Below are positions 1 to 64,000 of a stretch of DNA of 64,000 nt, in pieces. Each line of letters starts with the position of its first letter. Positions within the stretch are counted from its first letter, which is position 1. The notes under the pieces were generated by a model. The model ran no database searches and was not told the DNA's origin. It saw only the letters and a program-made list of their open reading frames with translations. Origin of the DNA: Verrucomicrobia bacterium S94 (GTDB taxonomy: Bacteria; Verrucomicrobiota; Kiritimatiellia; Kiritimatiellales; Pontiellaceae); assembly GCA_004299845.1 (NCBI GenBank), contig CP036201.1, forward strand, positions 2,604,001 through 2,668,000, in the 5' to 3' direction. Made by a program: the position numbers and the translations under genes.

Positions 1-420
1 CGCAGACCGCCCCGGCACATTATAAAGAACCACCGGAACTCCGAGATCGGCCACGGCCGAAAAATGCTGAATCAGGCCGGAGTTGTTCGGCTTGTTATAA
101 TACGGCGTTACCTGCAGCGTACCATCAATTCCGAATTCCTTTGCAGCCGCTGTAAGTTCAATCGCTTCCGCCGTGGAATTAGCACCGGTACCCGCCATAA
201 TTTTTACCCGGCCGGCCGCAACCTCCGCTGCAGTCTTAATGACCTGAAGATGCTCTTTGGTATTGAGTGTCGGCGATTCCCCGGTGGTTCCTACCGGAAC
301 GATACCGGAAACGCCGCCTTCGATATTAAACTCAACCAGTTCGGCAAGTTTATCGAAGTCAACCTCACCCGTTACTGTAAACGGTGTGACCAGTGCGGTA
401 TAAACTCCTGTAAAATACAT
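1..420 (-). CDS. dapA: 4-hydroxy-tetrahydrodipicolinate synthase (partial, N-terminal 140 residues)
   Basis: This gene makes the enzyme that condenses pyruvate with aspartate semialdehyde, the first committed step of lysine/diaminopimelate synthesis. The reading frame starts at the ATG complementary to 418-420 and runs off the left edge. The N-terminus reads MYFTGVYTALVTPF. The diagnostic GTTGESPTL motif, the VTPYYNKP segment with its active-site tyrosines and the VVLYNVPGR strand are all present. The Schiff-base lysine lies beyond the window. It follows lysA by 10 bp on the same strand, so the two are probably co-transcribed. The only close alternatives are other members of the same aldolase family, and the lysA neighbour favours DapA. 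Confidence 0.93.
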   Translation of the reverse strand, partial: MYFTGVYTALVTPFTVTGEVDFDKLAELVEFNIEGGVSGIVPVGTTGESPTLNTKEHLQVIKTAAEVAAGRVKIMAGTGANSTAEAIELTAAAKEFGIDGTLQVTPYYNKPNNSGLIQHFSAVADLGVPVVLYNVPGRSA

Positions 421-430
421 AGCCCTCTCC

Positions 431-1696
431 TTACGCCTCAAACGACGTCAGTCCGTCAAAATCCAATGTGGCAAAATAATCCTCCAGCGTTTCCGGCCGC
501 CGGATCTGAACCACCTCACCATCTTCACGAAGCAGCAGCTCGGCGGAACGCAGTTTGGCATTATAGTTAAATCCCATCGAATGGCCATGGGCCCCCGCAT
601 CATGAATCACGACCAGATCGCCGACCTGCGGTTCCGGAATAGCCCGGTCGATGGAAAACTTATCATTATTTTCGCAGAGGGATCCCGTAACGTCACAGAC
701 AAAATCCGCCGGAGCATCTTCTTTTCCAGCCACCGTGATGTGATGATACGCACCATACATACCCGGCCGCATCAGGTTGGCCATACAGGCATCGAGCCCT
801 ACATATTCCTTATAGGTGCTTTTGCGGTGCAGCACCCGACCCACCAGATATCCATACGGCCCCGTAATCATACGTCCGCATTCCAAGCGGATATCCAGTT
901 CTTTCAGCCCTTTTCCGGTGATGTATTCCTCGTACAGTTTTCTGACGCCTTCACCGAGTGCCTCCAGATCCACCGCTTCCTGTTCCGGTTTATACGGAAT
1001 ACCGATACCGCCACCGAGATTTACAAACTCAAATTCGATTCCAAGCTTTTCGCTCAGCTCACCGACCAGCTCAAACAGCATGTGAGCGGTTTCGATGAAA
1101 TAGCCGACCTCCAACTCATTCGACGCCACCATCGTATGCAGTCCGAAACGTTTCACTCCTTTTTCTTTCAGGATACAATACCCCTCAAACAGCTGCTCGC
1201 GGGTAAAGCCGTATTTGGCCTCCTCCGGATTGCCGATGATGGCATTGCCTTCTTTCAGCGGTCCCGGATTGTAGCGGCAGCAGACCAACTCCGGCAACCC
1301 CGTATGTTCCTCCAGATATTCAATATGCGAAATATCATCCAGGTTGATTACCGCACCAAGCTCCATGGCTTTTTTAAATTCATAGGCCGGGGTATCGTTC
1401 GAAGTGAACATAATATCATCGCCGCGGATGCCCACTTCCTCCGACAGCACCAGTTCCCCCATCGATGAACAGTCAGCCCCGAAACCCTCCGCTTTCAGAA
1501 TTTTCATCAGATACGGATTCGGTGCGGCCTTGACGGCAAAATATTCCTTAAACCCCGGATTCCAGGAAAAGGCCGCTTTCAGTCGCTTCGCATTATCGCG
1601 AATGCCTTTTTCATCATAAATGTGAAAGGGGGTTGGAAAACGCTTCGTCAGTGCTTCCAGTTCATCTTTGTTCAACGGGATCTTCTTTTCAGCCAT
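431..1696 (-). CDS. lysA: Diaminopimelate decarboxylase
   Basis: PLP-dependent decarboxylase that turns meso-diaminopimelate into lysine; 421 residues, the usual length. Lys56 in YFAVKAAPNP is the expected PLP lysine. The glycine-rich phosphate-binding loop NLGGGIGIPY, ECGRMITGPYG and the catalytic-cysteine segment GSLCENND follow in the right order. The histidine motif reads LHTMVASN rather than the commoner HSHIGSQ, a variation I recall from a clostridial-type subgroup. The start has a good ribosome site (GGAGAAAAAT then ATG). It sits between argG and dapA with a terminator upstream, so it probably has its own promoter in 1697-1764, although none is clear by eye. Confidence 0.9.
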   Translation of the reverse strand: MAEKKIPLNKDELEALTKRFPTPFHIYDEKGIRDNAKRLKAAFSWNPGFKEYFAVKAAPNPYLMKILKAEGFGADCSSMGELVLSEEVGIRGDDIMFTSNDTPAYEFKKAMELGAVINLDDISHIEYLEEHTGLPELVCCRYNPGPLKEGNAIIGNPEEAKYGFTREQLFEGYCILKEKGVKRFGLHTMVASNELEVGYFIETAHMLFELVGELSEKLGIEFEFVNLGGGIGIPYKPEQEAVDLEALGEGVRKLYEEYITGKGLKELDIRLECGRMITGPYGYLVGRVLHRKSTYKEYVGLDACMANLMRPGMYGAYHHITVAGKEDAPADFVCDVTGSLCENNDKFSIDRAIPEPQVGDLVVIHDAGAHGHSMGFNYNAKLRSAELLLREDGEVVQIRRPETLEDYFATLDFDGLTSFEA

Positions 1697-1742
1697 ATTT
1701 TTCTCCTAAAATCAATCGCGGGACTATACACGAACACACACC

Positions 1743-1761
1743 TTTTCCAATGTCCGGAAAA
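1743..1761. repeat. Intergenic inverted repeat, TTCCA/TGGAA family
   Basis: TTTTCCAATGTCCGGAAAA has 6-base arms TTTTCC/GGAAAA around a 7-base centre. It lies between lysA and the argG terminator. It is one of at least eleven related sites in the window. Confidence 0.6.
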
Positions 1762-1764
1762 CAC

Positions 1765-1800
1765 AAAAAAAGGGTTTTTCCAAACCCGGAAAAACCCTTT
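1765..1800 (-). terminator. Rho-independent terminator of argG
   Basis: A perfect 13-bp stem (AAAGGGTTTTTCC, 1769-1781, with its complement at 1788-1800) has a 6-base loop and is followed by a run of U on the minus-strand transcript. It lies 20 bp past the argG stop codon. The stem itself contains a copy of the TTTTTCC/GGAAAAA repeat family, so the repeat and the terminator are merged here. Confidence 0.85.
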
Positions 1801-1814
1801 CCAATGTCTGGAAA
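1798..1814. repeat. Intergenic inverted repeat, TTCCA/TGGAA family
   Basis: TTTCCAATGTCTGGAAA lies directly downstream of the argG stop codon and abuts the terminator stem. It is close in sequence to the copy at 1743-1761. Confidence 0.6.
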
Positions 1815-1820
1815 CGCCGA

Positions 1821-3023
1821 TCAGTTCTCTTTTTTCATGGAAGCCAGTACCCGCAGGCGCAGCGCATTCAGCTTAATGAAACCGGTTGCGTCGGACTGGT
1901 TATATCCGCCCGCTTCATCAAAACTGACGAGTTCCGGACTGTAGAGCGAATACGGAGATTTACGTCCGCACACATGCACGCCGCCCTTATAAAGTTTCAC
2001 ACGGACATCGCCGGTTACAGTTTCCTGACTCTGCGTAATCGCCGCCTGAAGCATTTCACGCTCCGGCGCAAACCAGAATCCGTTGTAAACCAGTTCCGCA
2101 TATTTCGGGATAAAGCTGTCGCGCAGATGCATCACTTCCCGGTCCATACAAATGGACTCCAAGCCACGGTGCGCCGCCTGCAGAATCGTTCCGCCGGGCG
2201 TTTCATATACACCGCGGTCTTTCATGCCCGTGAAACGGTTTTCAACAATATCGATACGGCCGACCGCATGTTCACAGCCGAGTGCATTCAGTTTTTTCAG
2301 CAATGCTGCCGCGCCCAGCTTTTCGCCGTTCACCGCAACCGGAATCCCTTTTTCAAAACTGATTTCAACATATTCCGGTTCATCCGCCGCCTGACTCAGC
2401 GGTTTGGTCATGCACCACATATCCTCGTCCGGCTCGTTCCACGGATCCTCCAGAATACCGCCTTCAAAACTGATGTGCAGCATGTTGCGGTCCATTGAAT
2501 AGGGCTTGGCCGCGGAAACGGTGGTCGGGACCCCTTTTTCCTCCAGATATTTAATCATATCAGAGCGCCCTTCGAACGGAAAATCCTCCGGCATACGCCA
2601 CGGAGCAATAACCTTCACATCCGGTTTCAAGGCATAGGCGGTCAGTTCGAAACGAACCTGATCATTCCCCTTACCGGTGGCGCCGTGGCAGATCGCTTCA
2701 GCACCTTCAAGATTGGCGATATCGATCATACGTTTAGCGATCAGCGGACGCGCAATGGAGGTGCCCAGCAGATAGGTCCCTTCATAAATCGCATTGGCCT
2801 GCATCATCGGATAGATGTAATCAGCCGCAAATTCGTCCTGTACGTCATCGACATAGCACTTCACTGCGCCGTGCTTCAGCGCCTTTTCCTCAAGACCGTC
2901 CAGCTCTTCCTCCTGCCCGACGTTCGAACAGTAGCAGATAACCTCTGCATCATATTTTTCCTGCAGCCAGGTCAGCAGTACGGTCGTATCGAGACCTCCG
3001 GAATATGCAAGTACAACTTTCAT
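1821..3023 (-). CDS. argG: Argininosuccinate synthase
   Basis: Joins citrulline and aspartate, using ATP, to give argininosuccinate in arginine synthesis. The protein is 400 residues, typical for the family. The N-terminal ATP-pyrophosphatase loop reads [11 protein letters not shown], and [14 protein letters not shown] is the conserved substrate-binding segment. The C-terminus ends in a helix as usual. The ATG at 3021-3023 is preceded by an AGGA-type site. It lies downstream of argJ-argB-argD and the small DUF3127 gene, 40 bp after the latter, and a strong terminator follows it, so it is probably the last gene of the arginine operon. Confidence 0.95.
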
Positions 3024-3063
3024 CGTAAATCGTCCTTCCTATATTTAAATGCAACGCAACAGC

Positions 3064-3423
3064 TTAAAACGGAATATCGTCTTCAAATTCGTCAAAATCG
3101 GCCGGAACGTCTTTATCCGAAACCGGCGGCTGGTCATCGCTCCCCGCCGGAGCCGCCGCGCCGGACTCAATTTTCCAGGCCTGGAGATTATTAAAATAGC
3201 GCCCGTTATATTCGCGGCCGCGGATATCAAACGTTGCGGTAACTTCCTGCCCCACTTCAATGGAATCCAGCAGGCTCACTTTTTCCTGCACCACCTGCAG
3301 AATGATGTCCTGCGGATATTTCCCGTCCTCCACCGTAACCACAAATTCCCGCACCGTAAACCCGCTCGCAAAGGTTTTCGGCTCCAGGATCACCTTGACC
3401 TTACCGCTCAATTCATACGCCAT
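3064..3423 (-). CDS. DUF3127-type OB-fold protein with an SSB-like acidic tip
   Basis: A 119-residue protein starting MAYELSGKVKVILEP and containing FTVREFVVTVEDGKYPQDI, the pattern of the DUF3127 family (a small OB-fold related to single-strand DNA-binding proteins). The C-terminus is a flexible Pro/Asp-rich tail ending in DEFEDDIPF. That closely matches the tip SSB uses to recruit DNA-metabolism partners. The ATG at 3423 follows AAGGAGATAGGAAG, an excellent ribosome site. Its place between argD and argG is probably co-transcription without shared pathway. The function is not established; nucleic-acid binding is inferred from fold and tail. Confidence 0.75.
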   Translation of the reverse strand: MAYELSGKVKVILEPKTFASGFTVREFVVTVEDGKYPQDIILQVVQEKVSLLDSIEVGQEVTATFDIRGREYNGRYFNNLQAWKIESGAAAPAGSDDQPPVSDKDVPADFDEFEDDIPF

Positions 3424-3446
3424 CTTCCTATCTCCTTATTTCAAAA

Positions 3447-4688
3447 CTATTCACCCATACCGCAACGACAGGGATTGGGCGACAGCCCGGCCATTTCGTC
3501 GTGCAGATCAGCACATGCTTCGCCGATCAGACGCAAAGCAAGATCAACTTCCTCCTGCTTCACATTCAGCGGGGGTAACAAGCGCAGAACATTACCCGCA
3601 GTCGCAAGGGCAAGCATACCTTTTTCCTGCAGTTTTTTCTGCAGAGGCGCCGACGGCACATCGAGCACAAGCCCCAGCAGCAGCCCCAGTCCGCGCACTC
3701 CTGAAATCCACTTTTTATGCTTCATCGCAATTTCACAAAGCCCTTCGGCAAAATATGCACCCATCATCCGGACATTTGACAGCAGCTCCTCCTCTTCGAT
3801 TACCTCGATCACGGAAAGCGCAGCCGCACACGCCAACGGCGTACCGCCGAAAGTCGTGGCATGATGCCCCGGACGGAAAAGCCCCGCCAGTTTTTCGCCG
3901 GCCACAATGGCTCCGATCGGGAAACCGTTCCCCAGCCCCTTGGCCATCGAAAAAGCATCCGGAATGATATCATAGTTCTGAAACCCGAACCACTTTCCGG
4001 TCCGGCCCATGCCGGCCTGAACCTCATCGCAGAGCAGCAGAATCCCCCGTTCATCACAAAGTTCACGAAGACCGGAAAGGAATTCCCGATCAGCCGGAAT
4101 CACACCGCCCTCACCCTGCAGGGCTTCAACCAGCACCGCAGCGGTTTTTGAAGTAATGGCCTCCTCCACCGACTGGAGATCATTGAAACCGGCATAAATA
4201 AATCCTTCCGGCAACGGCCCGAATCCCGTCTGCACCTTTTCCTGTCCGGTTGCCGTCAGTGTTGCCAGCGTCCGGCCATGGAATGACTGCCGCATGGTAA
4301 TAATTTCATATTTTCCATGCTCCGATCCCCACAGCCGCGCCAGTTTAATCAGCCCTTCATTCGATTCCGCACCGGAATTCGAGAAAAAACATTTGGCCCC
4401 GGGGAGTCCCGAACACTCTACCAGTTTTTTCGCCAGAACCGGCTGTTTTTCATTAAAGAAAAGATTGGATACATGAACCAGCGTTTCCACCTGATCCTGA
4501 ATGGCACGGACCATTTTCGGATGACAGTGCCCGATATTCGTTACAGCGATCCCCGACACAAAATCAAGATACTCATTGCCGTCTGCATCCCACACGCTGG
4601 TCCCCGAACCTTCAACCAGGGCCAGCCCCGGCGCATAGGTGGACATCAGGTAATCATGATGTAAACGTTCGATTTCCCCTGCGGTCAT
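3447..4688 (-). CDS. argD: Acetylornithine aminotransferase
   Basis: Class III PLP aminotransferase of arginine synthesis that interconverts N-acetylglutamate semialdehyde and N-acetylornithine. From the chosen ATG at 4688 the protein is 413 residues. GAES (about 107-110) binds PLP phosphate, DEVQ starts at Asp221, and Lys250 in SMAKGLGNG is the Schiff-base lysine. The frame is open further upstream, but the ATG at 4688 sits only 4 bp past the argB stop with a GGAG site, which fixes the start. The C-terminus carries a short Cys-containing tail (NPCRCGMGE). It may also serve lysine synthesis, as ArgD does in some bacteria. Confidence 0.92.
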   Translation of the reverse strand: MTAGEIERLHHDYLMSTYAPGLALVEGSGTSVWDADGNEYLDFVSGIAVTNIGHCHPKMVRAIQDQVETLVHVSNLFFNEKQPVLAKKLVECSGLPGAKCFFSNSGAESNEGLIKLARLWGSEHGKYEIITMRQSFHGRTLATLTATGQEKVQTGFGPLPEGFIYAGFNDLQSVEEAITSKTAAVLVEALQGEGGVIPADREFLSGLRELCDERGILLLCDEVQAGMGRTGKWFGFQNYDIIPDAFSMAKGLGNGFPIGAIVAGEKLAGLFRPGHHATTFGGTPLACAAALSVIEVIEEEELLSNVRMMGAYFAEGLCEIAMKHKKWISGVRGLGLLLGLVLDVPSAPLQKKLQEKGMLALATAGNVLRLLPPLNVKQEEVDLALRLIGEACADLHDEMAGLSPNPCRCGMGE

Positions 4689-4692
4689 TTCT

Positions 4693-5562
4693 CTACTCCG
4701 TAATTTCGGTTCCCACACCCTCTGATGTAAACAGCTCCAGCAATAAGGAATGCGCCAGAGAAGAATCAATAATATGAGCCTTTCTAATGCCCGATTTCAC
4801 CGCCCCGACCATTCCTTTGATCTTTGGCAGCATACCGCCCGCAATCACTCCGCGCTCAATCAGCTCGTCCACCTCACTGAGATGAAGCGATGAAATAACC
4901 GACGATTTATCCTCCGGATCCAGCAGCAATCCCGGAACATCTGTCAGAAAGACCAGCTTCCGGGCTTTCAGCGCAACCGCCACAGCCGTTGCGGCATCAT
5001 CGGCATTAATATTGTAAAGATGCCCGTCAGGACCTTGACCGAGCGGAGTGATCACCGGAACAATTTCAGATTTCAGATAGGCCTGAATAGGTTCAATATC
5101 CACATGGGTCACCTTACCGACATAGCCCCAGTCCACCGGTTCATTATTTCCGTCGATACCCTCCAGTTTTTCTACGCTGATAATATCTTCACCATGAATC
5201 CCGCGCGCTTTGCCCTGAAACTGCTGGATAATCTCCACAAGATGCGGATTCACCTCATGATTCAACACCTGTTCCACCACCTGTACGGTAGCTTCATCAC
5301 TAACCCGCAGCCCCTGCACAAAATTCGGCGCAATATCCGCCTCCTTCATCGCCCGCGAAATCGCCTTGCCGCCACCATGTACCACAACCGGATGCATACC
5401 GATGCATTCCATAAAAGCAATATCCTGCATGATGCGGCTGTAGCCCTCTTCACTCTCCATAATGCTGCCACCCAGCTTCACCACCACGGTCTCACCACGG
5501 AACTGCTGGATAAACGGAAGGGCTTCAATCAGCCCTGCGGCTTTTTCGATATATCTTTCCAT
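4693..5562 (-). CDS. argB: Acetylglutamate kinase
   Basis: Phosphorylates N-acetylglutamate in the second step of arginine synthesis. It is 289 residues from the ATG at 5562, which follows AGGAAGAGAAG; an upstream in-frame extension of 12 residues lacks a comparable site. VVKLGGSIM and VHGGGKAI are the two glycine-rich ATP/substrate loops, and NINADDAATAVA and VPGLLLDPED are conserved amino-acid-kinase segments. It lies 32 bp downstream of argJ and 4 bp upstream of argD in one tight operon. Confidence 0.94.
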   Translation of the reverse strand: MERYIEKAAGLIEALPFIQQFRGETVVVKLGGSIMESEEGYSRIMQDIAFMECIGMHPVVVHGGGKAISRAMKEADIAPNFVQGLRVSDEATVQVVEQVLNHEVNPHLVEIIQQFQGKARGIHGEDIISVEKLEGIDGNNEPVDWGYVGKVTHVDIEPIQAYLKSEIVPVITPLGQGPDGHLYNINADDAATAVAVALKARKLVFLTDVPGLLLDPEDKSSVISSLHLSEVDELIERGVIAGGMLPKIKGMVGAVKSGIRKAHIIDSSLAHSLLLELFTSEGVGTEITE

Positions 5563-5594
5563 TAAACTTCTCTTCCTGAGCCGTAACTCACAAA

Positions 5595-6776
5595 TCAATA
5601 ATTGATGCGCACATATTCCTCTGTGCAGTTGCAGGTATAAACCACGGCCTCCCCGTCCCCAATGTGCAGATTGATGGTTATAGCAAAATCAGTCTGCGAA
5701 ACCACCTTAATCAAATCCTCTTGTGCAACCCCTGAATGACAGCCACCGGCTACCGCCTGCATATCGTCATAAAAAATATCCACCCGCTCTTCGACAACCT
5801 TTGCCTTTGAATAGCCGATGGAATCCATAATCCTGCCCCAGTCCGGGTGCGTTCCGGCCCAGGCCGTTTTGTTCAGCATGGAATTGGCCACTGCCCGGGC
5901 CGCCAGCTCCGCATCCTCATGCGACGCCGCACCTTTCACCTGTACGGTTACAAATTTATCCGCACCCTCACCGTCGTGCACAATCATCATTGCCAACTCA
6001 AAACACACACTCTCCAGAGCTTCGGTAAATACGCTCCAATCACGCGAATGTTCATTCAACGGCGGATTTTCCGCCGCACCGTTGGCCAGCGCCAGCACGG
6101 TATCGTTGGTACTCTGGTCCCCATCAATCGAAATCCGGTTGAAACTTCCATCGACCGCCTTTTTCAGCGCGGCCTGCAAAGCATGCTGCTCTACCGCTGC
6201 ATCCGTTGTGATGTATGACAGCATCGTGGCCATATTCGGCTCAATCATCCCGGCGCCTTTGGCAAAACCGACAATCTTCACCGGTTTATCCCCGATATTC
6301 AATTCGGCAACAGAAACCTTCGGCCGCGTATCCGTTGTCATCATTGCTTCGGCGCAGCCCTGAACATTCCCGGCTCCGGCCGACTCAAAAAGCGTTTTAA
6401 TACCCGGAATAATTTTATCCAGCGGCAACTGCGGACCGATCTTGCCCGTGGAACAGACAAAAACCTCCTGCGGCTCGCAGCCGATCACCCTGGCCGTCTC
6501 AGCCGCCATATCCTTGGCTGCAACCAGCCCCTCCGAGCCGGTACATGCATTCGCAATTCCGCTGTTCATCACAATTGCACGGGCCACGCCGTGCGCTAAA
6601 TGCGCCCGGCACACCTTGACCGGTGCGGCACAAATCTGATTCGTCGTAAACACACCGGCCGAGGCGGCGGGCTTCTCCGAAAGGATCAACGCCATATCTT
6701 TTACACTCGCCGGTTTAATTCCGGCGGCAATACCTGCGCATTTGAAGCCTTTCGGCAAATGGATTTCTGAATACAT
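5595..6776 (-). CDS. argJ: Bifunctional ornithine acetyltransferase / N-acetylglutamate synthase
   Basis: Recycles the acetyl group from N-acetylornithine to glutamate, and in bifunctional forms also makes N-acetylglutamate from acetyl-CoA. It is 393 residues from the ATG at 6776, which has AAGGAACGG upstream; a TTG seven codons earlier is less likely. The self-cleavage site is visible as EPNMATMLSYITTDA, with the Thr of ATML as nucleophile. ArgJ proteins cleave themselves into alpha and beta chains there. It is the first gene of the arginine operon, so the cyclic acetyl pathway operates. argC is not in this window. Confidence 0.93.
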   Translation of the reverse strand: MYSEIHLPKGFKCAGIAAGIKPASVKDMALILSEKPAASAGVFTTNQICAAPVKVCRAHLAHGVARAIVMNSGIANACTGSEGLVAAKDMAAETARVIGCEPQEVFVCSTGKIGPQLPLDKIIPGIKTLFESAGAGNVQGCAEAMMTTDTRPKVSVAELNIGDKPVKIVGFAKGAGMIEPNMATMLSYITTDAAVEQHALQAALKKAVDGSFNRISIDGDQSTNDTVLALANGAAENPPLNEHSRDWSVFTEALESVCFELAMMIVHDGEGADKFVTVQVKGAASHEDAELAARAVANSMLNKTAWAGTHPDWGRIMDSIGYSKAKVVEERVDIFYDDMQAVAGGCHSGVAQEDLIKVVSQTDFAITINLHIGDGEAVVYTCNCTEEYVRINY

Positions 6777-6790
6777 GTTCCGTTCCTTTA

Positions 6791-6807
6791 CTTCCAATGA
6801 TTGGAAG
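6791..6807. repeat. Intergenic inverted repeat, TTCCA/TGGAA family
   Basis: CTTCCAATGATTGGAAG is a perfect 8-base-arm inverted repeat around a central G. It lies in the leader of argJ, about 15 bp upstream of its start codon, so it could act on argJ expression. Confidence 0.65.
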
Positions 6808-6820
6808 ACGGATTAAAAAG

Positions 6821-6840
6821 TTTTTCCAGTGGTTGGAAAA
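6821..6840. repeat. Intergenic inverted repeat, TTCCA/TGGAA family
   Basis: TTTTTCCAGTGGTTGGAAAA is a second copy in the rpsI-argJ gap. Its centre lies 31-32 bp from that of the copy at 6791-6807 (about three helical turns). Confidence 0.6.
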
Positions 6841-6841
6841 C

Positions 6842-6870
6842 AAAAAAAGCCCCCCGGCTTCGGGAGGCTT
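6842..6870 (-). terminator. Rho-independent terminator of rplM-rpsI
   Basis: On the minus-strand transcript, AAGCCUCCCG pairs with CGGGGGGCUU (one G-U pair) around a short AAGC loop, followed by a U run. It lies 25 bp past the rpsI stop codon. Confidence 0.85.
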
Positions 6871-6894
6871 TGTTTCGTTCGCAGTTCGCAACGA

Positions 6895-7293
6895 TTAACG
6901 TTTGGAGAACTGGAAGCGTTTACGCGCACCCGGCTGACCCGGTTTTTTACGTTCTTTCATTCGCGAATCACGCGTCAGGAAACCGGCCTTTTTCAGAACC
7001 GCCTTCAACTCATCATCGGAAGCGGCCAGCGCACGGGACACCGCATGAACCACAGCATCGCACTGACCGGATTTGCCGCCACCCTTAACGGATGCAATAA
7101 CATCGTATTTACCGGTCACACCGGCCGCCTCGAAAGGCTTCTTGAGCATTTCCTGCTGAAGGGCGGTGTTGAAATATTTATCAGACTCAAGGCCGTTAAC
7201 GGTGATGGAACCGGAACCCTCAGTCATGCGTACACGTGCAACAGAAGTCTTGCGACGTCCGGTTGCGGCTAATGTCAGAGTATCTTTTGCCAT
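6895..7293 (-). CDS. rpsI: 30S ribosomal protein S9
   Basis: A 132-residue ribosomal protein. The TGRRKTSVARVR N-terminal motif, GGGKSGQCDAVVHAVSRAL and the basic C-terminus ending GARKRFQFSKR are classic S9; the tail reaches the P-site tRNA. The ATG at 7293 is preferred over an upstream TTG two codons earlier. It lies 15 bp after rplM, the usual L13-S9 pair, and a strong terminator follows. Confidence 0.97.
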   Translation of the reverse strand: MAKDTLTLAATGRRKTSVARVRMTEGSGSITVNGLESDKYFNTALQQEMLKKPFEAAGVTGKYDVIASVKGGGKSGQCDAVVHAVSRALAASDDELKAVLKKAGFLTRDSRMKERKKPGQPGARKRFQFSKR

Positions 7294-7308
7294 GATCAAT
7301 TATCCTGC

Positions 7309-7743
7309 TTAGAAGTTGAGGGCCAGTTCTTTCACCTGCTGCGCCGCATGCGGATGCTCACCGCCGGCATAGACCTTCAGACGCTTGAGCGTCTGACGGG
7401 ACTGACGGTTGGCCGGCAGCATGCCTTTAACCGCCTGGGTGATGATACGTTCCGGATTCTTTTCGCGGATGTCTTTGGCCTTTGTTTCAGTGCGGCCACT
7501 GGAGTATCCGGAATAATCCTGATAGATTTTGTTATTCTCTTTGTTGCCGGTCAGCTTAATTTTATCAGCATTAACCACAACAACAAAGGCGCCGGTGTCA
7601 ACGTGCGGCGTATAAGTAGGCTTGTCACGACCACGAAGCGCGTCGGCAATAACCACAGCCAGACGGCCAGCCGGCTTGTCGGTAGCATCGACAACATACC
7701 AGTCGCGTACAATGTCAGCCTCTTTGGGCATAAAAGTTTTCAT
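7309..7743 (-). CDS. rplM: 50S ribosomal protein L13
   Basis: A 144-residue protein. WYVVDATDKPAGRLAVVIA, the GRDKPTYTPHVDTGAFVVVVNA segment and GMLPANRQSRQTLKRLKVY are hallmark L13 sequences. The C-terminal GGEHPHAAQ is also conserved. The ATG at 7743 has GAGGA upstream. It is the first gene of the rplM-rpsI operon with a promoter at about 7791-7817. Confidence 0.97.
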   Translation of the reverse strand: MKTFMPKEADIVRDWYVVDATDKPAGRLAVVIADALRGRDKPTYTPHVDTGAFVVVVNADKIKLTGNKENNKIYQDYSGYSSGRTETKAKDIREKNPERIITQAVKGMLPANRQSRQTLKRLKVYAGGEHPHAAQQVKELALNF

Positions 7744-7790
7744 TTAAATAGTCCTCTAGCGTTGTTCGGTAAAAACACAAGGTGGGGGAA

Positions 7791-7817
7791 GTTATAGAAG
7801 CGGCATGGTCATGTCAA
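7791..7817 (-). promoter_or_regulatory. Probable promoter of rplM-rpsI
   Basis: Read on the minus strand, TTGACA (7812-7817) and TATAAC (7791-7796) are 15 bp apart. The -35 is perfect and the -10 matches 5 of 6, but the spacer is short. It lies 48 bp upstream of rplM, in the divergent gap before the YdcF-like gene. Confidence 0.5.
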
Positions 7818-7878
7818 CCCCTGTAAGCAAGAAGTTTCCGGTTTTTCCGCCCCCCGTAAACCTGCTATAAAATCCGCC

Positions 7879-8529
7879 ATGCAGTGGAAACTCACCAATA
7901 CCCGCCCCCGCAGAAGACCATCCTGGCTTGGTTGGCTGCTGATTACAACCCTGCTTACAGCAATCTGCAGCGGCACCCTGGCCAACCTCTACCCCTTCCT
8001 TTCGCCGGAAAAAACACCTCATAAAGGACTTATGGTCATTGAAGGATGGATTCACGACGGCGCGCTCGACGAAGCCATCACCCTATTCCACCACGGCGAC
8101 TACGACAAAATCGTCTGTACGGGCATACCCATTGAGACCGGCAGCTACATCCAGCAGTTTAAGTCCTACCCCGAAATGACCGCCCGGCGCCTGCGTACAA
8201 TGGGGATTCCCGAAGAAAAAATCATCGTGGCCATCGCCGATTCCGCCAAAAAAGACCGCACCTACATGTCAGCCGTCGCCCTGCGCGAAGCACTGATTAC
8301 TCACAAACTCCGGCAGACCGATCTACATCTGATTTCCGTCGGCGCCCATGGCCGCCGCAGCCGTATGCTTTTCCGGAAAGCACTCGGGCCGGAATACAGC
8401 ATCGGCGTCACCTGCCTCAACCCGGCCGCTTATGAACCGGAAAACTGGTACAAGTGCAGCGAAGGCGTCCGGGAAGTGATCGGTGAAACCATTGCCTACC
8501 TTTACGCCAAATTCCTTTTTCACCCCTGA
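7879..8529 (+). CDS. YdcF/ElyC-family (DUF218) membrane-anchored protein
   Basis: A 216-residue protein with an N-terminal basic stretch, one membrane helix (about 17-37) and a DUF218 domain. VIEGW (53-57), the Asp-Arg-Thr-Tyr element at about 126-129 and GRRSRMLFRKALG (158-170) match this family. SanA/ElyC/YdcF proteins of this fold are linked to envelope maintenance. The substrate is unknown here. The stop codon overlaps the start of the next gene (TGATG), so the two are translationally coupled. Confidence 0.7.
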   Translation: MQWKLTNTRPRRRPSWLGWLLITTLLTAICSGTLANLYPFLSPEKTPHKGLMVIEGWIHDGALDEAITLFHHGDYDKIVCTGIPIETGSYIQQFKSYPEMTARRLRTMGIPEEKIIVAIADSAKKDRTYMSAVALREALITHKLRQTDLHLISVGAHGRRSRMLFRKALGPEYSIGVTCLNPAAYEPENWYKCSEGVREVIGETIAYLYAKFLFHP

Positions 8530-9026
8530 TGAACCCTTCTGAACATAATCCTCTGCTATGGCTCACCGTTCTGGCCCTTACAGAACAGGCCACCCGCGAC
8601 TGGCTCACCGGTCTCTACAACCGCCGCTACTTCGAAGAGACGCTGACCGACCATATATCCGCAGCGCGGCGCTACGACCGGCCGCTCAGCCTCGTCCTCT
8701 TCGACATTGACCGTTTTAAACAAATCAACGACTCGGCGGGTCATGCCGCCGGCGACACCGCACTCAAATCCTTCGCTGAAATTCTGAAGTCCACTGCCCG
8801 CGCTGCCGATATTCTCTGCCGGTTCGGCGGCGATGAATTTGCCGTGATCCTTCCCGAAACCGATGCCTCCAATGCCTGGAAATTTGCCGAGCGTGTCATG
8901 GCCAGACAGAAAAACCCCACCGTCACTACCGGCGTCGCCGCTCTGCCCGCAGCCGATCTCGTCAAAGAAGCTGACGCGGATCTGATGATCAGAAAAGCAG
9001 AATCCCGGCAATCGCCGAACCAATGA
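8529..9026 (+). CDS. Compact diguanylate cyclase (GGDEF)
   Basis: A 165-residue single-domain GGDEF protein that should make cyclic di-GMP. DWLTGLYNRRYF (24-35), FDIDRFKQIND (58-68) and an intact GGDEF (100-104) are present. An inhibitory-site motif RAAD (91-94) lies exactly five residues before GGDEF, so product inhibition is expected. The segment after GGDEF is shorter than usual, and there is no sensory domain apart from about 20 N-terminal residues. The start overlaps the YdcF-like gene. The last 38 bp overlap, convergently, the 3' end of the chromate transporter gene. Confidence 0.85.
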   Translation: MNPSEHNPLLWLTVLALTEQATRDWLTGLYNRRYFEETLTDHISAARRYDRPLSLVLFDIDRFKQINDSAGHAAGDTALKSFAEILKSTARAADILCRFGGDEFAVILPETDASNAWKFAERVMARQKNPTVTTGVAALPAADLVKEADADLMIRKAESRQSPNQ

Positions 9027-9507
9027 CCAGCCAGACCGGACTGACATTCCATTTGGCGACCAGAACCAGCGCCACGACCGTAATCCCCGCTGCAGCCCAG
9101 CCCGCCACCGCGACCCTGCCGATCTGCCATGCAGCAGCGGCGATCAATCCAACCACCGCCGGGCGCAGCCCGCTGAAAACCGCCTGCGTGCCGCTGCGTT
9201 CGTAAAAACGAAAAAAACAGAGCGCAAAAAGGAGCACCAGAATCAGGCCCGGCAATGCCACCGCCAGCGTAGCTACCAGTGCTCCCGGAAGCCCGCCGGT
9301 TTCATAGCCCACAAACGTCGCCATATTGATAGCAATCGGCCCGGGCGTGCTCTGCGAAATGGCAATCATATCCACAAACCGCTCAGTCGACATCCAGCCG
9401 CGCCGCTCCACCTCCTGCTGCAGAAAAGAAAGAATCGCATAGCCGCCGCCGAAGGCAAAACTGCCGATCACAAAAAAGGCATAAAAGAGTTCGAAGAGAA
9501 TGGTCAT
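8989..9507 (-). CDS. chrA: Chromate transporter, short-chain subunit 2
   Basis: A 172-residue membrane protein of the CHR superfamily. FGGGYAILSFLQQEVERR and AISQSTPGPIAINMATFVGY are the characteristic first-helix and QS-PGP motifs. Long ChrA proteins carry two such halves; here the halves are separate genes overlapping by 4 bp (9504-9507). Heterodimers of this kind export chromate, though the physiological substrate may differ. The 3' end overlaps the GGDEF gene on the other strand. Confidence 0.88.
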   Translation of the reverse strand: MTILFELFYAFFVIGSFAFGGGYAILSFLQQEVERRGWMSTERFVDMIAISQSTPGPIAINMATFVGYETGGLPGALVATLAVALPGLILVLLFALCFFRFYERSGTQAVFSGLRPAVVGLIAAAAWQIGRVAVAGWAAAGITVVALVLVAKWNVSPVWLVIGSAIAGILLF

Positions 9508-10085
9508 GAGCCACCGCCCCCGGTCTTACGAAACAGAATCGCCCCGAGGCATCCGCCGAGCAGGATCATCAGTACCGGATGCACGCCCGCGAAAACAATC
9601 AGCACAAACGATCCGGCGGCAATGCCAAGAGCAGGAAATGTTGAGATCGATTTTTTTCCCACCTGCCAGACCGCCATCACAATCAACGCGACCACTGCGG
9701 CACGAATACCCGCAAAGGCCTTCTGCACCCATGGGTGGTCAAACCACGGCGAAAGAAAGGCTGCCACCAGCAGAATAACAATCAGCGACGGTGCAGCCAT
9801 ACCCGCCGCCGCAAAAACGGCACCCGCAAAACCGCGCTTACGAAAACCGATCAGCGTGGCGGAATTCATGGCGATAATGCCGGGAATGGACTGACCGAGT
9901 GCATAGTAATCGACCATCTCCTCAGCCGAAATCCACCCCTTTGCATCCACGACCTCCGCCTTCATTAACGGAAACATGACATAGCCACCGCCGATCGTGA
10001 CAGCGCTGACTCTTAAAAAGGCAAAAAAAAGTTCCAGCAGTCCGGGGCGCACAGCGCTTCCGGACTCTGGAACTTCAGATTTCAT
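9504..10085 (-). CDS. chrA: Chromate transporter, short-chain subunit 1
   Basis: A 193-residue partner of the downstream CHR protein. TIGGGYVMFPLMKAEV and ALGQSIPGIIAMNSATLIGF correspond to the same two motifs. Several hydrophobic helices follow, and a Gly-rich tail ends the protein. It shares strand and orientation with serA, starting 12 bp past the serA stop codon, so it may be read through from serA. Confidence 0.88.
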   Translation of the reverse strand: MKSEVPESGSAVRPGLLELFFAFLRVSAVTIGGGYVMFPLMKAEVVDAKGWISAEEMVDYYALGQSIPGIIAMNSATLIGFRKRGFAGAVFAAAGMAAPSLIVILLVAAFLSPWFDHPWVQKAFAGIRAAVVALIVMAVWQVGKKSISTFPALGIAAGSFVLIVFAGVHPVLMILLGGCLGAILFRKTGGGGS

Positions 10086-10097
10086 TTCGGCATTTCG

Positions 10098-11675
10098 TTA
10101 GAAGGTAATGCAGGAGGCGTGAAGTGCATCGATCTGCTCGGCAATTTTATCAATCACGTCGCAGTCAGCTTTGCCGGTAATCCGCATCAGTGCCAGCGAA
10201 TTTTCACCGGACGGATCATGCGGATTGCGCATATCGTCAATATTCACGCCGACATCCGCCAGCGCCCGGCCGATCTGGCCGATGACGCCGGGCCGGTCTT
10301 TATAGATGAAAATCACGCAGGTTCCGACCGGTTCAAAATAGAGTTTGTCGAAATCGTTGATGCGCGAAATCATCATATTTCCTTCAGCCACTGTGCCGCG
10401 GACACTGATTCGCTGGAAGAGCGCGGCATCGACAGAGGTGGTCACATCCACAGTTATGGAATTGCCATACCCTTTGGAGGTATCTGCATCGCGATTGAAA
10501 TAGTCAACCCCCATCTCCTTCAGGTAGTCCACTGCAGCATCGAAGCCGAGCGAACGATCGAAACCATCGGAAAGGGCCGCCACAATCTGCACCAGCAACC
10601 AGTCACCGAAATTGGCGAGATCACCGTAAAAACTGGTTTCAATCAGCTTCATCTGCTTATTGCCGCCGGCAATTCCCCGGCATGCATGCGCCAAAGCGAA
10701 TGCGAGCTCGGAATAGGCCTTGTCCAGCCCCATCGGTACGTCGCGGTTGACCACATAGGATGCAATGCCCTTGTCATCGTATCCGATGAGCTGTGTGGCC
10801 GAACGGTGTGCGGCATTCCAGTTAGCCTCCACCGTACTTGCTCCCAGATGCGGCAGCATGATGTCGGCAATATCGGCAATCGGTTTTTCGCCCGCTTCAT
10901 CCTTCGGATATACATCATTCAGGAAGCGAATCCCTTTGTCTGCTTTCAGCGAGCGCAGATCGTCTTCGTTCAGAATGCCGGCGCGAGCGCAGTTGATGAT
11001 GGTCGCTCCGTTTTTCATACGGGCGAAAAGCGTTTTATTGATAATGCCGCGCGTTTCATCATTTTCCGGCATATGGAGCGAAATATAATCGCACGTTTCA
11101 AAAATCTCCGTCAGCTCCGCAGATTTTGCACCCAGGTCGCGCGCACGCTCTGCGGAAAGAAAGGGGTCATAAGCCAGAATCTTCACCTCGAAACCGGCGA
11201 GGCGCTTGGCTACCAGCTGGCCGATAGCCCCGAAACCGACAATACCGACGGTTTTGCCGGTAATCTCTTTGCCCATGAAATTTTTCTTTTCCCATTTTCC
11301 GGCACGCGTGGACGCATCGGCCGGAATGATGTGGCGCGCATCGGCCAGCATCAGAGCAAGCACCTCTTCAGCCACCGCATTGGCGTTGGCTCCGGGCGTA
11401 TTCATCACATCAATATTTCTGGAACGGGCATAGCGCGTATCAATCGTGTTATAGCCCGCACCGGCACGGATCACCACTTTCAGTGACGGCAGCGCATCAA
11501 TCACCTCAGCCGTTACTTTTTCTGACCGGACGATCAGGGCATGTGCATCAGGATGTTCGGACGCGAGAGAACTGAGGTCTGACGATTCATCCTGTATCAC
11601 AACATAGCCGCCATGGGCTTCCAGGGTTTCGCGGGCCACCGCATTCAACTTGGTCGGTATCAGTACCTTTTTCAT
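10098..11675 (-). CDS. serA: D-3-phosphoglycerate dehydrogenase
   Basis: Oxidises 3-phosphoglycerate to 3-phosphohydroxypyruvate, the entry to serine synthesis. It is 525 residues, the long form with catalytic/NAD domain, intervening domain and C-terminal ACT domain. VGIVGFGAIGQLVAKRL is the NAD-binding loop, and LPHLGAST holds the catalytic histidine. DRPGVIGQIGRALADVGVNI opens the ACT domain that usually mediates serine feedback. The ATG at 11675 follows GAGAGGAAACA, and the 22 additional upstream codons lack such a site. Confidence 0.94.
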   Translation of the reverse strand: MKKVLIPTKLNAVARETLEAHGGYVVIQDESSDLSSLASEHPDAHALIVRSEKVTAEVIDALPSLKVVIRAGAGYNTIDTRYARSRNIDVMNTPGANANAVAEEVLALMLADARHIIPADASTRAGKWEKKNFMGKEITGKTVGIVGFGAIGQLVAKRLAGFEVKILAYDPFLSAERARDLGAKSAELTEIFETCDYISLHMPENDETRGIINKTLFARMKNGATIINCARAGILNEDDLRSLKADKGIRFLNDVYPKDEAGEKPIADIADIMLPHLGASTVEANWNAAHRSATQLIGYDDKGIASYVVNRDVPMGLDKAYSELAFALAHACRGIAGGNKQMKLIETSFYGDLANFGDWLLVQIVAALSDGFDRSLGFDAAVDYLKEMGVDYFNRDADTSKGYGNSITVDVTTSVDAALFQRISVRGTVAEGNMMISRINDFDKLYFEPVGTCVIFIYKDRPGVIGQIGRALADVGVNIDDMRNPHDPSGENSLALMRITGKADCDVIDKIAEQIDALHASCITF

Positions 11676-11796
11676 TGTTTCCTCTCGGTTTGGTTTGAAA
11701 AATGAGCGCCTGACACTAAGGAGGCTTCCTGCCGGAATCAAGCTTTGACAATTTCCATTTTTCCGGCACAGTTTTCTCTTCTATCTGGATAAATTT

Positions 11797-12315
11797 ATGA
11801 AGAGACAATTATTTCTGACCGGCACATTCACCTCCGCCCTGCTGCTCAGCGGCTGTATGGGCTATCAGCTCGGCGGCGCAACTCACGAAGGAATCGACAC
11901 GGTGGCGATAGCCTCGGTCATCAACAACACCTCCGAACCGGCAATCGAAATTCAGGTGACCCACGCCATGCGGAACCGGCTTCAGTTCGACGGCCGTGTT
12001 CAACTGGTTAATCAGGCTGAACATGCCGATGCGGTCCTGGAAATTACGCTGACCAAATACGACATGAAGCCCATTGCCTATAAAACAGAGGAAGGGAAAC
12101 GAACCACTCCCGACCTCTACCGGCTGCGTATAACCGGCGAAGCGGAACTGCGGAATACCGCAACCGGCGAAGTCATCTCCAAATCCAGAACATATGGCGA
12201 ATCCACCTTTACATTCACCAGCGACCTCACCACCTCAAAACGTAACGCACTGCCCCCGGCAGCGGATGAAATCGCCAAATTTATCCTCGACGACCTGATT
12301 GAAGCCTGGAATTAG
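11797..12315 (+). CDS. LptE-like LPS-assembly lipoprotein
   Basis: A 172-residue lipoprotein. The signal peptide ends in LLLSGC with the lipid-bearing Cys20, followed by MGYQLGG, the usual LptE start. IDTVAIASVINNTSEPAIE and the C-terminal helix match the LptE (lipopolysaccharide assembly) fold, which plugs the LptD barrel in the outer membrane. Sequence identity in this family is low, so the call rests on layout and motif. It is divergent from serA and convergent with rpsT. Confidence 0.72.
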   Translation: MKRQLFLTGTFTSALLLSGCMGYQLGGATHEGIDTVAIASVINNTSEPAIEIQVTHAMRNRLQFDGRVQLVNQAEHADAVLEITLTKYDMKPIAYKTEEGKRTTPDLYRLRITGEAELRNTATGEVISKSRTYGESTFTFTSDLTTSKRNALPPAADEIAKFILDDLIEAWN

Positions 12316-12400
12316 CCTCCCGGCCGTTTTATGCACTAACGCCCGGATTTCAGATGCCCCACCAACGGTGTCGTATCATTCAAACGGAAGTTCCGGACAC

Positions 12401-12428
12401 AAAAAAAGCCCGCTCAAGGCGGGCTTTT
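12401..12428 (-). terminator. Terminator between rpsT and the LptE-like gene
   Basis: AAAAGCCCGC and GCGGGCTTTT form a 10-bp stem with a 5-base loop. Flanking A and T runs make it usable in both directions, with the longer U run on the rpsT side. Confidence 0.85.
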
Positions 12429-12443
12429 CCAAACACCGGAAGA
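12425..12443. repeat. Intergenic inverted repeat, TTCCA/TGGAA family
   Basis: TTTTCCAAACACCGGAAGA is adjacent to the rpsT terminator and directly downstream of the rpsT stop codon. It is the same arrangement as at argG. Confidence 0.5.
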
Positions 12444-12447
12444 TCGG

Positions 12448-12711
12448 TTAAGCAATCTTACGCAGTCCGTTTGCGGCATTGGTTTTACGGCGGATTGCGG
12501 TGTTTTTCTTGATAACACCCGCTTTGGCCGCTTTATCGAGCACGGAGCTGTAGGTTTTCAGTGCAGCAGCACCCGCTTCCGCGTCCTTGGCTTCCAATGC
12601 TTCCATCATGCTGCGGCGCGCCGTTTTGATGCGGGTACGGACCTGTACATTGCGGTCATGGCGCACCGTGTTCTGACGCATTCTTTTCTTAGCACTCTTT
12701 AGATTCGGCAT
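12448..12711 (-). CDS. rpsT: 30S ribosomal protein S20
   Basis: An 87-residue basic protein starting MPNLKSAKKRMRQN, with NTAIRRKTNAANGLRKIA near the end. This is the typical S20 pattern of two long helices binding 16S rRNA. It stands alone with its own promoter and terminator, as is common for this gene. Confidence 0.96.
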   Translation of the reverse strand: MPNLKSAKKRMRQNTVRHDRNVQVRTRIKTARRSMMEALEAKDAEAGAAALKTYSSVLDKAAKAGVIKKNTAIRRKTNAANGLRKIA

Positions 12712-12766
12712 TTCAAATACTCCGTTTTAACAAATTCGTTCCCGCAGTTCGGGAAAAGAGGATGGG

Positions 12767-12794
12767 ATAGTAGCGAAGCGGATTTTGAAGTCAA
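12767..12794 (-). promoter_or_regulatory. Promoter of rpsT
   Basis: On the minus strand, TTGACT (12789-12794) and TACTAT (12767-12772) are separated by 16 bp. Each hexamer is close to consensus. The site is 56 bp upstream of rpsT and just past the lepB 3' end. Confidence 0.6.
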
Positions 12795-12819
12795 CCCGCA
12801 AATCCCTCATTTTTATCAA

Positions 12820-13941
12820 CTAGCGCACTACACCCCAGTGGTCGCGAAAGGGCCAATAGACAAAAATAGCCGGTCCCTGAAAATCATTACGCGGAACGCC
12901 GCCGAAAAACCGACCGTCAAGACTCATATTCGGTTTGGTGTTATCACCCATCATCAGATACTCATCTTCACCCAGCTGAATAAAGTCATCTTCCGTTTCC
13001 AGCAGAGACCCCGGAGCTGTATTGTGCCCTCCACTGTATTTCGGGTCCGTGGCAATGGTTTCAAACATGGGCGGATCGGAAACGATTTTTCCATCGGCGA
13101 CCAGCCGTCGATTCTGAATCTGGATTTTTTCGCCGGGCAGTCCAACCATACGCTTAATGTAGAAATTATCCTTCCGGATCTGCGGATGGTTCAGACTGCG
13201 CGTGGAAAATACGGAAATATCGCCCCGTTCCGGCTTCATCCAGTTGTATTTCATTTTATTCACCAGAATATGGTCTCCGGCAATCACCCGGCCCGAAACG
13301 ATCACGTCTCCTTCATTATAATAGGGCTCGCTGGTCCGCTGCTGCGCACTCCGCTCAGCAATCTGCCGGCGCAGCTCCTCCTGCATGTAACTGGGGAATT
13401 TATGATCCACACCGCCGATCGTAATAATAATCTTATCACGATCCCCTCTCACGTTGCGCTGCATAAACCGCCCGGAAGCTTTTGCACGGATTTCCTTGTA
13501 CGATGTGCCCGTAAGCAGCCATTTAGGAAACTTTGTCAGCGGATTATCAAAAATCCCCGGTTCAGCCTGCTGTTCCACCGTAATCCCATTCAGCGTAGGC
13601 TGCATTGAGCCCGTCGGAATTTTAAAGGGCTGAAAGAAAAACGCGCGGATCGCCATAGCAGCCCCCAGAGCCACAATCAGCGTTTCCGTCCACTCCATCA
13701 TCGGGGTTTTCCGGGCAAACGGATACACCCGGTTCGCCGCCTCCTCCAGCGTCTGGACAGCCCGCTCCACATCGCCTTTCCCGGTTTTGCGGATTTCCAT
13801 CACCACAGTTTCAGCCTCGATCAACGCAGCCAGATCGGCCGGATCGGCAATATCCTCGCGCATGTGCCGCGCATGCCGCGCCATATGCAGATATTCCTTC
13901 AGCTGTTTCTTCAGTTTGCGTTTTGCAAAATATCCCATCAT
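12820..13941 (-). CDS. lepB: Signal peptidase I with large insertion
   Basis: A 373-residue membrane protease that removes signal peptides. The first 80 residues are a basic cytoplasmic helix-rich region, followed by one membrane segment (about 85-105). The catalytic Ser112 lies in KIPTGSMQPTL and the general-base Lys263 in YIKRMVGLPGE. MMGDNTKPNMSLDGRFFG is the last conserved box. About 150 residues separate Ser and Lys, compared with about 55 in E. coli LepB. The extra segment (about 120-225) includes a predicted globular or charged region. It lies 11 bp after lepA; lepA-lepB linkage is common. Confidence 0.92.
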   Translation of the reverse strand: MMGYFAKRKLKKQLKEYLHMARHARHMREDIADPADLAALIEAETVVMEIRKTGKGDVERAVQTLEEAANRVYPFARKTPMMEWTETLIVALGAAMAIRAFFFQPFKIPTGSMQPTLNGITVEQQAEPGIFDNPLTKFPKWLLTGTSYKEIRAKASGRFMQRNVRGDRDKIIITIGGVDHKFPSYMQEELRRQIAERSAQQRTSEPYYNEGDVIVSGRVIAGDHILVNKMKYNWMKPERGDISVFSTRSLNHPQIRKDNFYIKRMVGLPGEKIQIQNRRLVADGKIVSDPPMFETIATDPKYSGGHNTAPGSLLETEDDFIQLGEDEYLMMGDNTKPNMSLDGRFFGGVPRNDFQGPAIFVYWPFRDHWGVVR

Positions 13942-13952
13942 TGGAAAATCCG

Positions 13953-15758
13953 TTATTTGTTATTGGTTTTCAGGACAGCAATGAAGGCCTCCTGCGGAAT
14001 ATTCACCTTGCCGATCGCCTTCAGCTTCTTCTTACCTTCCTTCTGGCGTTCGAGCAGCTTTCGTTTACGGGAAATATCACCGCCGTAACACTTTGCCGTC
14101 ACATCCTTGCGATAGGCGCGAATCGTCTCGCGGGCAATCACCTTGCCGTTCACCGCTGCCTGCAGTGCCACGGCAAAGGCCTGACGCGGAATGACGTCGA
14201 GCAATGATTTGCACATCTGCCGCCCGCGGTATTCCGCTTTCGAACGGTGAACAATACATGAAAAGGCATCGACCACTTCACCGTGTATGAGAATATCCAT
14301 CCGCACCAGTTCCGACTGCTGGTAATCGGCATATTCATAATCCATCGAAGCATAACCGCGCGAAATCGTTTTCAGACGGTCGTAAAAATCAATCAGCACC
14401 TCATTTAACGGCATATGGCAGGTGAGCATCACCCGGTGCCCGTCGATCGAGTCGGTTTTCACAATCTGGCCGCGTTTGTCCATAATAAGCGCCATCATAT
14501 CGCCCATATGATCCGTCGGGCAGATAATCGTGGCATTAATCATCGGCTCTTCAATATGCTCAATCAATGATGGATCAGGCAGATACATCGGATTATCGAC
14601 CTCTTTGACCTCTCCGTTTTTCAGCACAACACGGTATTCCACATTCGGATAGGACGAAATAATATCGAGGTTAAACTCCCGCCGCAGACGCTCCATGATG
14701 ATTTCCATGTGCAGCAATCCCAGAAATCCGCAACGGAAGCCGAAGCCCAGTGCAATCGAGGATTCCGCCTGAAAAGTAAACGAAGCATCGTTCAACCGCA
14801 GCTTATCCATGCTCGCGCCGAGCTTTTCATAATCCGAGGTCTCCACCGGATAAATCCCTGAAAAGACCATCGGATGGATTTCCTTGAATCCCGGCAGCGC
14901 ATCCACTGCCGGTTTTTTCGCCAGCGTCAGCGTATCACCGATCTGGATCTCCGAGGCATCCTTCATATTGGCGATCACATAGCCGACAGCCCCTTCTTCA
15001 AGAATTCTGCACCTTTCCATTTCCGGGGTAAAAACACCGACTTCCTTGATTTCATAGTCGGTGCCGGTGCTCATCACGCGGATTTTATCGCCGGCCTTCA
15101 AGGCCCCGGAAAAGAGGCGCATATACACCACCACACCGCGAAACGCATCATACTTCGAATCGAAAACAAGGGCACGCGTCAACTTATCCGCAGCCGGGGT
15201 CGGCGGCGGAAAACGCTCAACCACAGCCTCCAGCACCGCCTCAATCCCGATTCCCTTTTTGGCGCTCACCTGCAGAGCATCGGTCGCCTCAATCGCCAGA
15301 ATATCCTCAATCTGCTGAGAGACTTCATCGATATCCGCATTCGGCATTTCAATCTTGTTCAGTACCGGCAGAATTTCGAGTTCGTTTTCAACCGCCAGGT
15401 ACGTATTGGAAACCGTCTGCGCTTCCACGCCCTGCGCCGCATCCACCACCAGAATCGCCCCTTCGCAGGCCTGCAGACTGCGCGAAACCTCATAGGAAAA
15501 GTCCACGTGGCCGGGGGTATCGATCAGATTGAAGGTATAGGTTTTTCCATCCTTCGCCGTATATTTCATCGTCACCGGATGGGCCTTGATCGTGATACCG
15601 CGCTCGCGCTCCAGGTCCATGGAGTCCAGCAGCTGCTCCTTCATCTTGCGCTCTTCAACCGTCTGCGTCAGTTCCAGCATGCGGTCGGCCAGCGTCGACT
15701 TGCCGTGATCGATGTGAGCAATAATTGAGAAATTTCGTATTAAACTAAGATCGTTCAT
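13953..15758 (-). CDS. lepA: Elongation factor 4 (back-translocating GTPase)
   Basis: A 601-residue translational GTPase. AHIDHGKST (14-22) is the P-loop, RGITIKAHPV is switch I and DTPGHVDF is switch II. The LepA-specific C-terminal domain is present (DYEYADYQQSELVRMDIL, then RKRKLLERQKEGKKK). The ATG at 15758 matches the family N-terminus NDLSLIRNFSIIAHIDHGK; an upstream in-frame stretch is not conserved-looking. It is transcribed with lepB. Confidence 0.97.
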   Translation of the reverse strand: MNDLSLIRNFSIIAHIDHGKSTLADRMLELTQTVEERKMKEQLLDSMDLERERGITIKAHPVTMKYTAKDGKTYTFNLIDTPGHVDFSYEVSRSLQACEGAILVVDAAQGVEAQTVSNTYLAVENELEILPVLNKIEMPNADIDEVSQQIEDILAIEATDALQVSAKKGIGIEAVLEAVVERFPPPTPAADKLTRALVFDSKYDAFRGVVVYMRLFSGALKAGDKIRVMSTGTDYEIKEVGVFTPEMERCRILEEGAVGYVIANMKDASEIQIGDTLTLAKKPAVDALPGFKEIHPMVFSGIYPVETSDYEKLGASMDKLRLNDASFTFQAESSIALGFGFRCGFLGLLHMEIIMERLRREFNLDIISSYPNVEYRVVLKNGEVKEVDNPMYLPDPSLIEHIEEPMINATIICPTDHMGDMMALIMDKRGQIVKTDSIDGHRVMLTCHMPLNEVLIDFYDRLKTISRGYASMDYEYADYQQSELVRMDILIHGEVVDAFSCIVHRSKAEYRGRQMCKSLLDVIPRQAFAVALQAAVNGKVIARETIRAYRKDVTAKCYGGDISRKRKLLERQKEGKKKLKAIGKVNIPQEAFIAVLKTNNK

Positions 15759-15838
15759 AAACCTGCGCAAAAAGTTCCGGGCACAACGGCCCACAGAAAT
15801 AGAGCGCACAAGCTACCCGAGCCCCGCCCCAAGGTCAA

Positions 15839-15855
15839 TTTCCAAACCTTGGAAG
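15839..15855. repeat. Intergenic inverted repeat, TTCCA/TGGAA family
   Basis: TTTCCAAACCTTGGAAG lies between the autotransporter 3' end and lepA. A further GGAATTTTCC-like segment follows at about 15864-15875. Confidence 0.55.
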
Positions 15856-15886
15856 GCGGTCCGGGAATTTTCCGGAGTCTGTAAAA

Positions 15887-18800
15887 TCAGAACTCGATGT
15901 TCACGCGGGCATTGAGAATATTCGCTGTATAGCCGGAACCGAAACGGCCGTCAAATCCAAGGGCATATTCATAAACCGTGCCCTTTTTATTCTCCGTCCA
16001 GAGTGAAATGGCCGCACCCAGCTCAAACAGATCTGAAGCCGGAGAAACCATGCCGAATGAATAATTCCCCGTTCCACCATCCAGCGTATAGCCCAGACTG
16101 TCCTCATCCGTATTGAATTCGTGCAGCCACTTCGCGTGCACTTCCGGCATCAGCACCACATTGCGCAGTTCTTTCCGGAATACAGTTTCAATGCCGAGTT
16201 CCGATTTAAAACTCCAGCGATTATAGTCATCGACCTTTTTCACCACGGAATCAGAGGATTTTTCTTTATAACTATCCTGCATCCAGTTGCCGCCGGAAAG
16301 CGCCAGCGTCGGCGTCAGGAAGATGGTATCCCGACGATAAACCAGTTCCTTTCCGCCGCCCAGATAGAACCCGAACTGACTGGCATCAAAATCACTTTCG
16401 GTATCAAAAGCGGTTCCGGTTTTGTTTTCCACCGAACCCATGCCATACGCCAGGCTGGCGTCAGCAAACCAGGACTTCGACCCATAGGAACCATAAAGAA
16501 TACCGTAGCCCATATCGGACTCACTCTCATCGCCGTCGTCCTGATCAATCTTCGATACGGAATAACCGCCGGCCAGACCGATCAGCAAATCCCGAAAAGC
16601 TTTGTCGTAACCCACAACCACGCCGTAAACCGACTGATCATAACCTGAAAATGCGCCATCGTCATCCTGTTCGCCCCAGCTGCCGAAACTTTTGACCCAG
16701 AATTGAGCCTGTTCGCCCGGAAAATGCGGTCCGGAAACCCCCACCGGCCAATAGGAATCCGGAACAACTCCACGATTCTGCACCTGCCGCATCGCCTCGG
16801 ACACCCCTTCCATATGCATATAGGTCGGTGCTCCGCGATCATACAGTTGCGTCAGTTGCGCATTCTGAGCTGCACTATCCAGCGCTCCCAGCACCTCCAA
16901 CTGATTTGCCGCATTCTGATCGCCTCCGGTTGCAAGCGAGTCAATCTCCTCCGCAACGGCATACATCTGGGAATTGGTATCAAAACCGGCACTCATCGCA
17001 AGACTTTGGCGCACCAGCTCTATAAAGAGGTCATTACCAACCACCGACATATCAATATCGAACAGTCCGTTTTCGGCTTCGGCATTCAAAATAGAAGGAT
17101 CAATCCCGCCGCCGATCAGCAATGAAGACGATGCGTTTACAATCTGCCGGGAATTCGTAATCCCTACATCGGCATCGCTCACAAAACCGGTAAATCGGAT
17201 CGTAGCATTCGACTCAAAAGAAGCACTCGCAACATCAAGCACCGGCGTAGCGGCAGTCACACTGTCAAATTCCAGCACGGAATCGGCATCCTGCACATAG
17301 GATCCCGCCGTAACGACCGCATCATCCCCGACCTGAAGCAGCCCGCCGCCGGACACCGACAGCGTCTGCGTTACATCAAGCTGAGCCGTATCGGAAATCT
17401 GCACAGCATTGCCGGCCCCCGATATCGTAAAATCGTTCCCACCGGAATAATCAGCCCCGCCTTCAAGAACCAGCAGATTTCCGGTTCCTGTACCGCCGAT
17501 AACGGCATCGCCCGAAACCGCGAGTGATCCGTCCGTGACCCGCACCAGGTTATTGTCACCCTGATTTCCCAACTCCAGATTATCCGTAGATACGTAACCT
17601 CCGTTAGTGACCACCAACTGGTTCATTGAACCGGTTTCACCGATGGAAAGAACTCCGGTGTTGTTCCAGTCCGCATGATCAATCAGCACCGAGTTTCCAT
17701 CTCCGGCTTCGCCCAGATCCGCGCCGGCACTCGTCAGCGTCCCGCCATCCGTAACCTGCAAAACAGTTCCGCCATTCGTCGCTCCGAGCGACAGCGCATC
17801 GGCTCCGAGATCCCAGGTGCCTCCGCTCAGCAGAAGTGCTTTACTGCCATCCAGCGCGTTGGTCATCCCCGAAAGTGCTCCGGTTACCTCGAATGTACCC
17901 CCTTCACCGAACACAAAGCCGTTTGCCGGAACAGTGAAATCATTACTGGCCATCAGCCAGCCTCCGTTTTCAAAAGTAAAGGTATTGTCGCCGGCTATCG
18001 TCAATCCATCCGCCGCATTCAGAACAACTTTACCACCACTGCTCACATATACGCTGTTGTTTGAATTTGATGCATGACCCAGCACAAGCGAATCCGTCAC
18101 CAATTGCGCACCGTCGCCCGAAACCGCAACCGCATTATCAACCGCATTGGAACCGACACCTACTTCCAGCGACCCGATGACCGCGTCGGCGGTAATATTC
18201 AGCTGATTTCCCGAAGTTGAAGCGCCAACCGCAATTGTTCCGGCTTCATCCCATGTGCCGTGAACCCCGAGCGTCCGGTTACTCTCCAGCCCCGTAACGC
18301 CCGTCAACGCGCCATAAACATTCAGACCGCCGCCCGCATTCCATACAAAACCATTCGTCGCAGCATTAAAATCAGCCTGAACATTCAGCGTTCCGCCATC
18401 ATTCAGTTCAAAAGAGTTTGTTCCGGCAATGATCAGCTCATCCAGAGTAACCGCTCCCCCCTCATTGACCTGAACCAGATTCATGCGGTTGCTCACGTTG
18501 CCGACCACCAGCGCCTCAACGTTCAAATCCGCATCAGCAACAACCAGCAGATTACTGTTAGCCGCGGCCGCATAGCCGACATATCCGGTCACCGCCGAAA
18601 CTTCGGCTGCATTCAGAATATCCATCCGATTTGAGGATCCGCCATAACCGACTGCCAACGTCTCTCCGACGCTCAATCCGCTTTCATCCACCACAACCCG
18701 ATTGCCCACAGAATCACTCTGTACCCCGATCAGAAAATTATTCGCACCGACGGTGCCGCCATTGGTCACGACCAGACTGTTGCCGGAGCCGCCATCACCG

Positions 18801-19234
18801 ACAACCATATCCCCATAGACCCCAAGTACGCCCGCATCAACCAGTATTGCATTGTTATCCGCAGAATCCTCAAATCCAACCACCGCATTATTTGCTTCCA
18901 GATAGGAGTCGGCCTGAACCCAGAGCCCATTGTCCGCACCCTCTTCGCCGACATACAGCATCCCGTTCACATCCATCGCCGAAGCCGATTCCAGTGTCAG
19001 CAGGTTGTTCGATGCCGACGATTCCCGGCCGATATAGGTGGTCCCCGCCGAGAGCGCAACTTCATCGGCCACCGTCAGCGTGTTGTCTGCAGCAACCTCC
19101 CCGACCGTCACCGTGGCCGTCCCCAGATCAGCGCTGCTGTTGAGAACCTCGCTGTCTCCGTCATCCACCAGAATCTGCGCCTGAACAACGCCGCACAGTC
19201 CGAGCATACATACAAACAAAACCTTCGATTTCAT
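15887..19234 (-). CDS. Autotransporter with repeat-rich passenger and C-terminal beta-barrel
   Basis: A 1115-residue exported protein. The signal peptide is about residues 1-19, cleaved after VVQA. About 800 residues of short degenerate repeats follow, of the form V-G-x-x-G-x-x-N-x-L-x-V-x-x-G-G, which predicts a right-handed beta-helix passenger. The last 270 residues or so begin FWVKSFGSWGEQDDDGAF and end in VNIEF. A terminal aromatic residue is the outer-membrane insertion signal, and the region fits the autotransporter barrel. Cysteines are nearly absent after the signal peptide. The role (adhesion or surface display) cannot be read from the sequence. It is transcribed on its own, divergent from pyrK. 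Confidence 0.85.
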   Translation of the reverse strand: MKSKVLFVCMLGLCGVVQAQILVDDGDSEVLNSSADLGTATVTVGEVAADNTLTVADEVALSAGTTYIGRESSASNNLLTLESASAMDVNGMLYVGEEGADNGLWVQADSYLEANNAVVGFEDSADNNAILVDAGVLGVYGDMVVGDGGSGNSLVVTNGGTVGANNFLIGVQSDSVGNRVVVDESGLSVGETLAVGYGGSSNRMDILNAAEVSAVTGYVGYAAAANSNLLVVADADLNVEALVVGNVSNRMNLVQVNEGGAVTLDELIIAGTNSFELNDGGTLNVQADFNAATNGFVWNAGGGLNVYGALTGVTGLESNRTLGVHGTWDEAGTIAVGASTSGNQLNITADAVIGSLEVGVGSNAVDNAVAVSGDGAQLVTDSLVLGHASNSNNSVYVSSGGKVVLNAADGLTIAGDNTFTFENGGWLMASNDFTVPANGFVFGEGGTFEVTGALSGMTNALDGSKALLLSGGTWDLGADALSLGATNGGTVLQVTDGGTLTSAGADLGEAGDGNSVLIDHADWNNTGVLSIGETGSMNQLVVTNGGYVSTDNLELGNQGDNNLVRVTDGSLAVSGDAVIGGTGTGNLLVLEGGADYSGGNDFTISGAGNAVQISDTAQLDVTQTLSVSGGGLLQVGDDAVVTAGSYVQDADSVLEFDSVTAATPVLDVASASFESNATIRFTGFVSDADVGITNSRQIVNASSSLLIGGGIDPSILNAEAENGLFDIDMSVVGNDLFIELVRQSLAMSAGFDTNSQMYAVAEEIDSLATGGDQNAANQLEVLGALDSAAQNAQLTQLYDRGAPTYMHMEGVSEAMRQVQNRGVVPDSYWPVGVSGPHFPGEQAQFWVKSFGSWGEQDDDGAFSGYDQSVYGVVVGYDKAFRDLLIGLAGGYSVSKIDQDDGDESESDMGYGILYGSYGSKSWFADASLAYGMGSVENKTGTAFDTESDFDASQFGFYLGGGKELVYRRDTIFLTPTLALSGGNWMQDSYKEKSSDSVVKKVDDYNRWSFKSELGIETVFRKELRNVVLMPEVHAKWLHEFNTDEDSLGYTLDGGTGNYSFGMVSPASDLFELGAAISLWTENKKGTVYEYALGFDGRFGSGYTANILNARVNIEF

Positions 19235-19416
19235 ACAAATCCCCTATTTTATCTGGATAAAAGAAACTGCAAAACGACCTCAATCTGCCGAAATTGCCTT
19301 CATTTTGAAACTTATTTTGCGAGCAGAAAATATACCTCACTTCTTCCTAATAAAGATTAATAACGCTTATCCGCACCGCTTCCATCCTCCGCAACACTTC
19401 CCGATCTTGGAAAAGT

Positions 19417-19445
19417 TTGACCCGCTTCGGCGAAATCCCCATTAT
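19417..19445 (+). promoter_or_regulatory. Possible promoter of pyrK-pyrD with very short leader
   Basis: TTGACC (19417-19422) and CATTAT (19440-19445) are 17 bp apart. Transcription would start only a few bases before the pyrK ATG at 19457. No Shine-Dalgarno sequence is visible before that ATG, which fits a nearly leaderless message. Confidence 0.35.
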
Positions 19446-19456
19446 CCCGCGCTTAT

Positions 19457-20242
19457 ATGAAACAGGAACTCACCAGCGTAATTGAACACGATAATTTCCA
19501 GGGCGAATACCGCATCCTCCGGCTGGCCGCACCGGTCACCGGACCGCAGGTAAAACCCGGACAGTTTCTCGGCCTTCAGGTGCCAAATCTGGGCGAACGC
19601 ATTCTGCGCCGACCGTTCAGTATCTATCAGGCCGATACTTCCGGCGTCGCCGTTCTCTATAAAGCCGTCGGGCGCGGCACCGAAGCTATGGCCAATATTA
19701 AAGCCGGCGACGAAGTCAGTATTATCGGCCCGCTCGGCAACGGCTATCCGGATCCGGATCCCGCCAGAATTCCCGTACTCGTAGCCGGCGGTTACGGCAA
19801 TGCTGCGCTTTACATCCTCGCCCAGCGCATGAAGAAAAAGGGTATCGCCTTCTTCGGCGGCCGTTCCGCCATCGACATTCTGCTCGTAAAGGAATTTGAA
19901 GCGCTCGGCTGGGACGTTCGACCGACGACTGATGATGGTTCGCTCGGTACCAGAGGCCTCGTCACCGACGCTTTCGATCCCTGGGCGGCGGAACAGAACC
20001 TCCAATCCCTGGAAGTGTTCTGCTGCGGCCCCAACCCGATGCTCAAGGCCATCGGCGACCGCGCCATTGAACATAATTTCACTGCATGGCTTTCGATCGA
20101 CCGTCACATGGCCTGCGGCGTCGGCGCCTGCCTCACCTGCGTCATTAAACGCAAAACCGAAGAAGAAAACCAATGGGAATGGTCACGCTGCTGCAAAGAC
20201 GGCCCCATCTATGAATCACGTGAGGTGCTGTGGGATGAGTAA
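19457..20242 (+). CDS. pyrK: Dihydroorotate dehydrogenase electron-transfer subunit
   Basis: A 261-residue FAD/2Fe-2S protein that passes electrons from PyrD to NAD. LRRPFSIYQ (about 50-58) binds FAD, and the GGYGNAALY loop (about 111-119) replaces the usual GGxG nucleotide motif. The iron-sulphur ligands are Cys220, Cys225, Cys228 and Cys245 or Cys246, in MACGVGACLTC and SRCCKDGP. It overlaps pyrD by 8 bp, as expected for a class 1B complex in pyrimidine synthesis. Confidence 0.93.
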   Translation: MKQELTSVIEHDNFQGEYRILRLAAPVTGPQVKPGQFLGLQVPNLGERILRRPFSIYQADTSGVAVLYKAVGRGTEAMANIKAGDEVSIIGPLGNGYPDPDPARIPVLVAGGYGNAALYILAQRMKKKGIAFFGGRSAIDILLVKEFEALGWDVRPTTDDGSLGTRGLVTDAFDPWAAEQNLQSLEVFCCGPNPMLKAIGDRAIEHNFTAWLSIDRHMACGVGACLTCVIKRKTEEENQWEWSRCCKDGPIYESREVLWDE

Positions 20243-21152
20243 ACCGAATCTTGAAATCAAAATCGGTTCCATGACCATGAAAAACCCGGTGACCGTTGCC
20301 TCGGGAACATTCGGTTACGGCCCCGAATATGCCGATCTGGTGAATCTGAATACCCTCGGTGCCATCACGGTTAAAGGCATCTGCCCGGAAGAACACGTGG
20401 GCAATCAGACCCCGCGCACCTTTGAAACGCGCGGCGGCATGCTCAATGCCATCGGCCTGCCCGGCCCCGGTGCGAAAGGTTTTATAGAAAAATACATCCC
20501 GTTCCTGAATCAGTTCAACACCCCCGTCATCGTCAATATCTGGGGAAAAGTCATGGAAGACTACGGCCGGGTTGTCGACATGCTGGATGATGAGGACGGG
20601 ATCGATGCCTACGAAATCAACCTCTCCTGCCCGAACGTTAAAGAAGGCGGTTCCGCTTTCGGTACGGATGTTGCCACCTTTTCAAAAGTGATTGAACTCG
20701 TCCGCGCCAAAACCGGAAAACCGATCATCCCGAAACTCGCACCGAACGTTCCGAACATCGGCGATTTTGCCAAAGCGGCCGAAGACGCCGGCGCGGATGC
20801 CATTGCCATTATGAACACCATGCCGGCCATGGCGATCAATATCGATACGCTGAAACCGGAGCTGGCCAATAAATTCGGCGGCCTTTCGGGACCTCCGATT
20901 AAACCGATTGCCATTAAACTGGTATTCGACGCCTCCCGGGCCTGCAGCATTCCAATCATTGGAATGGGCGGAATTTTCGAACCGGAAGATGCCATCGAAT
21001 TTCTGATTGCCGGTGCAACTGCCGTGGCCGTGGGCACCGCCAACTTTGTCGACCCAACCACCGTCAACCGCGTAATCAACGGCATTGGGGCCTATCTGAC
21101 CGAAAAAGGACACACTTCAGTGTACGACATTGTCGGCACAGTGAAATTATGA
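20235..21152 (+). CDS. pyrD: Dihydroorotate dehydrogenase, class 1B catalytic subunit
   Basis: A 305-residue FMN enzyme that oxidises dihydroorotate to orotate. The ATG at 20235 inside the pyrK end gives the family N-terminus, SKPNLEIKIGSMTMKNPV. NPVTVASGTFGYG is the FMN segment, and Cys132 in EINLSCPNV is the class 1 catalytic base. IIGMGGIFEPEDAIEFLIAGA is the C-terminal phosphate-binding region. The DNA encoding SIPIIG contains an exact TTCCAATCATTGGAA, the only coding copy of the intergenic repeat motif. Confidence 0.95.
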   Translation: MSKPNLEIKIGSMTMKNPVTVASGTFGYGPEYADLVNLNTLGAITVKGICPEEHVGNQTPRTFETRGGMLNAIGLPGPGAKGFIEKYIPFLNQFNTPVIVNIWGKVMEDYGRVVDMLDDEDGIDAYEINLSCPNVKEGGSAFGTDVATFSKVIELVRAKTGKPIIPKLAPNVPNIGDFAKAAEDAGADAIAIMNTMPAMAINIDTLKPELANKFGGLSGPPIKPIAIKLVFDASRACSIPIIGMGGIFEPEDAIEFLIAGATAVAVGTANFVDPTTVNRVINGIGAYLTEKGHTSVYDIVGTVKL

Positions 21153-21383
21153 CAAAAACAATCCGAATTCAGTCAAAAGCCCGCCCTTTCTTCCGAAAAA
21201 AGGAATTCTCCCTTCTCGACAATTGATTTTCACACTCGGAGGTCTGCAGAACCACACCCTCATCCTTTTTAAAGAAAAAGATTTCATTATAGCAGGACAA
21301 GCTTTTTAATGACCTCGCTTCGTTGCACTTTTAACAAAACTGATAGCGTGTAAAGTATTCTAACCACCGAAAAGGGGGAAACT

Positions 21384-22523
21384 ATGATCATGAAATTACT
21401 ATATATTTCATTGCTTGCAACCTGCACAATCACCCAACCACTTCTTGCCAAAACTGATAAGGAAACGATCCCCCCGAAAAAAGTCGCTATCTTTACAGCG
21501 AACAGAGCAGATGCCACATTGAACAGCCAGCTCCCGATCTTCGAGGATATGATTATCGCAGAGGTTACGGACCTTGGCTTTGAAATCATAAGCAGAGAGG
21601 TCACCATTGATGCCGTAGGCAACCTGCTCAAGGACGCCAGGAAAGACAGGCTTGAGGAAGTGCTGGACAGTCAGACTTCTGCCCTCCGTCTGTCACAGAA
21701 CCTCGGTGCGGACTATTTGCTGTTTGCAACACTCATGGGCATGGATGAGGAAAAGCGTCACGTGAACGCCCGCGGCATTGAATACGACAACTACAAGTAT
21801 ACTCTGCGCGCATCCTACCGGGTGCTCGAAGGCAACACCGGCGCTTCGCTGACCTCCGGCATGATGGAACCCAGTCGCACCATCCAACAGACCAGGCATT
21901 CCCACACGACCACCACCGGCATCGTAACCGAACTGCTGGTTCAGGCCAGTAAAGACATGGGGGCCGCTCTAAACAAGACCAACAAAAGCGGCAGCATCAA
22001 AGAGGTGAACGTGGCTGAAGAGCAGGTCACCTTCCAGGTTGTGGTCAGCCTGAATGAGGTCAATTTCCCACAGGCTGAAATTGATGCCGATGGCCATGTA
22101 ACGATTGTAGCGAACAAGGGTACCGTGGAGCCGATGGCTGTACCGGTGGAGCTTGACGGCATGCTGGTCGGAACCACTGGAACCGGTACGATGCTCACTC
22201 CTCTCAAAGCATCGCCCGGACTCCACCGCATACGTCTGGTTCGCGATGATCTTGAACCCTTCGAACGTATGGTGAATATTTATGATGGTATGCAGCTCAA
22301 CATCACCATGCAACTTAATGACAATGGCCTGAAGCGCTGGAAAGAGAAAACCAGGCTGTACACGGAACTCATGCAGCAGACCAAACTCAACGATGCGCAG
22401 GTCGAGCTGATCCGCGGCGAAGCACAGCGCCTGCGCCAATCAGGCTACAAAATCAATCTCAAAATCGATACCGACGAAGGCGTTACGATCGAAAAAAATC
22501 AAAGTCTTTTAAATCAGGATTGA
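21384..22523 (+). CDS. CsgG-like exported protein with PEGA domain
   Basis: A 379-residue exported protein, with signal peptide about 1-22 (cleavage near PLLA). Residues 32-200 have the CsgG/LpoB-like layout: VAIFTANRADATL, then a degradation-resistant alpha/beta segment with LGADYLLFATLMG. A PEGA domain follows (about 251-312, VPVELDGMLVGTTGTGTM), then a helical tail. The ATG at 21384 has AAAGGGGGAAA upstream. It is first in a five-gene operon with other CsgG/LpoB-like envelope genes, so a periplasmic peptidoglycan-linked role is inferred. Confidence 0.65.
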   Translation: MIMKLLYISLLATCTITQPLLAKTDKETIPPKKVAIFTANRADATLNSQLPIFEDMIIAEVTDLGFEIISREVTIDAVGNLLKDARKDRLEEVLDSQTSALRLSQNLGADYLLFATLMGMDEEKRHVNARGIEYDNYKYTLRASYRVLEGNTGASLTSGMMEPSRTIQQTRHSHTTTTGIVTELLVQASKDMGAALNKTNKSGSIKEVNVAEEQVTFQVVVSLNEVNFPQAEIDADGHVTIVANKGTVEPMAVPVELDGMLVGTTGTGTMLTPLKASPGLHRIRLVRDDLEPFERMVNIYDGMQLNITMQLNDNGLKRWKEKTRLYTELMQQTKLNDAQVELIRGEAQRLRQSGYKINLKIDTDEGVTIEKNQSLLNQD

Positions 22524-22540
22524 ACATTAGGAGAAAAAAA

Positions 22541-23398
22541 ATGAGCAAAATTAAACTCGCAGCAACCCTGCTTTTTTACACCGCCGTTTTCTGCGGCACC
22601 ACTCAGGCACAACGCAAAGTACTCGCCGTAGCAGAAGTTAAGATCGCCGATTCAATCAAAAGTTCAGCACAAAAAGATAATACCCTACTGTCGCTTCAGC
22701 GGGTTACGGACGCAATCGACGGACAGTTGATTGATGCGATGAACGGAACCCGGAAATTTGAGCTCACGGCACGTAGCGATCTGGATGCTCTGCTCGAAGA
22801 TGCTGCTTTAACCGGCGATACCATTCAGGCCACCAAAGCCGATTACCTGATTGTTCCCTCCGTGGACGACTTCCAGGATTTCCTTGAAACCATGACCTTC
22901 AGCGGCATCGGTAAAACCGTCAGCAAACGTAAAATACGGCTGGGTATGGTCGCGCGCATCTATGAAGTAAAGACAGGCAAACTTATCGAGTCGGCTAATT
23001 TTCAGCTGGATAACAAACAGATGGAAGACCTGCTTTCCTCCTCCAAAAACGGTTCTTTTTCGGATGAACTGTTGCGCAAAATCGCCCAGCAGATGAGCCT
23101 TCAGGTGGCCAACCGCGTCGTGGACGTAATCTATCCTGCAAAAATCCTGAGCATCACCGGCAAGCAGGCCATGATAAACCGTGGAGACGGAACCGGAATT
23201 ACCGCCGGACAAGTGTGGGAGGTCTTTGCTATCGGCGAAGAAATGATCGATCCTGACACAGGCGAATCACTCGGCGGAAGCGAAATCAAGGTAGGAGAAC
23301 TCAAGATCACCCGAGTGAACCCCAAGTTTTCCATCGGAGTACTCACCGAGGACTTTGGAGTGGTTAAAGGAAGCGTCGTTCGACAGACCATTCAATAA
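22541..23398 (+). CDS. CsgG-family protein with FlgT-C-like end
   Basis: A 285-residue exported protein with signal peptide 1-24 (ends TTQA). The first part, VLAVAEVKIADSIK to ADYLIVPSVDDF, is the CsgG/HfaB-type fold. The last 80 residues or so (ILSITGKQAMINRGDGTGI, then VGELKITRVNPKFSIGVL) resemble the FlgT C-terminal beta domain. The ATG at 22541 follows TAGGAGAAAAAAA, an unusually strong site; an upstream TTG is rejected. It lies 17 bp after the previous gene. Confidence 0.65.
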   Translation: MSKIKLAATLLFYTAVFCGTTQAQRKVLAVAEVKIADSIKSSAQKDNTLLSLQRVTDAIDGQLIDAMNGTRKFELTARSDLDALLEDAALTGDTIQATKADYLIVPSVDDFQDFLETMTFSGIGKTVSKRKIRLGMVARIYEVKTGKLIESANFQLDNKQMEDLLSSSKNGSFSDELLRKIAQQMSLQVANRVVDVIYPAKILSITGKQAMINRGDGTGITAGQVWEVFAIGEEMIDPDTGESLGGSEIKVGELKITRVNPKFSIGVLTEDFGVVKGSVVRQTIQ

Positions 23399-23416
23399 GA
23401 GGAAAAATATTCTATA

Positions 23417-24877
23417 ATGAGAAAATTAATTCAGCTCATTGCGCTGGGTGCTTTAAGCACAGCATTTTTTGGGTGCACAACCTACACCCAGCAAAGTGCA
23501 AAAATCACGGAAGCATGGAATGCCGGCGATGGTGCCCTTGCCGCATCGTTGATCTCCAATAAGGTCGAAAAAGTCGAGGGCAGAAAAGACGAACTGATCT
23601 GGAATCTGGAATACGGAACCATCCTCCAGACGATTGGCAAAATCGAACAGAGCCAAGCCGTTTTCGACCACGCAGAGGATATTATCAATAAATATGAGGA
23701 GGAAGCCAAACTTAGCGCAACAAAAGAAGCGGGAGCACTGCTCACCAACCAGGCCAACCTCCCTTACCGCGGACGCAGCTATGACAAAATCATGGTCAAC
23801 ACCTATAAAGCCCTCAATTACATGCTTCTTGGCGAACATGACAAGGCTCGGGTAGAACTGAACCGCAGCCTTCAGCGGCAGAAGGATGCCGTGGAAGAAA
23901 ACAGCAGGCGTATCGCAAAAATGCAGGAAGAGGCCGAAAAGGCCAAAAACACACCGGACGAAAAGGAGGCGGAAGCCGAAGAAAACACGGAAGACGAAGT
24001 CGCAGACTATGATGTGGACCGCGCGTTGGAAGATCCCAAGTTTTCCGCAGCAGTCGAAGAACAGATGACTCAGCTGGACGAGCGGCTATTGCCTTACGCG
24101 TCCTATGTAAATCCGTTCGCTGTTTTCCTCGACGGCCTCTTCTTCAGCTACCATGCAACCTCCAGCTCCGATTATGAACGCGCCCGCAAATCGTTAGAGC
24201 GGGTCAAAGGAATGTCACCCGGCAAATATATCTCGGAAGACTATGCGATGGTGGAGCGACTGGAAGCCGGTTCCTCAACCAACAGCACAACCTATATCCT
24301 GTTCATGACCGGTTCAGCCCCTTCCAGAGACCAGATCCGGATAGATATCCCTCTGTTTTTGGTCACAGGAGAAATCTCCTATGTCGGAGCGGCTTTCCCT
24401 CGGCTTGAATATCACGACGACTTCATCCCTTCGATATCCACCACGAACTCAGCAGGAGAAGTCCTGACCAGTGAGCTGCTTTGCGATATGGATGCTGTAA
24501 TCAGCAGAGACTTCAAAGATGACTGGCCTGTTGTTCTAACCAAGACTCTTTTGACTTCTGCAACCAAGGCCCTCGCGGCCTATGCCATAGAACAAGCTGC
24601 CGAGGAATCCGGAAACATCTGGGTAAAGATTGGAACCAAGGTCGCAACCGTCGGTTATCAGGCCGGAACCAATATCTCCGACACGCGCACCTGGCAAACC
24701 CTCCCCAAACAGATTTCATACATCCGGATGCCATCGCCCTCCGACGGAAAAATCAACCTTATGGTCGGATCGCGGAATGTCCCGGTTGAAGTTTCCCCCG
24801 GAAAGAACAACATCGTCACCATCCGCTCGGTCAACAGCAGGTCTGCACCCATTGTCGACACCTTTTGCGTTAACTAG
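23417..24877 (+). CDS. COG3014-type lipoprotein with TPR-like N-terminal half
   Basis: A 486-residue lipoprotein with Cys20 in TAFFGC. The N-terminal half is helical and repeat-like (AWNAGDGALAASLI, then IGKIEQSQAVFDHAE). It is interrupted by a very acidic coiled-coil stretch around 160-200. The C-terminal half contains SYHATSSSDYERARKSLERV and a beta-rich end. This matches the uncharacterised family COG3014 as I recall it, which travels with YcfL and LpoB. The function is unknown; outer-membrane anchoring is inferred. Confidence 0.65.
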   Translation: MRKLIQLIALGALSTAFFGCTTYTQQSAKITEAWNAGDGALAASLISNKVEKVEGRKDELIWNLEYGTILQTIGKIEQSQAVFDHAEDIINKYEEEAKLSATKEAGALLTNQANLPYRGRSYDKIMVNTYKALNYMLLGEHDKARVELNRSLQRQKDAVEENSRRIAKMQEEAEKAKNTPDEKEAEAEENTEDEVADYDVDRALEDPKFSAAVEEQMTQLDERLLPYASYVNPFAVFLDGLFFSYHATSSSDYERARKSLERVKGMSPGKYISEDYAMVERLEAGSSTNSTTYILFMTGSAPSRDQIRIDIPLFLVTGEISYVGAAFPRLEYHDDFIPSISTTNSAGEVLTSELLCDMDAVISRDFKDDWPVVLTKTLLTSATKALAAYAIEQAAEESGNIWVKIGTKVATVGYQAGTNISDTRTWQTLPKQISYIRMPSPSDGKINLMVGSRNVPVEVSPGKNNIVTIRSVNSRSAPIVDTFCVN

Positions 24878-24885
24878 GAGAAATT

Positions 24886-25341
24886 ATGAAAAACATAGCA
24901 GGAACCGTCATTGTCGCCTCATCCATCCTCGCATTGTGCGGATGCCGATCTGCCGTCAACAGCACCGAACGCGCAACCCCTAATGCAAGTCCCTCGATCG
25001 TTGAGGACAAACGCATTGAAACCGACTCCTCTCTTGCAGGTAAACTGGCCATTGTTCAGGTTAACGAAGGAGTCGTCAGCGGAGATATGCTACAGATACA
25101 GGTTGTTCTCCAGAACCGGAAATCCAAGTCCATGACCGCAAACTACGCCTTCGAGTGGGTCGACCAGAACGGCATGGTCTTAAATACATCCCAAAACTGG
25201 AAGCCCCTGCAGTTTGCAGGCGGAGAACGCAAAGCGGTCATCGGAGTCGCTCCCACACCGAATGCCGTAGATTTCAGTCTGAAAATCCAGGAACCGCGCC
25301 CATTCTTCAAGCGCAACAACATCAACCCCTTCAAACCATAA
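24886..25341 (+). CDS. YcfL-like lipoprotein (DUF1425)
   Basis: A 151-residue lipoprotein with Cys20 in ALCGC. The core is a small beta-sandwich: LQIQVVLQNRKSKSMTANYAFEWVDQNGM followed by GGERKAVIGVAPTP (two separate stretches of the same domain). E. coli ycfL lies directly upstream of lpoB, the same order as here. It has a good ribosome site (TAGGAGAAATT) and an 8-bp gap to the previous gene. Confidence 0.75.
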   Translation: MKNIAGTVIVASSILALCGCRSAVNSTERATPNASPSIVEDKRIETDSSLAGKLAIVQVNEGVVSGDMLQIQVVLQNRKSKSMTANYAFEWVDQNGMVLNTSQNWKPLQFAGGERKAVIGVAPTPNAVDFSLKIQEPRPFFKRNNINPFKP

Positions 25342-25361
25342 TCGAAAGGATGAATGTTATT

Positions 25362-25964
25362 ATGAACAATAAAAATATCGTAACAGGAGTGCTTGGACTC
25401 ACATCCGCTCTGCTGATCAGCGGATGCGCCACCCAAACAGGCTATATTGAGTCCGGCGGCACAGAAAGCATCGTATCACTGAATAAAATTGATATTCAGG
25501 ACTGGCAAAACGCCGCCGACCAGATGGTCCAATCGTTGCTGACCTCCGGTCGTCTGGAAAACGCCCCGAGACAACCTGCCGTACTGGCCATCAGTCGCAT
25601 CACCAACAACACCCAGCAAATGGTTGATACCGATGCCCTCGTGAAAAAAATCCGCGTTCAGCTCAACAAATCCGGCAAGGTTGTCACAACAACGACAATT
25701 GGCCTGGGCGGAGCAGCGGAAGATCCCCTGGCCAAGAGCCAGGCCGAATATAATGCCTTCATGAACGATGAAAAGCCTGCCGTTGCACAACCCGATTTCA
25801 GCCTCTCCGGAAAGCTGACGGAGTCGCGCACAAATGCGGGACGGAAAAAGCAGGTCACATACGCATTCCATCTTTCCCTCACTCAGATTTCAACCGGTCT
25901 GGCCATCTGGGAAGATGAAGTCGAAATCACTAAACAGGGGAAAAAAAATTCTGTTGGCTGGTAA
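25362..25964 (+). CDS. lpoB: LpoB-like activator of a class A penicillin-binding protein
   Basis: A 200-residue lipoprotein with Cys22 in LLISGC. VLAISRITNNTQQMVDTDALVKKI is seen in parts: the LpoB fold core, then YAFHLSLTQISTGLAIWEDEVEITKQG at the end. Outer-membrane LpoB reaches through peptidoglycan to stimulate PBP1B in enterobacteria. Here the linker after Cys22 is short. The ATG at 25362 is preferred because AAAGGA lies about 11 bases upstream; an ATG four codons earlier overlaps that site. It is the last gene of the operon, followed by a strong terminator. Confidence 0.78.
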   Translation: MNNKNIVTGVLGLTSALLISGCATQTGYIESGGTESIVSLNKIDIQDWQNAADQMVQSLLTSGRLENAPRQPAVLAISRITNNTQQMVDTDALVKKIRVQLNKSGKVVTTTTIGLGGAAEDPLAKSQAEYNAFMNDEKPAVAQPDFSLSGKLTESRTNAGRKKQVTYAFHLSLTQISTGLAIWEDEVEITKQGKKNSVGW

Positions 25965-25988
25965 TTGATCTTACGCTATTAGATAACA

Positions 25989-26024
25989 GCTCTGGGTTAA
26001 GACTTCACCCAGAGCGTTTTTTTT
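25989..26024 (+). terminator. Terminator of the CsgG-LpoB operon
   Basis: GCTCTGGGT and ACCCAGAGC form a 9-bp stem followed by G and eight T. It is 24 bp past the lpoB-like stop codon. Confidence 0.9.
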
Positions 26025-26061
26025 GCACCACAAAGGTATTCCGAAACAGCAGACCCGCGTA

Positions 26062-26664
26062 ATGGCAGACAAACTAGAAAAAAAGATCACCCTACTGCTG
26101 GGCACCTTCTTTGCAGGGGCCGTCTTCTTCTATTCCTTTACCCAACCCTTTCAGCCCGATGCCGTACATTGTGCCATTCCGCAGGAAGCCACGTTTGTTT
26201 TCAAGGCTGAAAACCTTGACGAATTGCTGAACAGTCCCGTCTGCGGGCAGATTGAAAAAGCACTCGGCACCGGCACTTCATTGCGTGCCATTGCGGAGTC
26301 CAATGATTGGATAAATCTGGCGGCAGCTTCTGAAATTGCAGTGGCGGACCTCCCTTTCCGCAGCGCCGGACGGCAGAAAACCTGGGCAGCCTCGAGCTGG
26401 GTCGGCTGGCGCAGTCCGTGGCTGCGATGGAAACTGGAGGCCGCCGAGGGCGGAAAGCTGCAGTTTATGGGCAAGCATGCGGTCTGGCCGGTCTGGACAT
26501 ACGCTGACCCTGAGCTGATTACAGGACTCCATCTGACTTTTGCACTGACCGACAACGTTCTGCTGGCGTGTCTTTCTGAAAATCCAACTGACATTCTCAT
26601 TCTGCTGGACACCTATGATGGTAAACTGGCGGCTTTCAACGAGGAAAAACAATATGATGATTAA
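26062..26664 (+). CDS. Unknown single-pass membrane protein
   Basis: A protein of about 200 residues that I do not recognise. It has one N-terminal membrane helix (about 9-27) and then an exported domain beginning AVHCAIPQEATFVFKAENLDELLNSPVCG. The aromatic-rich middle (AASSWVGWRSPWLRWKLEA) is notable. The start is uncertain: the ATG at 26062 has no clear ribosome site, and a TTG at 26023 would overlap the terminator. It overlaps the next gene by 11 bp, which suggests coupling with the two protease-like genes. It may be the N-terminal part of a longer family member. Confidence 0.5.
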   Translation: MADKLEKKITLLLGTFFAGAVFFYSFTQPFQPDAVHCAIPQEATFVFKAENLDELLNSPVCGQIEKALGTGTSLRAIAESNDWINLAAASEIAVADLPFRSAGRQKTWAASSWVGWRSPWLRWKLEAAEGGKLQFMGKHAVWPVWTYADPELITGLHLTFALTDNVLLACLSENPTDILILLDTYDGKLAAFNEEKQYDD

Positions 26665-27622
26665 ACACATCTCGCTCACCGCTCTATGTACTGTACTGCT
26701 CGCCGGCTGCGCATCGAAACAGTATGGCGAAGAGGAGTTTCTTACTGAACGCGAACAGAAACAGGCTCTGGCCCGCACAAAACCGCCTCAGTACTTCGGT
26801 TTCCATGCCTTCCCGACCCAAGGCGGCATCGGCTTCCGCGGCCAGGCACGACTGCACCCGAACCACCAGGCGGAGATGGATTTTATCAACCATGTACCCG
26901 TCATTAAATTCCGGGGAAAGATGGCCCGCAACAACGGCAACGCCCTGCTCGATTTCAGCTCTCCGCTGACCTGGATGGAATACTCGACCGCCGAGGAGTT
27001 CGGAGCCACCTTCATGAGCATGAATGATAAATACATTCCCTATCGCGGTCAGTTCGCCAACGATGTAAAAGCCTATGCCGCCGTCATTGGCCAATTGCGT
27101 TTCGATCAGCTCTTCATGGAATATGTACCGTTGTATATCCGCATGTCACGCGGCGCTCTGGGTCCGTTTGCTCGGAATATATTTGACCCGGAAATTCACA
27201 TGTCGGTCGGCTGGGATCTCCTGAGCCAGTTTGAAACCATCCAGATCAACCCACGTGACGAAGTGATAATTTTCTCTTCGAGTCATCCCTACACCCCCCA
27301 CGAGGACCTGCTGCTTTCCAAAGCACAGATCAAGCGCGTATCCGGATACGGCCTGTGTGTAGACGGCGCTATTTACGGGAACCCGACGCCAATCGTAATC
27401 GATTTGGCCGGCGATTTCTATCTGACCCGAAGTGACAAAAAAGTAGCACAGACCAAACAGGTCAGCCTCGGGGATCTGGTGATACGTAAAGTCAACACCA
27501 GACATCTTCCGTTTCAGGGTGCACTGCCGCGCGCAGGGCGTAAGCTGCTGGAGAATTATCTGATTACGGTCTGTCCGCAACAGAACGTAGTGTATTTTGA
27601 ACGCTATCCGGAACCGGAATAA
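26654..27622 (+). CDS. Lipoprotein with degenerate aspartic-protease fold (DTG lost)
   Basis: A 322-residue lipoprotein with Cys19 in LLAGC. It is a clear paralogue of the next gene: both share V-x-x-x-P-x-I-(K/R)-(F/V), N-A-L-L-D, the Y-V-P-L-Y-I-R-M/T-P-L-Y-V-R-M strand, G-(W/Y)-D-L-L and a common C-terminal VVYFER. The position of the protease Asp-Thr-Gly reads Asp100-Phe-Ser, and the second-lobe Asp250 sits in VIDLAGDFY. The fold is therefore likely retained without normal catalysis. It could be a binding or regulatory partner of its neighbour. Confidence 0.65.
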   Translation: MMIKHISLTALCTVLLAGCASKQYGEEEFLTEREQKQALARTKPPQYFGFHAFPTQGGIGFRGQARLHPNHQAEMDFINHVPVIKFRGKMARNNGNALLDFSSPLTWMEYSTAEEFGATFMSMNDKYIPYRGQFANDVKAYAAVIGQLRFDQLFMEYVPLYIRMSRGALGPFARNIFDPEIHMSVGWDLLSQFETIQINPRDEVIIFSSSHPYTPHEDLLLSKAQIKRVSGYGLCVDGAIYGNPTPIVIDLAGDFYLTRSDKKVAQTKQVSLGDLVIRKVNTRHLPFQGALPRAGRKLLENYLITVCPQQNVVYFERYPEPE

Positions 27623-27623
27623 T

Positions 27624-28583
27624 ATGAACGGCCGCCTACAGACACTAATTGCCGGCCTGATGGCGGCGGGCAGCATCCAGGCTCAGAAAGAATTCGTGAT
27701 GCCGCGAATGCAGCAAAACACCTATCTCTGGCATGCAAAGCCGGCCGAACAGTTCGGCTTGAAAACAGTGGAAAGTGAGAGCGGCCCCGCTTACGCCGGC
27801 TCCGCAAAAATCATTCCGGAACAACTGGTCACTATTGCGTTTGAAGCCGGTCCGATCCCTATTATCCGCGTCTCCGGGATGTCCGCATCTGAAAATCTGA
27901 ATGCCCTGCTCGATACCGGATCACCGGTATCGTGGATGGAATTCGGAACGGCACAGAAATTTGATGCCGTCTTCCTGGGCACTGCCCGGAATCCCATACC
28001 CTATACAGGCAAACTGAACACCGGAAAAGCACCAGGCTATGCAGCGGCGGTTCCCTTCATGAAACTGGGTGATATTGAAGTGGAAAATACCCCGCTATAC
28101 GTCCGTATGGCCCTGAATTCGCTGGGCCCGCTGGCGCGAGGCATTAAAGCCCCGCAGGTTGACGCGGTCTTCGGTTATGACCTGCTGAAAAACTTTGAAT
28201 ATATCCGCTTTGATTTCCGAACACGGGAAGTCCGCTTTTCTTCATCCGATATCTATGTCCCGGAAACCGATCTGCTGATGTCCATCTGCAGCATCGTTTC
28301 CGTTCCGGAAGGCGGGCTGGCGGTTGAGGGCGGTATTTCCGGAAGCTCTACTCCGATTATTCTCGATGTAGCCGGCGATTACCACTTTTCACGCGGAGAT
28401 GCGAAAGTGAAGATTACGCGGCAGGTGAGTCTGGGCGATGCGGTCTGGCGCAAAGTCCCCACCCTGCTGCTGCCAACCGGAGAAGAGCGCATGCCGCGCG
28501 CCGGGCGGAAAATGCTGGAAATGTACACGGTGACCATCTGTCCGAAAAAGAACGTGGTCTATTTCGAGCGTCTGCCGGAATAA
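27624..28583 (+). CDS. Exported retropepsin/pepsin-like aspartic protease
   Basis: A 319-residue protein with signal peptide 1-20 (ends SIQA). ALLDTGSPVSWME holds Asp97-Thr98-Gly99, the aspartic-protease signature. A retropepsin-type hydrophobic-Gly and strand pattern follows, ending DAVFGYDLLKNFEYIRF. A second lobe contains IILDVAGDY (Asp248), a weakened DTG. Two lobes in one chain could form a pepsin-like pair, or the first lobe could dimerise. It starts 1 base after the preceding paralogue's stop codon. The last 25 bp overlap, convergently, the YgbA-like gene. Confidence 0.68.
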   Translation: MNGRLQTLIAGLMAAGSIQAQKEFVMPRMQQNTYLWHAKPAEQFGLKTVESESGPAYAGSAKIIPEQLVTIAFEAGPIPIIRVSGMSASENLNALLDTGSPVSWMEFGTAQKFDAVFLGTARNPIPYTGKLNTGKAPGYAAAVPFMKLGDIEVENTPLYVRMALNSLGPLARGIKAPQVDAVFGYDLLKNFEYIRFDFRTREVRFSSSDIYVPETDLLMSICSIVSVPEGGLAVEGGISGSSTPIILDVAGDYHFSRGDAKVKITRQVSLGDAVWRKVPTLLLPTGEERMPRAGRKMLEMYTVTICPKKNVVYFERLPE

Positions 28584-28867
28584 CATCTGGAACGGACCAG
28601 ATGACGAATTGCCATCACCGGATGCCGCGCCAGCATCCGCGGACCGGAAAAACGCATAACCTCTTTCACGCGCTCGCGCATTTCCGGCTTATAGCAATGA
28701 ACCGTGCAATTCTCGCACGTCGGTTTTTCAGTTCCGAATGGACATTTTTCAATACGCATTCGGGCATAATCCAGCAGTTCCCGGCATTCAGCACAACAGG
28801 GTTCCCTATGATTTCTCCGGCAGTACAGCCGGACCATGGCTTCTATGGTTCTATATTCGAAATTCAT
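28559..28867 (-). CDS. YgbA-like protein (nitrous-oxide-stimulated-promoter family)
   Basis: A 102-residue Cys-rich protein. Cysteines 16, 24, 25, 28, 42, 51, 54 and 58 and the stretch CENCTVHCYKPEMRERV, then VMRFSGPRM, match PF11756 (YgbA). E. coli YgbA is linked to recovery from nitric oxide stress, and the Cys pattern suggests metal or iron-sulphur binding. It is convergent with the protease-like gene and divergent from the porin. Confidence 0.88.
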   Translation of the reverse strand: MNFEYRTIEAMVRLYCRRNHREPCCAECRELLDYARMRIEKCPFGTEKPTCENCTVHCYKPEMRERVKEVMRFSGPRMLARHPVMAIRHLVRSRCYSGRRSK

Positions 28868-28893
28868 ACTCTACCCGCCCGGAATGATCCGAC

Positions 28894-28921
28894 TTGATTC
28901 AGCACTATATTCGACTATGTT
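28894..28921 (+). promoter_or_regulatory. Possible promoter of the porin gene
   Basis: TTGATT (28894-28899) and TATGTT (28916-28921) are 16 bp apart and 46 bp upstream of the chosen start. It is a reasonable match but visual only. Confidence 0.35.
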
Positions 28922-28966
28922 CCTTTTATATAACAGAATCATGCCTAACAACGAAAGGGGATGCAC

Positions 28967-30202
28967 ATGAAACATCTGTTGATTACCGCCACGCTGATTT
29001 CCACTGCGGCATTTGCAGAAAAAGCAGTGGTCGAAACACCCGCTGAAGCAAAAGTGGAAGAAGACCGGATGAATAAAGAATGGCCTTCACTTGATGAATG
29101 GGCTACAGCAGAAAAACTGAAGGAGGGAAATCTGTCCGCTGAAGTGTTGCTGGGGTATGAATTTGTCGACCAGTCCGGCAACGGTCTGAAAAATGCCCAC
29201 GCACTGCTCAGCCGTGCCAGAGTTACCTATGAGGCGGAAAACGAAGAAGGCTTCGGCGGAAAAATCCTGGGCCAGTATGTCGGTCCGATTAATGACCATT
29301 TTTCTCCGGAAGATCCGGCGTACGACACGGTCAACGACCCCGAATCGTTCAGACTGCACGAAGCCTATCTTTCCTATACCGGATACGACACACATGCCCG
29401 GATTGGCTCGCAGGAAATCATTCTCGATAATGCCCGCTTCATCGGCAATGTCGGATGGCGGTTCAATGCCCAGTCCTTCAATGCTGCACTCGTGCAGAAT
29501 GAATCCATTGAAAACCTGAAACTGCTCTATGCCTACGCCGACAGCATCAACGAGATCAGCGGCGAAGTGAACCACAACCGCCAGTACCACCTGATGAACG
29601 GCGAATACAAAATCGGTAAAAATCATCATATCTCCGCATTTGCCTATCTGCAGCGTAATGACGGCTCCGCCGATATCGATACTTTCGGTGCCCGTTTCCG
29701 GGGAAAAACAGAAACGTTTTCCCACGATGCCATGATTGCTTTTCAGCGGGACGCCTACTACGGTTCTCTCTCTGGTATGCTCGACCTCGAAGCAGCAGAT
29801 ATCGAACTCGGAACCGAATATATCTCCGGCGGGGATACATCCCGGGAACGCTTCCAGACACTGAATGGAACAGCACACGCCTTCAACGGCTGGGCCGATG
29901 TCTTCCTGGATACCGGGGCCGGACGGCCGCTCGGACTCGTCGATGTCTGGCTTAAAGGCATCGTCACTCCTTCGGAAAGTCTGGACCTCATTGCGGTGTA
30001 CCACTATTTCAACACGGCCGCCGAAACACCCGCCGGCTCCTTTTCCGGAAATCTCGGTAACGAAATCGATGCGATGGTAAAATATAAAATCTGCAGGAAT
30101 TTCGAAGCATTAACCGGCGCCGCCTTCTATATGAAAGGCGAAAGCGGAAGTCCAACCGAGGACAAAACCGTGTTCTGGCTCCGCGGCACACTGCATTTCT
30201 AA
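28967..30202 (+). CDS. Alginate-export-type outer-membrane porin
   Basis: A 411-residue beta-barrel protein with signal peptide about 1-17 (ends AAFA). LLGYEFVDQSGNGLKNAHALLSR-type strands and the conserved LHEAYLSYTGYDTHARIGSQEI are typical of the alginate-export (AlgE/coronamic) barrel family. The C-terminus ends LRGTLHF with the terminal Phe insertion signal. The ATG at 28967 is 6 bases past AAAGGGG and is preferred over the ATG at 28961. The substrate is unknown. A strong terminator follows. Confidence 0.8.
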   Translation: MKHLLITATLISTAAFAEKAVVETPAEAKVEEDRMNKEWPSLDEWATAEKLKEGNLSAEVLLGYEFVDQSGNGLKNAHALLSRARVTYEAENEEGFGGKILGQYVGPINDHFSPEDPAYDTVNDPESFRLHEAYLSYTGYDTHARIGSQEIILDNARFIGNVGWRFNAQSFNAALVQNESIENLKLLYAYADSINEISGEVNHNRQYHLMNGEYKIGKNHHISAFAYLQRNDGSADIDTFGARFRGKTETFSHDAMIAFQRDAYYGSLSGMLDLEAADIELGTEYISGGDTSRERFQTLNGTAHAFNGWADVFLDTGAGRPLGLVDVWLKGIVTPSESLDLIAVYHYFNTAAETPAGSFSGNLGNEIDAMVKYKICRNFEALTGAAFYMKGESGSPTEDKTVFWLRGTLHF

Positions 30203-30228
30203 AACCGTAAAACTGTAACACGATGTTC

Positions 30229-30258
30229 AGAGGCTGGATTCTTCCAGCCTCTTTTTTT
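30229..30258 (+). terminator. Terminator of the porin gene
   Basis: AGAGGCTGG and CCAGCCTCT form a 9-bp stem with a 6-base loop followed by seven T. Confidence 0.9.
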
Positions 30259-30640
30259 AGGGTCTTCCGCTGAATCTGAGGGTGAAACAAGTCGAGTTGA
30301 CCACAGCTCCGGCGGCGAGGCGTCTTGGGGCCGACGGATCTATGGACAACTCTCGGAAAAATGGCTCTTTGGGTCGCAATCTCCAACGGAAGCTCCGTTT
30401 CAAGAGGCTGTGCAGGGGCGGGATTTTCTCGTACGAGAAATAAACAGCTCCTTTTGGGGCATAAAAACAACATTCATAGGGATTTTGAGCCATTTAGCTC
30501 AGAGATTACCCACAGATGCTGCGGAAGAGGCTGTCTTAAAAGCTTCACCATAAAACCCGTTATTGAAAACGTTCCTCACGCATGCGGAATAATTTTAATA
30601 AAATTCTATACTTCAGAGTAACGCTTCAGACCTTTCATAC
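30259..30640. other. Gene-poor stretch, possible element remnant
   Basis: No convincing gene is visible. Short frames exist on both strands but lack ribosome sites and recognisable motifs. The stretch contains a perfect 16-bp palindrome TTTCTCGTACGAGAAA (30425-30440). Near 30521 the bases GAGGCTGTCTTAAAAG resemble the ends of some insertion sequences. No transposase is present. Confidence 0.3.
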
Positions 30641-30772
30641 GTATACATTAATGAACCCAACACAACCTAAATAGTGAAGCTCGCAGCTCAAGTGAACCCA
30701 AACCCGTTGCACCAGCTTCTTAAAATTACTCCGATTACCCCGGCCTAACCCCCGGGGTTTTCTTTTTCAGAC
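30641..30772 (+). repeat. Left copy of repeat flanking the kinase-sigma module
   Basis: This block shares with 33898-34015, in the same order and at similar spacing, GTATACATT, CAAGTGAACCCAAA, TTACTCCGA and the 18-mer CGGCCTAACCCCCGGGGT. The spacing from first to second block is 48 versus 46 bases. It ends in a terminator-like hairpin with no gene before it, which could mean a small RNA gene or a duplicated boundary. Confidence 0.6.
30737..30767 (+). terminator. Orphan terminator-like hairpin (left repeat)
   Basis: ACCCCGG pairs with CCGGGGT around an 8-base loop, followed by a T-rich tract. The nearest upstream gene on this strand already has its own terminator 500 bp away. Confidence 0.55.
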
Positions 30773-30802
30773 TGTCGCGTGCAAATGAAACTCACCTTAT
30801 AT

Positions 30803-30824
30803 TTCATACATTTAAATGTATGAA
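30803..30824. promoter_or_regulatory. Palindromic operator, upstream copy
   Basis: A perfect 22-bp palindrome with arms TTCATACATT and AATGTATGAA around a central TA. It lies 59 bp upstream of an almost identical site that overlaps the kinase promoter. The layout suggests a dimeric regulator that may bridge the two. Confidence 0.7.
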
Positions 30825-30846
30825 GTAGAGATTATTACTTCAGTTT

Positions 30847-30876
30847 TTGACTGATATTATTTTCATACATTAAAAT
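30847..30876 (+). promoter_or_regulatory. Promoter of the kinase-sigma operon
   Basis: TTGACT (30847-30852) and TAAAAT (30871-30876) are 18 bp apart, and each matches 5 of 6 consensus bases. The -10 element and much of the spacer lie inside the operator at 30862-30883. The leader would be about 110 bases. Confidence 0.6.
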
Positions 30877-30883
30877 GTATGAA
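30862..30883. promoter_or_regulatory. Palindromic operator overlapping the kinase promoter
   Basis: It has the same arms as the site at 30803-30824, TTCATACATT and AATGTATGAA, with centre AA. It covers the -10 region, a position typical for repression. Confidence 0.7.
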
Positions 30884-30994
30884 TTAAAAGAACGCAGCCA
30901 CTGAATGTTTTCAAATTCCGTGTTCTGATAAGGAGGAACTTCCTTTTTTTTTGCCCGGGTGAATCACCCATGCTAGCTTTCCCATAGGTCAATT

Positions 30995-33205
30995 ATGGAC
31001 GATCCTAAAGACAAGCCTCAGAAAACCAACGCTCCGAAACGCGAGATCGGGAACGCCAGCCTCTTCGCGGATGACATCATCTTTTCCAGTACTGAAAAAA
31101 TTCTTTTTGAAGAGGATCTGGAACGCAATCCAGCCAGCGGACGCGGTGGTCTAATGGATGGAAATCCTGAGGACCGTTATTCGGTCAGCAAAAAACTGAA
31201 CGAAGGCGGAATGAAATCAATCTGGGAGGTCGATGACCATCGGACCGCCCGGAAAGTGGCAATGGCACTGATTCAGGATTCAAGAATTGCTTCCGAGGAT
31301 GATATCGATTCATTTCTTTATGAAGCCCGGCTAACGGCAAATCTACAGCACCCGAATATCATTCCGATCTACGATATCGCTCTGGATGAAAACGGGAATC
31401 CTTATTTTACAATGAAAGCGTTAAAGGGGGAAACGCTGGGCGATATCCTTAAGCAGTTGCGAAACGGAAACCCTGAATATATTGCACGTTATACCCGTAC
31501 GCACCTGCTCGGTATTTTCCTGAAAGTCTGTAATGCCATCGACTATGCCCACACCAAAGGCGTAATCCATCTTGATCTGAAACCTTCGAATGTAAACGTC
31601 GGTGATTTCGGCGATGTACATGTACTCGACTGGGGACTCTCCACACTGATTACACACCTCAATGAATATGACGGGGAACCGATTTCCTGGCAGAGCATGG
31701 ATGATGTAGAGCTGGAGAACGGCCAGACCCTTACCCGCTATCTAGAAGGGTCCGCGAAACGGCGCGAACGTAAAAATACGGTGGGCGGAACACCGGGCTA
31801 TATGGCACCGGAGCAGGCACAGGGCGTTCCGTCGGATATTGTTTTCCAGACCGACGTCTACATGCTCGGTTCCCTCCTCTATGAAATTCTGACCTACAAC
31901 TGCCCCATAAAAGGAGACACCGTAAAAGAAGTACTGCAGAAAACGGTGCGTGCTGATTTTCAGGCACCTGGAGAGCGTGCACCGGAACGGAAAATTCCGG
32001 CCGCACTCAATGCCATTGTTATGAAAGCCATGGCGCTAGATCCTGCAGACCGCTATCCGAATGTCGCGGCCCTGATCAGCGATATCCATAAATATCAGGA
32101 AGGATTTGCAACCACAGCAGAAAACCCGACATTCATCACGCATGTACTGCTGCTGGTGAAACGGCATAAACTGGCCGTCAGTCTGGTCGCCGCAACAATC
32201 GCAATAATTGCCGCCGTCACAATTCGCAGTTTTCAATCAGTAAAACGAAGCGAGCAGATCGCTCTGAATGCGCTCGGCAGATTACAGGAAAAGAATGAAT
32301 ATATTGCCAGCACAGCAAGACAGGTCGCCCCGGACTATCTCAACCTCGCACGCCAGCAGGAAAACGACCTGGCTTTTTCCAAAGCCGGCAAATCCCTCGA
32401 CACAGCCTTGGCTTTCGATCCCGAGCTGGCCGATGCCTGGCTCCTGAAAGGCAGAATGCTGATGGCCCAGCGCGACTTTTCCAAGGCCTGGAACATTCTT
32501 TCCGGTCAGCATGGTCACGCCGTTACCAAAGAACCGCCATCCATCCGTTTGGCAAAAAAATACAGCGATCTTGATCAGGTGACGGACGAACTGCTGCCCC
32601 GGTTAGTAAAAGATTTTGTGGCCTACAACGTTGCCGGGCAACTTCCTCGCTTTTTCTACGAGCTGAACAGATCCGGCTTTCAGGCTGAAACACGGTTCCC
32701 CGCCCTTGCCGAAGCGCTCGAAATTCTCAATCCGGAAGCCGGTGAAATCAATTTAAAGTGGCAGCCGACCGGTTCCAACGGATGGATCATCGATATCGAC
32801 GGCAATCCGGGACTGGATGATATAACACCACTGTGCGGCCTTAAGATCACGATGCTCAATCTGAATAACTCCGGTAGTCCCGATCTCCGTCTGCTGACTG
32901 AACCGGGCATGGTAGAACTCCGCTTAAGCGGAAGTCAGTTAAACCATCTTTTCGATCTCGATCCACTGACTTCACTTCAGTCACTTGATATCAGCGGAAC
33001 GAATATTCGTAATATTTCAAACATTCTGAAGTATTCCCGCCTCCGGACGCTTGATATCAGCCGGATTGAAGATCTATCCATCTCTCCCCGGCTGATCTGG
33101 CTTCGTAATCTGAAAATGCTGACGGTGTCCGAAGCCTTCCGCGAAGATCCCACGATCCAGTCCTTGTCCCGGCGCGGTGTAATCATTATTTATTCCGACA
33201 TGTAA
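30995..33205 (+). CDS. Membrane Ser/Thr-type kinase with leucine-rich C-terminus, unusual lysine placement
   Basis: A 736-residue protein. The kinase domain (about 62-375) has the glycine loop LNEGGMKSIWEV, alpha-C Glu110, HLDLKPSN (192-199), Asp212-Trp-Gly and GTPGYMAPEQ. The beta-3 lysine position reads VAMA with Ala91, while Lys74 is in the glycine loop, a WNK-like arrangement. A membrane helix lies at about 389-410. An exported helical repeat part and leucine-rich repeats follow (LTSLQSLDISGTNIRNIS, then LRTLDISRI). It probably signals to the ECF sigma factor encoded 1 base downstream. Regulation: the operator pair at 30.8 kb. Confidence 0.85.
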   Translation: MDDPKDKPQKTNAPKREIGNASLFADDIIFSSTEKILFEEDLERNPASGRGGLMDGNPEDRYSVSKKLNEGGMKSIWEVDDHRTARKVAMALIQDSRIASEDDIDSFLYEARLTANLQHPNIIPIYDIALDENGNPYFTMKALKGETLGDILKQLRNGNPEYIARYTRTHLLGIFLKVCNAIDYAHTKGVIHLDLKPSNVNVGDFGDVHVLDWGLSTLITHLNEYDGEPISWQSMDDVELENGQTLTRYLEGSAKRRERKNTVGGTPGYMAPEQAQGVPSDIVFQTDVYMLGSLLYEILTYNCPIKGDTVKEVLQKTVRADFQAPGERAPERKIPAALNAIVMKAMALDPADRYPNVAALISDIHKYQEGFATTAENPTFITHVLLLVKRHKLAVSLVAATIAIIAAVTIRSFQSVKRSEQIALNALGRLQEKNEYIASTARQVAPDYLNLARQQENDLAFSKAGKSLDTALAFDPELADAWLLKGRMLMAQRDFSKAWNILSGQHGHAVTKEPPSIRLAKKYSDLDQVTDELLPRLVKDFVAYNVAGQLPRFFYELNRSGFQAETRFPALAEALEILNPEAGEINLKWQPTGSNGWIIDIDGNPGLDDITPLCGLKITMLNLNNSGSPDLRLLTEPGMVELRLSGSQLNHLFDLDPLTSLQSLDISGTNIRNISNILKYSRLRTLDISRIEDLSISPRLIWLRNLKMLTVSEAFREDPTIQSLSRRGVIIIYSDM

Positions 33206-33206
33206 C

Positions 33207-33815
33207 ATGAGTGAAGAAAACCAATATCAAACGCGGGTCACCCTGCTTACGAAGCTGAAAAAGACCGAGAACCATGAAGCGTGGATCGAGTTCGAAACGA
33301 TTTACCGCCCCTTCATTCTCAGCCTGATTCTGCGTATGGGCATTAATGCCGACGATGCCGAGGACATCAGCCAGGCCGTACTTACGAAGGTCTGGCAGAA
33401 AATCGAGGATTTTGAATACAACCAGAATAAGGGCAAATTTCATAACTGGCTGGCCGCCATGACACGCAATACCGTGAAGGATTTTTTCCGAACGAAAAAA
33501 AACTTCATTACCGGACGTGATTCGGTGGAATATCAGGAGCAGTATGTCTCCATCGAAGAGCACGTACTTCCCGATATTGAAAATCTTGCGCGCGAAGAAT
33601 GGGTGCTGCACATTACCAATCTGGCTTGGGATAACATCAAAAACGACATCTACAAGACCAAACGGGACGTATTCAAACTCGTATCCGATGAAGTCCCAAC
33701 AAGGGAAATTGCCGCCAAACTGGGTATTTCCGAAGCCAGCGTCCGGGTATACAAAGCAGAAGTGTTTGAAAAAATGCGCGCGGAAATCACCCGGCTCAAC
33801 CGGGAACTGGGCTGA
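33207..33815 (+). CDS. ECF sigma factor coupled to the kinase
   Basis: A 202-residue sigma-70-like protein. Region 2 includes DAEDISQAVLTKVWQKIEDF and KFHNWLAAMTRNTVKDFFR. Region 4 carries VPTREIAAKLGISEASVRVY as the -35-binding helix-turn-helix. The ATG is 1 base after the kinase stop codon. Kinase-linked ECF groups lack a classical anti-sigma and are thought to be controlled by phosphorylation, which I infer here. Two terminator-like hairpins follow. Confidence 0.9.
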   Translation: MSEENQYQTRVTLLTKLKKTENHEAWIEFETIYRPFILSLILRMGINADDAEDISQAVLTKVWQKIEDFEYNQNKGKFHNWLAAMTRNTVKDFFRTKKNFITGRDSVEYQEQYVSIEEHVLPDIENLAREEWVLHITNLAWDNIKNDIYKTKRDVFKLVSDEVPTREIAAKLGISEASVRVYKAEVFEKMRAEITRLNRELG

Positions 33816-33846
33816 AACCGGGATTCCGGCGTTTTTACCAGCATTG

Positions 33847-33872
33847 GCACTTTTTAAAAAAAGTGCGTTTTT
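33847..33872 (+). terminator. Terminator of the kinase-sigma operon
   Basis: GCACTTTTT and AAAAAGTGC form a stem followed by GTTTTT. It is 32 bp past the sigma-factor stop codon. Confidence 0.75.
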
Positions 33873-33897
33873 CAGTAACACCGCTCCGTCCCCCCTC

Positions 33898-34015
33898 GTA
33901 TACATTGGTACAACCCATTTCATACCGGGCACCAGCGGCAACCCAAGTGAACCCAAATTCACCGCCGCCCGTTACTCCGAAAAGAACCCGGCCTAACCCC
34001 CGGGGTCTTTTTTTG
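33898..34015 (+). repeat. Right copy of repeat flanking the kinase-sigma module
   Basis: Matches 30641-30772 in four ordered blocks including the exact 18-mer CGGCCTAACCCCCGGGGT (33989-34006). It ends in a hairpin followed by T (33986-34014) although the sigma gene already has its own terminator. Confidence 0.6.
33986..34014 (+). terminator. Second terminator-like hairpin (right repeat)
   Basis: ACCCGG pairs with CCGGGG-T around a C-rich loop, followed by TCTTTTTTT. The stem is slightly weaker than in the left copy. Confidence 0.5.
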
Positions 34016-34268
34016 TCCGGTCAACAAATTCCTGATATGATCCCGAACAAAGGGAAAAATGCACAGGAGCTTTATGCTCTTGCTGCTCAAAACAGGTCGA
34101 CACACGGACCCTGAATACATTGATCGCAAGGTCTCGCATCAGTATATCGACCTGCCTGTTCAGCCTCACAATGCGAATACAAGCAGATCTGAACGACTGA
34201 ATCACATCTCCCCGGAAAGTCCGAAAAAAATTCAGCCGGAAAGACAGAGTGAATCACCAATCTAAGGC

Positions 34269-34285
34269 ATTCCAATATTTGGAAC
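34269..34285. repeat. Intergenic inverted repeat, TTCCA/TGGAA family
   Basis: ATTCCAATATTTGGAAC lies 10 bp past the stop codon of the minus-strand MATE gene. Confidence 0.6.
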
Positions 34286-34294
34286 ACTTTTCTA

Positions 34295-35728
34295 TTACAG
34301 GCGCGTGACGAGGTCTTCGGTATTTTCCGGTTCGTCCAGTGCTTTTCTGCGGTCGAGCAGATCGATGGTTTTCCACCGGCCGGAACGGAAACGCAGGAAA
34401 AATCCGACGCCGAGAATGAATACATAAAGCAGAGTCCACGCCCAGCTGATGAAGATATTCAGCTTCAGCCAGACGACAATAACCAGCTGGCCCAGCACCA
34501 GGATGCCCCAGGCGACGGCGGACTGGAAATACATCACAAAATGGGTATCCCCCGCCCCCTTCAGCGCTCCGGAAAGAATCAGAGTAACCGCATCAGCCAT
34601 GCCCCAGACCGCCAGCATAACTAATAAAATCCGTACTGTATAAAGCAGCTTTTCATAGGAGACGGTCGCTGCCGACTGCCCATTGAATATATTGATGTAG
34701 AATTCCGGGAACAGCACAAAAGTCAGCCCGGTCAAAGCCACATAACTGACCCCGATTTTCATGGCCAACCAGCCTACTTTTTCTGCATTTTCCGGCTCTT
34801 CACGACCGAGATACTGCCCCACCAGAATCGAAGCGGCAATGCCCATACCGACCATCGGCATAAACGCCACCAGATTGATGCTCAGCGCAATATTGCTGGC
34901 AATGTGGGCAATGGCCCCCATCCGACCGACCAGCAGTACAAACACAGTAAAGGCGGCCACGTCGAGAAACCAGTGCACCCCCGAAGGAAATCCGAAACGC
35001 AGCATCCGCTTAAACAACCAACCGTCAAATCGCATATTTTTCCAGGTCTTGAATTCGCGACTGACCCGGCCGGTGAAATAGATGGCGGCAAAAATCAGAG
35101 GACAGAGCCAGGAACCGACCACCGTCGCCCAACCCGCTCCCGCAATGCCAAGCTCGGGAAAAGGGCCGGCGCCGAATATCAGAACATAATTCAGCACCAC
35201 ATTAACGCTATTGGCAATGATGTTTGTACTCATCACGACAAACGTTTTTCCGCGCCCGGAAAAGAACCCGCTCAGCGCCGAGCTCATGGTCATCCCGCCG
35301 CCGCACCACATAAGAATACCGAAATACTCCTCCTCCATCGCCAGAATGGCAGGCTCGTGCCCGCTGATGCGGAGAAAAAACAATCCGACCGGCACCAGCA
35401 GCATGATCAGCGGAACCGACAACAGGGAAAAAATGATGCCCTGCGCCGTCGCTCTGGAACACCCCGCATTATCCCCGGCCCCGTACATCTGAGCTACAAA
35501 TGTGCTCACATAACCGGATAGCGCCATGAATCCGCAGACCAGCGTAAAAAACAGAATTCCCGCCGGCAGCGAAGCCCGGAATTCCGCATCGCCATAGTTG
35601 GATAGAAACAGACGGTCGCTGAAATTGAGCACAGCGAACGACGCCGAATTGACAATCATCGGCCAGGCGATATTCATCAGTTCCCGCCAGCCCCCGAAGG
35701 GCCGCGCATCTGTTCCGGAGGAATTCAT
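34295..35728 (-). CDS. MATE-family efflux transporter
   Basis: A 477-residue polytopic membrane protein with about 12 helices. MNIAWPMIVNSASFAVLNF opens the first half. GYVSTFVAQMYGAGD and NVVLNYVLIFGAGPFPELG are typical MATE segments, and the second half repeats the pattern. It would export cationic compounds using sodium or proton gradients. No Shine-Dalgarno site is clear before the ATG at 35728. It is transcribed alone. A second, different MATE gene lies at 48.2 kb. Confidence 0.88.
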   Translation of the reverse strand: MNSSGTDARPFGGWRELMNIAWPMIVNSASFAVLNFSDRLFLSNYGDAEFRASLPAGILFFTLVCGFMALSGYVSTFVAQMYGAGDNAGCSRATAQGIIFSLLSVPLIMLLVPVGLFFLRISGHEPAILAMEEEYFGILMWCGGGMTMSSALSGFFSGRGKTFVVMSTNIIANSVNVVLNYVLIFGAGPFPELGIAGAGWATVVGSWLCPLIFAAIYFTGRVSREFKTWKNMRFDGWLFKRMLRFGFPSGVHWFLDVAAFTVFVLLVGRMGAIAHIASNIALSINLVAFMPMVGMGIAASILVGQYLGREEPENAEKVGWLAMKIGVSYVALTGLTFVLFPEFYINIFNGQSAATVSYEKLLYTVRILLVMLAVWGMADAVTLILSGALKGAGDTHFVMYFQSAVAWGILVLGQLVIVVWLKLNIFISWAWTLLYVFILGVGFFLRFRSGRWKTIDLLDRRKALDEPENTEDLVTRL

Positions 35729-36056
35729 AGAGCGCGGAATGTACGCCGACCCCAGCCCGAATTAAATCCTTTATTGATAAAAACCCGATTGCTGCATCCC
35801 CAAATTTATATTCTGTCTAACCAGCATCAATCACAGCTGAAAATGTTAGCGCCATCTTCCGGAACCGGCGGATTTATAAATCCGGTTTAACATACCTGTT
35901 TACAGGGAAACTGAACCGTAACCGTCCGGTCACAGCCCTAACCGTCCAATTACACCCAAAACACATGATGCTTACATGTATTTAATGAAGCCTCTCCATC
36001 TTCAGCGCCTCAAAACCAAACAACATCCCCACTATTCACTGAAGAAAGGAAATCAT
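35729..36056. other. Regulatory-looking gap upstream of the PEP-CTERM/phosphatase genes
   Basis: No gene. It contains a perfect 16-bp palindrome CGGATTTATAAATCCG (35869-35884). Downstream is a pair of direct repeats TAACCGTCC at 35919 and 35939, exactly 20 bp apart and each followed by an A/C-rich ACA element. TTAACA and TTTACA, 12 bp apart, lie between. Any link to phosphate control is a guess from the downstream phosphatase. Confidence 0.4.
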
Positions 36057-36746
36057 ATGAAAAAACAAATCATTGCCATGGCTGTTATTGCAGCCGGAAC
36101 AACACTGGCCGGCCCCTTCTCGCCGGACTGGGCCGACGACAACGGTTCCGTTTATGCCGAATGGAACAACTGGAGTTATTATAATCCCGGTACGGTTTCA
36201 GCCGCCGATGAATTCGGCGCATATGACTACAACACCGGAACCTGGACCGATACGGTCGGTTCTTTCGGAGAAGCGGATGTTCTGTCCGATGCCGCGGGCG
36301 GACCGCTTTCCGGCCATGATTATCTGGATCTCTGGGGCACTTCGGATTCGCTCTCTTTCTGGATGCCGACGTTCAGCGGTTTCGAAACTACCGAAGTTGT
36401 TATTCAGCTGTCCTACTGGGACGACGAATCCGACGACAGCTGGCGCGCCGGGTTTGACCTTATGCCGCAGCTCAGCGACACCTCGGTCGGACACATCGTC
36501 AATGTCACTTCGGAGGAATACCACGACCTGAATGCCGAACTGATTACAGAAGCCTGGAGCTTCACGGTCAGCGGCAGTACCGACGGGTTCTTTGCCGACT
36601 TCACCTATGCCGACGACAACACCTTTATCGATTCAGTAAGCATCGATGCCGTTTCCTATGACGCCGTTCCCGAACCGGCATCCGTGATTTCCATGATTTT
36701 CGGCGGGGTGATCCTGGCCGGCACGCGCAGAAGGCTCCGGAGATAA
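36057..36746 (+). CDS. PEP-CTERM-sorted exported protein
   Basis: A 229-residue protein with signal peptide about 1-18 and an acidic, aromatic-rich body without known domain. The end is a textbook PEP-CTERM tail: VPEP, a hydrophobic helix ISMIFGGVILAG and the basic stretch TRRRLRR. Such tails are cut by an exosortase that is not in this window. The ATG at 36057 follows GAAGAAAGGAAATC; an upstream extension of 27 codons is rejected. It is 48 bp before the alkaline phosphatase, so they may be co-transcribed. Confidence 0.85.
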   Translation: MKKQIIAMAVIAAGTTLAGPFSPDWADDNGSVYAEWNNWSYYNPGTVSAADEFGAYDYNTGTWTDTVGSFGEADVLSDAAGGPLSGHDYLDLWGTSDSLSFWMPTFSGFETTEVVIQLSYWDDESDDSWRAGFDLMPQLSDTSVGHIVNVTSEEYHDLNAELITEAWSFTVSGSTDGFFADFTYADDNTFIDSVSIDAVSYDAVPEPASVISMIFGGVILAGTRRRLRR

Positions 36747-36794
36747 TCCGGGTGCTCAGTTACTTATAATTATTACTAACCAAGGAGAATAAAA

Positions 36795-38351
36795 ATGAAA
36801 TCTATGTTTATCAAAGGTGCGGCAGCCGGTTGCGCACTGGCTACCCTCTTCACTGCGGCATCGGTCGATGCCCGCCCCTCCCGCGCCGGCAATGGAGCAA
36901 AATATGTATTTTTCTTCCTGGGCGACGGCATGACCAGCGTTCAGATGCAGGCTGCCGAAGCCTATAAAGCCAGTATGATGGAAGGAGGAGAGGATAATCC
37001 GACCAACCTGCAGGCCAGCATGCTGAATATGAATCTGCTTCCGATCTCCGGCATGGCCACAACCTATTCAGACACCCGCTTCATTACAGACTCCGCCGCT
37101 GCCGGCACCGCCTTCGCCTGCGGTGTAAAAACCGGCACCGGCGTCATCGGACTGAATAAAGATAAGAATATTGCCTACAAAAGCATCGCCGAACTGGCCC
37201 ACGAACAGGGCAAATCCGTTGGAATCATTTCCAGCGTATCCCTGCCGCACGCTACGCCGGCATCCTACTATGCCAACGTCAACAGCCGGAATGAATACAC
37301 CGAAATCGGCTATCAGGCCGCCCAGAGTGGTTTTGAATTTTTCGGCGGAGGTCAGTTCCGTTACATGACCAGTTCCGACAACGCAGGCGGAATCAGCGTC
37401 AGTGACGCCTTTGCCAATCAGGGCTATACGTTTGTAAACAGCATCGACGATCTGGAAAATGTTTCCGGGAAAGTGGTCTGCTCTGTAGCCACTTCCTACG
37501 ATTCCAACGCCATGCCGTACCACATGGATACGCCGCCGGAAAACTTCACTCTGGCCGAAATCACCGAGGCGGCGATCAACCGCCTGCAGCATGATTCCGA
37601 CGGCTTCTTCATTATGGTTGAAGGCGGCAAGATCGACTGGGCCTGTCACGCCAACGATGCCAAAGCCACCATCATCGACACCATTGCCTTCGACGATGCG
37701 GTCGGCAAAGCGCTCGAATTCTACTATGCCCATCCGGCCGAAACCCTGATCGTCGTTACCGGCGACCACGAAACCGGCGGCATGAGCATCGGCTACAAAG
37801 GAACAAAATACGAGACCGCCTTCGCCACCCTGGAAGACCAGAACATCTCCTACGACCTGTTCAACCGTCAGGTTATGGTCGACTATAAAAGCACCCACAC
37901 CTGGGTGGACGCTGAAACCAGTAACATCGACGCGGATATGATGGAGGCCATCTCCAACAGTTTCGGTCTCGTCTGGACGGATCTCTCGGAATATCAGCAG
38001 GAACAACTTGAAGCGGCCTATGACCGTGAACTCGGCGGCGTTAAAACCGATGACCGTGCAAGCGGCTACGACATCGACGGCTCAACCGACGTAGACTACA
38101 CGATTTACGGCGGCTACAACGCCATTGCCGTCACCTGCACTCATATTCTGAATCAGGAGTCCGGTCTGTTCTGGGCCTCCACTTCACACACTGCAGTTCC
38201 GGTTCCGGTGATGGCCGTCGGTTTCGATGCCTACCGTTTCAACGGATTCTACGACAACACCGACATTGCCAAATTCCTGGGCCAGGCCATGCGCACACCG
38301 TTCCTTCCGGTTCAGGATCCGGACTACTCCGGAGGAGGTCTGCCCTACTAA
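36795..38351 (+). CDS. Alkaline phosphatase (PhoA family)
   Basis: A 518-residue exported enzyme with signal peptide about 1-26. Asp44 in FLGDGM binds metal, and Ser100 in FITDSAAAGTAFACG is the phosphoserine nucleophile. PHATPASYYA, EGGKIDWACHANDA and VTGDHETGG hold the remaining metal ligands. It should release phosphate from organic phosphates outside the inner membrane. The ribosome site AAGGAGAATAAAA is strong. A perfect terminator follows. Confidence 0.93.
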   Translation: MKSMFIKGAAAGCALATLFTAASVDARPSRAGNGAKYVFFFLGDGMTSVQMQAAEAYKASMMEGGEDNPTNLQASMLNMNLLPISGMATTYSDTRFITDSAAAGTAFACGVKTGTGVIGLNKDKNIAYKSIAELAHEQGKSVGIISSVSLPHATPASYYANVNSRNEYTEIGYQAAQSGFEFFGGGQFRYMTSSDNAGGISVSDAFANQGYTFVNSIDDLENVSGKVVCSVATSYDSNAMPYHMDTPPENFTLAEITEAAINRLQHDSDGFFIMVEGGKIDWACHANDAKATIIDTIAFDDAVGKALEFYYAHPAETLIVVTGDHETGGMSIGYKGTKYETAFATLEDQNISYDLFNRQVMVDYKSTHTWVDAETSNIDADMMEAISNSFGLVWTDLSEYQQEQLEAAYDRELGGVKTDDRASGYDIDGSTDVDYTIYGGYNAIAVTCTHILNQESGLFWASTSHTAVPVPVMAVGFDAYRFNGFYDNTDIAKFLGQAMRTPFLPVQDPDYSGGGLPY

Positions 38352-38379
38352 ACCACGGCACCTTATTCGCTCCAAAACA

Positions 38380-38409
38380 GGCAGGATGCCATCGGCATCC
38401 TGCCCTTTT
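38380..38409 (+). terminator. Terminator of the alkaline phosphatase gene
   Basis: GGCAGGATGCC and GGCATCCTGCC form a perfect 11-bp stem with a 3-base loop and then CTTTT. Confidence 0.85.
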
Positions 38410-38432
38410 ACATTTCCGATCGGTGAGAAAAT

Positions 38433-39566
38433 ATGAAATTCAAGCATCCATCCACGCAGAAAGATCTGAGCATTATTCTCCTTTTCACGGTGCTCTGCCT
38501 GATCCTCACACAAATCAAAACCGGCTTTGAATATCAGGGAAAAAATGAACGCGAGATCTTCCGGCACCGCGGCGTTGTGCTCTCAACAGACAATGCAGAC
38601 ATCGAAGTCTTCGGAGTGGTTCATACCGGATTCCAGCATCTGGAAACCCGGCTTCTGAGCGGTCCGCATAAAGGACAGATTCTACAGGTTCAGAACCAGC
38701 TCATCGGCATGCTGGAACGGGATGAGGTTTACACCACCGGCGACGAACTGCTGGTTCAGTATTTTCCGGAACCGGATCAGACCCTGGGCCGGGGTACCGC
38801 ACGCGGCCATTACCGCATCCACCTTGAAATTGTGCTGGTTGCCCTTTTCGCCATCGCGCTGATCGCCGTCGCCGGTATTACCGGATTGAAAGCTATTCTC
38901 TCTTTTGCCTTTGCCACCCTGATGATCTGGAAAATCATGCTGCCGATGTTCCTCAAAGGGTATGATCCCATCTGGGTTGCTCTCGGCGTAGTCGCCGGCC
39001 TGACTGCTTCCATCAGCTTTCTGGTCGGCGGACTTACCCCAAAAGGATTCGTCACCTTTTCCGGCGCATTTCTCGGCCTGGCCTTCACCGCCGTTTTAGC
39101 GGTGGTTTTCAGCAGATTGTTTCATATTCACGGTGCAGTCCGCCCCTATGCCGAAAATCTGCTGCACGGCGGCTTCGCCCACCTGCGGCTCACCCCGATC
39201 TTTATCGCCAGTATTTTTCTGGCAGCCTCCGGCGCGGTTATGGACCTGGCCATGGATATCGCCGCCTCGATGGAGGAAGTTAAGCTGAAACATCCGGAAA
39301 TTCACTTTATGGAACATATCCGCTCCGGTCTGCGTGTCGGCCGATCCGTCATCGGAACCATGACCACCACTCTCCTGCTCGCCTATTCCAGCTCCTATAT
39401 TTTCATGTTCATGCTTTTCATCAGTCAGGACATCCCGCCCATCCAGATTTTCAATCTCAACTATGTCGCCGCTGAAGTACTCAACACGATGGTCGGCAGC
39501 TTCGGCCTCGTCACTGTCGCTCCGTTCACCGCGCTCATCGGCGGATTGGTGATGCGCAGAAATTGA
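38433..39566 (+). CDS. YibE/F-like membrane protein
   Basis: A 377-residue polytopic protein. One N-terminal helix is followed by an extracytoplasmic beta domain (about 35-125), then about seven helices. GAVMDLAMDIAASMEEV and YSSSYIFMFMLFI are the YibE/F signatures. The family has no proven role; transport or envelope function has been suggested. It is the first of a run of same-strand genes leading to the sigma/anti-sigma pair, 54 bp upstream of the next gene. Confidence 0.82.
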   Translation: MKFKHPSTQKDLSIILLFTVLCLILTQIKTGFEYQGKNEREIFRHRGVVLSTDNADIEVFGVVHTGFQHLETRLLSGPHKGQILQVQNQLIGMLERDEVYTTGDELLVQYFPEPDQTLGRGTARGHYRIHLEIVLVALFAIALIAVAGITGLKAILSFAFATLMIWKIMLPMFLKGYDPIWVALGVVAGLTASISFLVGGLTPKGFVTFSGAFLGLAFTAVLAVVFSRLFHIHGAVRPYAENLLHGGFAHLRLTPIFIASIFLAASGAVMDLAMDIAASMEEVKLKHPEIHFMEHIRSGLRVGRSVIGTMTTTLLLAYSSSYIFMFMLFISQDIPPIQIFNLNYVAAEVLNTMVGSFGLVTVAPFTALIGGLVMRRN

Positions 39567-39620
39567 CGGCGGCGGCGATCCTCTCCAGAATACGCGGTTA
39601 AGTTTTGGAGACCGGCCGGC

Positions 39621-40100
39621 ATGAGCGACAACATAAAACAGAAAAACAATGGGGATTTCGAACTTTCCATCACTAGGGAACTCCGACAGCGCAAAAACCC
39701 CTTCCTGCGCCCCGTCTTTGCAGTGGCGGCCATTGGCGCGCTTTTCATGATCCTCGGCTCTGTTCTCCAGATGGCGGCGGAATCGGCAAAAGACACCACC
39801 GGAATGACGCCCGCTTTCCAGGCAATGGAAGAAAACCACCTAACCGTTCACGGTGAATGTGTGTGCATCAAATGCACGCTACAGATCAGCGACCAGCACC
39901 ACCGCGCCATCCGCTACCGCGCCGACGGCAACGAAGAAAAGGTCATTCTGCTCCAGAATAATCCATCCATGGACATGAATTCCGACTATTTCTGCAACGG
40001 CCCTACCCCCGTTCTGGTGGAAGGAAACATCCTGACCACGAACGGTCTGCGCATTCTGTCCGCCACAGCATTCAAAGCATTTCCGGCAGAGCATAAATAA
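39621..40100 (+). CDS. Membrane-anchored Cys-motif protein, paralogue of the anti-sigma sensor half
   Basis: A 159-residue protein. A short cytoplasmic part (FELSITRELRQRKNPF), one helix (about 29-50) and a periplasmic domain with HGECVCIKCTL are followed by a final FC. The cysteines are 80, 82, 85 and 125. Both the juxtamembrane segment and the periplasmic domain match the anti-sigma factor encoded at 40674, but the N-terminal sigma-binding part is missing. The domain resembles DUF6370-type small Cys domains as I recall them. Metal or redox sensing is inferred. Confidence 0.6.
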   Translation: MSDNIKQKNNGDFELSITRELRQRKNPFLRPVFAVAAIGALFMILGSVLQMAAESAKDTTGMTPAFQAMEENHLTVHGECVCIKCTLQISDQHHRAIRYRADGNEEKVILLQNNPSMDMNSDYFCNGPTPVLVEGNILTTNGLRILSATAFKAFPAEHK

Positions 40101-40149
40101 ATGCGATAAAACCTGTCACGTTTTCAGCTCACACGCCAATAATGGATAT

Positions 40150-40677
40150 ATGAGAGACGATGACACACTGGATTTCGACCTTCTCGTTCGTGAGCACCAT
40201 GCCGGACTGCGGGCCTTTATCCGTGCGCTGGGCGTGGATGAAACCTGGGTGGATGACATGGCACAGGAGGTTTTCATTGTGGCGTTCCGCAAACGATCTG
40301 AATTCCGGAAGGAAGAGGATTTCGGAAAATGGCTGCGCGGCATTGCCCGTCGGCAGGTAATGGGTGAACGGACGAAAACCGCTCGACGGCACCGTATTAT
40401 GCACGAAGGCATTACCGATATTCTGCTAAGCCTCGGCATCGAAAAACATGAACCCGAACCCAACCGCGAACTTATGGTCAACACCATGAAAAACTGTGTA
40501 GGGAAACTGAACGAACCCCAACGTGAACTGCTGCGCTGCCGCTATGAAGAGGGCCGGCGGTGCAAAGAACTGGCGGCCGAATTCTCTTCCACCGCATCGG
40601 CCATCCGCAAACAGCTGCAACGCATCCGAACGGCCGTTCGCAAATGCATGGAACAATCTGCGGGAGAAACCGCATGA
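40150..40677 (+). CDS. ECF sigma factor
   Basis: A 175-residue sigma-70 family protein of the type common in Planctomycetes and Verrucomicrobia. Region 2 is DDMAQEVFIVAFRKRSEF with KWLRGIARRQV. Region 4 is LNEPQRELLRCRYEEGRRC plus a helix-turn-helix ending SSTASAIRKQLQRIR. The stop overlaps the anti-sigma start (ATGA), the standard sigma/anti-sigma coupling. The leader is 49 bases from the previous gene, so the Cys-motif gene is likely in the same operon. Confidence 0.9.
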   Translation: MRDDDTLDFDLLVREHHAGLRAFIRALGVDETWVDDMAQEVFIVAFRKRSEFRKEEDFGKWLRGIARRQVMGERTKTARRHRIMHEGITDILLSLGIEKHEPEPNRELMVNTMKNCVGKLNEPQRELLRCRYEEGRRCKELAAEFSSTASAIRKQLQRIRTAVRKCMEQSAGETA

Positions 40678-41333
40678 CAGAACGATACCAGGAACTGCTC
40701 TCCCTCTATCTGGATGGAGACCCCGCTGAAAACGAGTTGAATGAACTCGCGGAAATGCTGAAATCAGACCGTGATCTGGCCGAAAATTTCCGGCAGGAAC
40801 TGCTGATATGGGAGACCTGGTCGCAGGAACATGCGCCGGAACGCTCGGCTCAGGCATTCCTCGCCGGACTTCACACCCGTTTACGGGCAGAAGCGGATTC
40901 ATCGGACTTTGAACAGGCAGTTACAAAACAGCTGAAAGAGCGGAAGAATCCGCGGCCATGGCAGCTGTTACTCGCCATAGCTGCATTATTACTGGTTCTG
41001 CTATCCTTTGGATATTTCATGAATCCGTCCGATATCGATACCGGACTGATTTCCGGCACGGAAGCCGCGCATGTACACATCAAGGGCGAATGCGTCTGTA
41101 TGCACTGTACGCTGAAACGCGAAGGCCGCTGCAGACAGGCCGTCCGCTTCATGGATGAAAACGGCAAAGAACAGATTCTGCCGCTTCGACGGGACCCCCA
41201 CCTGCGAAAATACAGCAAACACTTCTGTAAACTGGCTTCGCAGGTAGACATCGAAGGAAATATTATACAGGAGAATGGCGAACGTATACTGGTGGCCACA
41301 GCCATCCGCATTGCCGATGAAAAAATCCTCTGA
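40674..41333 (+). CDS. Anti-sigma factor with Cys-rich periplasmic domain
   Basis: A 219-residue single-pass protein. The N-terminal helical domain (YQELLSLYLDGDPAENELNE) resembles ECF anti-sigma domains but has no zinc-binding HxxxCxxC. A helix at about 96-116 is followed by a periplasmic domain with GECVCMHCTLKREGRC. Cysteines are 140, 142, 145, 153 and 185. The periplasmic part is the presumed sensor. Overlap with the sigma gene supports the pairing. What it senses is unknown; metals or oxidants are the obvious candidates given the cysteines and the downstream Cys-rich peptide. Confidence 0.78.
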   Translation: MTERYQELLSLYLDGDPAENELNELAEMLKSDRDLAENFRQELLIWETWSQEHAPERSAQAFLAGLHTRLRAEADSSDFEQAVTKQLKERKNPRPWQLLLAIAALLLVLLSFGYFMNPSDIDTGLISGTEAAHVHIKGECVCMHCTLKREGRCRQAVRFMDENGKEQILPLRRDPHLRKYSKHFCKLASQVDIEGNIIQENGERILVATAIRIADEKIL

Positions 41334-41355
41334 AAAAGTAAGATCGAACGTCACA

Positions 41356-41371
41356 TTCCCAATATTGGAAA
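41356..41371. repeat. Intergenic inverted repeat, TTCCA/TGGAA family
   Basis: TTCCCAATATTGGAAA lies between the anti-sigma gene and the Cys-rich peptide gene, about 45 bp before the latter. Confidence 0.55.
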
Positions 41372-41415
41372 CAATAAAAACCGGTAAAAGTAATTAACCC
41401 ATAAGGAGTAAACCC

Positions 41416-41643
41416 ATGAAAAAAGTAATGACCGTTGCAGTACTCACATTAATGATGGCCGGAAGTTCCGCATTTGCATGTGCCGGATGCGGATGTTCCG
41501 GATGCGGATGTTCCGCCAAAAAGGCTGAAAAAGCCAAAACGGAATGCAAAGCCTGCACAAAAGAAAAAGCATGTAAAGGCTGTGAGGCCAAAGCCAAAAA
41601 GGCTGAAAAGAAAGCGGCCTGTTCCTCCTGCTCCAAAAAATAA
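41416..41643 (+). CDS. Exported Cys-rich, metallothionein-like peptide
   Basis: A 75-residue precursor with signal peptide about 1-20 (ends SSAFA). The mature part holds 11 cysteines in about 54 residues, in CAGCGCSGCGC, CKAC, CKGC and CSSC patterns separated by Lys/Ala/Glu helical stretches. There are no aromatic residues after the signal peptide. Such spacing suits metal-thiolate binding or disulphide chemistry outside the cytoplasm. The ribosome site AAGGAGTAAACCC is excellent, and a terminator follows, so this is a real gene. A link to the adjacent sigma/anti-sigma pair is inferred. Confidence 0.72.
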   Translation: MKKVMTVAVLTLMMAGSSAFACAGCGCSGCGCSAKKAEKAKTECKACTKEKACKGCEAKAKKAEKKAACSSCSKK

Positions 41644-41665
41644 AATCTGCGGAATCCTGCACAGG

Positions 41666-41692
41666 GCTCCCCTCTCGAAGGGGGGCTTTTTT
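41666..41692 (+). terminator. Terminator of the Cys-rich peptide gene
   Basis: GCTCCCCT pairs with AGGGGGGC (one G-U) around a 5-base loop and is followed by six T. Confidence 0.8.
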
Positions 41693-41706
41693 AACATTCA
41701 TCCGGA

Positions 41707-41724
41707 TTCAAATGCTCATTTGAA
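41707..41724. promoter_or_regulatory. TetR-type operator, upstream copy
   Basis: TTCAAATGCTCATTTGAA is a perfect palindrome with 8-base arms. It lies 18 bp upstream of the -35 of the tetR promoter. Confidence 0.7.
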
Positions 41725-41741
41725 ATAAAAACATGAATTGT

Positions 41742-41770
41742 TTGACAATAAACCGGTCACCTCATACGTT
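41742..41770 (+). promoter_or_regulatory. Promoter of the tetR-efflux operon
   Basis: TTGACA (41742-41747) and TACGTT (41765-41770) are 17 bp apart. The promoter is bracketed by two TTCAAATG-type operators. Confidence 0.6.
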
Positions 41771-41782
41771 GCACTCCCTCTA

Positions 41783-41800
41783 TTCAAATGAGCATTTAAA
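41783..41800. promoter_or_regulatory. TetR-type operator, downstream copy
   Basis: TTCAAATGAGCATTTAAA matches the upstream operator with one arm mismatch. It ends 1 base before the tetR ATG, where bound protein would also block transcription start and translation. Confidence 0.7.
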
Positions 41801-41801
41801 A

Positions 41802-42440
41802 ATGAACCATACCAAATCAACCAAAGAGCGCCTGATCGAAGCCGCCGCGCCGATTTTTGCAGAAAAGGGCTACCGTGAAACCACCGTGGCCGAAATCTCT
41901 GAAGCGGCAGAGGCAAACATTGCAGCCGTGAACTATCATTTCGGCGACAAGGCCCAGCTCTATGCCGAAGTCTGGAATTATCTGGTCAGCGCCGCCCGCT
42001 CCGAATTTCCGTACCCGGATGACCACACGGAAGTGGGAGCGGAACACTGGCTGCGCCTGTTCCTCCGCTCACGGCTTGAATGTATTTTTTCAAAAGGACT
42101 TGCCGGTTTATGCCCCATGCTGATCCACAGGGAAATGAATGAGTTCACCCCGAAACATGATGAACTGTTAGCAACCTATCTGAAACCGAATCACGACCGG
42201 GTTCGGGCGGCTATTCGCGATTTTATCGAATACGAGATCGGCGAAATTCAGCTGGACCTGCTTACTCAGAACTTTATGGGGGTACACATCTCAATCAATG
42301 CCGGTTACCAGAAACATAGAAATGATCCCCACCGGCGGCACCGCTTTTCCCGCTTCCAGAACATCACTCCTTTAATTACACAGATCGAGGCCTTTGCCAT
42401 CGGCGGCCTCAGGGAAGTTAAAAAGAGCCTGAATTCATGA
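41802..42440 (+). CDS. TetR-family regulator (CerR-like C-terminal domain)
   Basis: A 212-residue repressor. The helix-turn-helix is TKERLIEAAAPIFAEKGYRE followed by TTVAEISEAAEANIAAVNYH (about 7-47). The C-terminal part (LFLRSRLECIFSKGLAGLCP) fits CerR-type ligand domains. The ATG at 41802 sits just past the downstream operator, and 23 further upstream codons are rejected. It overlaps the outer-membrane factor gene by 4 bp. It most likely represses its own operon at the two TTCAAATG palindromes. Confidence 0.9.
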   Translation: MNHTKSTKERLIEAAAPIFAEKGYRETTVAEISEAAEANIAAVNYHFGDKAQLYAEVWNYLVSAARSEFPYPDDHTEVGAEHWLRLFLRSRLECIFSKGLAGLCPMLIHREMNEFTPKHDELLATYLKPNHDRVRAAIRDFIEYEIGEIQLDLLTQNFMGVHISINAGYQKHRNDPHRRHRFSRFQNITPLITQIEAFAIGGLREVKKSLNS

Positions 42441-43840
42441 AACAGATACTATCCGTAATAACCGCGTCCTCCGCACTGCTGCTCACCTCCTGTGTTTCTC
42501 TTGAACCGCAGCGTGAAAATGATCTGCTGAAGGAACAGACGCCTGAGCAGTTCAAAAACCCCTCCGGCCAGGCCGCTCTGCAAACCAGATGGTGGGAAGC
42601 CTTCGGCTCCGATCAGCTGAACCGGCTGATGGACGAAGCTTTTTCCGGAAACCTGAGTCTGGAACAGGCCTATGCCCGCCTCGAACAGGCCGCAGCCACG
42701 GCCCGTAAAAGCGGCGCTGACGGAAAAATCCAGCTCGACGGCAGTGCATCGGCCTCCTCCAGTTATACCTCCAACTACAATGATACCCAGAGCAGTCGCA
42801 CCACCCCCGACTATTCAATGGGCCTGTATGCCAGTTATGAACTCGACCTCTGGGGCCGGCTGAAATCCACCGAACGCGCATCGCTTGCCGATTTTGAAGC
42901 CACTAAATTTGATCTGCAGTCGGTCGGCATGACCCTTTCGGCCGAACTTGCCACCGCCTATTTCTCCTGGCTGGCGCAAAATGAAATTCTGGCGCTCTAC
43001 GAAAGCCAGCTGGAATCCAATCGCAATAAACTCGCCGCGATTGAGCGCCGCTACCAGACCGGACAGTCCACCCTGCTTGATGTACTGCAGCAGCGGCAGC
43101 TGGTAGCTTCTTCCGAAGCCAAAATCCCGCCGACGCATGCCCTTATTCAAACCTCGGAAAATCAGATTGCCGTGCTCATCGGTAAAATTCCGGGAACCGA
43201 CCTTCGACTGGAAGCCGAAGAGCTGCCTGCCCTCCCTCCCCAACCGGCAGCCGGGCTTCCAGTCAACCTTCTTGAAAACCGGCCCGACATACAGGCTGCG
43301 CGCCTGCAGCTTGAATCCGCCGACTGGTCGGTCGGTGCCGCCCGGGCGGCGCGGCTCCCCTCGATTTCTCTCACCGGCAATATCACCACAGGCGGGGATG
43401 ACGTAGAGGATCTGTTCGATGACTGGGCCTCGAACCTCGCCGCAAGTCTGCTGGCTCCGCTGCTGGATGGCGGAGCACGCAGGGCTGAAGTTGAGCGGAC
43501 TGAAGCCGTATCCCGCGAACGTATTGCGGCTTACCGCCTTGCGGTTCTCGAAGCCATTCAGGAAACGGAAAATGCGCTCTCCGATGAACAGCATCAGGCC
43601 GCCTATGTGGAAGCCATTGCCAAGCAGTATGCCGCCGCTCAGAAAAGTGAAACGGAATCGATCCGCCGCTACCAGCGAGGCGTCCTGCCCTTCCTTGACG
43701 CTCTTACCGCTGTTGTTTCGCGCGAATCACTTGAGATCACCCACGTACAGGCCCGGATGGATCTGCTCAGTGATCGTATTCAACTTTACCGCTCCCTCGG
43801 GGGCGACTGGTCATTTATCCTGGAGAATGAATATGAATAA
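42437..43840 (+). CDS. Outer-membrane efflux lipoprotein (NodT/OprM type)
   Basis: A 467-residue TolC-like channel with lipid Cys19 in LLTSC. WWEAFGSDQLNRLMDEAFSG, SYELDLWGRLKSTERAS, ENRPDIQAARLQLESADW and the long helical repeats are characteristic of the RND outer-membrane factor family. It forms the outer-membrane duct for the membrane-fusion and RND proteins encoded next. Confidence 0.93.
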   Translation: MKQILSVITASSALLLTSCVSLEPQRENDLLKEQTPEQFKNPSGQAALQTRWWEAFGSDQLNRLMDEAFSGNLSLEQAYARLEQAAATARKSGADGKIQLDGSASASSSYTSNYNDTQSSRTTPDYSMGLYASYELDLWGRLKSTERASLADFEATKFDLQSVGMTLSAELATAYFSWLAQNEILALYESQLESNRNKLAAIERRYQTGQSTLLDVLQQRQLVASSEAKIPPTHALIQTSENQIAVLIGKIPGTDLRLEAEELPALPPQPAAGLPVNLLENRPDIQAARLQLESADWSVGAARAARLPSISLTGNITTGGDDVEDLFDDWASNLAASLLAPLLDGGARRAEVERTEAVSRERIAAYRLAVLEAIQETENALSDEQHQAAYVEAIAKQYAAAQKSETESIRRYQRGVLPFLDALTAVVSRESLEITHVQARMDLLSDRIQLYRSLGGDWSFILENEYE

Positions 43841-45038
43841 AGGAACCAAACGTCTTGTCTCAACCGCACTCGGTCTGCTTTTCCTAGCCATCGGACTTTC
43901 CATAGCAGCCTATTTTATCAAAAGTAAACCCGAAGCCAAACGCCGACGCTCAATGTCGTCGATGATTCCCGTGGTTGAAACGGTCAAACTGGGAACCGGT
44001 TCACATATACACCGCGTGGAATGCCTAGGTACCGTTATCGCTGACAAACGTGCGGCACTGCAACCCGAAGTGACCGGCCGCATTACCCGTGTGAATCCCG
44101 GTCTGGTCGCCGGCGGACTGGTGAAAAAGGGAGAAGTCCTCATTGAGATCGAGGATACCGACTACCGTCTGGCCCTCGCCGCAGCCGAAGCCGATCTGCT
44201 CACCGCGCAAAGCAGCTATCGTATTGAAGAAGGTCAGCAGGATGTGGTTCGTCATGAACTGGAACTGATGGGTAGTGATGAGGATGATTCCTACCGCGAC
44301 CTGATGCTCCGCGAACCTCAGCTCAAAGCGGCCGAAGCTGCAGTAAAAACAGCAGAACTTGCTGTTGAATCAGCTAAACTAGACCTGGCCCGCACCAAAA
44401 TCAGAGCCCCGTTCGATGCGGTTGTTATTTCCGAAACAGCAGATATCGGCGATTATGCTCAGACGTCATCCGTGCTGGTCGAACTCGCTGCCATTGACCG
44501 CTTCTATATCCAGTCGTCTGTTCCTTTAAGTGCTCTGACTCCCCTGCCTGCACTGGGAACCAAAACCTATCCCGCAGAGTTAACGCTTGCTGACGGATCC
44601 ACCCGCCCGGCACAAACCTATAAACTGCTTCCTTCCTTAACGGAAACCGGTCGCATGGCCCGTATCCTTCTGATGGCGGATGCTCCCTATGGCGGCGATG
44701 GCCGTCCTATGCTGCTCAATGAATATGTTCGCGTCCGCATCCAGGGGGAAGTCGTAAAAGACGCCATACTGCTGCCCCGGAAATATCTGCGCGACGGCAA
44801 CGTCATCTGGACCATTGATACCGAAAACAAACTGCGTATTCTCCAGGCGGAGGTTATTGACGGCTACACCGATGAAGTTCTGGTTCGGGTTGACGGACCA
44901 TCAACACTCGAAATTGTTACAACCGATCTTCCCGCTGCGGTAGACGGCATGCAGCTCCGTCATACAGGCGAATCGATGCCCGGGCAGCAACCCTCCGGGA
45001 ACCCGGAAGAATCTGCAGCGCCGAAACCGGAAAAATAA
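43833..45038 (+). CDS. Membrane-fusion protein of an RND efflux pump
   Basis: A 401-residue periplasmic adaptor. One N-terminal membrane helix (about 8-29) is followed by the lipoyl halves (ALQPEVTGRITRVNPG and KIRAPFDAVVISETADIGD) around an alpha-hairpin, then beta-barrel and proximal domains. The ATG at 43833 is six bases past GGAGA and overlaps the previous gene by 8 bp. The tail is Pro/Glu-rich. Confidence 0.92.
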   Translation: MNKGTKRLVSTALGLLFLAIGLSIAAYFIKSKPEAKRRRSMSSMIPVVETVKLGTGSHIHRVECLGTVIADKRAALQPEVTGRITRVNPGLVAGGLVKKGEVLIEIEDTDYRLALAAAEADLLTAQSSYRIEEGQQDVVRHELELMGSDEDDSYRDLMLREPQLKAAEAAVKTAELAVESAKLDLARTKIRAPFDAVVISETADIGDYAQTSSVLVELAAIDRFYIQSSVPLSALTPLPALGTKTYPAELTLADGSTRPAQTYKLLPSLTETGRMARILLMADAPYGGDGRPMLLNEYVRVRIQGEVVKDAILLPRKYLRDGNVIWTIDTENKLRILQAEVIDGYTDEVLVRVDGPSTLEIVTTDLPAAVDGMQLRHTGESMPGQQPSGNPEESAAPKPEK

Positions 45039-45085
45039 TCTGACGCTTAACCCCCGCACTTCTAAATTTCTAATGGGTATACACC

Positions 45086-48000
45086 ATGAATAACATGCTG
45101 GATAAATTTAAAGGGCCGATCGCCTGGATGGTCAAGAATCCGGTTGCATCCAACCTCCTGATGCTTCTCTGTCTCTTAGGCGGCTATGCAACATTCACGA
45201 CCCTCAAGCAGGAAGTTTTCCCTAATCTGACGGCCGACTCGGTCTCTATTGTTGTCACCTATCCCGGTGGAACTCCGGAAGAAATGGAGCAGAGCGTCTG
45301 CCTCGCGGCAGAAGAGGCCGTCCGGTCGCTGGAAGGAATCGAAGAGGTTACCTCAACCGCCAGCGAAGGATCCGCCAGTATTGTTGCTGAACTTATTGAG
45401 GGCGTTGACCGCATTAAGGTTTATCAGGATATCAAAAGCGAAATCGACCGTATCACCACCTTCCCCGATGGAGCGGAAGAACCGATTGTATCGCTCTCAA
45501 CCCGCAAGCGCGATGCCATGACCCTGATCCTTTACGGAAACGTCTCGGATACCACACTGCGCAATCTGGCGGAACAGGTCCGGGACCGCCTGCTCCAGAC
45601 CGAACATATTACGCAGGTCGATTTAACCGGAACCCGCGACCTGGAAATCAGCATTGAAGTCTCCCAGGACAAACTTCGAGAATACGGTCTCTCTCATCAG
45701 TCGCTTGCCTCCTCCATTAATACGCAGTCGCGCGAAATCTCCGGCGGCGGAATTAAGACGGAAAGCGGCGAAACCCTGCTGCGTATGCAGGAACGCCGCA
45801 ACTACGGCCCGGAATTTGCCCAGGCTCCGGTACTCGCAACCGAAGACGGAACCACGCTGCAACTCGGCGAAATTGCCGATGTGATCGACGGATTCGAGGA
45901 TACAGACGAGTTTGCATCGTATAACGGACAACCGGCCATCATGCTTGAAATCTATCGCGTTGGCGACCAGACCCCGACTCAGATCTCCCGGACGGTCGAG
46001 GAACTGCTGCCGCAGCTCAAAGAACAGCTGCCTGATGGGATCGGCATTGATATTCTCGATGATAAGACCGAGGTATTTTCGCAACGTGCCGATCTGCTGC
46101 TGCGCAACGGTGCACTCGGGTTGCTGCTGGTCCTCTTTGTTCTGGGTATTTTTCTGGAAATGCGTCTGGCCCTCTGGGTGGCTATGGGGATTCCGATCTC
46201 TTTTCTCGGGGCTATGCTGCTGATGCCGGTCACGGGACTGTCCATCAACATGATCACCATGTTTGCTTTTATCGTATCGCTCGGCATCGTGGTTGACGAC
46301 GCCATCGTCGTCGGTGAAAACGTCTACCATTATCAGCAGGAAGGCCACGAACCCCACGAAGCTTCCATCCTCGGTGCCCGGGAAGTCTGCTCTCCGGTTG
46401 GATTCAGTATCCTCACCAATATTGTAGCCTTCATTCCGCTGGCTTTAATGCCGGGTATGATGGGTCGTGTGATCGGCATGCTGCCGATTGTAGTTATTGC
46501 GGTATTCACCATTTCCTGGCTGGAAAGTCTATACGTCCTCCCTTCGCATCTGAGTCATGGCCGGAAAAAAGAACCGCAGGGACTTTTCGGTTCCATCCAC
46601 CACCTGCAGCAGCGTTTCAGCAATGCCTTCAGCCACTGGGTGCGCACCAAATACGGCCCTTTCCTGGATTTCTGTCTGTCACATCGCTACGTCGTTATTT
46701 CGGCATCTCTCGCCATCCTCTTTATTGTAGGCGGATATTGGCTCAGCGGCCGCATGGGTTTCGCGATGTTCACGACCGTCGAATCTGATTTTGCCATCGC
46801 CTCGGCCACGCTGCCCTACGGAGCGCCGGTGGCGAAAACCGAAGCCGTTGCCGACCGTCTGGTGAAAGGAGCTCAGAAAACCCTGGAAGAAACCGGACAT
46901 CCGGAACTGGTGGAAGGTATCTTTGCCCGGATCGGCAACAGCGGGTCCCACACCTGCCAGGTCCGCGTTTATCTGGCCGACCCCGAAATCCGTGATGAAA
47001 TTATGGGCACCGAAGCCTTTGTACAGGCCTGGCGTAAAAACGTCGGCGAAATTCCCGGGGTCCGTTTCATCCGTTACGCCTCCGACCAGGGTGGACCGGG
47101 CAGTGGGCCGGCGCTGGAAATCGAACTGCGCCACAGCAATATCCGAACGCTGGAAAATGCAGCACGTGCGCTGGCCGGGGAACTCGAAAATTATCCGCTC
47201 GTGCAGGACATCAATGACGGCGTTGAAGAAGGAAAAACCCAGTTCGACTTCACCCTTAAACCCGAAGCCATCAGCCTCGGTCTTTCCGCCAGTGATATCG
47301 GCGGCCAGATCCGCGCGGCTTTCGAGGGTACCGAAGTGCTTCGCCAGCAGCGCGGACGTAATGAGGTAAAGGTTAAAGTCCGTCTGCCGCTGGAAGAACG
47401 GACCCGTATGTATAACTTTGAAAAATTCATCCTTAAAACGCCGGACGGCGGAGAAGTCATGCTCTCCGATGTGGTGAATACCGAAATCGGAAAATCCTAC
47501 ACCACCATCAACCGTCGCGATGGAATGCGCACCATCACCCTTACCGCCGATGTGCGTCCCAAATCCAAAGCGGGCGAAGTGATGACCAAACTGGACAACG
47601 ATTATTTCCCGAAACTGCAGAATCAGTTCCCCGGGCTGGATTACAGTTATGAAGGCCGCACCGCCGATCAGCGCGACAGCTTTGGCAGCATGGCCATCAC
47701 GATTCCGCTCGTTCTGCTTGCCATCTACGCCCTGCTCGCCATTCCGTTTAGAAGTTACTCCCAGCCGCTTATCGTGATGGTTTCCATCCCGTTCGGCATC
47801 ATCGGCGCCGTTCTCGGACATCTGATGCTCGGTTATGAAATGACGATGATGGGGGTCATCGGTATGCTCGCGCTCTCGGGCGTGGTGGTCAACGATGCCT
47901 TGGTACTGATCAGCTTTGCTAACGAACGCAGACAGCATCACGACACCACACACGATGCCGTAGTTTCGGCCGGCATCCAGCGCTTCCGTCCGATTCTGCT

Positions 48001-48202
48001 GACCACTCTCACCACTTTCGGCGGATTGGCCCCGATGATTCTCGAAACTTCACGGCAGGCTAAATTCCTGATTCCGATGGCCATCTCGCTCGGCTTCGGT
48101 ATCCTCTTCGCAACCTTCATCGCACTGTTGATTGTACCCTGTCTCTATATGGTGATCGACGACTGCGGTTCACTTAGACGCAGATTAACGGGCGCCTCAT
48201 GA
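45086..48202 (+). CDS. RND efflux transporter (AcrB/HAE family)
   Basis: A 1038-residue inner-membrane pump with the two-fold repeat of helices and porter domains. TYPGGTPEEMEQSV is the first porter motif. FIVSLGIVVDDAIVVGENV carries the Asp-Asp proton-relay pair in helix 4, and ALSGVVVNDALVLISFANE is its counterpart in the second half. It completes the tripartite pump with the two upstream genes. The stop overlaps the MATE gene (ATGA). Confidence 0.95.
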   Translation: MNNMLDKFKGPIAWMVKNPVASNLLMLLCLLGGYATFTTLKQEVFPNLTADSVSIVVTYPGGTPEEMEQSVCLAAEEAVRSLEGIEEVTSTASEGSASIVAELIEGVDRIKVYQDIKSEIDRITTFPDGAEEPIVSLSTRKRDAMTLILYGNVSDTTLRNLAEQVRDRLLQTEHITQVDLTGTRDLEISIEVSQDKLREYGLSHQSLASSINTQSREISGGGIKTESGETLLRMQERRNYGPEFAQAPVLATEDGTTLQLGEIADVIDGFEDTDEFASYNGQPAIMLEIYRVGDQTPTQISRTVEELLPQLKEQLPDGIGIDILDDKTEVFSQRADLLLRNGALGLLLVLFVLGIFLEMRLALWVAMGIPISFLGAMLLMPVTGLSINMITMFAFIVSLGIVVDDAIVVGENVYHYQQEGHEPHEASILGAREVCSPVGFSILTNIVAFIPLALMPGMMGRVIGMLPIVVIAVFTISWLESLYVLPSHLSHGRKKEPQGLFGSIHHLQQRFSNAFSHWVRTKYGPFLDFCLSHRYVVISASLAILFIVGGYWLSGRMGFAMFTTVESDFAIASATLPYGAPVAKTEAVADRLVKGAQKTLEETGHPELVEGIFARIGNSGSHTCQVRVYLADPEIRDEIMGTEAFVQAWRKNVGEIPGVRFIRYASDQGGPGSGPALEIELRHSNIRTLENAARALAGELENYPLVQDINDGVEEGKTQFDFTLKPEAISLGLSASDIGGQIRAAFEGTEVLRQQRGRNEVKVKVRLPLEERTRMYNFEKFILKTPDGGEVMLSDVVNTEIGKSYTTINRRDGMRTITLTADVRPKSKAGEVMTKLDNDYFPKLQNQFPGLDYSYEGRTADQRDSFGSMAITIPLVLLAIYALLAIPFRSYSQPLIVMVSIPFGIIGAVLGHLMLGYEMTMMGVIGMLALSGVVVNDALVLISFANERRQHHDTTHDAVVSAGIQRFRPILLTTLTTFGGLAPMILETSRQAKFLIPMAISLGFGILFATFIALLIVPCLYMVIDDCGSLRRRLTGAS

Positions 48203-49551
48203 GCAAACTTCTCGAAGGATCTGTTGCAGGACATATGACCCGGCTCGCCCTCCCCGGTGTAGCCGGGGCTTTTGCAATGATGGTGTTCAACCTCACGGAC
48301 ACCTATTTTGTTTCCCGCCTGGGCACTGAAGAACTCGCAGCCATGGGCTTTACTTTTGCGGTGGTCATGATCGTCGGAGCCCTGGCCATCGGCTTTTCAG
48401 CCGGTGCCGCCTCGATTATTTCACGCGCACTCGGCGCAAAAAATATACCGCTCGCACGCCGGACAACCGCCGACGGACTGGTGCTGACCATCCTCGGTAC
48501 GGTATTCGTCAGCCTGCTGGGCTATTTCACCATCACCCCGCTCTTCTCCATGCTCGGTGCTGAAGGTCACGTGCTTGAACTGGTGCGCGGCTACATGCAG
48601 ATCTGGTATATCGGTGCCGTCTTCGCCATCCTTCCACCCGTCTCAGACGGATGCCTCCGCGCCGCCGGTGATATGGTACGGCCGGTAATCGTTATGATCG
48701 CCTGCGCTGCTCTCAACGTTATCCTCGACCCGATTTTCATTTTCGGCTGGGGTCCTATTCCGGAGCTCGGCATAAAAGGTGCTGCCCTGGCCACCGTAAT
48801 CTCCCGCGGTCTGGGCGCATCCGCCTCCCTGCTCATCCTGCATTTCAAGCACCGTCTCATCGACTGGAGCCGACCTCATCTGCGGCAGGCGCTCAACTCC
48901 TGGAAAGCGATTATCCAGCTGGGGATTCCCGCAGCCCTCACCCAGGCACTCACACCGGTTGCCCAGGGCTTCTACATCCGCCTGGCGGCCGGAGTCGGCG
49001 GCGTAAAGGCCGTGGCCGCCATGGCCACCGGCACCCGTGTCGAAACCATTGTGTTCATCATCTCCATGGCCTACTCCATGGCCATCGTCCCCTTTGTCGG
49101 GCAGAACTTCGGGGCCAACGCGCATGACCGCGTCCAGGACGCCCGTCGACTCAGCACCCGCTTTGCCGTTATGTACTCAGGCATCACGTTCCTCCTGCTC
49201 ATCGTCGGTGCCCGGTGGGTTACCGGGCGTTTCAGCAATGATCCGACCGTGCTGCAACTGAGCATAACCTACCTGTTTATCGCCGCCCTCGGTCATGCCG
49301 GCCTGCACACCACCACCTGGCTCAGCCAGATACTGAACGTAATAGGAAAACCCCGGCCTGTAATGGAAGTCAACCTCACCCGCGTCTTCATCCTTATCAT
49401 GCCGCTCTGCTTCCTCGGCAGCCGCTATTTCGGCTTCACGGGCCTCGTGGCCGGTCTGGCCCTCGCCAATCTACTCTCGGGCACACATGCCTATTTCACC
49501 ACCCGCGCACAGCTTAAAACCTCCAGCTGTCCCGAATTTGTACCACGCTGA
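48199..49551 (+). CDS. MATE-family efflux transporter (in RND operon)
   Basis: A 450-residue, 12-helix protein. GVAGAFAMMVFNLTDTYFVSRLG and SIAAGAASIISRALGAKN-like stretches are typical MATE (the second reads SAGAASIISRALGAKN here). It is joined by a 4-bp overlap to the RND pump gene, an uncommon operon partner. Two export routes under one TetR suggest a shared substrate class. Confidence 0.92.
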   Translation: MSKLLEGSVAGHMTRLALPGVAGAFAMMVFNLTDTYFVSRLGTEELAAMGFTFAVVMIVGALAIGFSAGAASIISRALGAKNIPLARRTTADGLVLTILGTVFVSLLGYFTITPLFSMLGAEGHVLELVRGYMQIWYIGAVFAILPPVSDGCLRAAGDMVRPVIVMIACAALNVILDPIFIFGWGPIPELGIKGAALATVISRGLGASASLLILHFKHRLIDWSRPHLRQALNSWKAIIQLGIPAALTQALTPVAQGFYIRLAAGVGGVKAVAAMATGTRVETIVFIISMAYSMAIVPFVGQNFGANAHDRVQDARRLSTRFAVMYSGITFLLLIVGARWVTGRFSNDPTVLQLSITYLFIAALGHAGLHTTTWLSQILNVIGKPRPVMEVNLTRVFILIMPLCFLGSRYFGFTGLVAGLALANLLSGTHAYFTTRAQLKTSSCPEFVPR

Positions 49552-49629
49552 ATCGCGTTATGAGTGCTTCCTATTTGCTGTAATCTCTGAAAATATCGCC
49601 CTTGTAAATTTACAATATTAGGAATTCCT

Positions 49630-51867
49630 ATGGGCGAACACATCGAAAAGCAGGGATATTCATTCGGCACATTCAAAGGAGTCTATACGCCAAGCGTACT
49701 GACGATTTTCGGTGTCATCATGTACCTGCGCTTTGGCTGGGTACTGGGCAACGTCGGTCTGTTCGGCACCCTGCTGATTGTCACCATAGCCACTCTCATT
49801 ACTTTTCTGACCGGACTCTCCATTTCCGCCATGGCCACCAATATGAAGGTGGGGGGCGGCGGCGCGTATTATATTATCTCCCGCTCCCTCGGACTTGAGG
49901 CTGGCGCAGCAATCGGACTGCCGCTTTTCTTTGCACGGGCCATCGGCGTCGCCTTCTACATCGCCGGCTGCACCGAGGCTGTCATGTTCTACACCGGCAA
50001 TCCACTCGCCCAATGGGGGATTGATCCGGCCATGACCGCCAAAATACTTTCCGCCGGCACACTGATCGCCCTTACAGCCCTGGCCTATTTTTCGGCCGAC
50101 CTCGCACTGAAAGTTCAATTCCTCATCTTTGCAGCCATTGCTCTTTCTCTGGTTTCATTTTTTATGGGGAATCCCTCCCCTGAAATACTCTCCGTTCCTG
50201 CCGATGCCGTTATTCCAGACAAAGTCGGTTTCTGGGTGGTCTTTGCAGTGTTCTTCCCGGCTGTAACAGGAATAGAAGCCGGCCTAGGTTTATCCGGCGA
50301 CCTGAAAAACCCGGCAAAATCGCTTCCTTTGGGCACACTGCTGGCTATTGGAACCGGGTATCTCGTCTATATGATCATGCCGATCTTCCTCAATACAAAA
50401 GTGCACAACCCGGACCTGTTGCTGATCGACTCCAACATTATGTCCACCATTTCCTACTGGTGGCCGGCCATTGCCATCGGCGTCTTTGCCGCCTCTGTTT
50501 CCAGTGCTCTCGGCTCCCTGCTCGGGGCCCCGCGTACCTTACAGGCTTTAGCCATCGACCGCATTATTCCCCGGCTGATCGGCAAGGGGTTCGGCAAAGA
50601 CAAAGCCGATCCGCGTATTGCGACCCTCATTTCTTTTGCGGTCGCTCTGGCCGCCGTACTGCTGGGCGATCTGAATGTGATTGCCCCTATTCTCTCCATG
50701 TTTTTCCTGCTCTCCTATGGACTGCTGAATCTCTCGGCCGGTCTGGAAGGACTGATTGAAAGCCCATCCTGGCGCCCGAAACTCAACGTCCCGTGCTGGG
50801 TTTCTCTGCTTGGAGCCGCGCTCTGCTTTGCGGCCATGCTGATGATTGATGCCGGAGCAACCATTATCGCAATACTACTGACTGCCTTTGTTTTTTATCT
50901 GATCAAACGCCGGCATCTGAATGCCCACTGGGCCGACATGCGCTACGGCATTCTCACTCTCCTCGTGCGCTTCGCCATTCACCGGCTCAATAAACTTAAA
51001 CCTGATGAACGAACCTGGCGACCGCAGATTATGGCCTTAAGCGGCTCTCCGAAATCGCGCTGGCACCTTGTTGAACTGGCGCATGCCCTCACACGGCACA
51101 GCAGTGCACTCACCATTGCCAGCATCCTTCCGGTGGAAGACTGGTCCGCTGAAAAAGTCCGTTCCATGGAAGCCTCTATGCAGGAGTATCTCCAGAAACG
51201 GGAAGTCGATGCCATGGTGAAAATCTTCCCTTCGCCCAATATGCTGTCCGGCGCACGGGCACTGGTACGCGCCTACGGCTACGGCCCGCTGACGCCCAAT
51301 ACCATTTTATTGGGCGACACCGAAAACCGTGAAAACTTCACCGAATTTGCGGAACTGATTCAGCTCGTCTACCGTACAGAGCGAAACCTGGTAATGTTGC
51401 GGGAAAACGGATTTGAAGAACCGGAAGATGCCGAGGAAATTCACGTCTGGTGGGGGGGCAACAAAGATAATATCGGCCTGATGCTTACCCTCGCCTACCA
51501 GATTCAGAAAAGTCCGGTCTGGAAAGAATCGAAACTCATCATCAAAACCATTGTGGAAAACGAAGAGGAAAAACCGCCCGCAGAAGAGCGGCTCAAAAAC
51601 TTTATTACCGAACAGCGGATTCCTGCCGAAGCGGACGTCCTGATCAAGAACCGCCCCAGCTTTTATGACATCATCAAACAGTCTTCAGCACAGGCCGGTC
51701 TGCTCTTTATGGGCATGCGGCCGCCACGCAGCGACGAGCCGGATGAAGAATATGGCCGCTACTACGAAAGCCTGATGGCTTCAACCCGGGATATGCCGCC
51801 CACAGCCTTTGTGCTTGCCGCGGAAAAAATCGAATTCCGAGAAGTCATCGGTATTACCTCCGGATGA
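49630..51867 (+). CDS. SLC12-like cation-chloride/amino-acid transporter (APC superfamily)
   Basis: A 745-residue protein with about 12 helices in the first 445 residues and a 300-residue cytoplasmic C-terminal domain. TPSVLTIFGVIMYLRFGWV and GGGGAYYIISRSLG are hallmark SLC12-like motifs. The C-terminal part (MALSGSPKSRWHLVELAHAL) resembles the USP-like regulatory tail of Na-K-Cl cotransporters. Transport of K/Cl or amino acids cannot be told apart here. It has an AGGAA ribosome site and is convergent with gmk. Confidence 0.88.
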   Translation: MGEHIEKQGYSFGTFKGVYTPSVLTIFGVIMYLRFGWVLGNVGLFGTLLIVTIATLITFLTGLSISAMATNMKVGGGGAYYIISRSLGLEAGAAIGLPLFFARAIGVAFYIAGCTEAVMFYTGNPLAQWGIDPAMTAKILSAGTLIALTALAYFSADLALKVQFLIFAAIALSLVSFFMGNPSPEILSVPADAVIPDKVGFWVVFAVFFPAVTGIEAGLGLSGDLKNPAKSLPLGTLLAIGTGYLVYMIMPIFLNTKVHNPDLLLIDSNIMSTISYWWPAIAIGVFAASVSSALGSLLGAPRTLQALAIDRIIPRLIGKGFGKDKADPRIATLISFAVALAAVLLGDLNVIAPILSMFFLLSYGLLNLSAGLEGLIESPSWRPKLNVPCWVSLLGAALCFAAMLMIDAGATIIAILLTAFVFYLIKRRHLNAHWADMRYGILTLLVRFAIHRLNKLKPDERTWRPQIMALSGSPKSRWHLVELAHALTRHSSALTIASILPVEDWSAEKVRSMEASMQEYLQKREVDAMVKIFPSPNMLSGARALVRAYGYGPLTPNTILLGDTENRENFTEFAELIQLVYRTERNLVMLRENGFEEPEDAEEIHVWWGGNKDNIGLMLTLAYQIQKSPVWKESKLIIKTIVENEEEKPPAEERLKNFITEQRIPAEADVLIKNRPSFYDIIKQSSAQAGLLFMGMRPPRSDEPDEEYGRYYESLMASTRDMPPTAFVLAAEKIEFREVIGITSG

Positions 51868-51881
51868 CCCTTTCGTTTCGC

Positions 51882-51905
51882 AAAAAAAGCCGTCGAAGAT
51901 CGGCT
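51882..51905 (-). terminator. Terminator of gmk
   Basis: AGCCG and CGGCU pair around an 8-base loop and are followed by a U run on the minus-strand transcript. The stem is short. Confidence 0.6.
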
Positions 51906-51917
51906 GTGACGACAGAC

Positions 51918-52565
51918 CTAGAACAACCCCATTCCGGTGAGTACGAGAGATTTAAGATCATCGTATGCGGTTTCCAGATCGTCGTTGATGATCTGATGCG
52001 TGTAGTGTTTGGCATAGGCCATTTCACCTTCGGCGGCCGCGAGTCTTTTTTGAATCACTTTTTCCTCATCGGTACCGCGACCGCGCAGCCGTTTTTCCAG
52101 TTCTTCCATCGACGGCGGAGAAATAAAAATATCCGTAAAACCGCGACGAATGGGATGCCGCGGATCCAGTTTTGCCAATGATTCCCGCAACTGGGAAGCA
52201 CCCTGAACATCAATATCCAGCAGGATATGTTTTCCCTCTTCCATTGAATAAAGCACGGTGTCTTCCAGGGTGCCGTAATAATTGCCGTGCACTTTGGCCC
52301 ACTCCAGAAACTCACCGTTTTTGATGCGCTCCTTGAATTCCTTTTTGGAAAGGAAATAGTATTCCACCCCATCCTGCTCTTCACCCCGCGGCGCGCGGGT
52401 GGTGCAGGAAACCGAGTAGACAATTTTCGGAAATTCCTCAACCAGCCGGTCGCACAACGTACTTTTTCCGCAGCCTGAAGGCGCCGAAACCACAATCAGC
52501 AACGGTCGCGATGTGCGGACAGCCGGAGGTTCTTCCTGAATCAATTTGTGCTTACCTTCTTCCAC
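51918..52565 (-). CDS. gmk: Guanylate kinase
   Basis: A 215-residue enzyme that phosphorylates GMP. VVSAPSGCGKSTLCDRL is the P-loop, SCTTRAPRGEEQDGVEYYF binds GMP and HILLDIDVQGA is the Walker B region. The start is taken as GTG at 52565 after AGGAGAAGGAT, because the nearby ATG is out of frame. About 17 residues precede the usual family start, so a later start is possible. It lies 16 bp after yicC, the classic pair. Confidence 0.94.
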   Translation of the reverse strand: MEEGKHKLIQEEPPAVRTSRPLLIVVSAPSGCGKSTLCDRLVEEFPKIVYSVSCTTRAPRGEEQDGVEYYFLSKKEFKERIKNGEFLEWAKVHGNYYGTLEDTVLYSMEEGKHILLDIDVQGASQLRESLAKLDPRHPIRRGFTDIFISPPSMEELEKRLRGRGTDEEKVIQKRLAAAEGEMAYAKHYTHQIINDDLETAYDDLKSLVLTGMGLF

Positions 52566-52581
52566 ATCCTTCTCCTGAATA

Positions 52582-53463
52582 CTATTCTATATTCTGCACC
52601 TGCTCGCGAATCCGCTCGAGCTCGGTTTTAAACGCCACCACATACCGGGTAATTTCCACTTCGCCGGCTTTCGACCCCGTAGTGTTGATTTCGCGGAACA
52701 GTTCCTGACAGAGAAAATCCAGCGTCCGTCCCACAGGTTCCTTCGAACGCAGCAGTTTGCGCGCCTGTGCCAGATGACTCTTTAAACGGGTCAGCTCTTC
52801 ACTGATATCGCACCGGTCGGCAAACAGGGCGATCTCTTTAACGATTCGCTCATCGGAAGCCAGATCATTCAGCCCGGCCTCCTCCAGCCGCTGAAACAGT
52901 TTTTCGCGATAGCTTGTCACCACCGCCGGAGCCAGTTTACGAATTTCCTGGGTATATTGTTCCAGCAGCGTCAATCGCTCCCGCAGATCACGCTCCAGCA
53001 TTTTTCCCTCGGCCGCACGCATTTTCGCGAGCCCCTTCAATGCTTTAGCCAGTGCTGCGCTGAGAATCTCCGAAACCTGATCCGAGTCCAGATCACGCTG
53101 TTCGATGGATACGACACCCGGCAGCCGCGAGATCAGTTCCGCTCCGAGATCTTCCTGCAGTTTCAGCTTTTCCGCCGTTTTGCGAATACCGGTCACATAT
53201 TCTGCCGCCAGTTTTTCATCCACCACCACCGAACCGGCGGAGCCGTCTGCGGTTTCCACGCGGATGATGCCGGAAACCCGCCCACGCGAAAATTCCTCGC
53301 GGATGGTACGCTGCACCTGGGCATCGAGCGTAACCAGATTGCGCGGCAGATTCACATTAATATCCAGTTGTTTGCGGTTCACCGAGCTTAGTTCGACCGA
53401 AACCCGGATACCGGCAGCCGATGCTGCACCCTCGCCAAAACCTGTCATGCTTTTCAACGCCAT
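52582..53463 (-). CDS. yicC: YicC-family endoribonuclease
   Basis: A 293-residue protein. The N-terminus MALKSMTGFGEG is the family signature, and the C-terminus reads DFLCQELFREINTTGSK with the expected Glu-rich helix. YicC proteins are recently recognised endoribonucleases. The ATG at 53463 matches the family start; a long in-frame extension upstream is antisense to the DUF192 gene and is rejected. Confidence 0.93.
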   Translation of the reverse strand: MALKSMTGFGEGAASAAGIRVSVELSSVNRKQLDINVNLPRNLVTLDAQVQRTIREEFSRGRVSGIIRVETADGSAGSVVVDEKLAAEYVTGIRKTAEKLKLQEDLGAELISRLPGVVSIEQRDLDSDQVSEILSAALAKALKGLAKMRAAEGKMLERDLRERLTLLEQYTQEIRKLAPAVVTSYREKLFQRLEEAGLNDLASDERIVKEIALFADRCDISEELTRLKSHLAQARKLLRSKEPVGRTLDFLCQELFREINTTGSKAGEVEITRYVVAFKTELERIREQVQNIE

Positions 53464-53530
53464 AAAATTGAACCTGATCCTTGAATTTGAAACTTGTAAT
53501 GAAACCTCAGAATCCCCGATTCTTAAGGCC

Positions 53531-53872
53531 ATGTCACGCATATTGATTAAAGATGGCCCCGGTATACCGGTCGTTGAAAACGTGCTCATCGCCGAATCTC
53601 TGCGGGATCGCATGCGCGGGTTGCTGGGTCGCACCGGTCTGGATCCGGAACTCGGTATGCTGCTCCGCCCCTGCAAAAGTATTCATATGTGGTTTATGCG
53701 CTTTCCGATTGATGCCGCTTTTCTGGATCAGAACCTGCAGGTCCTCAAAATGGCCCGCAACCTCCGGCCCTGGCAGCTCGCCTTTGCTCCACGCGCAACA
53801 ACCTGTGTGCTCGAAACCGCAGCCGGTGTGCTGGACCGTGTGCAGCAGGGCGATACCCTTATTCTGGAATAA
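53531..53872 (+). CDS. DUF192 protein
   Basis: A 113-residue small beta protein. RMRGLLGR, LRPCKSIHMWFMRFPID and VLETAAGVLDR are the DUF192 signature. Many relatives carry a signal peptide, but none is visible here, so a cytoplasmic location is likely. The function of the family is unknown. It is divergent from yicC with a 67-bp gap. Confidence 0.85.
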   Translation: MSRILIKDGPGIPVVENVLIAESLRDRMRGLLGRTGLDPELGMLLRPCKSIHMWFMRFPIDAAFLDQNLQVLKMARNLRPWQLAFAPRATTCVLETAAGVLDRVQQGDTLILE

Positions 53873-53907
53873 AAAATCCAGCCCCGGAAAAGTTCCGGAC
53901 GCTGGAT
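53871..53907 (-). terminator. Terminator of the Tad operon
   Basis: ATCCAGC/GCTGGAT with an inner CCGGAA/TTCCGG pair forms a two-part stem. On the minus-strand transcript it is followed by UUUUUU. It lies 25 bp past the PEGA lipoprotein gene stop codon. Confidence 0.75.
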
Positions 53908-53931
53908 GTGCTGTTTTCAGATCATGGAAAG

Positions 53932-55320
53932 CTATTCCGGCACTGCGCTTTTATTCATTTCAATCAATCGGCGGGCCTCGCGGTTGCTTTCATCTTCCAG
54001 GGTGATGGGCTGAACATCGCGGATGTCGGCGGCCAGCGCCGTATCAAATACGCCCGGATACCGTTCATAATAGATATTACCGTTGGGCAGTCTGTACTCC
54101 ATGCGGCACTTGATGATCTCATCGTCTGTCACAATTTTTGTATCATAAACAAAAATGCGTTTAAGCACTTCATGGCGTGTAACAATCTGATCAACTTCAA
54201 CCTCAACGGCGGTAGTACGTGAAACAAACCCTTCACGCACCAGCTGAATGGTATGCGTTCGATCCGACTTCAGTGTAATGCGGATCGGTTGCGACAGCGA
54301 ATCCGATCCGCCCTTCGGCTGCGAGGTGGTCAGCAGTTTGCCGTTCACATAAATCTGAACGTTGGCCGGCTCGGTATCAATGACCAGCGTTCCGCTGTTT
54401 TTCTCCATGTTAAACTCAACACTGTCGTTGATATCGGGCTCCAGATAAATGTTTTTGGTGGCCGTAGCATACCCGTCAAGCGAGGCCGTGACCTCGTGCG
54501 GCCCTTCTTTAAGATTCTCCAGCGTAATCGGAGCCTCGCCAACCACCCGGCCGTCAATCATAATTCGTGCTCCCTCCGGCGAAGTCATCACGGTCAGACC
54601 GGAAGGAAGCGCTTCGAGCTCGGCATCAATTTTATACGGTTTAGTGGCCTCGAAAGTCATGCGCATCTGATACGGCTTATAACCGCGTTTCGAAACTTTC
54701 ACATCGGCCTGACCGGCTTCCACTTCTTCAATACGGATCGGGGTATCCCCGGCATAAATGCCGTTGATACGGACCTCCGCGCCTTCCGGTGAAGAGGTCA
54801 CATCCAGCTGTGCCGTATTGGAAACCAGTTCAGCGAACACGCGGACCGGTGTCCGGTCTTCCAGAATTGCGGTCATGGTGCGCGGAAGCTGTTTCGGAGA
54901 ACGGAACTCCAGCCTGTATTCCCCCAGCGGAAGATCCGTAAGCAGCAGCGGTGTATTTCCTTTCGAAACCCCGTCAATAATGACATCCGCATTCTGCGGA
55001 TTGGAGTCGACCAGCAGCAGTCCGGTGATCGGTTTCATGTTCAGCGTGACGTCCATCTCCTGCCCTTCGAGCAGGCTCACGCTTTTATAGCTCCGCTCAA
55101 ATCCATCTTTCCGCAGTTCAATCACATAGTCTCCGGCAACCAGGCCCGTCAATGCCTGCGGGGAGCGCCCCTGCGGAGTCCCGTTCACAAAAACTTCAGC
55201 GCCTTTGGGATCGGAATTAATGGTGATGGATCCTTTTCCTGCAATTTCAACTTCGCATCCGCTGAGCAATACCAGCGGAAGCAGCAGAAAAAGAGGGCAT
55301 ACCATAGAGCGTTTCATCAT
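53932..55320 (-). CDS. Multi-PEGA lipoprotein
   Basis: A 462-residue lipoprotein with the signal peptide ending in LLSGC. Five PEGA domains follow, each a short beta unit such as SDPKGAEVFVNGTPQGRSP, SNPQNADVIIDGVSKGNTP and SSPEGAEVRINGIYAGDTP. A C-terminal beta region follows. PEGA domains are surface-layer or peptidoglycan-contact modules. The start is ambiguous: ATG 55320 or 55317, or ATG 55341, which lies inside an inverted repeat and has GAGGT upstream. It is the last gene of the Tad operon, so an outer-membrane role in the apparatus is inferred. Confidence 0.8.
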   Translation of the reverse strand: MMKRSMVCPLFLLLPLVLLSGCEVEIAGKGSITINSDPKGAEVFVNGTPQGRSPQALTGLVAGDYVIELRKDGFERSYKSVSLLEGQEMDVTLNMKPITGLLLVDSNPQNADVIIDGVSKGNTPLLLTDLPLGEYRLEFRSPKQLPRTMTAILEDRTPVRVFAELVSNTAQLDVTSSPEGAEVRINGIYAGDTPIRIEEVEAGQADVKVSKRGYKPYQMRMTFEATKPYKIDAELEALPSGLTVMTSPEGARIMIDGRVVGEAPITLENLKEGPHEVTASLDGYATATKNIYLEPDINDSVEFNMEKNSGTLVIDTEPANVQIYVNGKLLTTSQPKGGSDSLSQPIRITLKSDRTHTIQLVREGFVSRTTAVEVEVDQIVTRHEVLKRIFVYDTKIVTDDEIIKCRMEYRLPNGNIYYERYPGVFDTALAADIRDVQPITLEDESNREARRLIEMNKSAVPE

Positions 55321-55328
55321 AAATAACC

Positions 55329-55346
55329 GTTTTCCAATCATTGGAA
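55329..55346. repeat. Intergenic inverted repeat, TTCCA/TGGAA family
   Basis: TTTTCCAATCATTGGAAC sits in the narrow gap between the FHA gene and the PEGA lipoprotein gene. Confidence 0.65.
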
Positions 55347-55347
55347 C

Positions 55348-56691
55348 CTACCTCAAATGCTGTTCAACGTTTAGGAGCTTGGCACTGACCTTTTCATAAC
55401 GAGGATCAGAACGATCCTGAATCAGCTCATTCAAAATACGCAGATACTTCGCCGCCTCATCCCAGTTCCGCAGACGGATCGCCCGGTCGGAGCGGAACAG
55501 ATAATCTTCATACCGCACATTCTGTTCCGTCTGCGCCGCTTCCAGCAGGCCTGCGGCCCGATGGTAAAGCGCCGGTTTCGGCTCAATCGTTTCCAGATAA
55601 AGCATGGTTTCTTTTAAATGGACAATGGCCGATGCCAGATTCCCGTAACGGATATCACGCTCGTTGTAACGGGCTTCCCCCACTTCGAATGCATTTTCCG
55701 CCAGCTGCATCAGCTCCTCCGGCTCCTTCATCCAGGTGAAGGAGATGCCAAGCTCACTGACCGCAAAATCTTCAATCAGCTGAGTCGTACGTTTGATAGC
55801 CACCGGTGGCGTCCAGTTCAGAATGGTAATATGATGAAACCGGCTATTCCGTAAAACCGCCAGTTTATACAGATCATACTGATTTTCCACCGTTCCGGCA
55901 TAATCAGAATCCACATCAAAGAAACCGGCCGCTTCAATCCCTATGGAAAGCTGTTCAATCACCGTATCGGAGATTTCCTTGCTTTCAAGCTGATGCCGGT
56001 TGGTTTTCAGGTCGTCAATGCGAACCGAAAAGAGACCTTTATCATCAAGCTCCACATGATAGCGGAAGATATTTCTGGGCGTGCCCATGACACGTTCATA
56101 GGAAAACGTCAGCGATTCCTTCTGCTCGACCGCCGGGACATCGGTCCGGGAAAGTTCGAACAGCGAAGGGCCGACAATCATCAGCACAATCAGAAAAAGC
56201 AGAATAACCGAAACCTGCAGCAACCGCGAGGTCAGCAAAGCCCCCTTCTGTGGAGGCTCTTTTTCCCTGCCTTTTTTTCTCGCCGTTTTTTTATGCCGTT
56301 TAAAGCCCAGATCAATTTCATTCTCCGGCGCTTCCGGCACATCGGCACACTCCTCTTCGTTCTTGCCCGCAACCGCCGAAACCGGAACTTCTTCAGCCCG
56401 GCCGGTATTGATGATCCGGAACGCCGTATGGCCCACCTCGACCAGATCACCGACTTTCAGCTGATGCTCATCAACCGGCTCCCCGCTGACGGTGGTCTTT
56501 TCACCGGCGCCGAAATCGGTAACCCACAGCGTGCCATCGGATTTAAAGAAAAAACGACCGTGAAACAGCATGACCGCATCGTCATCCAGCACCAGGTCAT
56601 TCGCCGGTGACCGCCCGAATTTTATGCCGGCCGCCGGCACTTTGACTTCCCTGCCGACCTCTTTTCCCTGTTCAATAATCAAATGAGACAT
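55348..56691 (-). CDS. FHA-domain membrane protein of the Tad locus
   Basis: A 447-residue protein. An N-terminal FHA domain (about 1-95) holds IKFGRSPANDLVL and VMLFHGRF, where Gly-Arg-Ser and the following His are the phosphopeptide loops. A basic linker (KKTARKKGREK) leads to a helix (about 156-175) and an extracytoplasmic helical domain of unknown type. The FHA domain is cytoplasmic and would bind a phosphothreonine protein. It lies in the operon after tadC. Confidence 0.8.
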   Translation of the reverse strand: MSHLIIEQGKEVGREVKVPAAGIKFGRSPANDLVLDDDAVMLFHGRFFFKSDGTLWVTDFGAGEKTTVSGEPVDEHQLKVGDLVEVGHTAFRIINTGRAEEVPVSAVAGKNEEECADVPEAPENEIDLGFKRHKKTARKKGREKEPPQKGALLTSRLLQVSVILLFLIVLMIVGPSLFELSRTDVPAVEQKESLTFSYERVMGTPRNIFRYHVELDDKGLFSVRIDDLKTNRHQLESKEISDTVIEQLSIGIEAAGFFDVDSDYAGTVENQYDLYKLAVLRNSRFHHITILNWTPPVAIKRTTQLIEDFAVSELGISFTWMKEPEELMQLAENAFEVGEARYNERDIRYGNLASAIVHLKETMLYLETIEPKPALYHRAAGLLEAAQTEQNVRYEDYLFRSDRAIRLRNWDEAAKYLRILNELIQDRSDPRYEKVSAKLLNVEQHLR

Positions 56692-56716
56692 GTTGATTTA
56701 CCTATTTCGTTAACGA

Positions 56717-57646
56717 TCAGAATCCGCCGCGCAGGGCCATCTGCAGGATAACAGGACCCAGCAGAATCAGAAAGACGCCCGGAAAAATAAAGGCCACCAG
56801 CGGAAAGAGCATTTTCACCGGCGCTTCATTCCCCATTTTCTCCGCCCGCTGGAAACGTTTCTGCCGGATCTGGTCGGACTGAATCCGCAAAGCCGTACCG
56901 ATGCCTGTTCCCAGCTCATCGGCCTGCACCAGCGCATTGGTCACCGAACGGATGTCGGGATGGTCGATCCGCTCCGCCATATTCTGCAGCGCCACTTTCC
57001 GGGAACGTCCCACCTGAATCTCGCGGAATACGCGGATCAGTTCCTCACCCAGCGGATCAATCGGGCGGAATTCAATGATCCGGTTGATGCCGCTCATAAA
57101 ATCAAGTCCGGACTCCACAGAAAGGGTCAGCAGATCGAGCACAAACGGCAACGCCCGTTCAATACTTTTATGCCGCACCTGCACCGCATTTTTCATCCAG
57201 AGATCCGGATAAAACCCGAGCAGTATCATGATCAGCAGATAAATAAAATACTTCCGATCCGCCAGCATACCGGCGATCCCCGACGGCATGGAACCAAACG
57301 ACATCCAGAGCAGCACACACAGTACCGAGCCCAGACCAAGCGGCATCATGACACGCAGCCCGATCGCTTCCTCCGGCTCAATCAATCCCTCAAAACCGCC
57401 GGCAATCAGCTTTCGTCGAATACGGTGCCGGCTCTCCTCCAGCGAAGCATGCCCGGTAATAAACGAGGGAACAAGGCGGACAAACGGAAGGACCATACGG
57501 ATCAGCAGCGGCAGACTGCGTTCCTGCCGTCGGCCGTCGGCCAGCGTAATATAGGTGACGTGCTGGGCCGTGCGAATCACCTGCCAGGCCACGGTCATCG
57601 CCGCAAACAGGAACATCGAACTGATAATTATGATTTCGTTCGTCAT
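56717..57646 (-). CDS. tadC: Tad inner-membrane platform protein TadC
   Basis: A 309-residue type II secretion F-type protein. ERALPFVLDLLTLSVESGLDF and GTGIGTALRIQSDQIRQKRFQRAE are the T2SF motifs, and the C-terminal helix ends QMALRGGF. It partners with TadB to form the pilus platform. It begins 5 bp after the tadB stop codon. Confidence 0.9.
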   Translation of the reverse strand: MTNEIIIISSMFLFAAMTVAWQVIRTAQHVTYITLADGRRQERSLPLLIRMVLPFVRLVPSFITGHASLEESRHRIRRKLIAGGFEGLIEPEEAIGLRVMMPLGLGSVLCVLLWMSFGSMPSGIAGMLADRKYFIYLLIMILLGFYPDLWMKNAVQVRHKSIERALPFVLDLLTLSVESGLDFMSGINRIIEFRPIDPLGEELIRVFREIQVGRSRKVALQNMAERIDHPDIRSVTNALVQADELGTGIGTALRIQSDQIRQKRFQRAEKMGNEAPVKMLFPLVAFIFPGVFLILLGPVILQMALRGGF

Positions 57647-57651
57647 TTCAC

Positions 57652-58527
57652 CTACACATCAATATTTACAATTTTACGGATCAACAGCATGCCCATCGCC
57701 ACCATCAGAATCACAACCGCAATAATGATCATCCCAATCGACGAACTCACAAATGCCGTCATCATTGCCGGATCCAGAAAATAGATGGCCAGCCCGAGAA
57801 TAAACGGCATGGCCCCCACCACATTGCCCTGAATTTTTCCCTGCGCGGTCAGCGATTTAATTTTGCCTTCAATCCGTCGGCGCTCCCGGATTGTCTCCGC
57901 AATGCGGTCAAACACCTCGGTCAGATTACCGCCGGTCTGCCGTGCAATTTCAATCGACTGAATCATCAGCGTCAGATCATCGCTGCCGACGCGCCGATCC
58001 ATATCGGCCAGCGCAACCTCAAACTGCACGCCCACCCGAAGCTGCTGCAGAAACATGGCAAACTCCTGGGCAATGGGATTTTCGCCTTCTTTAACAATCG
58101 CCTCAAAAGCCTGCTGAATGCTGAACCCCGCTTTCAACGCATTACTCATGCCGGTCATCGCGTTCACCAGCTGCGAGTTAAAGCGCTCCAGCCGACGGGC
58201 CCGCAGTACTTTCAGCAGCAGTCGCGGCATGAACAACGCCAGTGTGGCACCGAATATTCCGACCACACCGCCACTGACGAATCCGCCAAAGGAATGAATA
58301 TCCCCGGCGATAAAAAACAGCATAAAAAAGACAATCAACGCCAGCATACGTGAAATATTGAGCATCTGCTGTGGCGAAATAAACAGGAACAGATCCTCAA
58401 ACTGCCGGGCGGTATCCGCCGTGTATTCACTGGCATAGCTCTCTTCCGCCTCGCGCAATGCGTTCAGCACCACGTAGCCCATGAGCGCCGCGCACAATGC
58501 AAAAAGGGATGGAATCAGCCAGAACAT
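57652..58527 (-). CDS. tadB: Tad inner-membrane platform protein TadB
   Basis: A 291-residue type II secretion F-type protein. The N-terminal helices are followed by LKAGFSIQQAFEAIVKEGE and RQTGGNLTEVFDRIAETIRER, the T2SF motifs. The ATG at 58527 with GGGGATAGAT upstream is chosen; a GTG four codons earlier would overlap cpaF. It lies 2 bp after cpaF. Confidence 0.9.
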   Translation of the reverse strand: MFWLIPSLFALCAALMGYVVLNALREAEESYASEYTADTARQFEDLFLFISPQQMLNISRMLALIVFFMLFFIAGDIHSFGGFVSGGVVGIFGATLALFMPRLLLKVLRARRLERFNSQLVNAMTGMSNALKAGFSIQQAFEAIVKEGENPIAQEFAMFLQQLRVGVQFEVALADMDRRVGSDDLTLMIQSIEIARQTGGNLTEVFDRIAETIRERRRIEGKIKSLTAQGKIQGNVVGAMPFILGLAIYFLDPAMMTAFVSSSIGMIIIAVVILMVAMGMLLIRKIVNIDV

Positions 58528-58529
58528 AT

Positions 58530-60212
58530 CTATCCCCACTGCCCCGATCTTTTGGTGGTGAAAATGGAGCGGTCAAACGGAATGCCGCGCACTGCGATTT
58601 CCTCAATAAAGGTCGGCACCGCGCCCGTGGCATGCAGACTGCCCTGCACCCGCCCGTCGTCGTCCAGCCCGGTCTGTCGAAATTCGAAAATATCCTGAAG
58701 CGTGAGCCGGTCACCCTCCATCCCGGAAACTTCCGTGATTTTACTCACCTTGCGCGAGCCATCCGAAAAACGGGAAATCTGGCAGATCAGATGCACCGCC
58801 GAACCAACCTGTTCGCGGATGGCACGAACAGGAAGCTCCATCCCCGCCATCAGCACCATCGTCTCCAGACGGGCCAGCGCATCGCGCGGAGTGTTGGCAT
58901 GAATGGTCGTCAGCGATCCCTCATGGCCGGTATTCATCGCCTGCAGCATATCCAGCGCTTCCGCACCACGGCACTCGCCCACGACAATCCGGTCCGGTCG
59001 CATGCGCAGCGCATTGCGCACCAAATCACGTATCGTGACCGCTCCGCGCCCTTCAATATTGGCCGGCCGCGCTTCGAGACGGACAATATGATTCTGGGTC
59101 AGCCGCAGTTCTGCGGCATCTTCAATCGTCAGAATACGTTCATCGTCGGGCAGATAACTGGAAAGCACATTCAGCAGTGTGGTTTTCCCCGAACCGGTAC
59201 CGCCCGAAACAATAATGTTTTTACGCAGCAGCACACAGACCCGCAGAAACTCGGCAATATCGGGCGTCAGCGTGCCGAAGTTGATCAGATCCTGTACCTT
59301 GAACGGCTCCTTCGAAAATTTACGGATCGTTATGCATGGCCCCACCAGTGACAGCGGATGAATCACCGCATTCACACGGGAACCATCGGCAAGACGGGCA
59401 TCCACATAGGGCTGACTTTCATCAATCCGGCGGCCGATCGGCGACACAATACGTTCAATAACGGAGTGTACCGAAGTTTCGTTGATAAATGTGCAGTCGG
59501 TCAGTTCCAGTTTCCCTGCACGTTCCACATAAACCTGACTCGGCCCGTTCACCATAATTTCAGTCACGGTATCATCTTCCAGCAGATCCTCCAGCGGTCC
59601 GAGACCGACCGCCTCGTCGAAAATCTCCTTAGCCAGACGATCGGCTTTCAGTCCGGCCGGCAGACGATCACGGATCTCGTCAATGATTTCTTTGAGCGTC
59701 CTTTTGATTTTTGTCTGAAGCTCCCCTTCCTGCAGCTTGCTCATACTGAGCCGCTTCAGATCGAGGCGTTCTACAAGTTCGCTGTGGATCTGCTGTTTAA
59801 CCGCCTGAGTTGCAGCCACATTCCGCGATGCCGTTCTGGGTTTAAAAGGTTCCGGAGCCGATACCGTAACCTCCGGTTCCGCCGCCGGGGGTTCCGGGGA
59901 CCGGATAGAAGAAGAGACTGCATCTTCACCGAAAATCATCGTATAGTTTCCCAGCTGAATCGGTACGCCGGGAAAAACCTGCCGGCGGGTTGATACCCGC
60001 TCGCCGTCTACAAAAATGCCCTCCCCCATCAGATCTTCAATATACGATTCGTCCTCCATCAGCGTCAGTACCGCATGCGCCTCCGTAACACTTCCGTCGT
60101 CGAGCACAATACGGTTCGAGGCATCGGATCCGATCATATAAACACCGTACGGCGCTTCCAGAGACTGGGACGGCCTGTTCGGATGGGAGATATTGATTTT
60201 AAGCGAACTCAT
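58530..60212 (-). CDS. cpaF: Tad secretion ATPase with N-terminal FHA domain
   Basis: A 560-residue ATPase. An FHA domain (about 1-98; [20 protein letters not shown]) is fused to a helical linker (140-200) and the CpaF/TadA ATPase. Walker A is GGTGSGKTT (337-345), and the Asp box and Walker B segment lie around [31 protein letters not shown] is the His box. It powers assembly of Flp pili. The FHA fusion is unusual and links the ATPase to phosphorylation signalling. Confidence 0.94.
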
Positions 60213-60224
60213 TCTGATTAAACC

Positions 60225-61019
60225 CTACAGATTAGGAGAAAGGTTGGACTGCCGGCGCTGTTCATTAATCTGCATAAGCACCGATTCAAGATAATCGAAA
60301 TTAACCGACGGAAAATCGGCCTGATGGCTGACATCGTTCGGATTCCGCAACGAAAGATAAAGCTGTCCGCGCGTCTGCTGGGCGAAAACAAGAATCTCGG
60401 CTTCGTGCGTAGTCACTTCGAAAGTCAGCATGCTGTACCCGGTTTTATTCTCATTGCCGGCCTCCGTATTCTGCCGAGCCAGATTGGAGCCGGTAGCCAA
60501 TACCGTCACATCCTGCAACAGGGTCAGCGTCACCGACTCGGTCTGGTTCGGATTGGTGCGCGATGGAAACGTGAACGTACCCAGAATATCGACATGGTCG
60601 TTCGGCTTCACCAGCCCGCTCACGGCTGCGGCACCGGAGATGGCAATCGACAGCGCACGCTTGCCTTTCTGAATGACCGGTGCCAGACCGCTTTCGATTT
60701 CGCGCGGCATATCCACATGGGTCCACCAGAGCGGCTCCGCCCGTTTCAATGCATATTTCAGCCGTTTGCCCAGCACACGGTCTACATCGGCCGCCATAAA
60801 TACATTGTCACCGACCGCACTTTTATACACGTCCTTCAAAGCCAGATCATCGCGCGTCAGTTCGGTCATCGCAGCAATATCCCGCTTTGCCACGATTACC
60901 TTCACCTTCACGGCTCCTTTATAGAGTTCGGCGCGTTCATTGGCCAGATAGCGGGCGCTCATCCAGAACGCCAGAATCCCCACCAGCAGCGCCACAATTA
61001 AAATCAGCTTATTCTTCAT
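60225..61019 (-). CDS. cpaB: Flp pilus assembly protein CpaB
   Basis: A 264-residue protein with one N-terminal helix (about 4-22) and an SAF domain (VKVIVAKRDIAAMTELTRDDL). GKRALSIAISGAAAVSGLVKP and a RcpC-type C-terminal domain follow. The ATG at 61019 is 8 bases past GGAG; an ATG three codons earlier overlaps that site. CpaB/RcpC is periplasmic and contacts the secretin. It lies 12 bp before cpaF. Confidence 0.9.
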   Translation of the reverse strand: MKNKLILIVALLVGILAFWMSARYLANERAELYKGAVKVKVIVAKRDIAAMTELTRDDLALKDVYKSAVGDNVFMAADVDRVLGKRLKYALKRAEPLWWTHVDMPREIESGLAPVIQKGKRALSIAISGAAAVSGLVKPNDHVDILGTFTFPSRTNPNQTESVTLTLLQDVTVLATGSNLARQNTEAGNENKTGYSMLTFEVTTHEAEILVFAQQTRGQLYLSLRNPNDVSHQADFPSVNFDYLESVLMQINEQRRQSNLSPNL

Positions 61020-61028
61020 ATTCAGCAT

Positions 61029-61044
61029 CTCCAGTAATTGGAAA
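61029..61044. repeat. Intergenic inverted repeat, TTCCA/TGGAA family
   Basis: CTCCAGTAATTGGAAA, a partly degenerate copy, lies in the 30-bp gap between cpaB and the upstream unknown gene. Confidence 0.45.
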
Positions 61045-61049
61045 AATTA

Positions 61050-61763
61050 TCAAAGCGCACCACCCTTAACAAGGATCGTAATCGTATTCACCCCGTCCAT
61101 ACGATCCGTGGCCTGTACATAACATACCCTGCTCTTTTTTTCATAAACCGCCATGCCGCTGACGGTCCCGTTTTTGATCAGCGCCGGACTGATCATTTTC
61201 CAGCCCGCTCCCTGCAGTGCCCCCGCATAAAAAACATGCGTTTCCGTCGCCGACGAAGTCGTCTCCAGAGTAGCCAGATAGGTTCCGGTTTTATCGTCTG
61301 AAATGGTGGTCCGTACCTTCGCACGGCGATATTCCGGTACCGGCGATTTTACCGACGTTCCCCGTTCCCCGGTGGGTTCATAGACAAAAATCTGCTGGGT
61401 CGGTTGCTGCGGCGGTTTCAGCACCAGAAAACCGACGCTCTGATCAGGAAATACCGCACGCCCCGTCGCCCCGTTTTCATTTTCCTGAACCTGTACCTGT
61501 GCCCCCATCTGTTCAAACCGGCTTTTCAGCTGATGGACCACCGGTTCGGAAAAGCGGGCGGAATAAATGCGCATTACCGCCGGACGGCCGTTGACGGTCA
61601 TCTCCGTCACATACGCCTTGTCCCACGGCAGCGAACCATTATGAAACCGATCCCCATCGGCCGCACCGCCGCCGAAAAGACGAAACACTTTTCCAAAACC
61701 CGGAGCTGCCATCAAAAGAAGAACGGGAAGTAGAATTCGCAGGATTATACGTCGCAGGAACAT
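61050..61763 (-). CDS. Unknown exported protein of the Tad locus
   Basis: A 237-residue protein with signal peptide (MFLRRIILRILLPVLLLMAA; about 1-24). The rest is beta-rich without a motif I recognise; VFPDQSVGFLVLKPP and FYAGALQGAGWKMISPAL are characteristic segments. The ATG overlaps the stop of the TadE-like gene (TAATG), so it belongs to the operon. A role in pilus or secretin assembly is inferred only from position. Confidence 0.6.
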   Translation of the reverse strand: MFLRRIILRILLPVLLLMAAPGFGKVFRLFGGGAADGDRFHNGSLPWDKAYVTEMTVNGRPAVMRIYSARFSEPVVHQLKSRFEQMGAQVQVQENENGATGRAVFPDQSVGFLVLKPPQQPTQQIFVYEPTGERGTSVKSPVPEYRRAKVRTTISDDKTGTYLATLETTSSATETHVFYAGALQGAGWKMISPALIKNGTVSGMAVYEKKSRVCYVQATDRMDGVNTITILVKGGAL

Positions 61764-62253
61764 TATTCTCCACTTCCTCCCTGCGGATAGAGCAGATCCT
61801 CCCAGGGCGGCATGTAAATGGCATTCTGAATCGATACCGAACTGCGGCCGGTGACTCGCTGCATAAACGTCGATGTCACCGGTGTGGACGAAGCCTTCTC
61901 CGACCCCACAAGTTCACTGAGCGGGTTTTCCCCGGTCCATAAAAATTCAAACGCATTTTCCCTCCCCCGGGATAGGCTGCCAGCTCCCCCTCCAGATCGC
62001 CGCCCGGATTCAGCGCCTGCTCAAAATCATCATCAACTGCGTCAAAATTATAGGTTGAAGCTCCCCCCGATGTTCCTGCCGAATAGGCCATCAGCCGATC
62101 CGCCACCTCTTCCCGGGCGGAATAGATCGTTATGAAATCGTAATAGACAATGTTAGCAATCAGATCAATGCCCAGAATGAGCACCATAATCCCCACCAGA
62201 CCAAGCAGCATCTCGATCATCGCCTGACCCTTTCTGGATTTCAGCTTCCGCAT
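61763..62253 (-). pseudogene. TadE-like pilus protein, interrupted by an apparent 1-base deletion
   Basis: The first 90 residues or so read as a TadE-like protein: KGQAMIEMLLGLVGIMVLIL, then DFITIYSAREEVADRLMAY. At about 61964-61968 the frame leaves a sensible path and hits a stop near 61876. Moving by one base in the CCCGGGGGAGGG run continues cleanly: NAFEFLWTGENPLSELVG, then VTGRSSVSIQNAIYMPPW. It reaches a TAA that overlaps the next gene's ATG. A missing G in the G run restores YPGGRENAFEF. It is either a sequencing error or a real frameshift. Confidence 0.75.
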
Positions 62254-63857
62254 CAGCCCCGCCCCATATTCGGGTTTCCTTCGTAATTCGGATCGCAGAC
62301 GTCGCCGTTCTCTATGGCTTCCAGGTTTTCCTCAATCCAGTCGAGAATCGCATTCCGGTCTTCATCATCCTCCCACATCTTCAGAATTTCACAGTAATAG
62401 CAGTCGTTGTCTTCTATTCCAGAAATGCCTTTCTCAAGATATTGCGGCAAATGCTGATATATGTGCTCATCCCATCCGGGCTGTCTGGGGTTGTCCGAAG
62501 TTCGTGATGACAGTTGATTATGAATCAGACGTGCATCATGGAATGCCGGCAGCACTAAACCGAAATACATCGGCGCACGTTTTTTTCCACTTCCATCCGG
62601 ATCTTCCAGATACCCGAAAGGTTTTGCTGCCGCCTGCCAGTAAATATCCCCCACCGCAATCTGCATACCCGGCGTGTAGATATCCGATGCAATACGCACA
62701 TCGACGGCGGCGTTAGCTCCGCCATAGTTAAACTCGTCCTTGAATTTCCAGCCTTCATGCAAAGGGAAATCATCGGAATCCGGATAATACATTCCGCTGC
62801 TGTATCCCCTGTCCTTCATCCAGGATGATTGTTTGAAAAAATGCCATGAAGTCCAGAGATTGAAACCGTCCTGATACATCATATCCAGATCCACGGCATC
62901 CGTTGGCGGATTGGTTTCCATATACCCTACCAGTTGATCCTGAAGGGTGGATGCATTTACATCCACATCGGGGTAATAGTTCGTCAGCGTATCGATATGC
63001 CAGTTTGAAGAACTGTAATACGCTGCAATAGACGCTCCGCTGCTGAACTCATATACCTGTGAACTGAAATATTCTGAATTGACGGTATTCCGCTGCGCAA
63101 AATCAGGCAGAGGATCCCAGCTCGTATAATCGCTGTAACTGCTGATGAGATCGTACCGGGATCCCCGGGCAAAGTAACAGTAAATCCCTCCGCTCACCGC
63201 TCCATAAAAATCGGGATCAAGCAGGATGTGAGTACCGTTAAAAAACAGAAAATAGTCGGTATTCCCGCTCTCCGCAATCATGGTTTCGTTGGCAACCGCC
63301 GAAAGAATGGCCCCATATTCCTCCCAGGCTCCCGTGTAGGGCTCCTGAACCGTATCCATATAATACCCGCCACTCTCCTCAAAATCCTGTCCACGCTGAG
63401 CCAGAAAACGGGATGTCGCCTCTTCAACCATCAGCTCATCCTTTTCCGTCAGATTCAGCAAAGCACTGGACTGCGCCGCCACCAATCCCATTAGTGGCCC
63501 GATCAATGCCATCCTTCTCTTTAAAGGCGCAATATTGAACTCGATATCATCAGCCAGATTCTGAAGATCAGACGAATAATTCGGATCGGTTGGATCCATC
63601 GTTGCAAGCTCATCACAGATATACGCCGCCTGCACCAGATTCAGCTCACCGATCATATTCAGCGTAATCCCCTGCCAGCGGGCGGCTGAAAGCGCGGCGG
63701 CATCGCCGGCATTGTCGATGCGGATTTTGGTGGAGACAATATTATGCAGATCAAAATTCCACAGCACCACAATGGTTCCGATGAACAGAACCATAATGAG
63801 AAAAATAATCGCCTGGCCGGACTCCCGGCCTTCGGATGACTGTAATTTTTTCCACAT
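62253..63857 (-). CDS. TadG-like pilus-associated protein
   Basis: A 534-residue protein. The N-terminus GQAIIFLIMVLFIGTIVVLWNF is a TadE/G-type class III signal plus helix, followed by IRIDNAGDAAALSAARWQG, the usual TadG pattern. A long Tyr/Asp/Ser-rich extracellular domain follows that I do not recognise, and a Cys pair (CYYCEIL) lies near the end. The stop overlaps the TadE-like start codon. It is probably a minor pilin or surface component. Confidence 0.75.
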   Translation of the reverse strand: MWKKLQSSEGRESGQAIIFLIMVLFIGTIVVLWNFDLHNIVSTKIRIDNAGDAAALSAARWQGITLNMIGELNLVQAAYICDELATMDPTDPNYSSDLQNLADDIEFNIAPLKRRMALIGPLMGLVAAQSSALLNLTEKDELMVEEATSRFLAQRGQDFEESGGYYMDTVQEPYTGAWEEYGAILSAVANETMIAESGNTDYFLFFNGTHILLDPDFYGAVSGGIYCYFARGSRYDLISSYSDYTSWDPLPDFAQRNTVNSEYFSSQVYEFSSGASIAAYYSSSNWHIDTLTNYYPDVDVNASTLQDQLVGYMETNPPTDAVDLDMMYQDGFNLWTSWHFFKQSSWMKDRGYSSGMYYPDSDDFPLHEGWKFKDEFNYGGANAAVDVRIASDIYTPGMQIAVGDIYWQAAAKPFGYLEDPDGSGKKRAPMYFGLVLPAFHDARLIHNQLSSRTSDNPRQPGWDEHIYQHLPQYLEKGISGIEDNDCYYCEILKMWEDDEDRNAILDWIEENLEAIENGDVCDPNYEGNPNMGRG

Positions 63858-63860
63858 CGT

Positions 63861-64000
63861 TTACTGGGTCGTGAGATAGAGCGCAGAGTGATTCTCCAGC
63901 CGAATCTCCTGCGTGATGGTATAAAGAGGAACTTCCGAATACTCAATTTCCCCTTCGCTGCTGTACCGAACAACCATTCCGCGATCAGCATCCATAAAAA
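63861..64000 (-). CDS. C-terminus of an upstream Tad-locus gene (partial)
   Basis: The last 45 codons of a frame enter from the right edge, ending EIRLENHSALYLTTQ and a TAA at 63861-63863. The stop lies 3 bp before the TadG-like start on the same strand, so it is likely the preceding operon gene, possibly another TadE-like pseudopilin. Too little is visible for a name. Confidence 0.5.
   Translation of the reverse strand, partial: FMDADRGMVVRYSSEGEIEYSEVPLYTITQEIRLENHSALYLTTQ

Follow-up and report, generated by a model that had tools for sequence, protein, structure and literature searches.

The ECF sigma factor, the membrane-bound anti-sigma factor and the cysteine-rich exported peptide encoded between 40150 and 41643 very likely form one circuit, in which the peptide is a direct target of the sigma factor. 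As a whole, the system is probably a self-amplifying ECF circuit with a very small regulon that responds to metal and whose peptide sequesters the metal. The layout of such a circuit is already known; the sensor and the peptide are new parts. The window, i.e., the whole stretch of 64,000 nucleotides that was analysed, belongs to a genome (G000) available as a single contig of 4.1 Mb. The locus and its immediate surroundings comprise the following features:

39621-40100, plus strand: membrane-anchored paralogue of the anti-sigma sensor, 159 aa, without sigma-binding domain (36% identity, E 5e-23)
40115-40141, plus strand: promoter 1, GTCAC-N17-CAATA, upstream of the sigma gene (in five Pontiellaceae loci the element lies at 33-35 nt)
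40150-40677, plus strand: ECF sigma factor of the Rhodopirellula/Verrucomicrobium family, 175 aa (TIGR02989)
40674-41333, plus strand: single-pass anti-sigma factor, 219 aa (alignment, AlphaFold2, weak N-terminal zf-HC2 matches)
41064-41321, plus strand: sensor domain of the anti-sigma factor, distant relative of DUF6370 (profile, alignment, AlphaFold2, Foldseek)
41350-41376, plus strand: promoter 2, GTCAC-N17-CAATA, upstream of the peptide gene
41416-41643, plus strand: exported Cys-rich peptide, 75 aa (predicted signal 41416-41478)
41669-41685, plus strand: intrinsic terminator after the peptide gene
41707-41800, no strand assigned: circuit boundary, two palindromes flanking a sigma-70-like promoter
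41802-48202, plus strand: TetR (CecR_C) regulator, outer-membrane factor, adaptor and RND pump

The gene pair, the peptide and their distribution

The sigma factor scores 137.7 bits against TIGR02989, the curated cut-off being 124.55, and also lies above the cut-offs of PF04542 and PF04545; according to Pfam it consists of regions 2 and 4 only. Its gene is joined to the start of the anti-sigma gene by a 4-base overlap (ATGA). The anti-sigma factor is built from a predicted sigma-binding helical domain in the cytoplasm (residues 1-95, with AlphaFold2 helices at 3-14, 19-31 and 33-53), a transmembrane segment (about 95-116), a flexible linker (117-130) and the periplasmic sensor (131-213). The matches of the cytoplasmic domain to zf-HC2 and RseA_N are all sub-threshold. 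The motif HxxxCxxC of zinc-binding anti-sigma factors (ZAS) is absent, residues 1-95 being free of cysteine, and the periplasmic part holds five cysteines: C140, C142 and C145 (GECVCMHC), C153 and C185. The gene overlap, the missing cytoplasmic zinc site and the five periplasmic cysteines had been claimed in an earlier note on this DNA, and the sequence confirms them. An adjacent, translationally coupled membrane protein with a helical cytoplasmic N-terminal domain characterises the two as an ECF/anti-sigma pair; by analogy with established ECF biology, the membrane protein would bind and inhibit the sigma factor.

The peptide gene follows 82 bases past the anti-sigma gene. Cleavage at the predicted signal site AFA|C leaves a mature peptide of 54 residues with 11 cysteines, as had been claimed. 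To read the sequence SAFAC as that of a lipoprotein is not favoured, because some paralogues have glycine after AFA. The family consensus is C-x-x-C-G-C ... K-T-E-C ... C. The mature peptide is rich in lysine and cysteine, variable in length and without a conserved fold. Across the family the mature forms contain 6 to 11 cysteines, often an odd number, and because of this variability thiolate binding fits better than a fixed disulphide fold. Composition (11 Cys in 54 residues) and analogy suggest a metallothionein-like chelator.

An intact sigma/anti-sigma pair was found in five of the 346 genomes of the class that were searched, all five belonging to one genus, together with one decayed copy. 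Related loci occur in Pontiellaceae bacterium B12227 and Kiritimatiellales bacterium Site_C10, and a scan of genome contigs yielded two loci (G017, G026). In all five Pontiellaceae genomes the Cys-rich peptide is the next gene after the intact pair, and the order sigma, anti-sigma, peptide, TetR, outer-membrane factor is the same throughout (5/5). The earlier note had staked its proposal on linkage of the three genes in relatives, and that linkage is conserved at every intact locus. A co-occurrence of sensor and Cys-rich peptide throughout the PVC bacteria received no support: linkage with the peptide was found in a single GTDB genus, and the homologous pair of Opitutaceae has a different exported effector (see below). 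The decaying copy (G025, L013 8060-8630) has a broken sigma gene and an anti-sigma gene that ends before the membrane segment, the sensor part being deleted; the peptide is absent, the TetR gene is intact and the TetR-RND unit is retained.

Neither the peptide nor the sensor is a product of chance, since both are conserved in relatives, vary by in-frame indels and are under purifying selection (dN/dS 0.048/0.438 for the peptide, 0.065/0.941 for the sensor). The sensor, its 159-aa paralogue and the peptide have no direct assignment in Pfam or NCBIfam.

Members of the peptide family are found at other places in the genus as well, particularly near glycine cleavage genes. Those peptide genes that lie beside gcvPB (L043, L044, L047, L048, L049, L056) have in common an ECF-like element, TGAAC-N16-GGTC, 60-70 nt upstream, and this branch may be driven by a second sigma factor. 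In G001 and G009 a peptide gene stands directly ahead of TetR without any sigma gene. G005 has a second Cys-rich peptide gene upstream of sigma (L012 11550-11744, minus strand), which is not preceded by the GTCAC element.

Promoters and the boundary of the circuit

The element GTCAC-N17-CAA, usually extended to CAATA, stands ahead of both the sigma gene and the peptide gene at the five Pontiellaceae loci, i.e., in ten of ten regions, which come from five related genomes and are not independent. Other spacers between 10 and 25 were found in none of the ten. The element is the single best among all 5+3 bipartite patterns with spacers of 14-20; in shuffled regions the best bipartite pattern reaches 2 to 4 of ten. 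Since the sigma and peptide genes are non-homologous, the agreement within each genome is not simply inherited. The background amounts to 0.31% of 160-nt stretches, and the element was never found in the 160 nt before 15 peptide paralogues that have no sigma gene next to them. The ECF promoter before 41416 that the earlier note had proposed to look for is thus present, and it is shared with the sigma gene. A promoter common to sigma factor and target is the mark of an autoregulated ECF circuit. So precise a code makes the regulon immediately testable.

The start codon of the sigma gene follows CAATA after 6-8 nt in the five loci (8 nt in the window), and its transcript is therefore probably leaderless or nearly so, judged from this spacing. 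In the window, as in G027 and G017, the spacer of promoter 2 (41356-41370) reads as an almost perfect palindrome, TTCCnAAnATTGGAA, which is less perfect in G026 and G005; it might serve as the binding site of a second regulator.

The exact element GTCAC-N17-CAATA has ten sites in G000, of which only the two of the locus are directly upstream of a gene. The other eight are intragenic or 392 nt from a gene, and a wide regulon built on the exact promoter was rejected on these grounds. A wider regulon that uses degenerate promoters is possible. In G027 an exact element (L115 1388-1414) lies 52 nt ahead of an NmrA-like gene, which may be a third target of the sigma factor.

On the downstream side, each of the five loci has a terminator-like hairpin with a T run 3' of the peptide gene. 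It is followed by the boundary palindromes (41707-41724 and 41783-41800) of the type TTCAAATG..CATTTGAA, which are conserved in L009-L012 and also in G025, where the circuit has decayed. They are likely operators of the TetR-RND unit. The RND pump scores higher with multidrug models than with CusA/CzcA models, none being above cut-off. Its membership in the circuit was rejected because of the terminator after the peptide, the palindromes around the TetR promoter and the persistence of the TetR unit in G025; the pump is judged to be a neighbouring unit with a repressor of its own. Genes for metal resistance were not seen adjoining the circuit.

The periplasmic domain and its signal

AlphaFold2 models the sensor domain as an OB-like barrel (mean pLDDT 88.5, pTM 0.78), and Foldseek matches the model to the folds of SSB, PriB and Stn1. 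A sequence search of the PDB with the sensor profile gave no significant match, the best being FimG with E 0.1. Likewise, PF19897 (DUF6370) did not match any window protein above cut-off. The sensor profile does, however, detect a stand-alone secreted protein in G260 (L098) with E 8.4e-10, which in turn scores 25.1 bits with PF19897, barely over the cut-off of 25; by profile, the link from the window proteins to DUF6370 runs through L098 only. The secreted relatives that are reached via the Opitutaceae form match DUF6370 well, three of the aligned rows scoring 39-55 bits with PF19897.

An alignment of 19 sequences (anti-sigma factors, paralogues and DUF6370 proteins) has seven invariant columns, C142, C145 and C185 among them. 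At position 153, 15 sequences have Cys and four have His, which two further Opitutaceae forms also have. Histidine occupies this place in the anti-sigma factors of G005 and the Opitutaceae and in both sensor-only paralogues. C140 occurs in the Pontiellaceae forms only. The CxxC, the third and fourth ligand and the Gly positions are common to bona fide DUF6370 members. The window domain shares with DUF6370 these features (the third Cys being Cys or His here) and the export; it has no counterpart to the His found ahead of the last Cys in most secreted DUF6370 forms. Moreover, the DUF6370 proteins found are stand-alone secreted proteins, whereas the window domain is fused to an anti-sigma factor. 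It thereby adds a new extracytoplasmic domain to the repertoire of ECF anti-sigma factors, and the circuit opens a route toward the function of DUF6370. A further relative in G391 (L135 1237-2340, minus strand) is a secreted protein with four tandem DUF6370-like domains.

A separate gene opens the interval 39621-41643 (39621-40100), one absent from the earlier note; it sits between the gene of a YibE/F membrane protein and the sigma gene. Its 159-aa product aligns with the anti-sigma factor across residues 64-212 and has a transmembrane anchor, the constant Cys pattern and His at the C/H position. It was found in G000 and G027 only and is under purifying selection (dN/dS 0.167/0.957). Its domain shares 52% identity with the anti-sigma factor of G005 and 35% with the neighbouring one, and is considered old because it is nearer to the former. 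It is possibly a decoy or a co-sensor.

Exchange of Cys for His is typical of metal ligands. The constant residues of the sensor, CxxC...[C/H]...C, look like a metal site, and this reading is favoured by the pattern itself, in which one position accepts either Cys or His. The earlier note had claimed sensing of metal or oxidant outside the cytoplasm; the ligand pattern now lends weight to the metal site, while for the signal composition and analogy point most likely to a thiophilic metal, or else to an oxidant. The site might also have a purely structural role.

The circuit can then be pictured as follows. At rest the sigma factor would be held at the membrane by the single-pass anti-sigma factor, whose periplasmic four-ligand site most likely holds a thiophilic metal ion. 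In response to the signal the sensor domain would change, and the anti-sigma factor would release the sigma factor or be cut by a protease, for which the disordered linker 117-130 is a candidate site. The freed sigma factor would transcribe its own gene from the GTCAC-N17-CAA promoter, which amounts to positive feedback, and the peptide gene as a short, terminated transcript; the thiols of the exported peptide would sequester the metal in the envelope. Established ECF biology is the source for two of these steps, the inactivation of the anti-sigma factor by a signal from the periplasm and the positive autoregulation.

The pair extends beyond the genus. G143, which we take to be Opitutus terrae PB90-1, G751 and G808, whose common label as Opitutaceae rests on that assumption, contain the same sigma/anti-sigma pair with GTCAC-N17-CAA before the sigma gene. 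The next gene, however, encodes an exported SnoaL-like protein, not a Cys-rich peptide. Because of this other effector, sensor module and promoter code are seen to be shared more widely than the link to the peptide, and the output of the circuit need not be thiol chemistry everywhere. We tentatively propose, as an idea that falls somewhat short of even chances, that the DUF6370-type OB-fold is a general periplasmic metal sensor which was captured by an ECF anti-sigma factor, and that GTCAC-N17-CAA was kept while the effectors were swapped: an unmodified, exported Cys-rich chelator in Pontiellaceae, an exported SnoaL-like protein in Opitutaceae. If true, this would be the first function for a widespread, uncharacterised family of secreted proteins.

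The same circuit could answer a periplasmic oxidant or disulphide stress instead of a metal. The Cys site, with or without zinc, would then be oxidised and the peptide would serve as a sacrificial reductant. The CxxC of the sensor would suit this purpose, and there are precedents: the ECF system RpoE2 of H. influenzae answers hypochlorite (PMC7907618), and clusters for thiooxazole peptides are induced by copper, gold and oxidative stress (PMC13097082). Yet a metal ligand, unlike a disulphide partner, would be expected to alternate between Cys and His as position 153 does, although the CxxC alone could still switch; we consider redox sensing unlikely.

Alternatively, zinc could be merely structural and the OB-fold could sense another ligand, for instance a drug, a peptide or a piece of the cell wall, the exported peptide being antimicrobial or a signal. 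OB-folds are known to bind oligomers, the locus always adjoins a TetR-efflux unit of the multidrug type, and the Opitutaceae effector is SnoaL-like. The efflux unit, however, has operators of its own and outlives the circuit in G025, and a Lys- and Cys-rich peptide without constant length or fold speaks against such roles. We regard this explanation as slightly less likely still.

Comparison with known systems

The closest working analogue of the metal-responsive circuit proposed here is the SigF-NrsF-bufferin system of Caulobacter. It consists of an ECF sigma factor and a membrane anti-sigma factor with conserved periplasmic cysteines, has a very small regulon and answers metals (PMC3511200; PMC12452194). 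Changing the cysteines of NrsF to serine derepresses SigF (PMC3511200), which is a direct precedent for the periplasmic Cys site of the window anti-sigma factor. Similar promoters precede the sigma gene and the target operons in Caulobacter too, and exported Cys peptides are among the targets. The earlier note knew of no named system of this composition; with regard to layout that statement does not hold, the families of sensor and peptide being unrelated. NrsF has six transmembrane segments, two conserved cysteines and no OB-fold, whereas the window anti-sigma factor has one transmembrane segment and a DUF6370-like OB-fold. Bufferins are modified by an MNIO enzyme and encoded with MNIO, partner and DoxX genes, whereas the window peptide is unrelated and comes without MNIO. 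That the peptide might nevertheless be a bufferin-type copper RiPP of a divergent SigF-NrsF-bufferin system, as the common layout and the similar promoters before sigma and target genes could suggest (PMC3511200; PMC12452194), is very improbable and was rejected: the MNIO enzyme (PF05114) is found in none of eight genomes of the genus, the window's included, with Caulobacter as positive control, the anti-sigma factor is a single-pass protein with an OB-fold and not a six-segment NrsF, and the peptide matches no family. The comparison suggests that NrsF with MNIO-bufferin and the OB-fold anti-sigma factor with its Cys-rich peptide are unrelated parts that converged on the same layout. Such convergence supports the idea of a general envelope defence in which thiol peptides are exported under the control of dedicated sigma factors.

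ECF41 resembles the circuit in its -35 element, TGTCACA, which is also present at the window sigma gene, and in having a promoter before the sigma gene and before a single target transcript (PMC3426412). The differences are that the -10 element of ECF41 is CGTC but CAATA-like in the window, and that ECF41 has a large C-terminal extension, which the window sigma factor (175 aa) lacks; the window also has a separate anti-sigma factor.

Within the same class, TIGR02989-like sigma factors also occur with a large anti-sigma factor (G722, L145). Here the sigma factor is similar and the N-terminal region of the anti-sigma factor is related; the anti-sigma factor of L145, however, extends further, with a long extracytoplasmic region unlike the window's, and GTCAC-N17-CAA is absent from the 160 nt before its sigma gene. 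The window itself contains, at 30995-33815, the gene of a PknB/PknD-like Ser/Thr kinase and, directly after it, that of a second ECF-type sigma factor.
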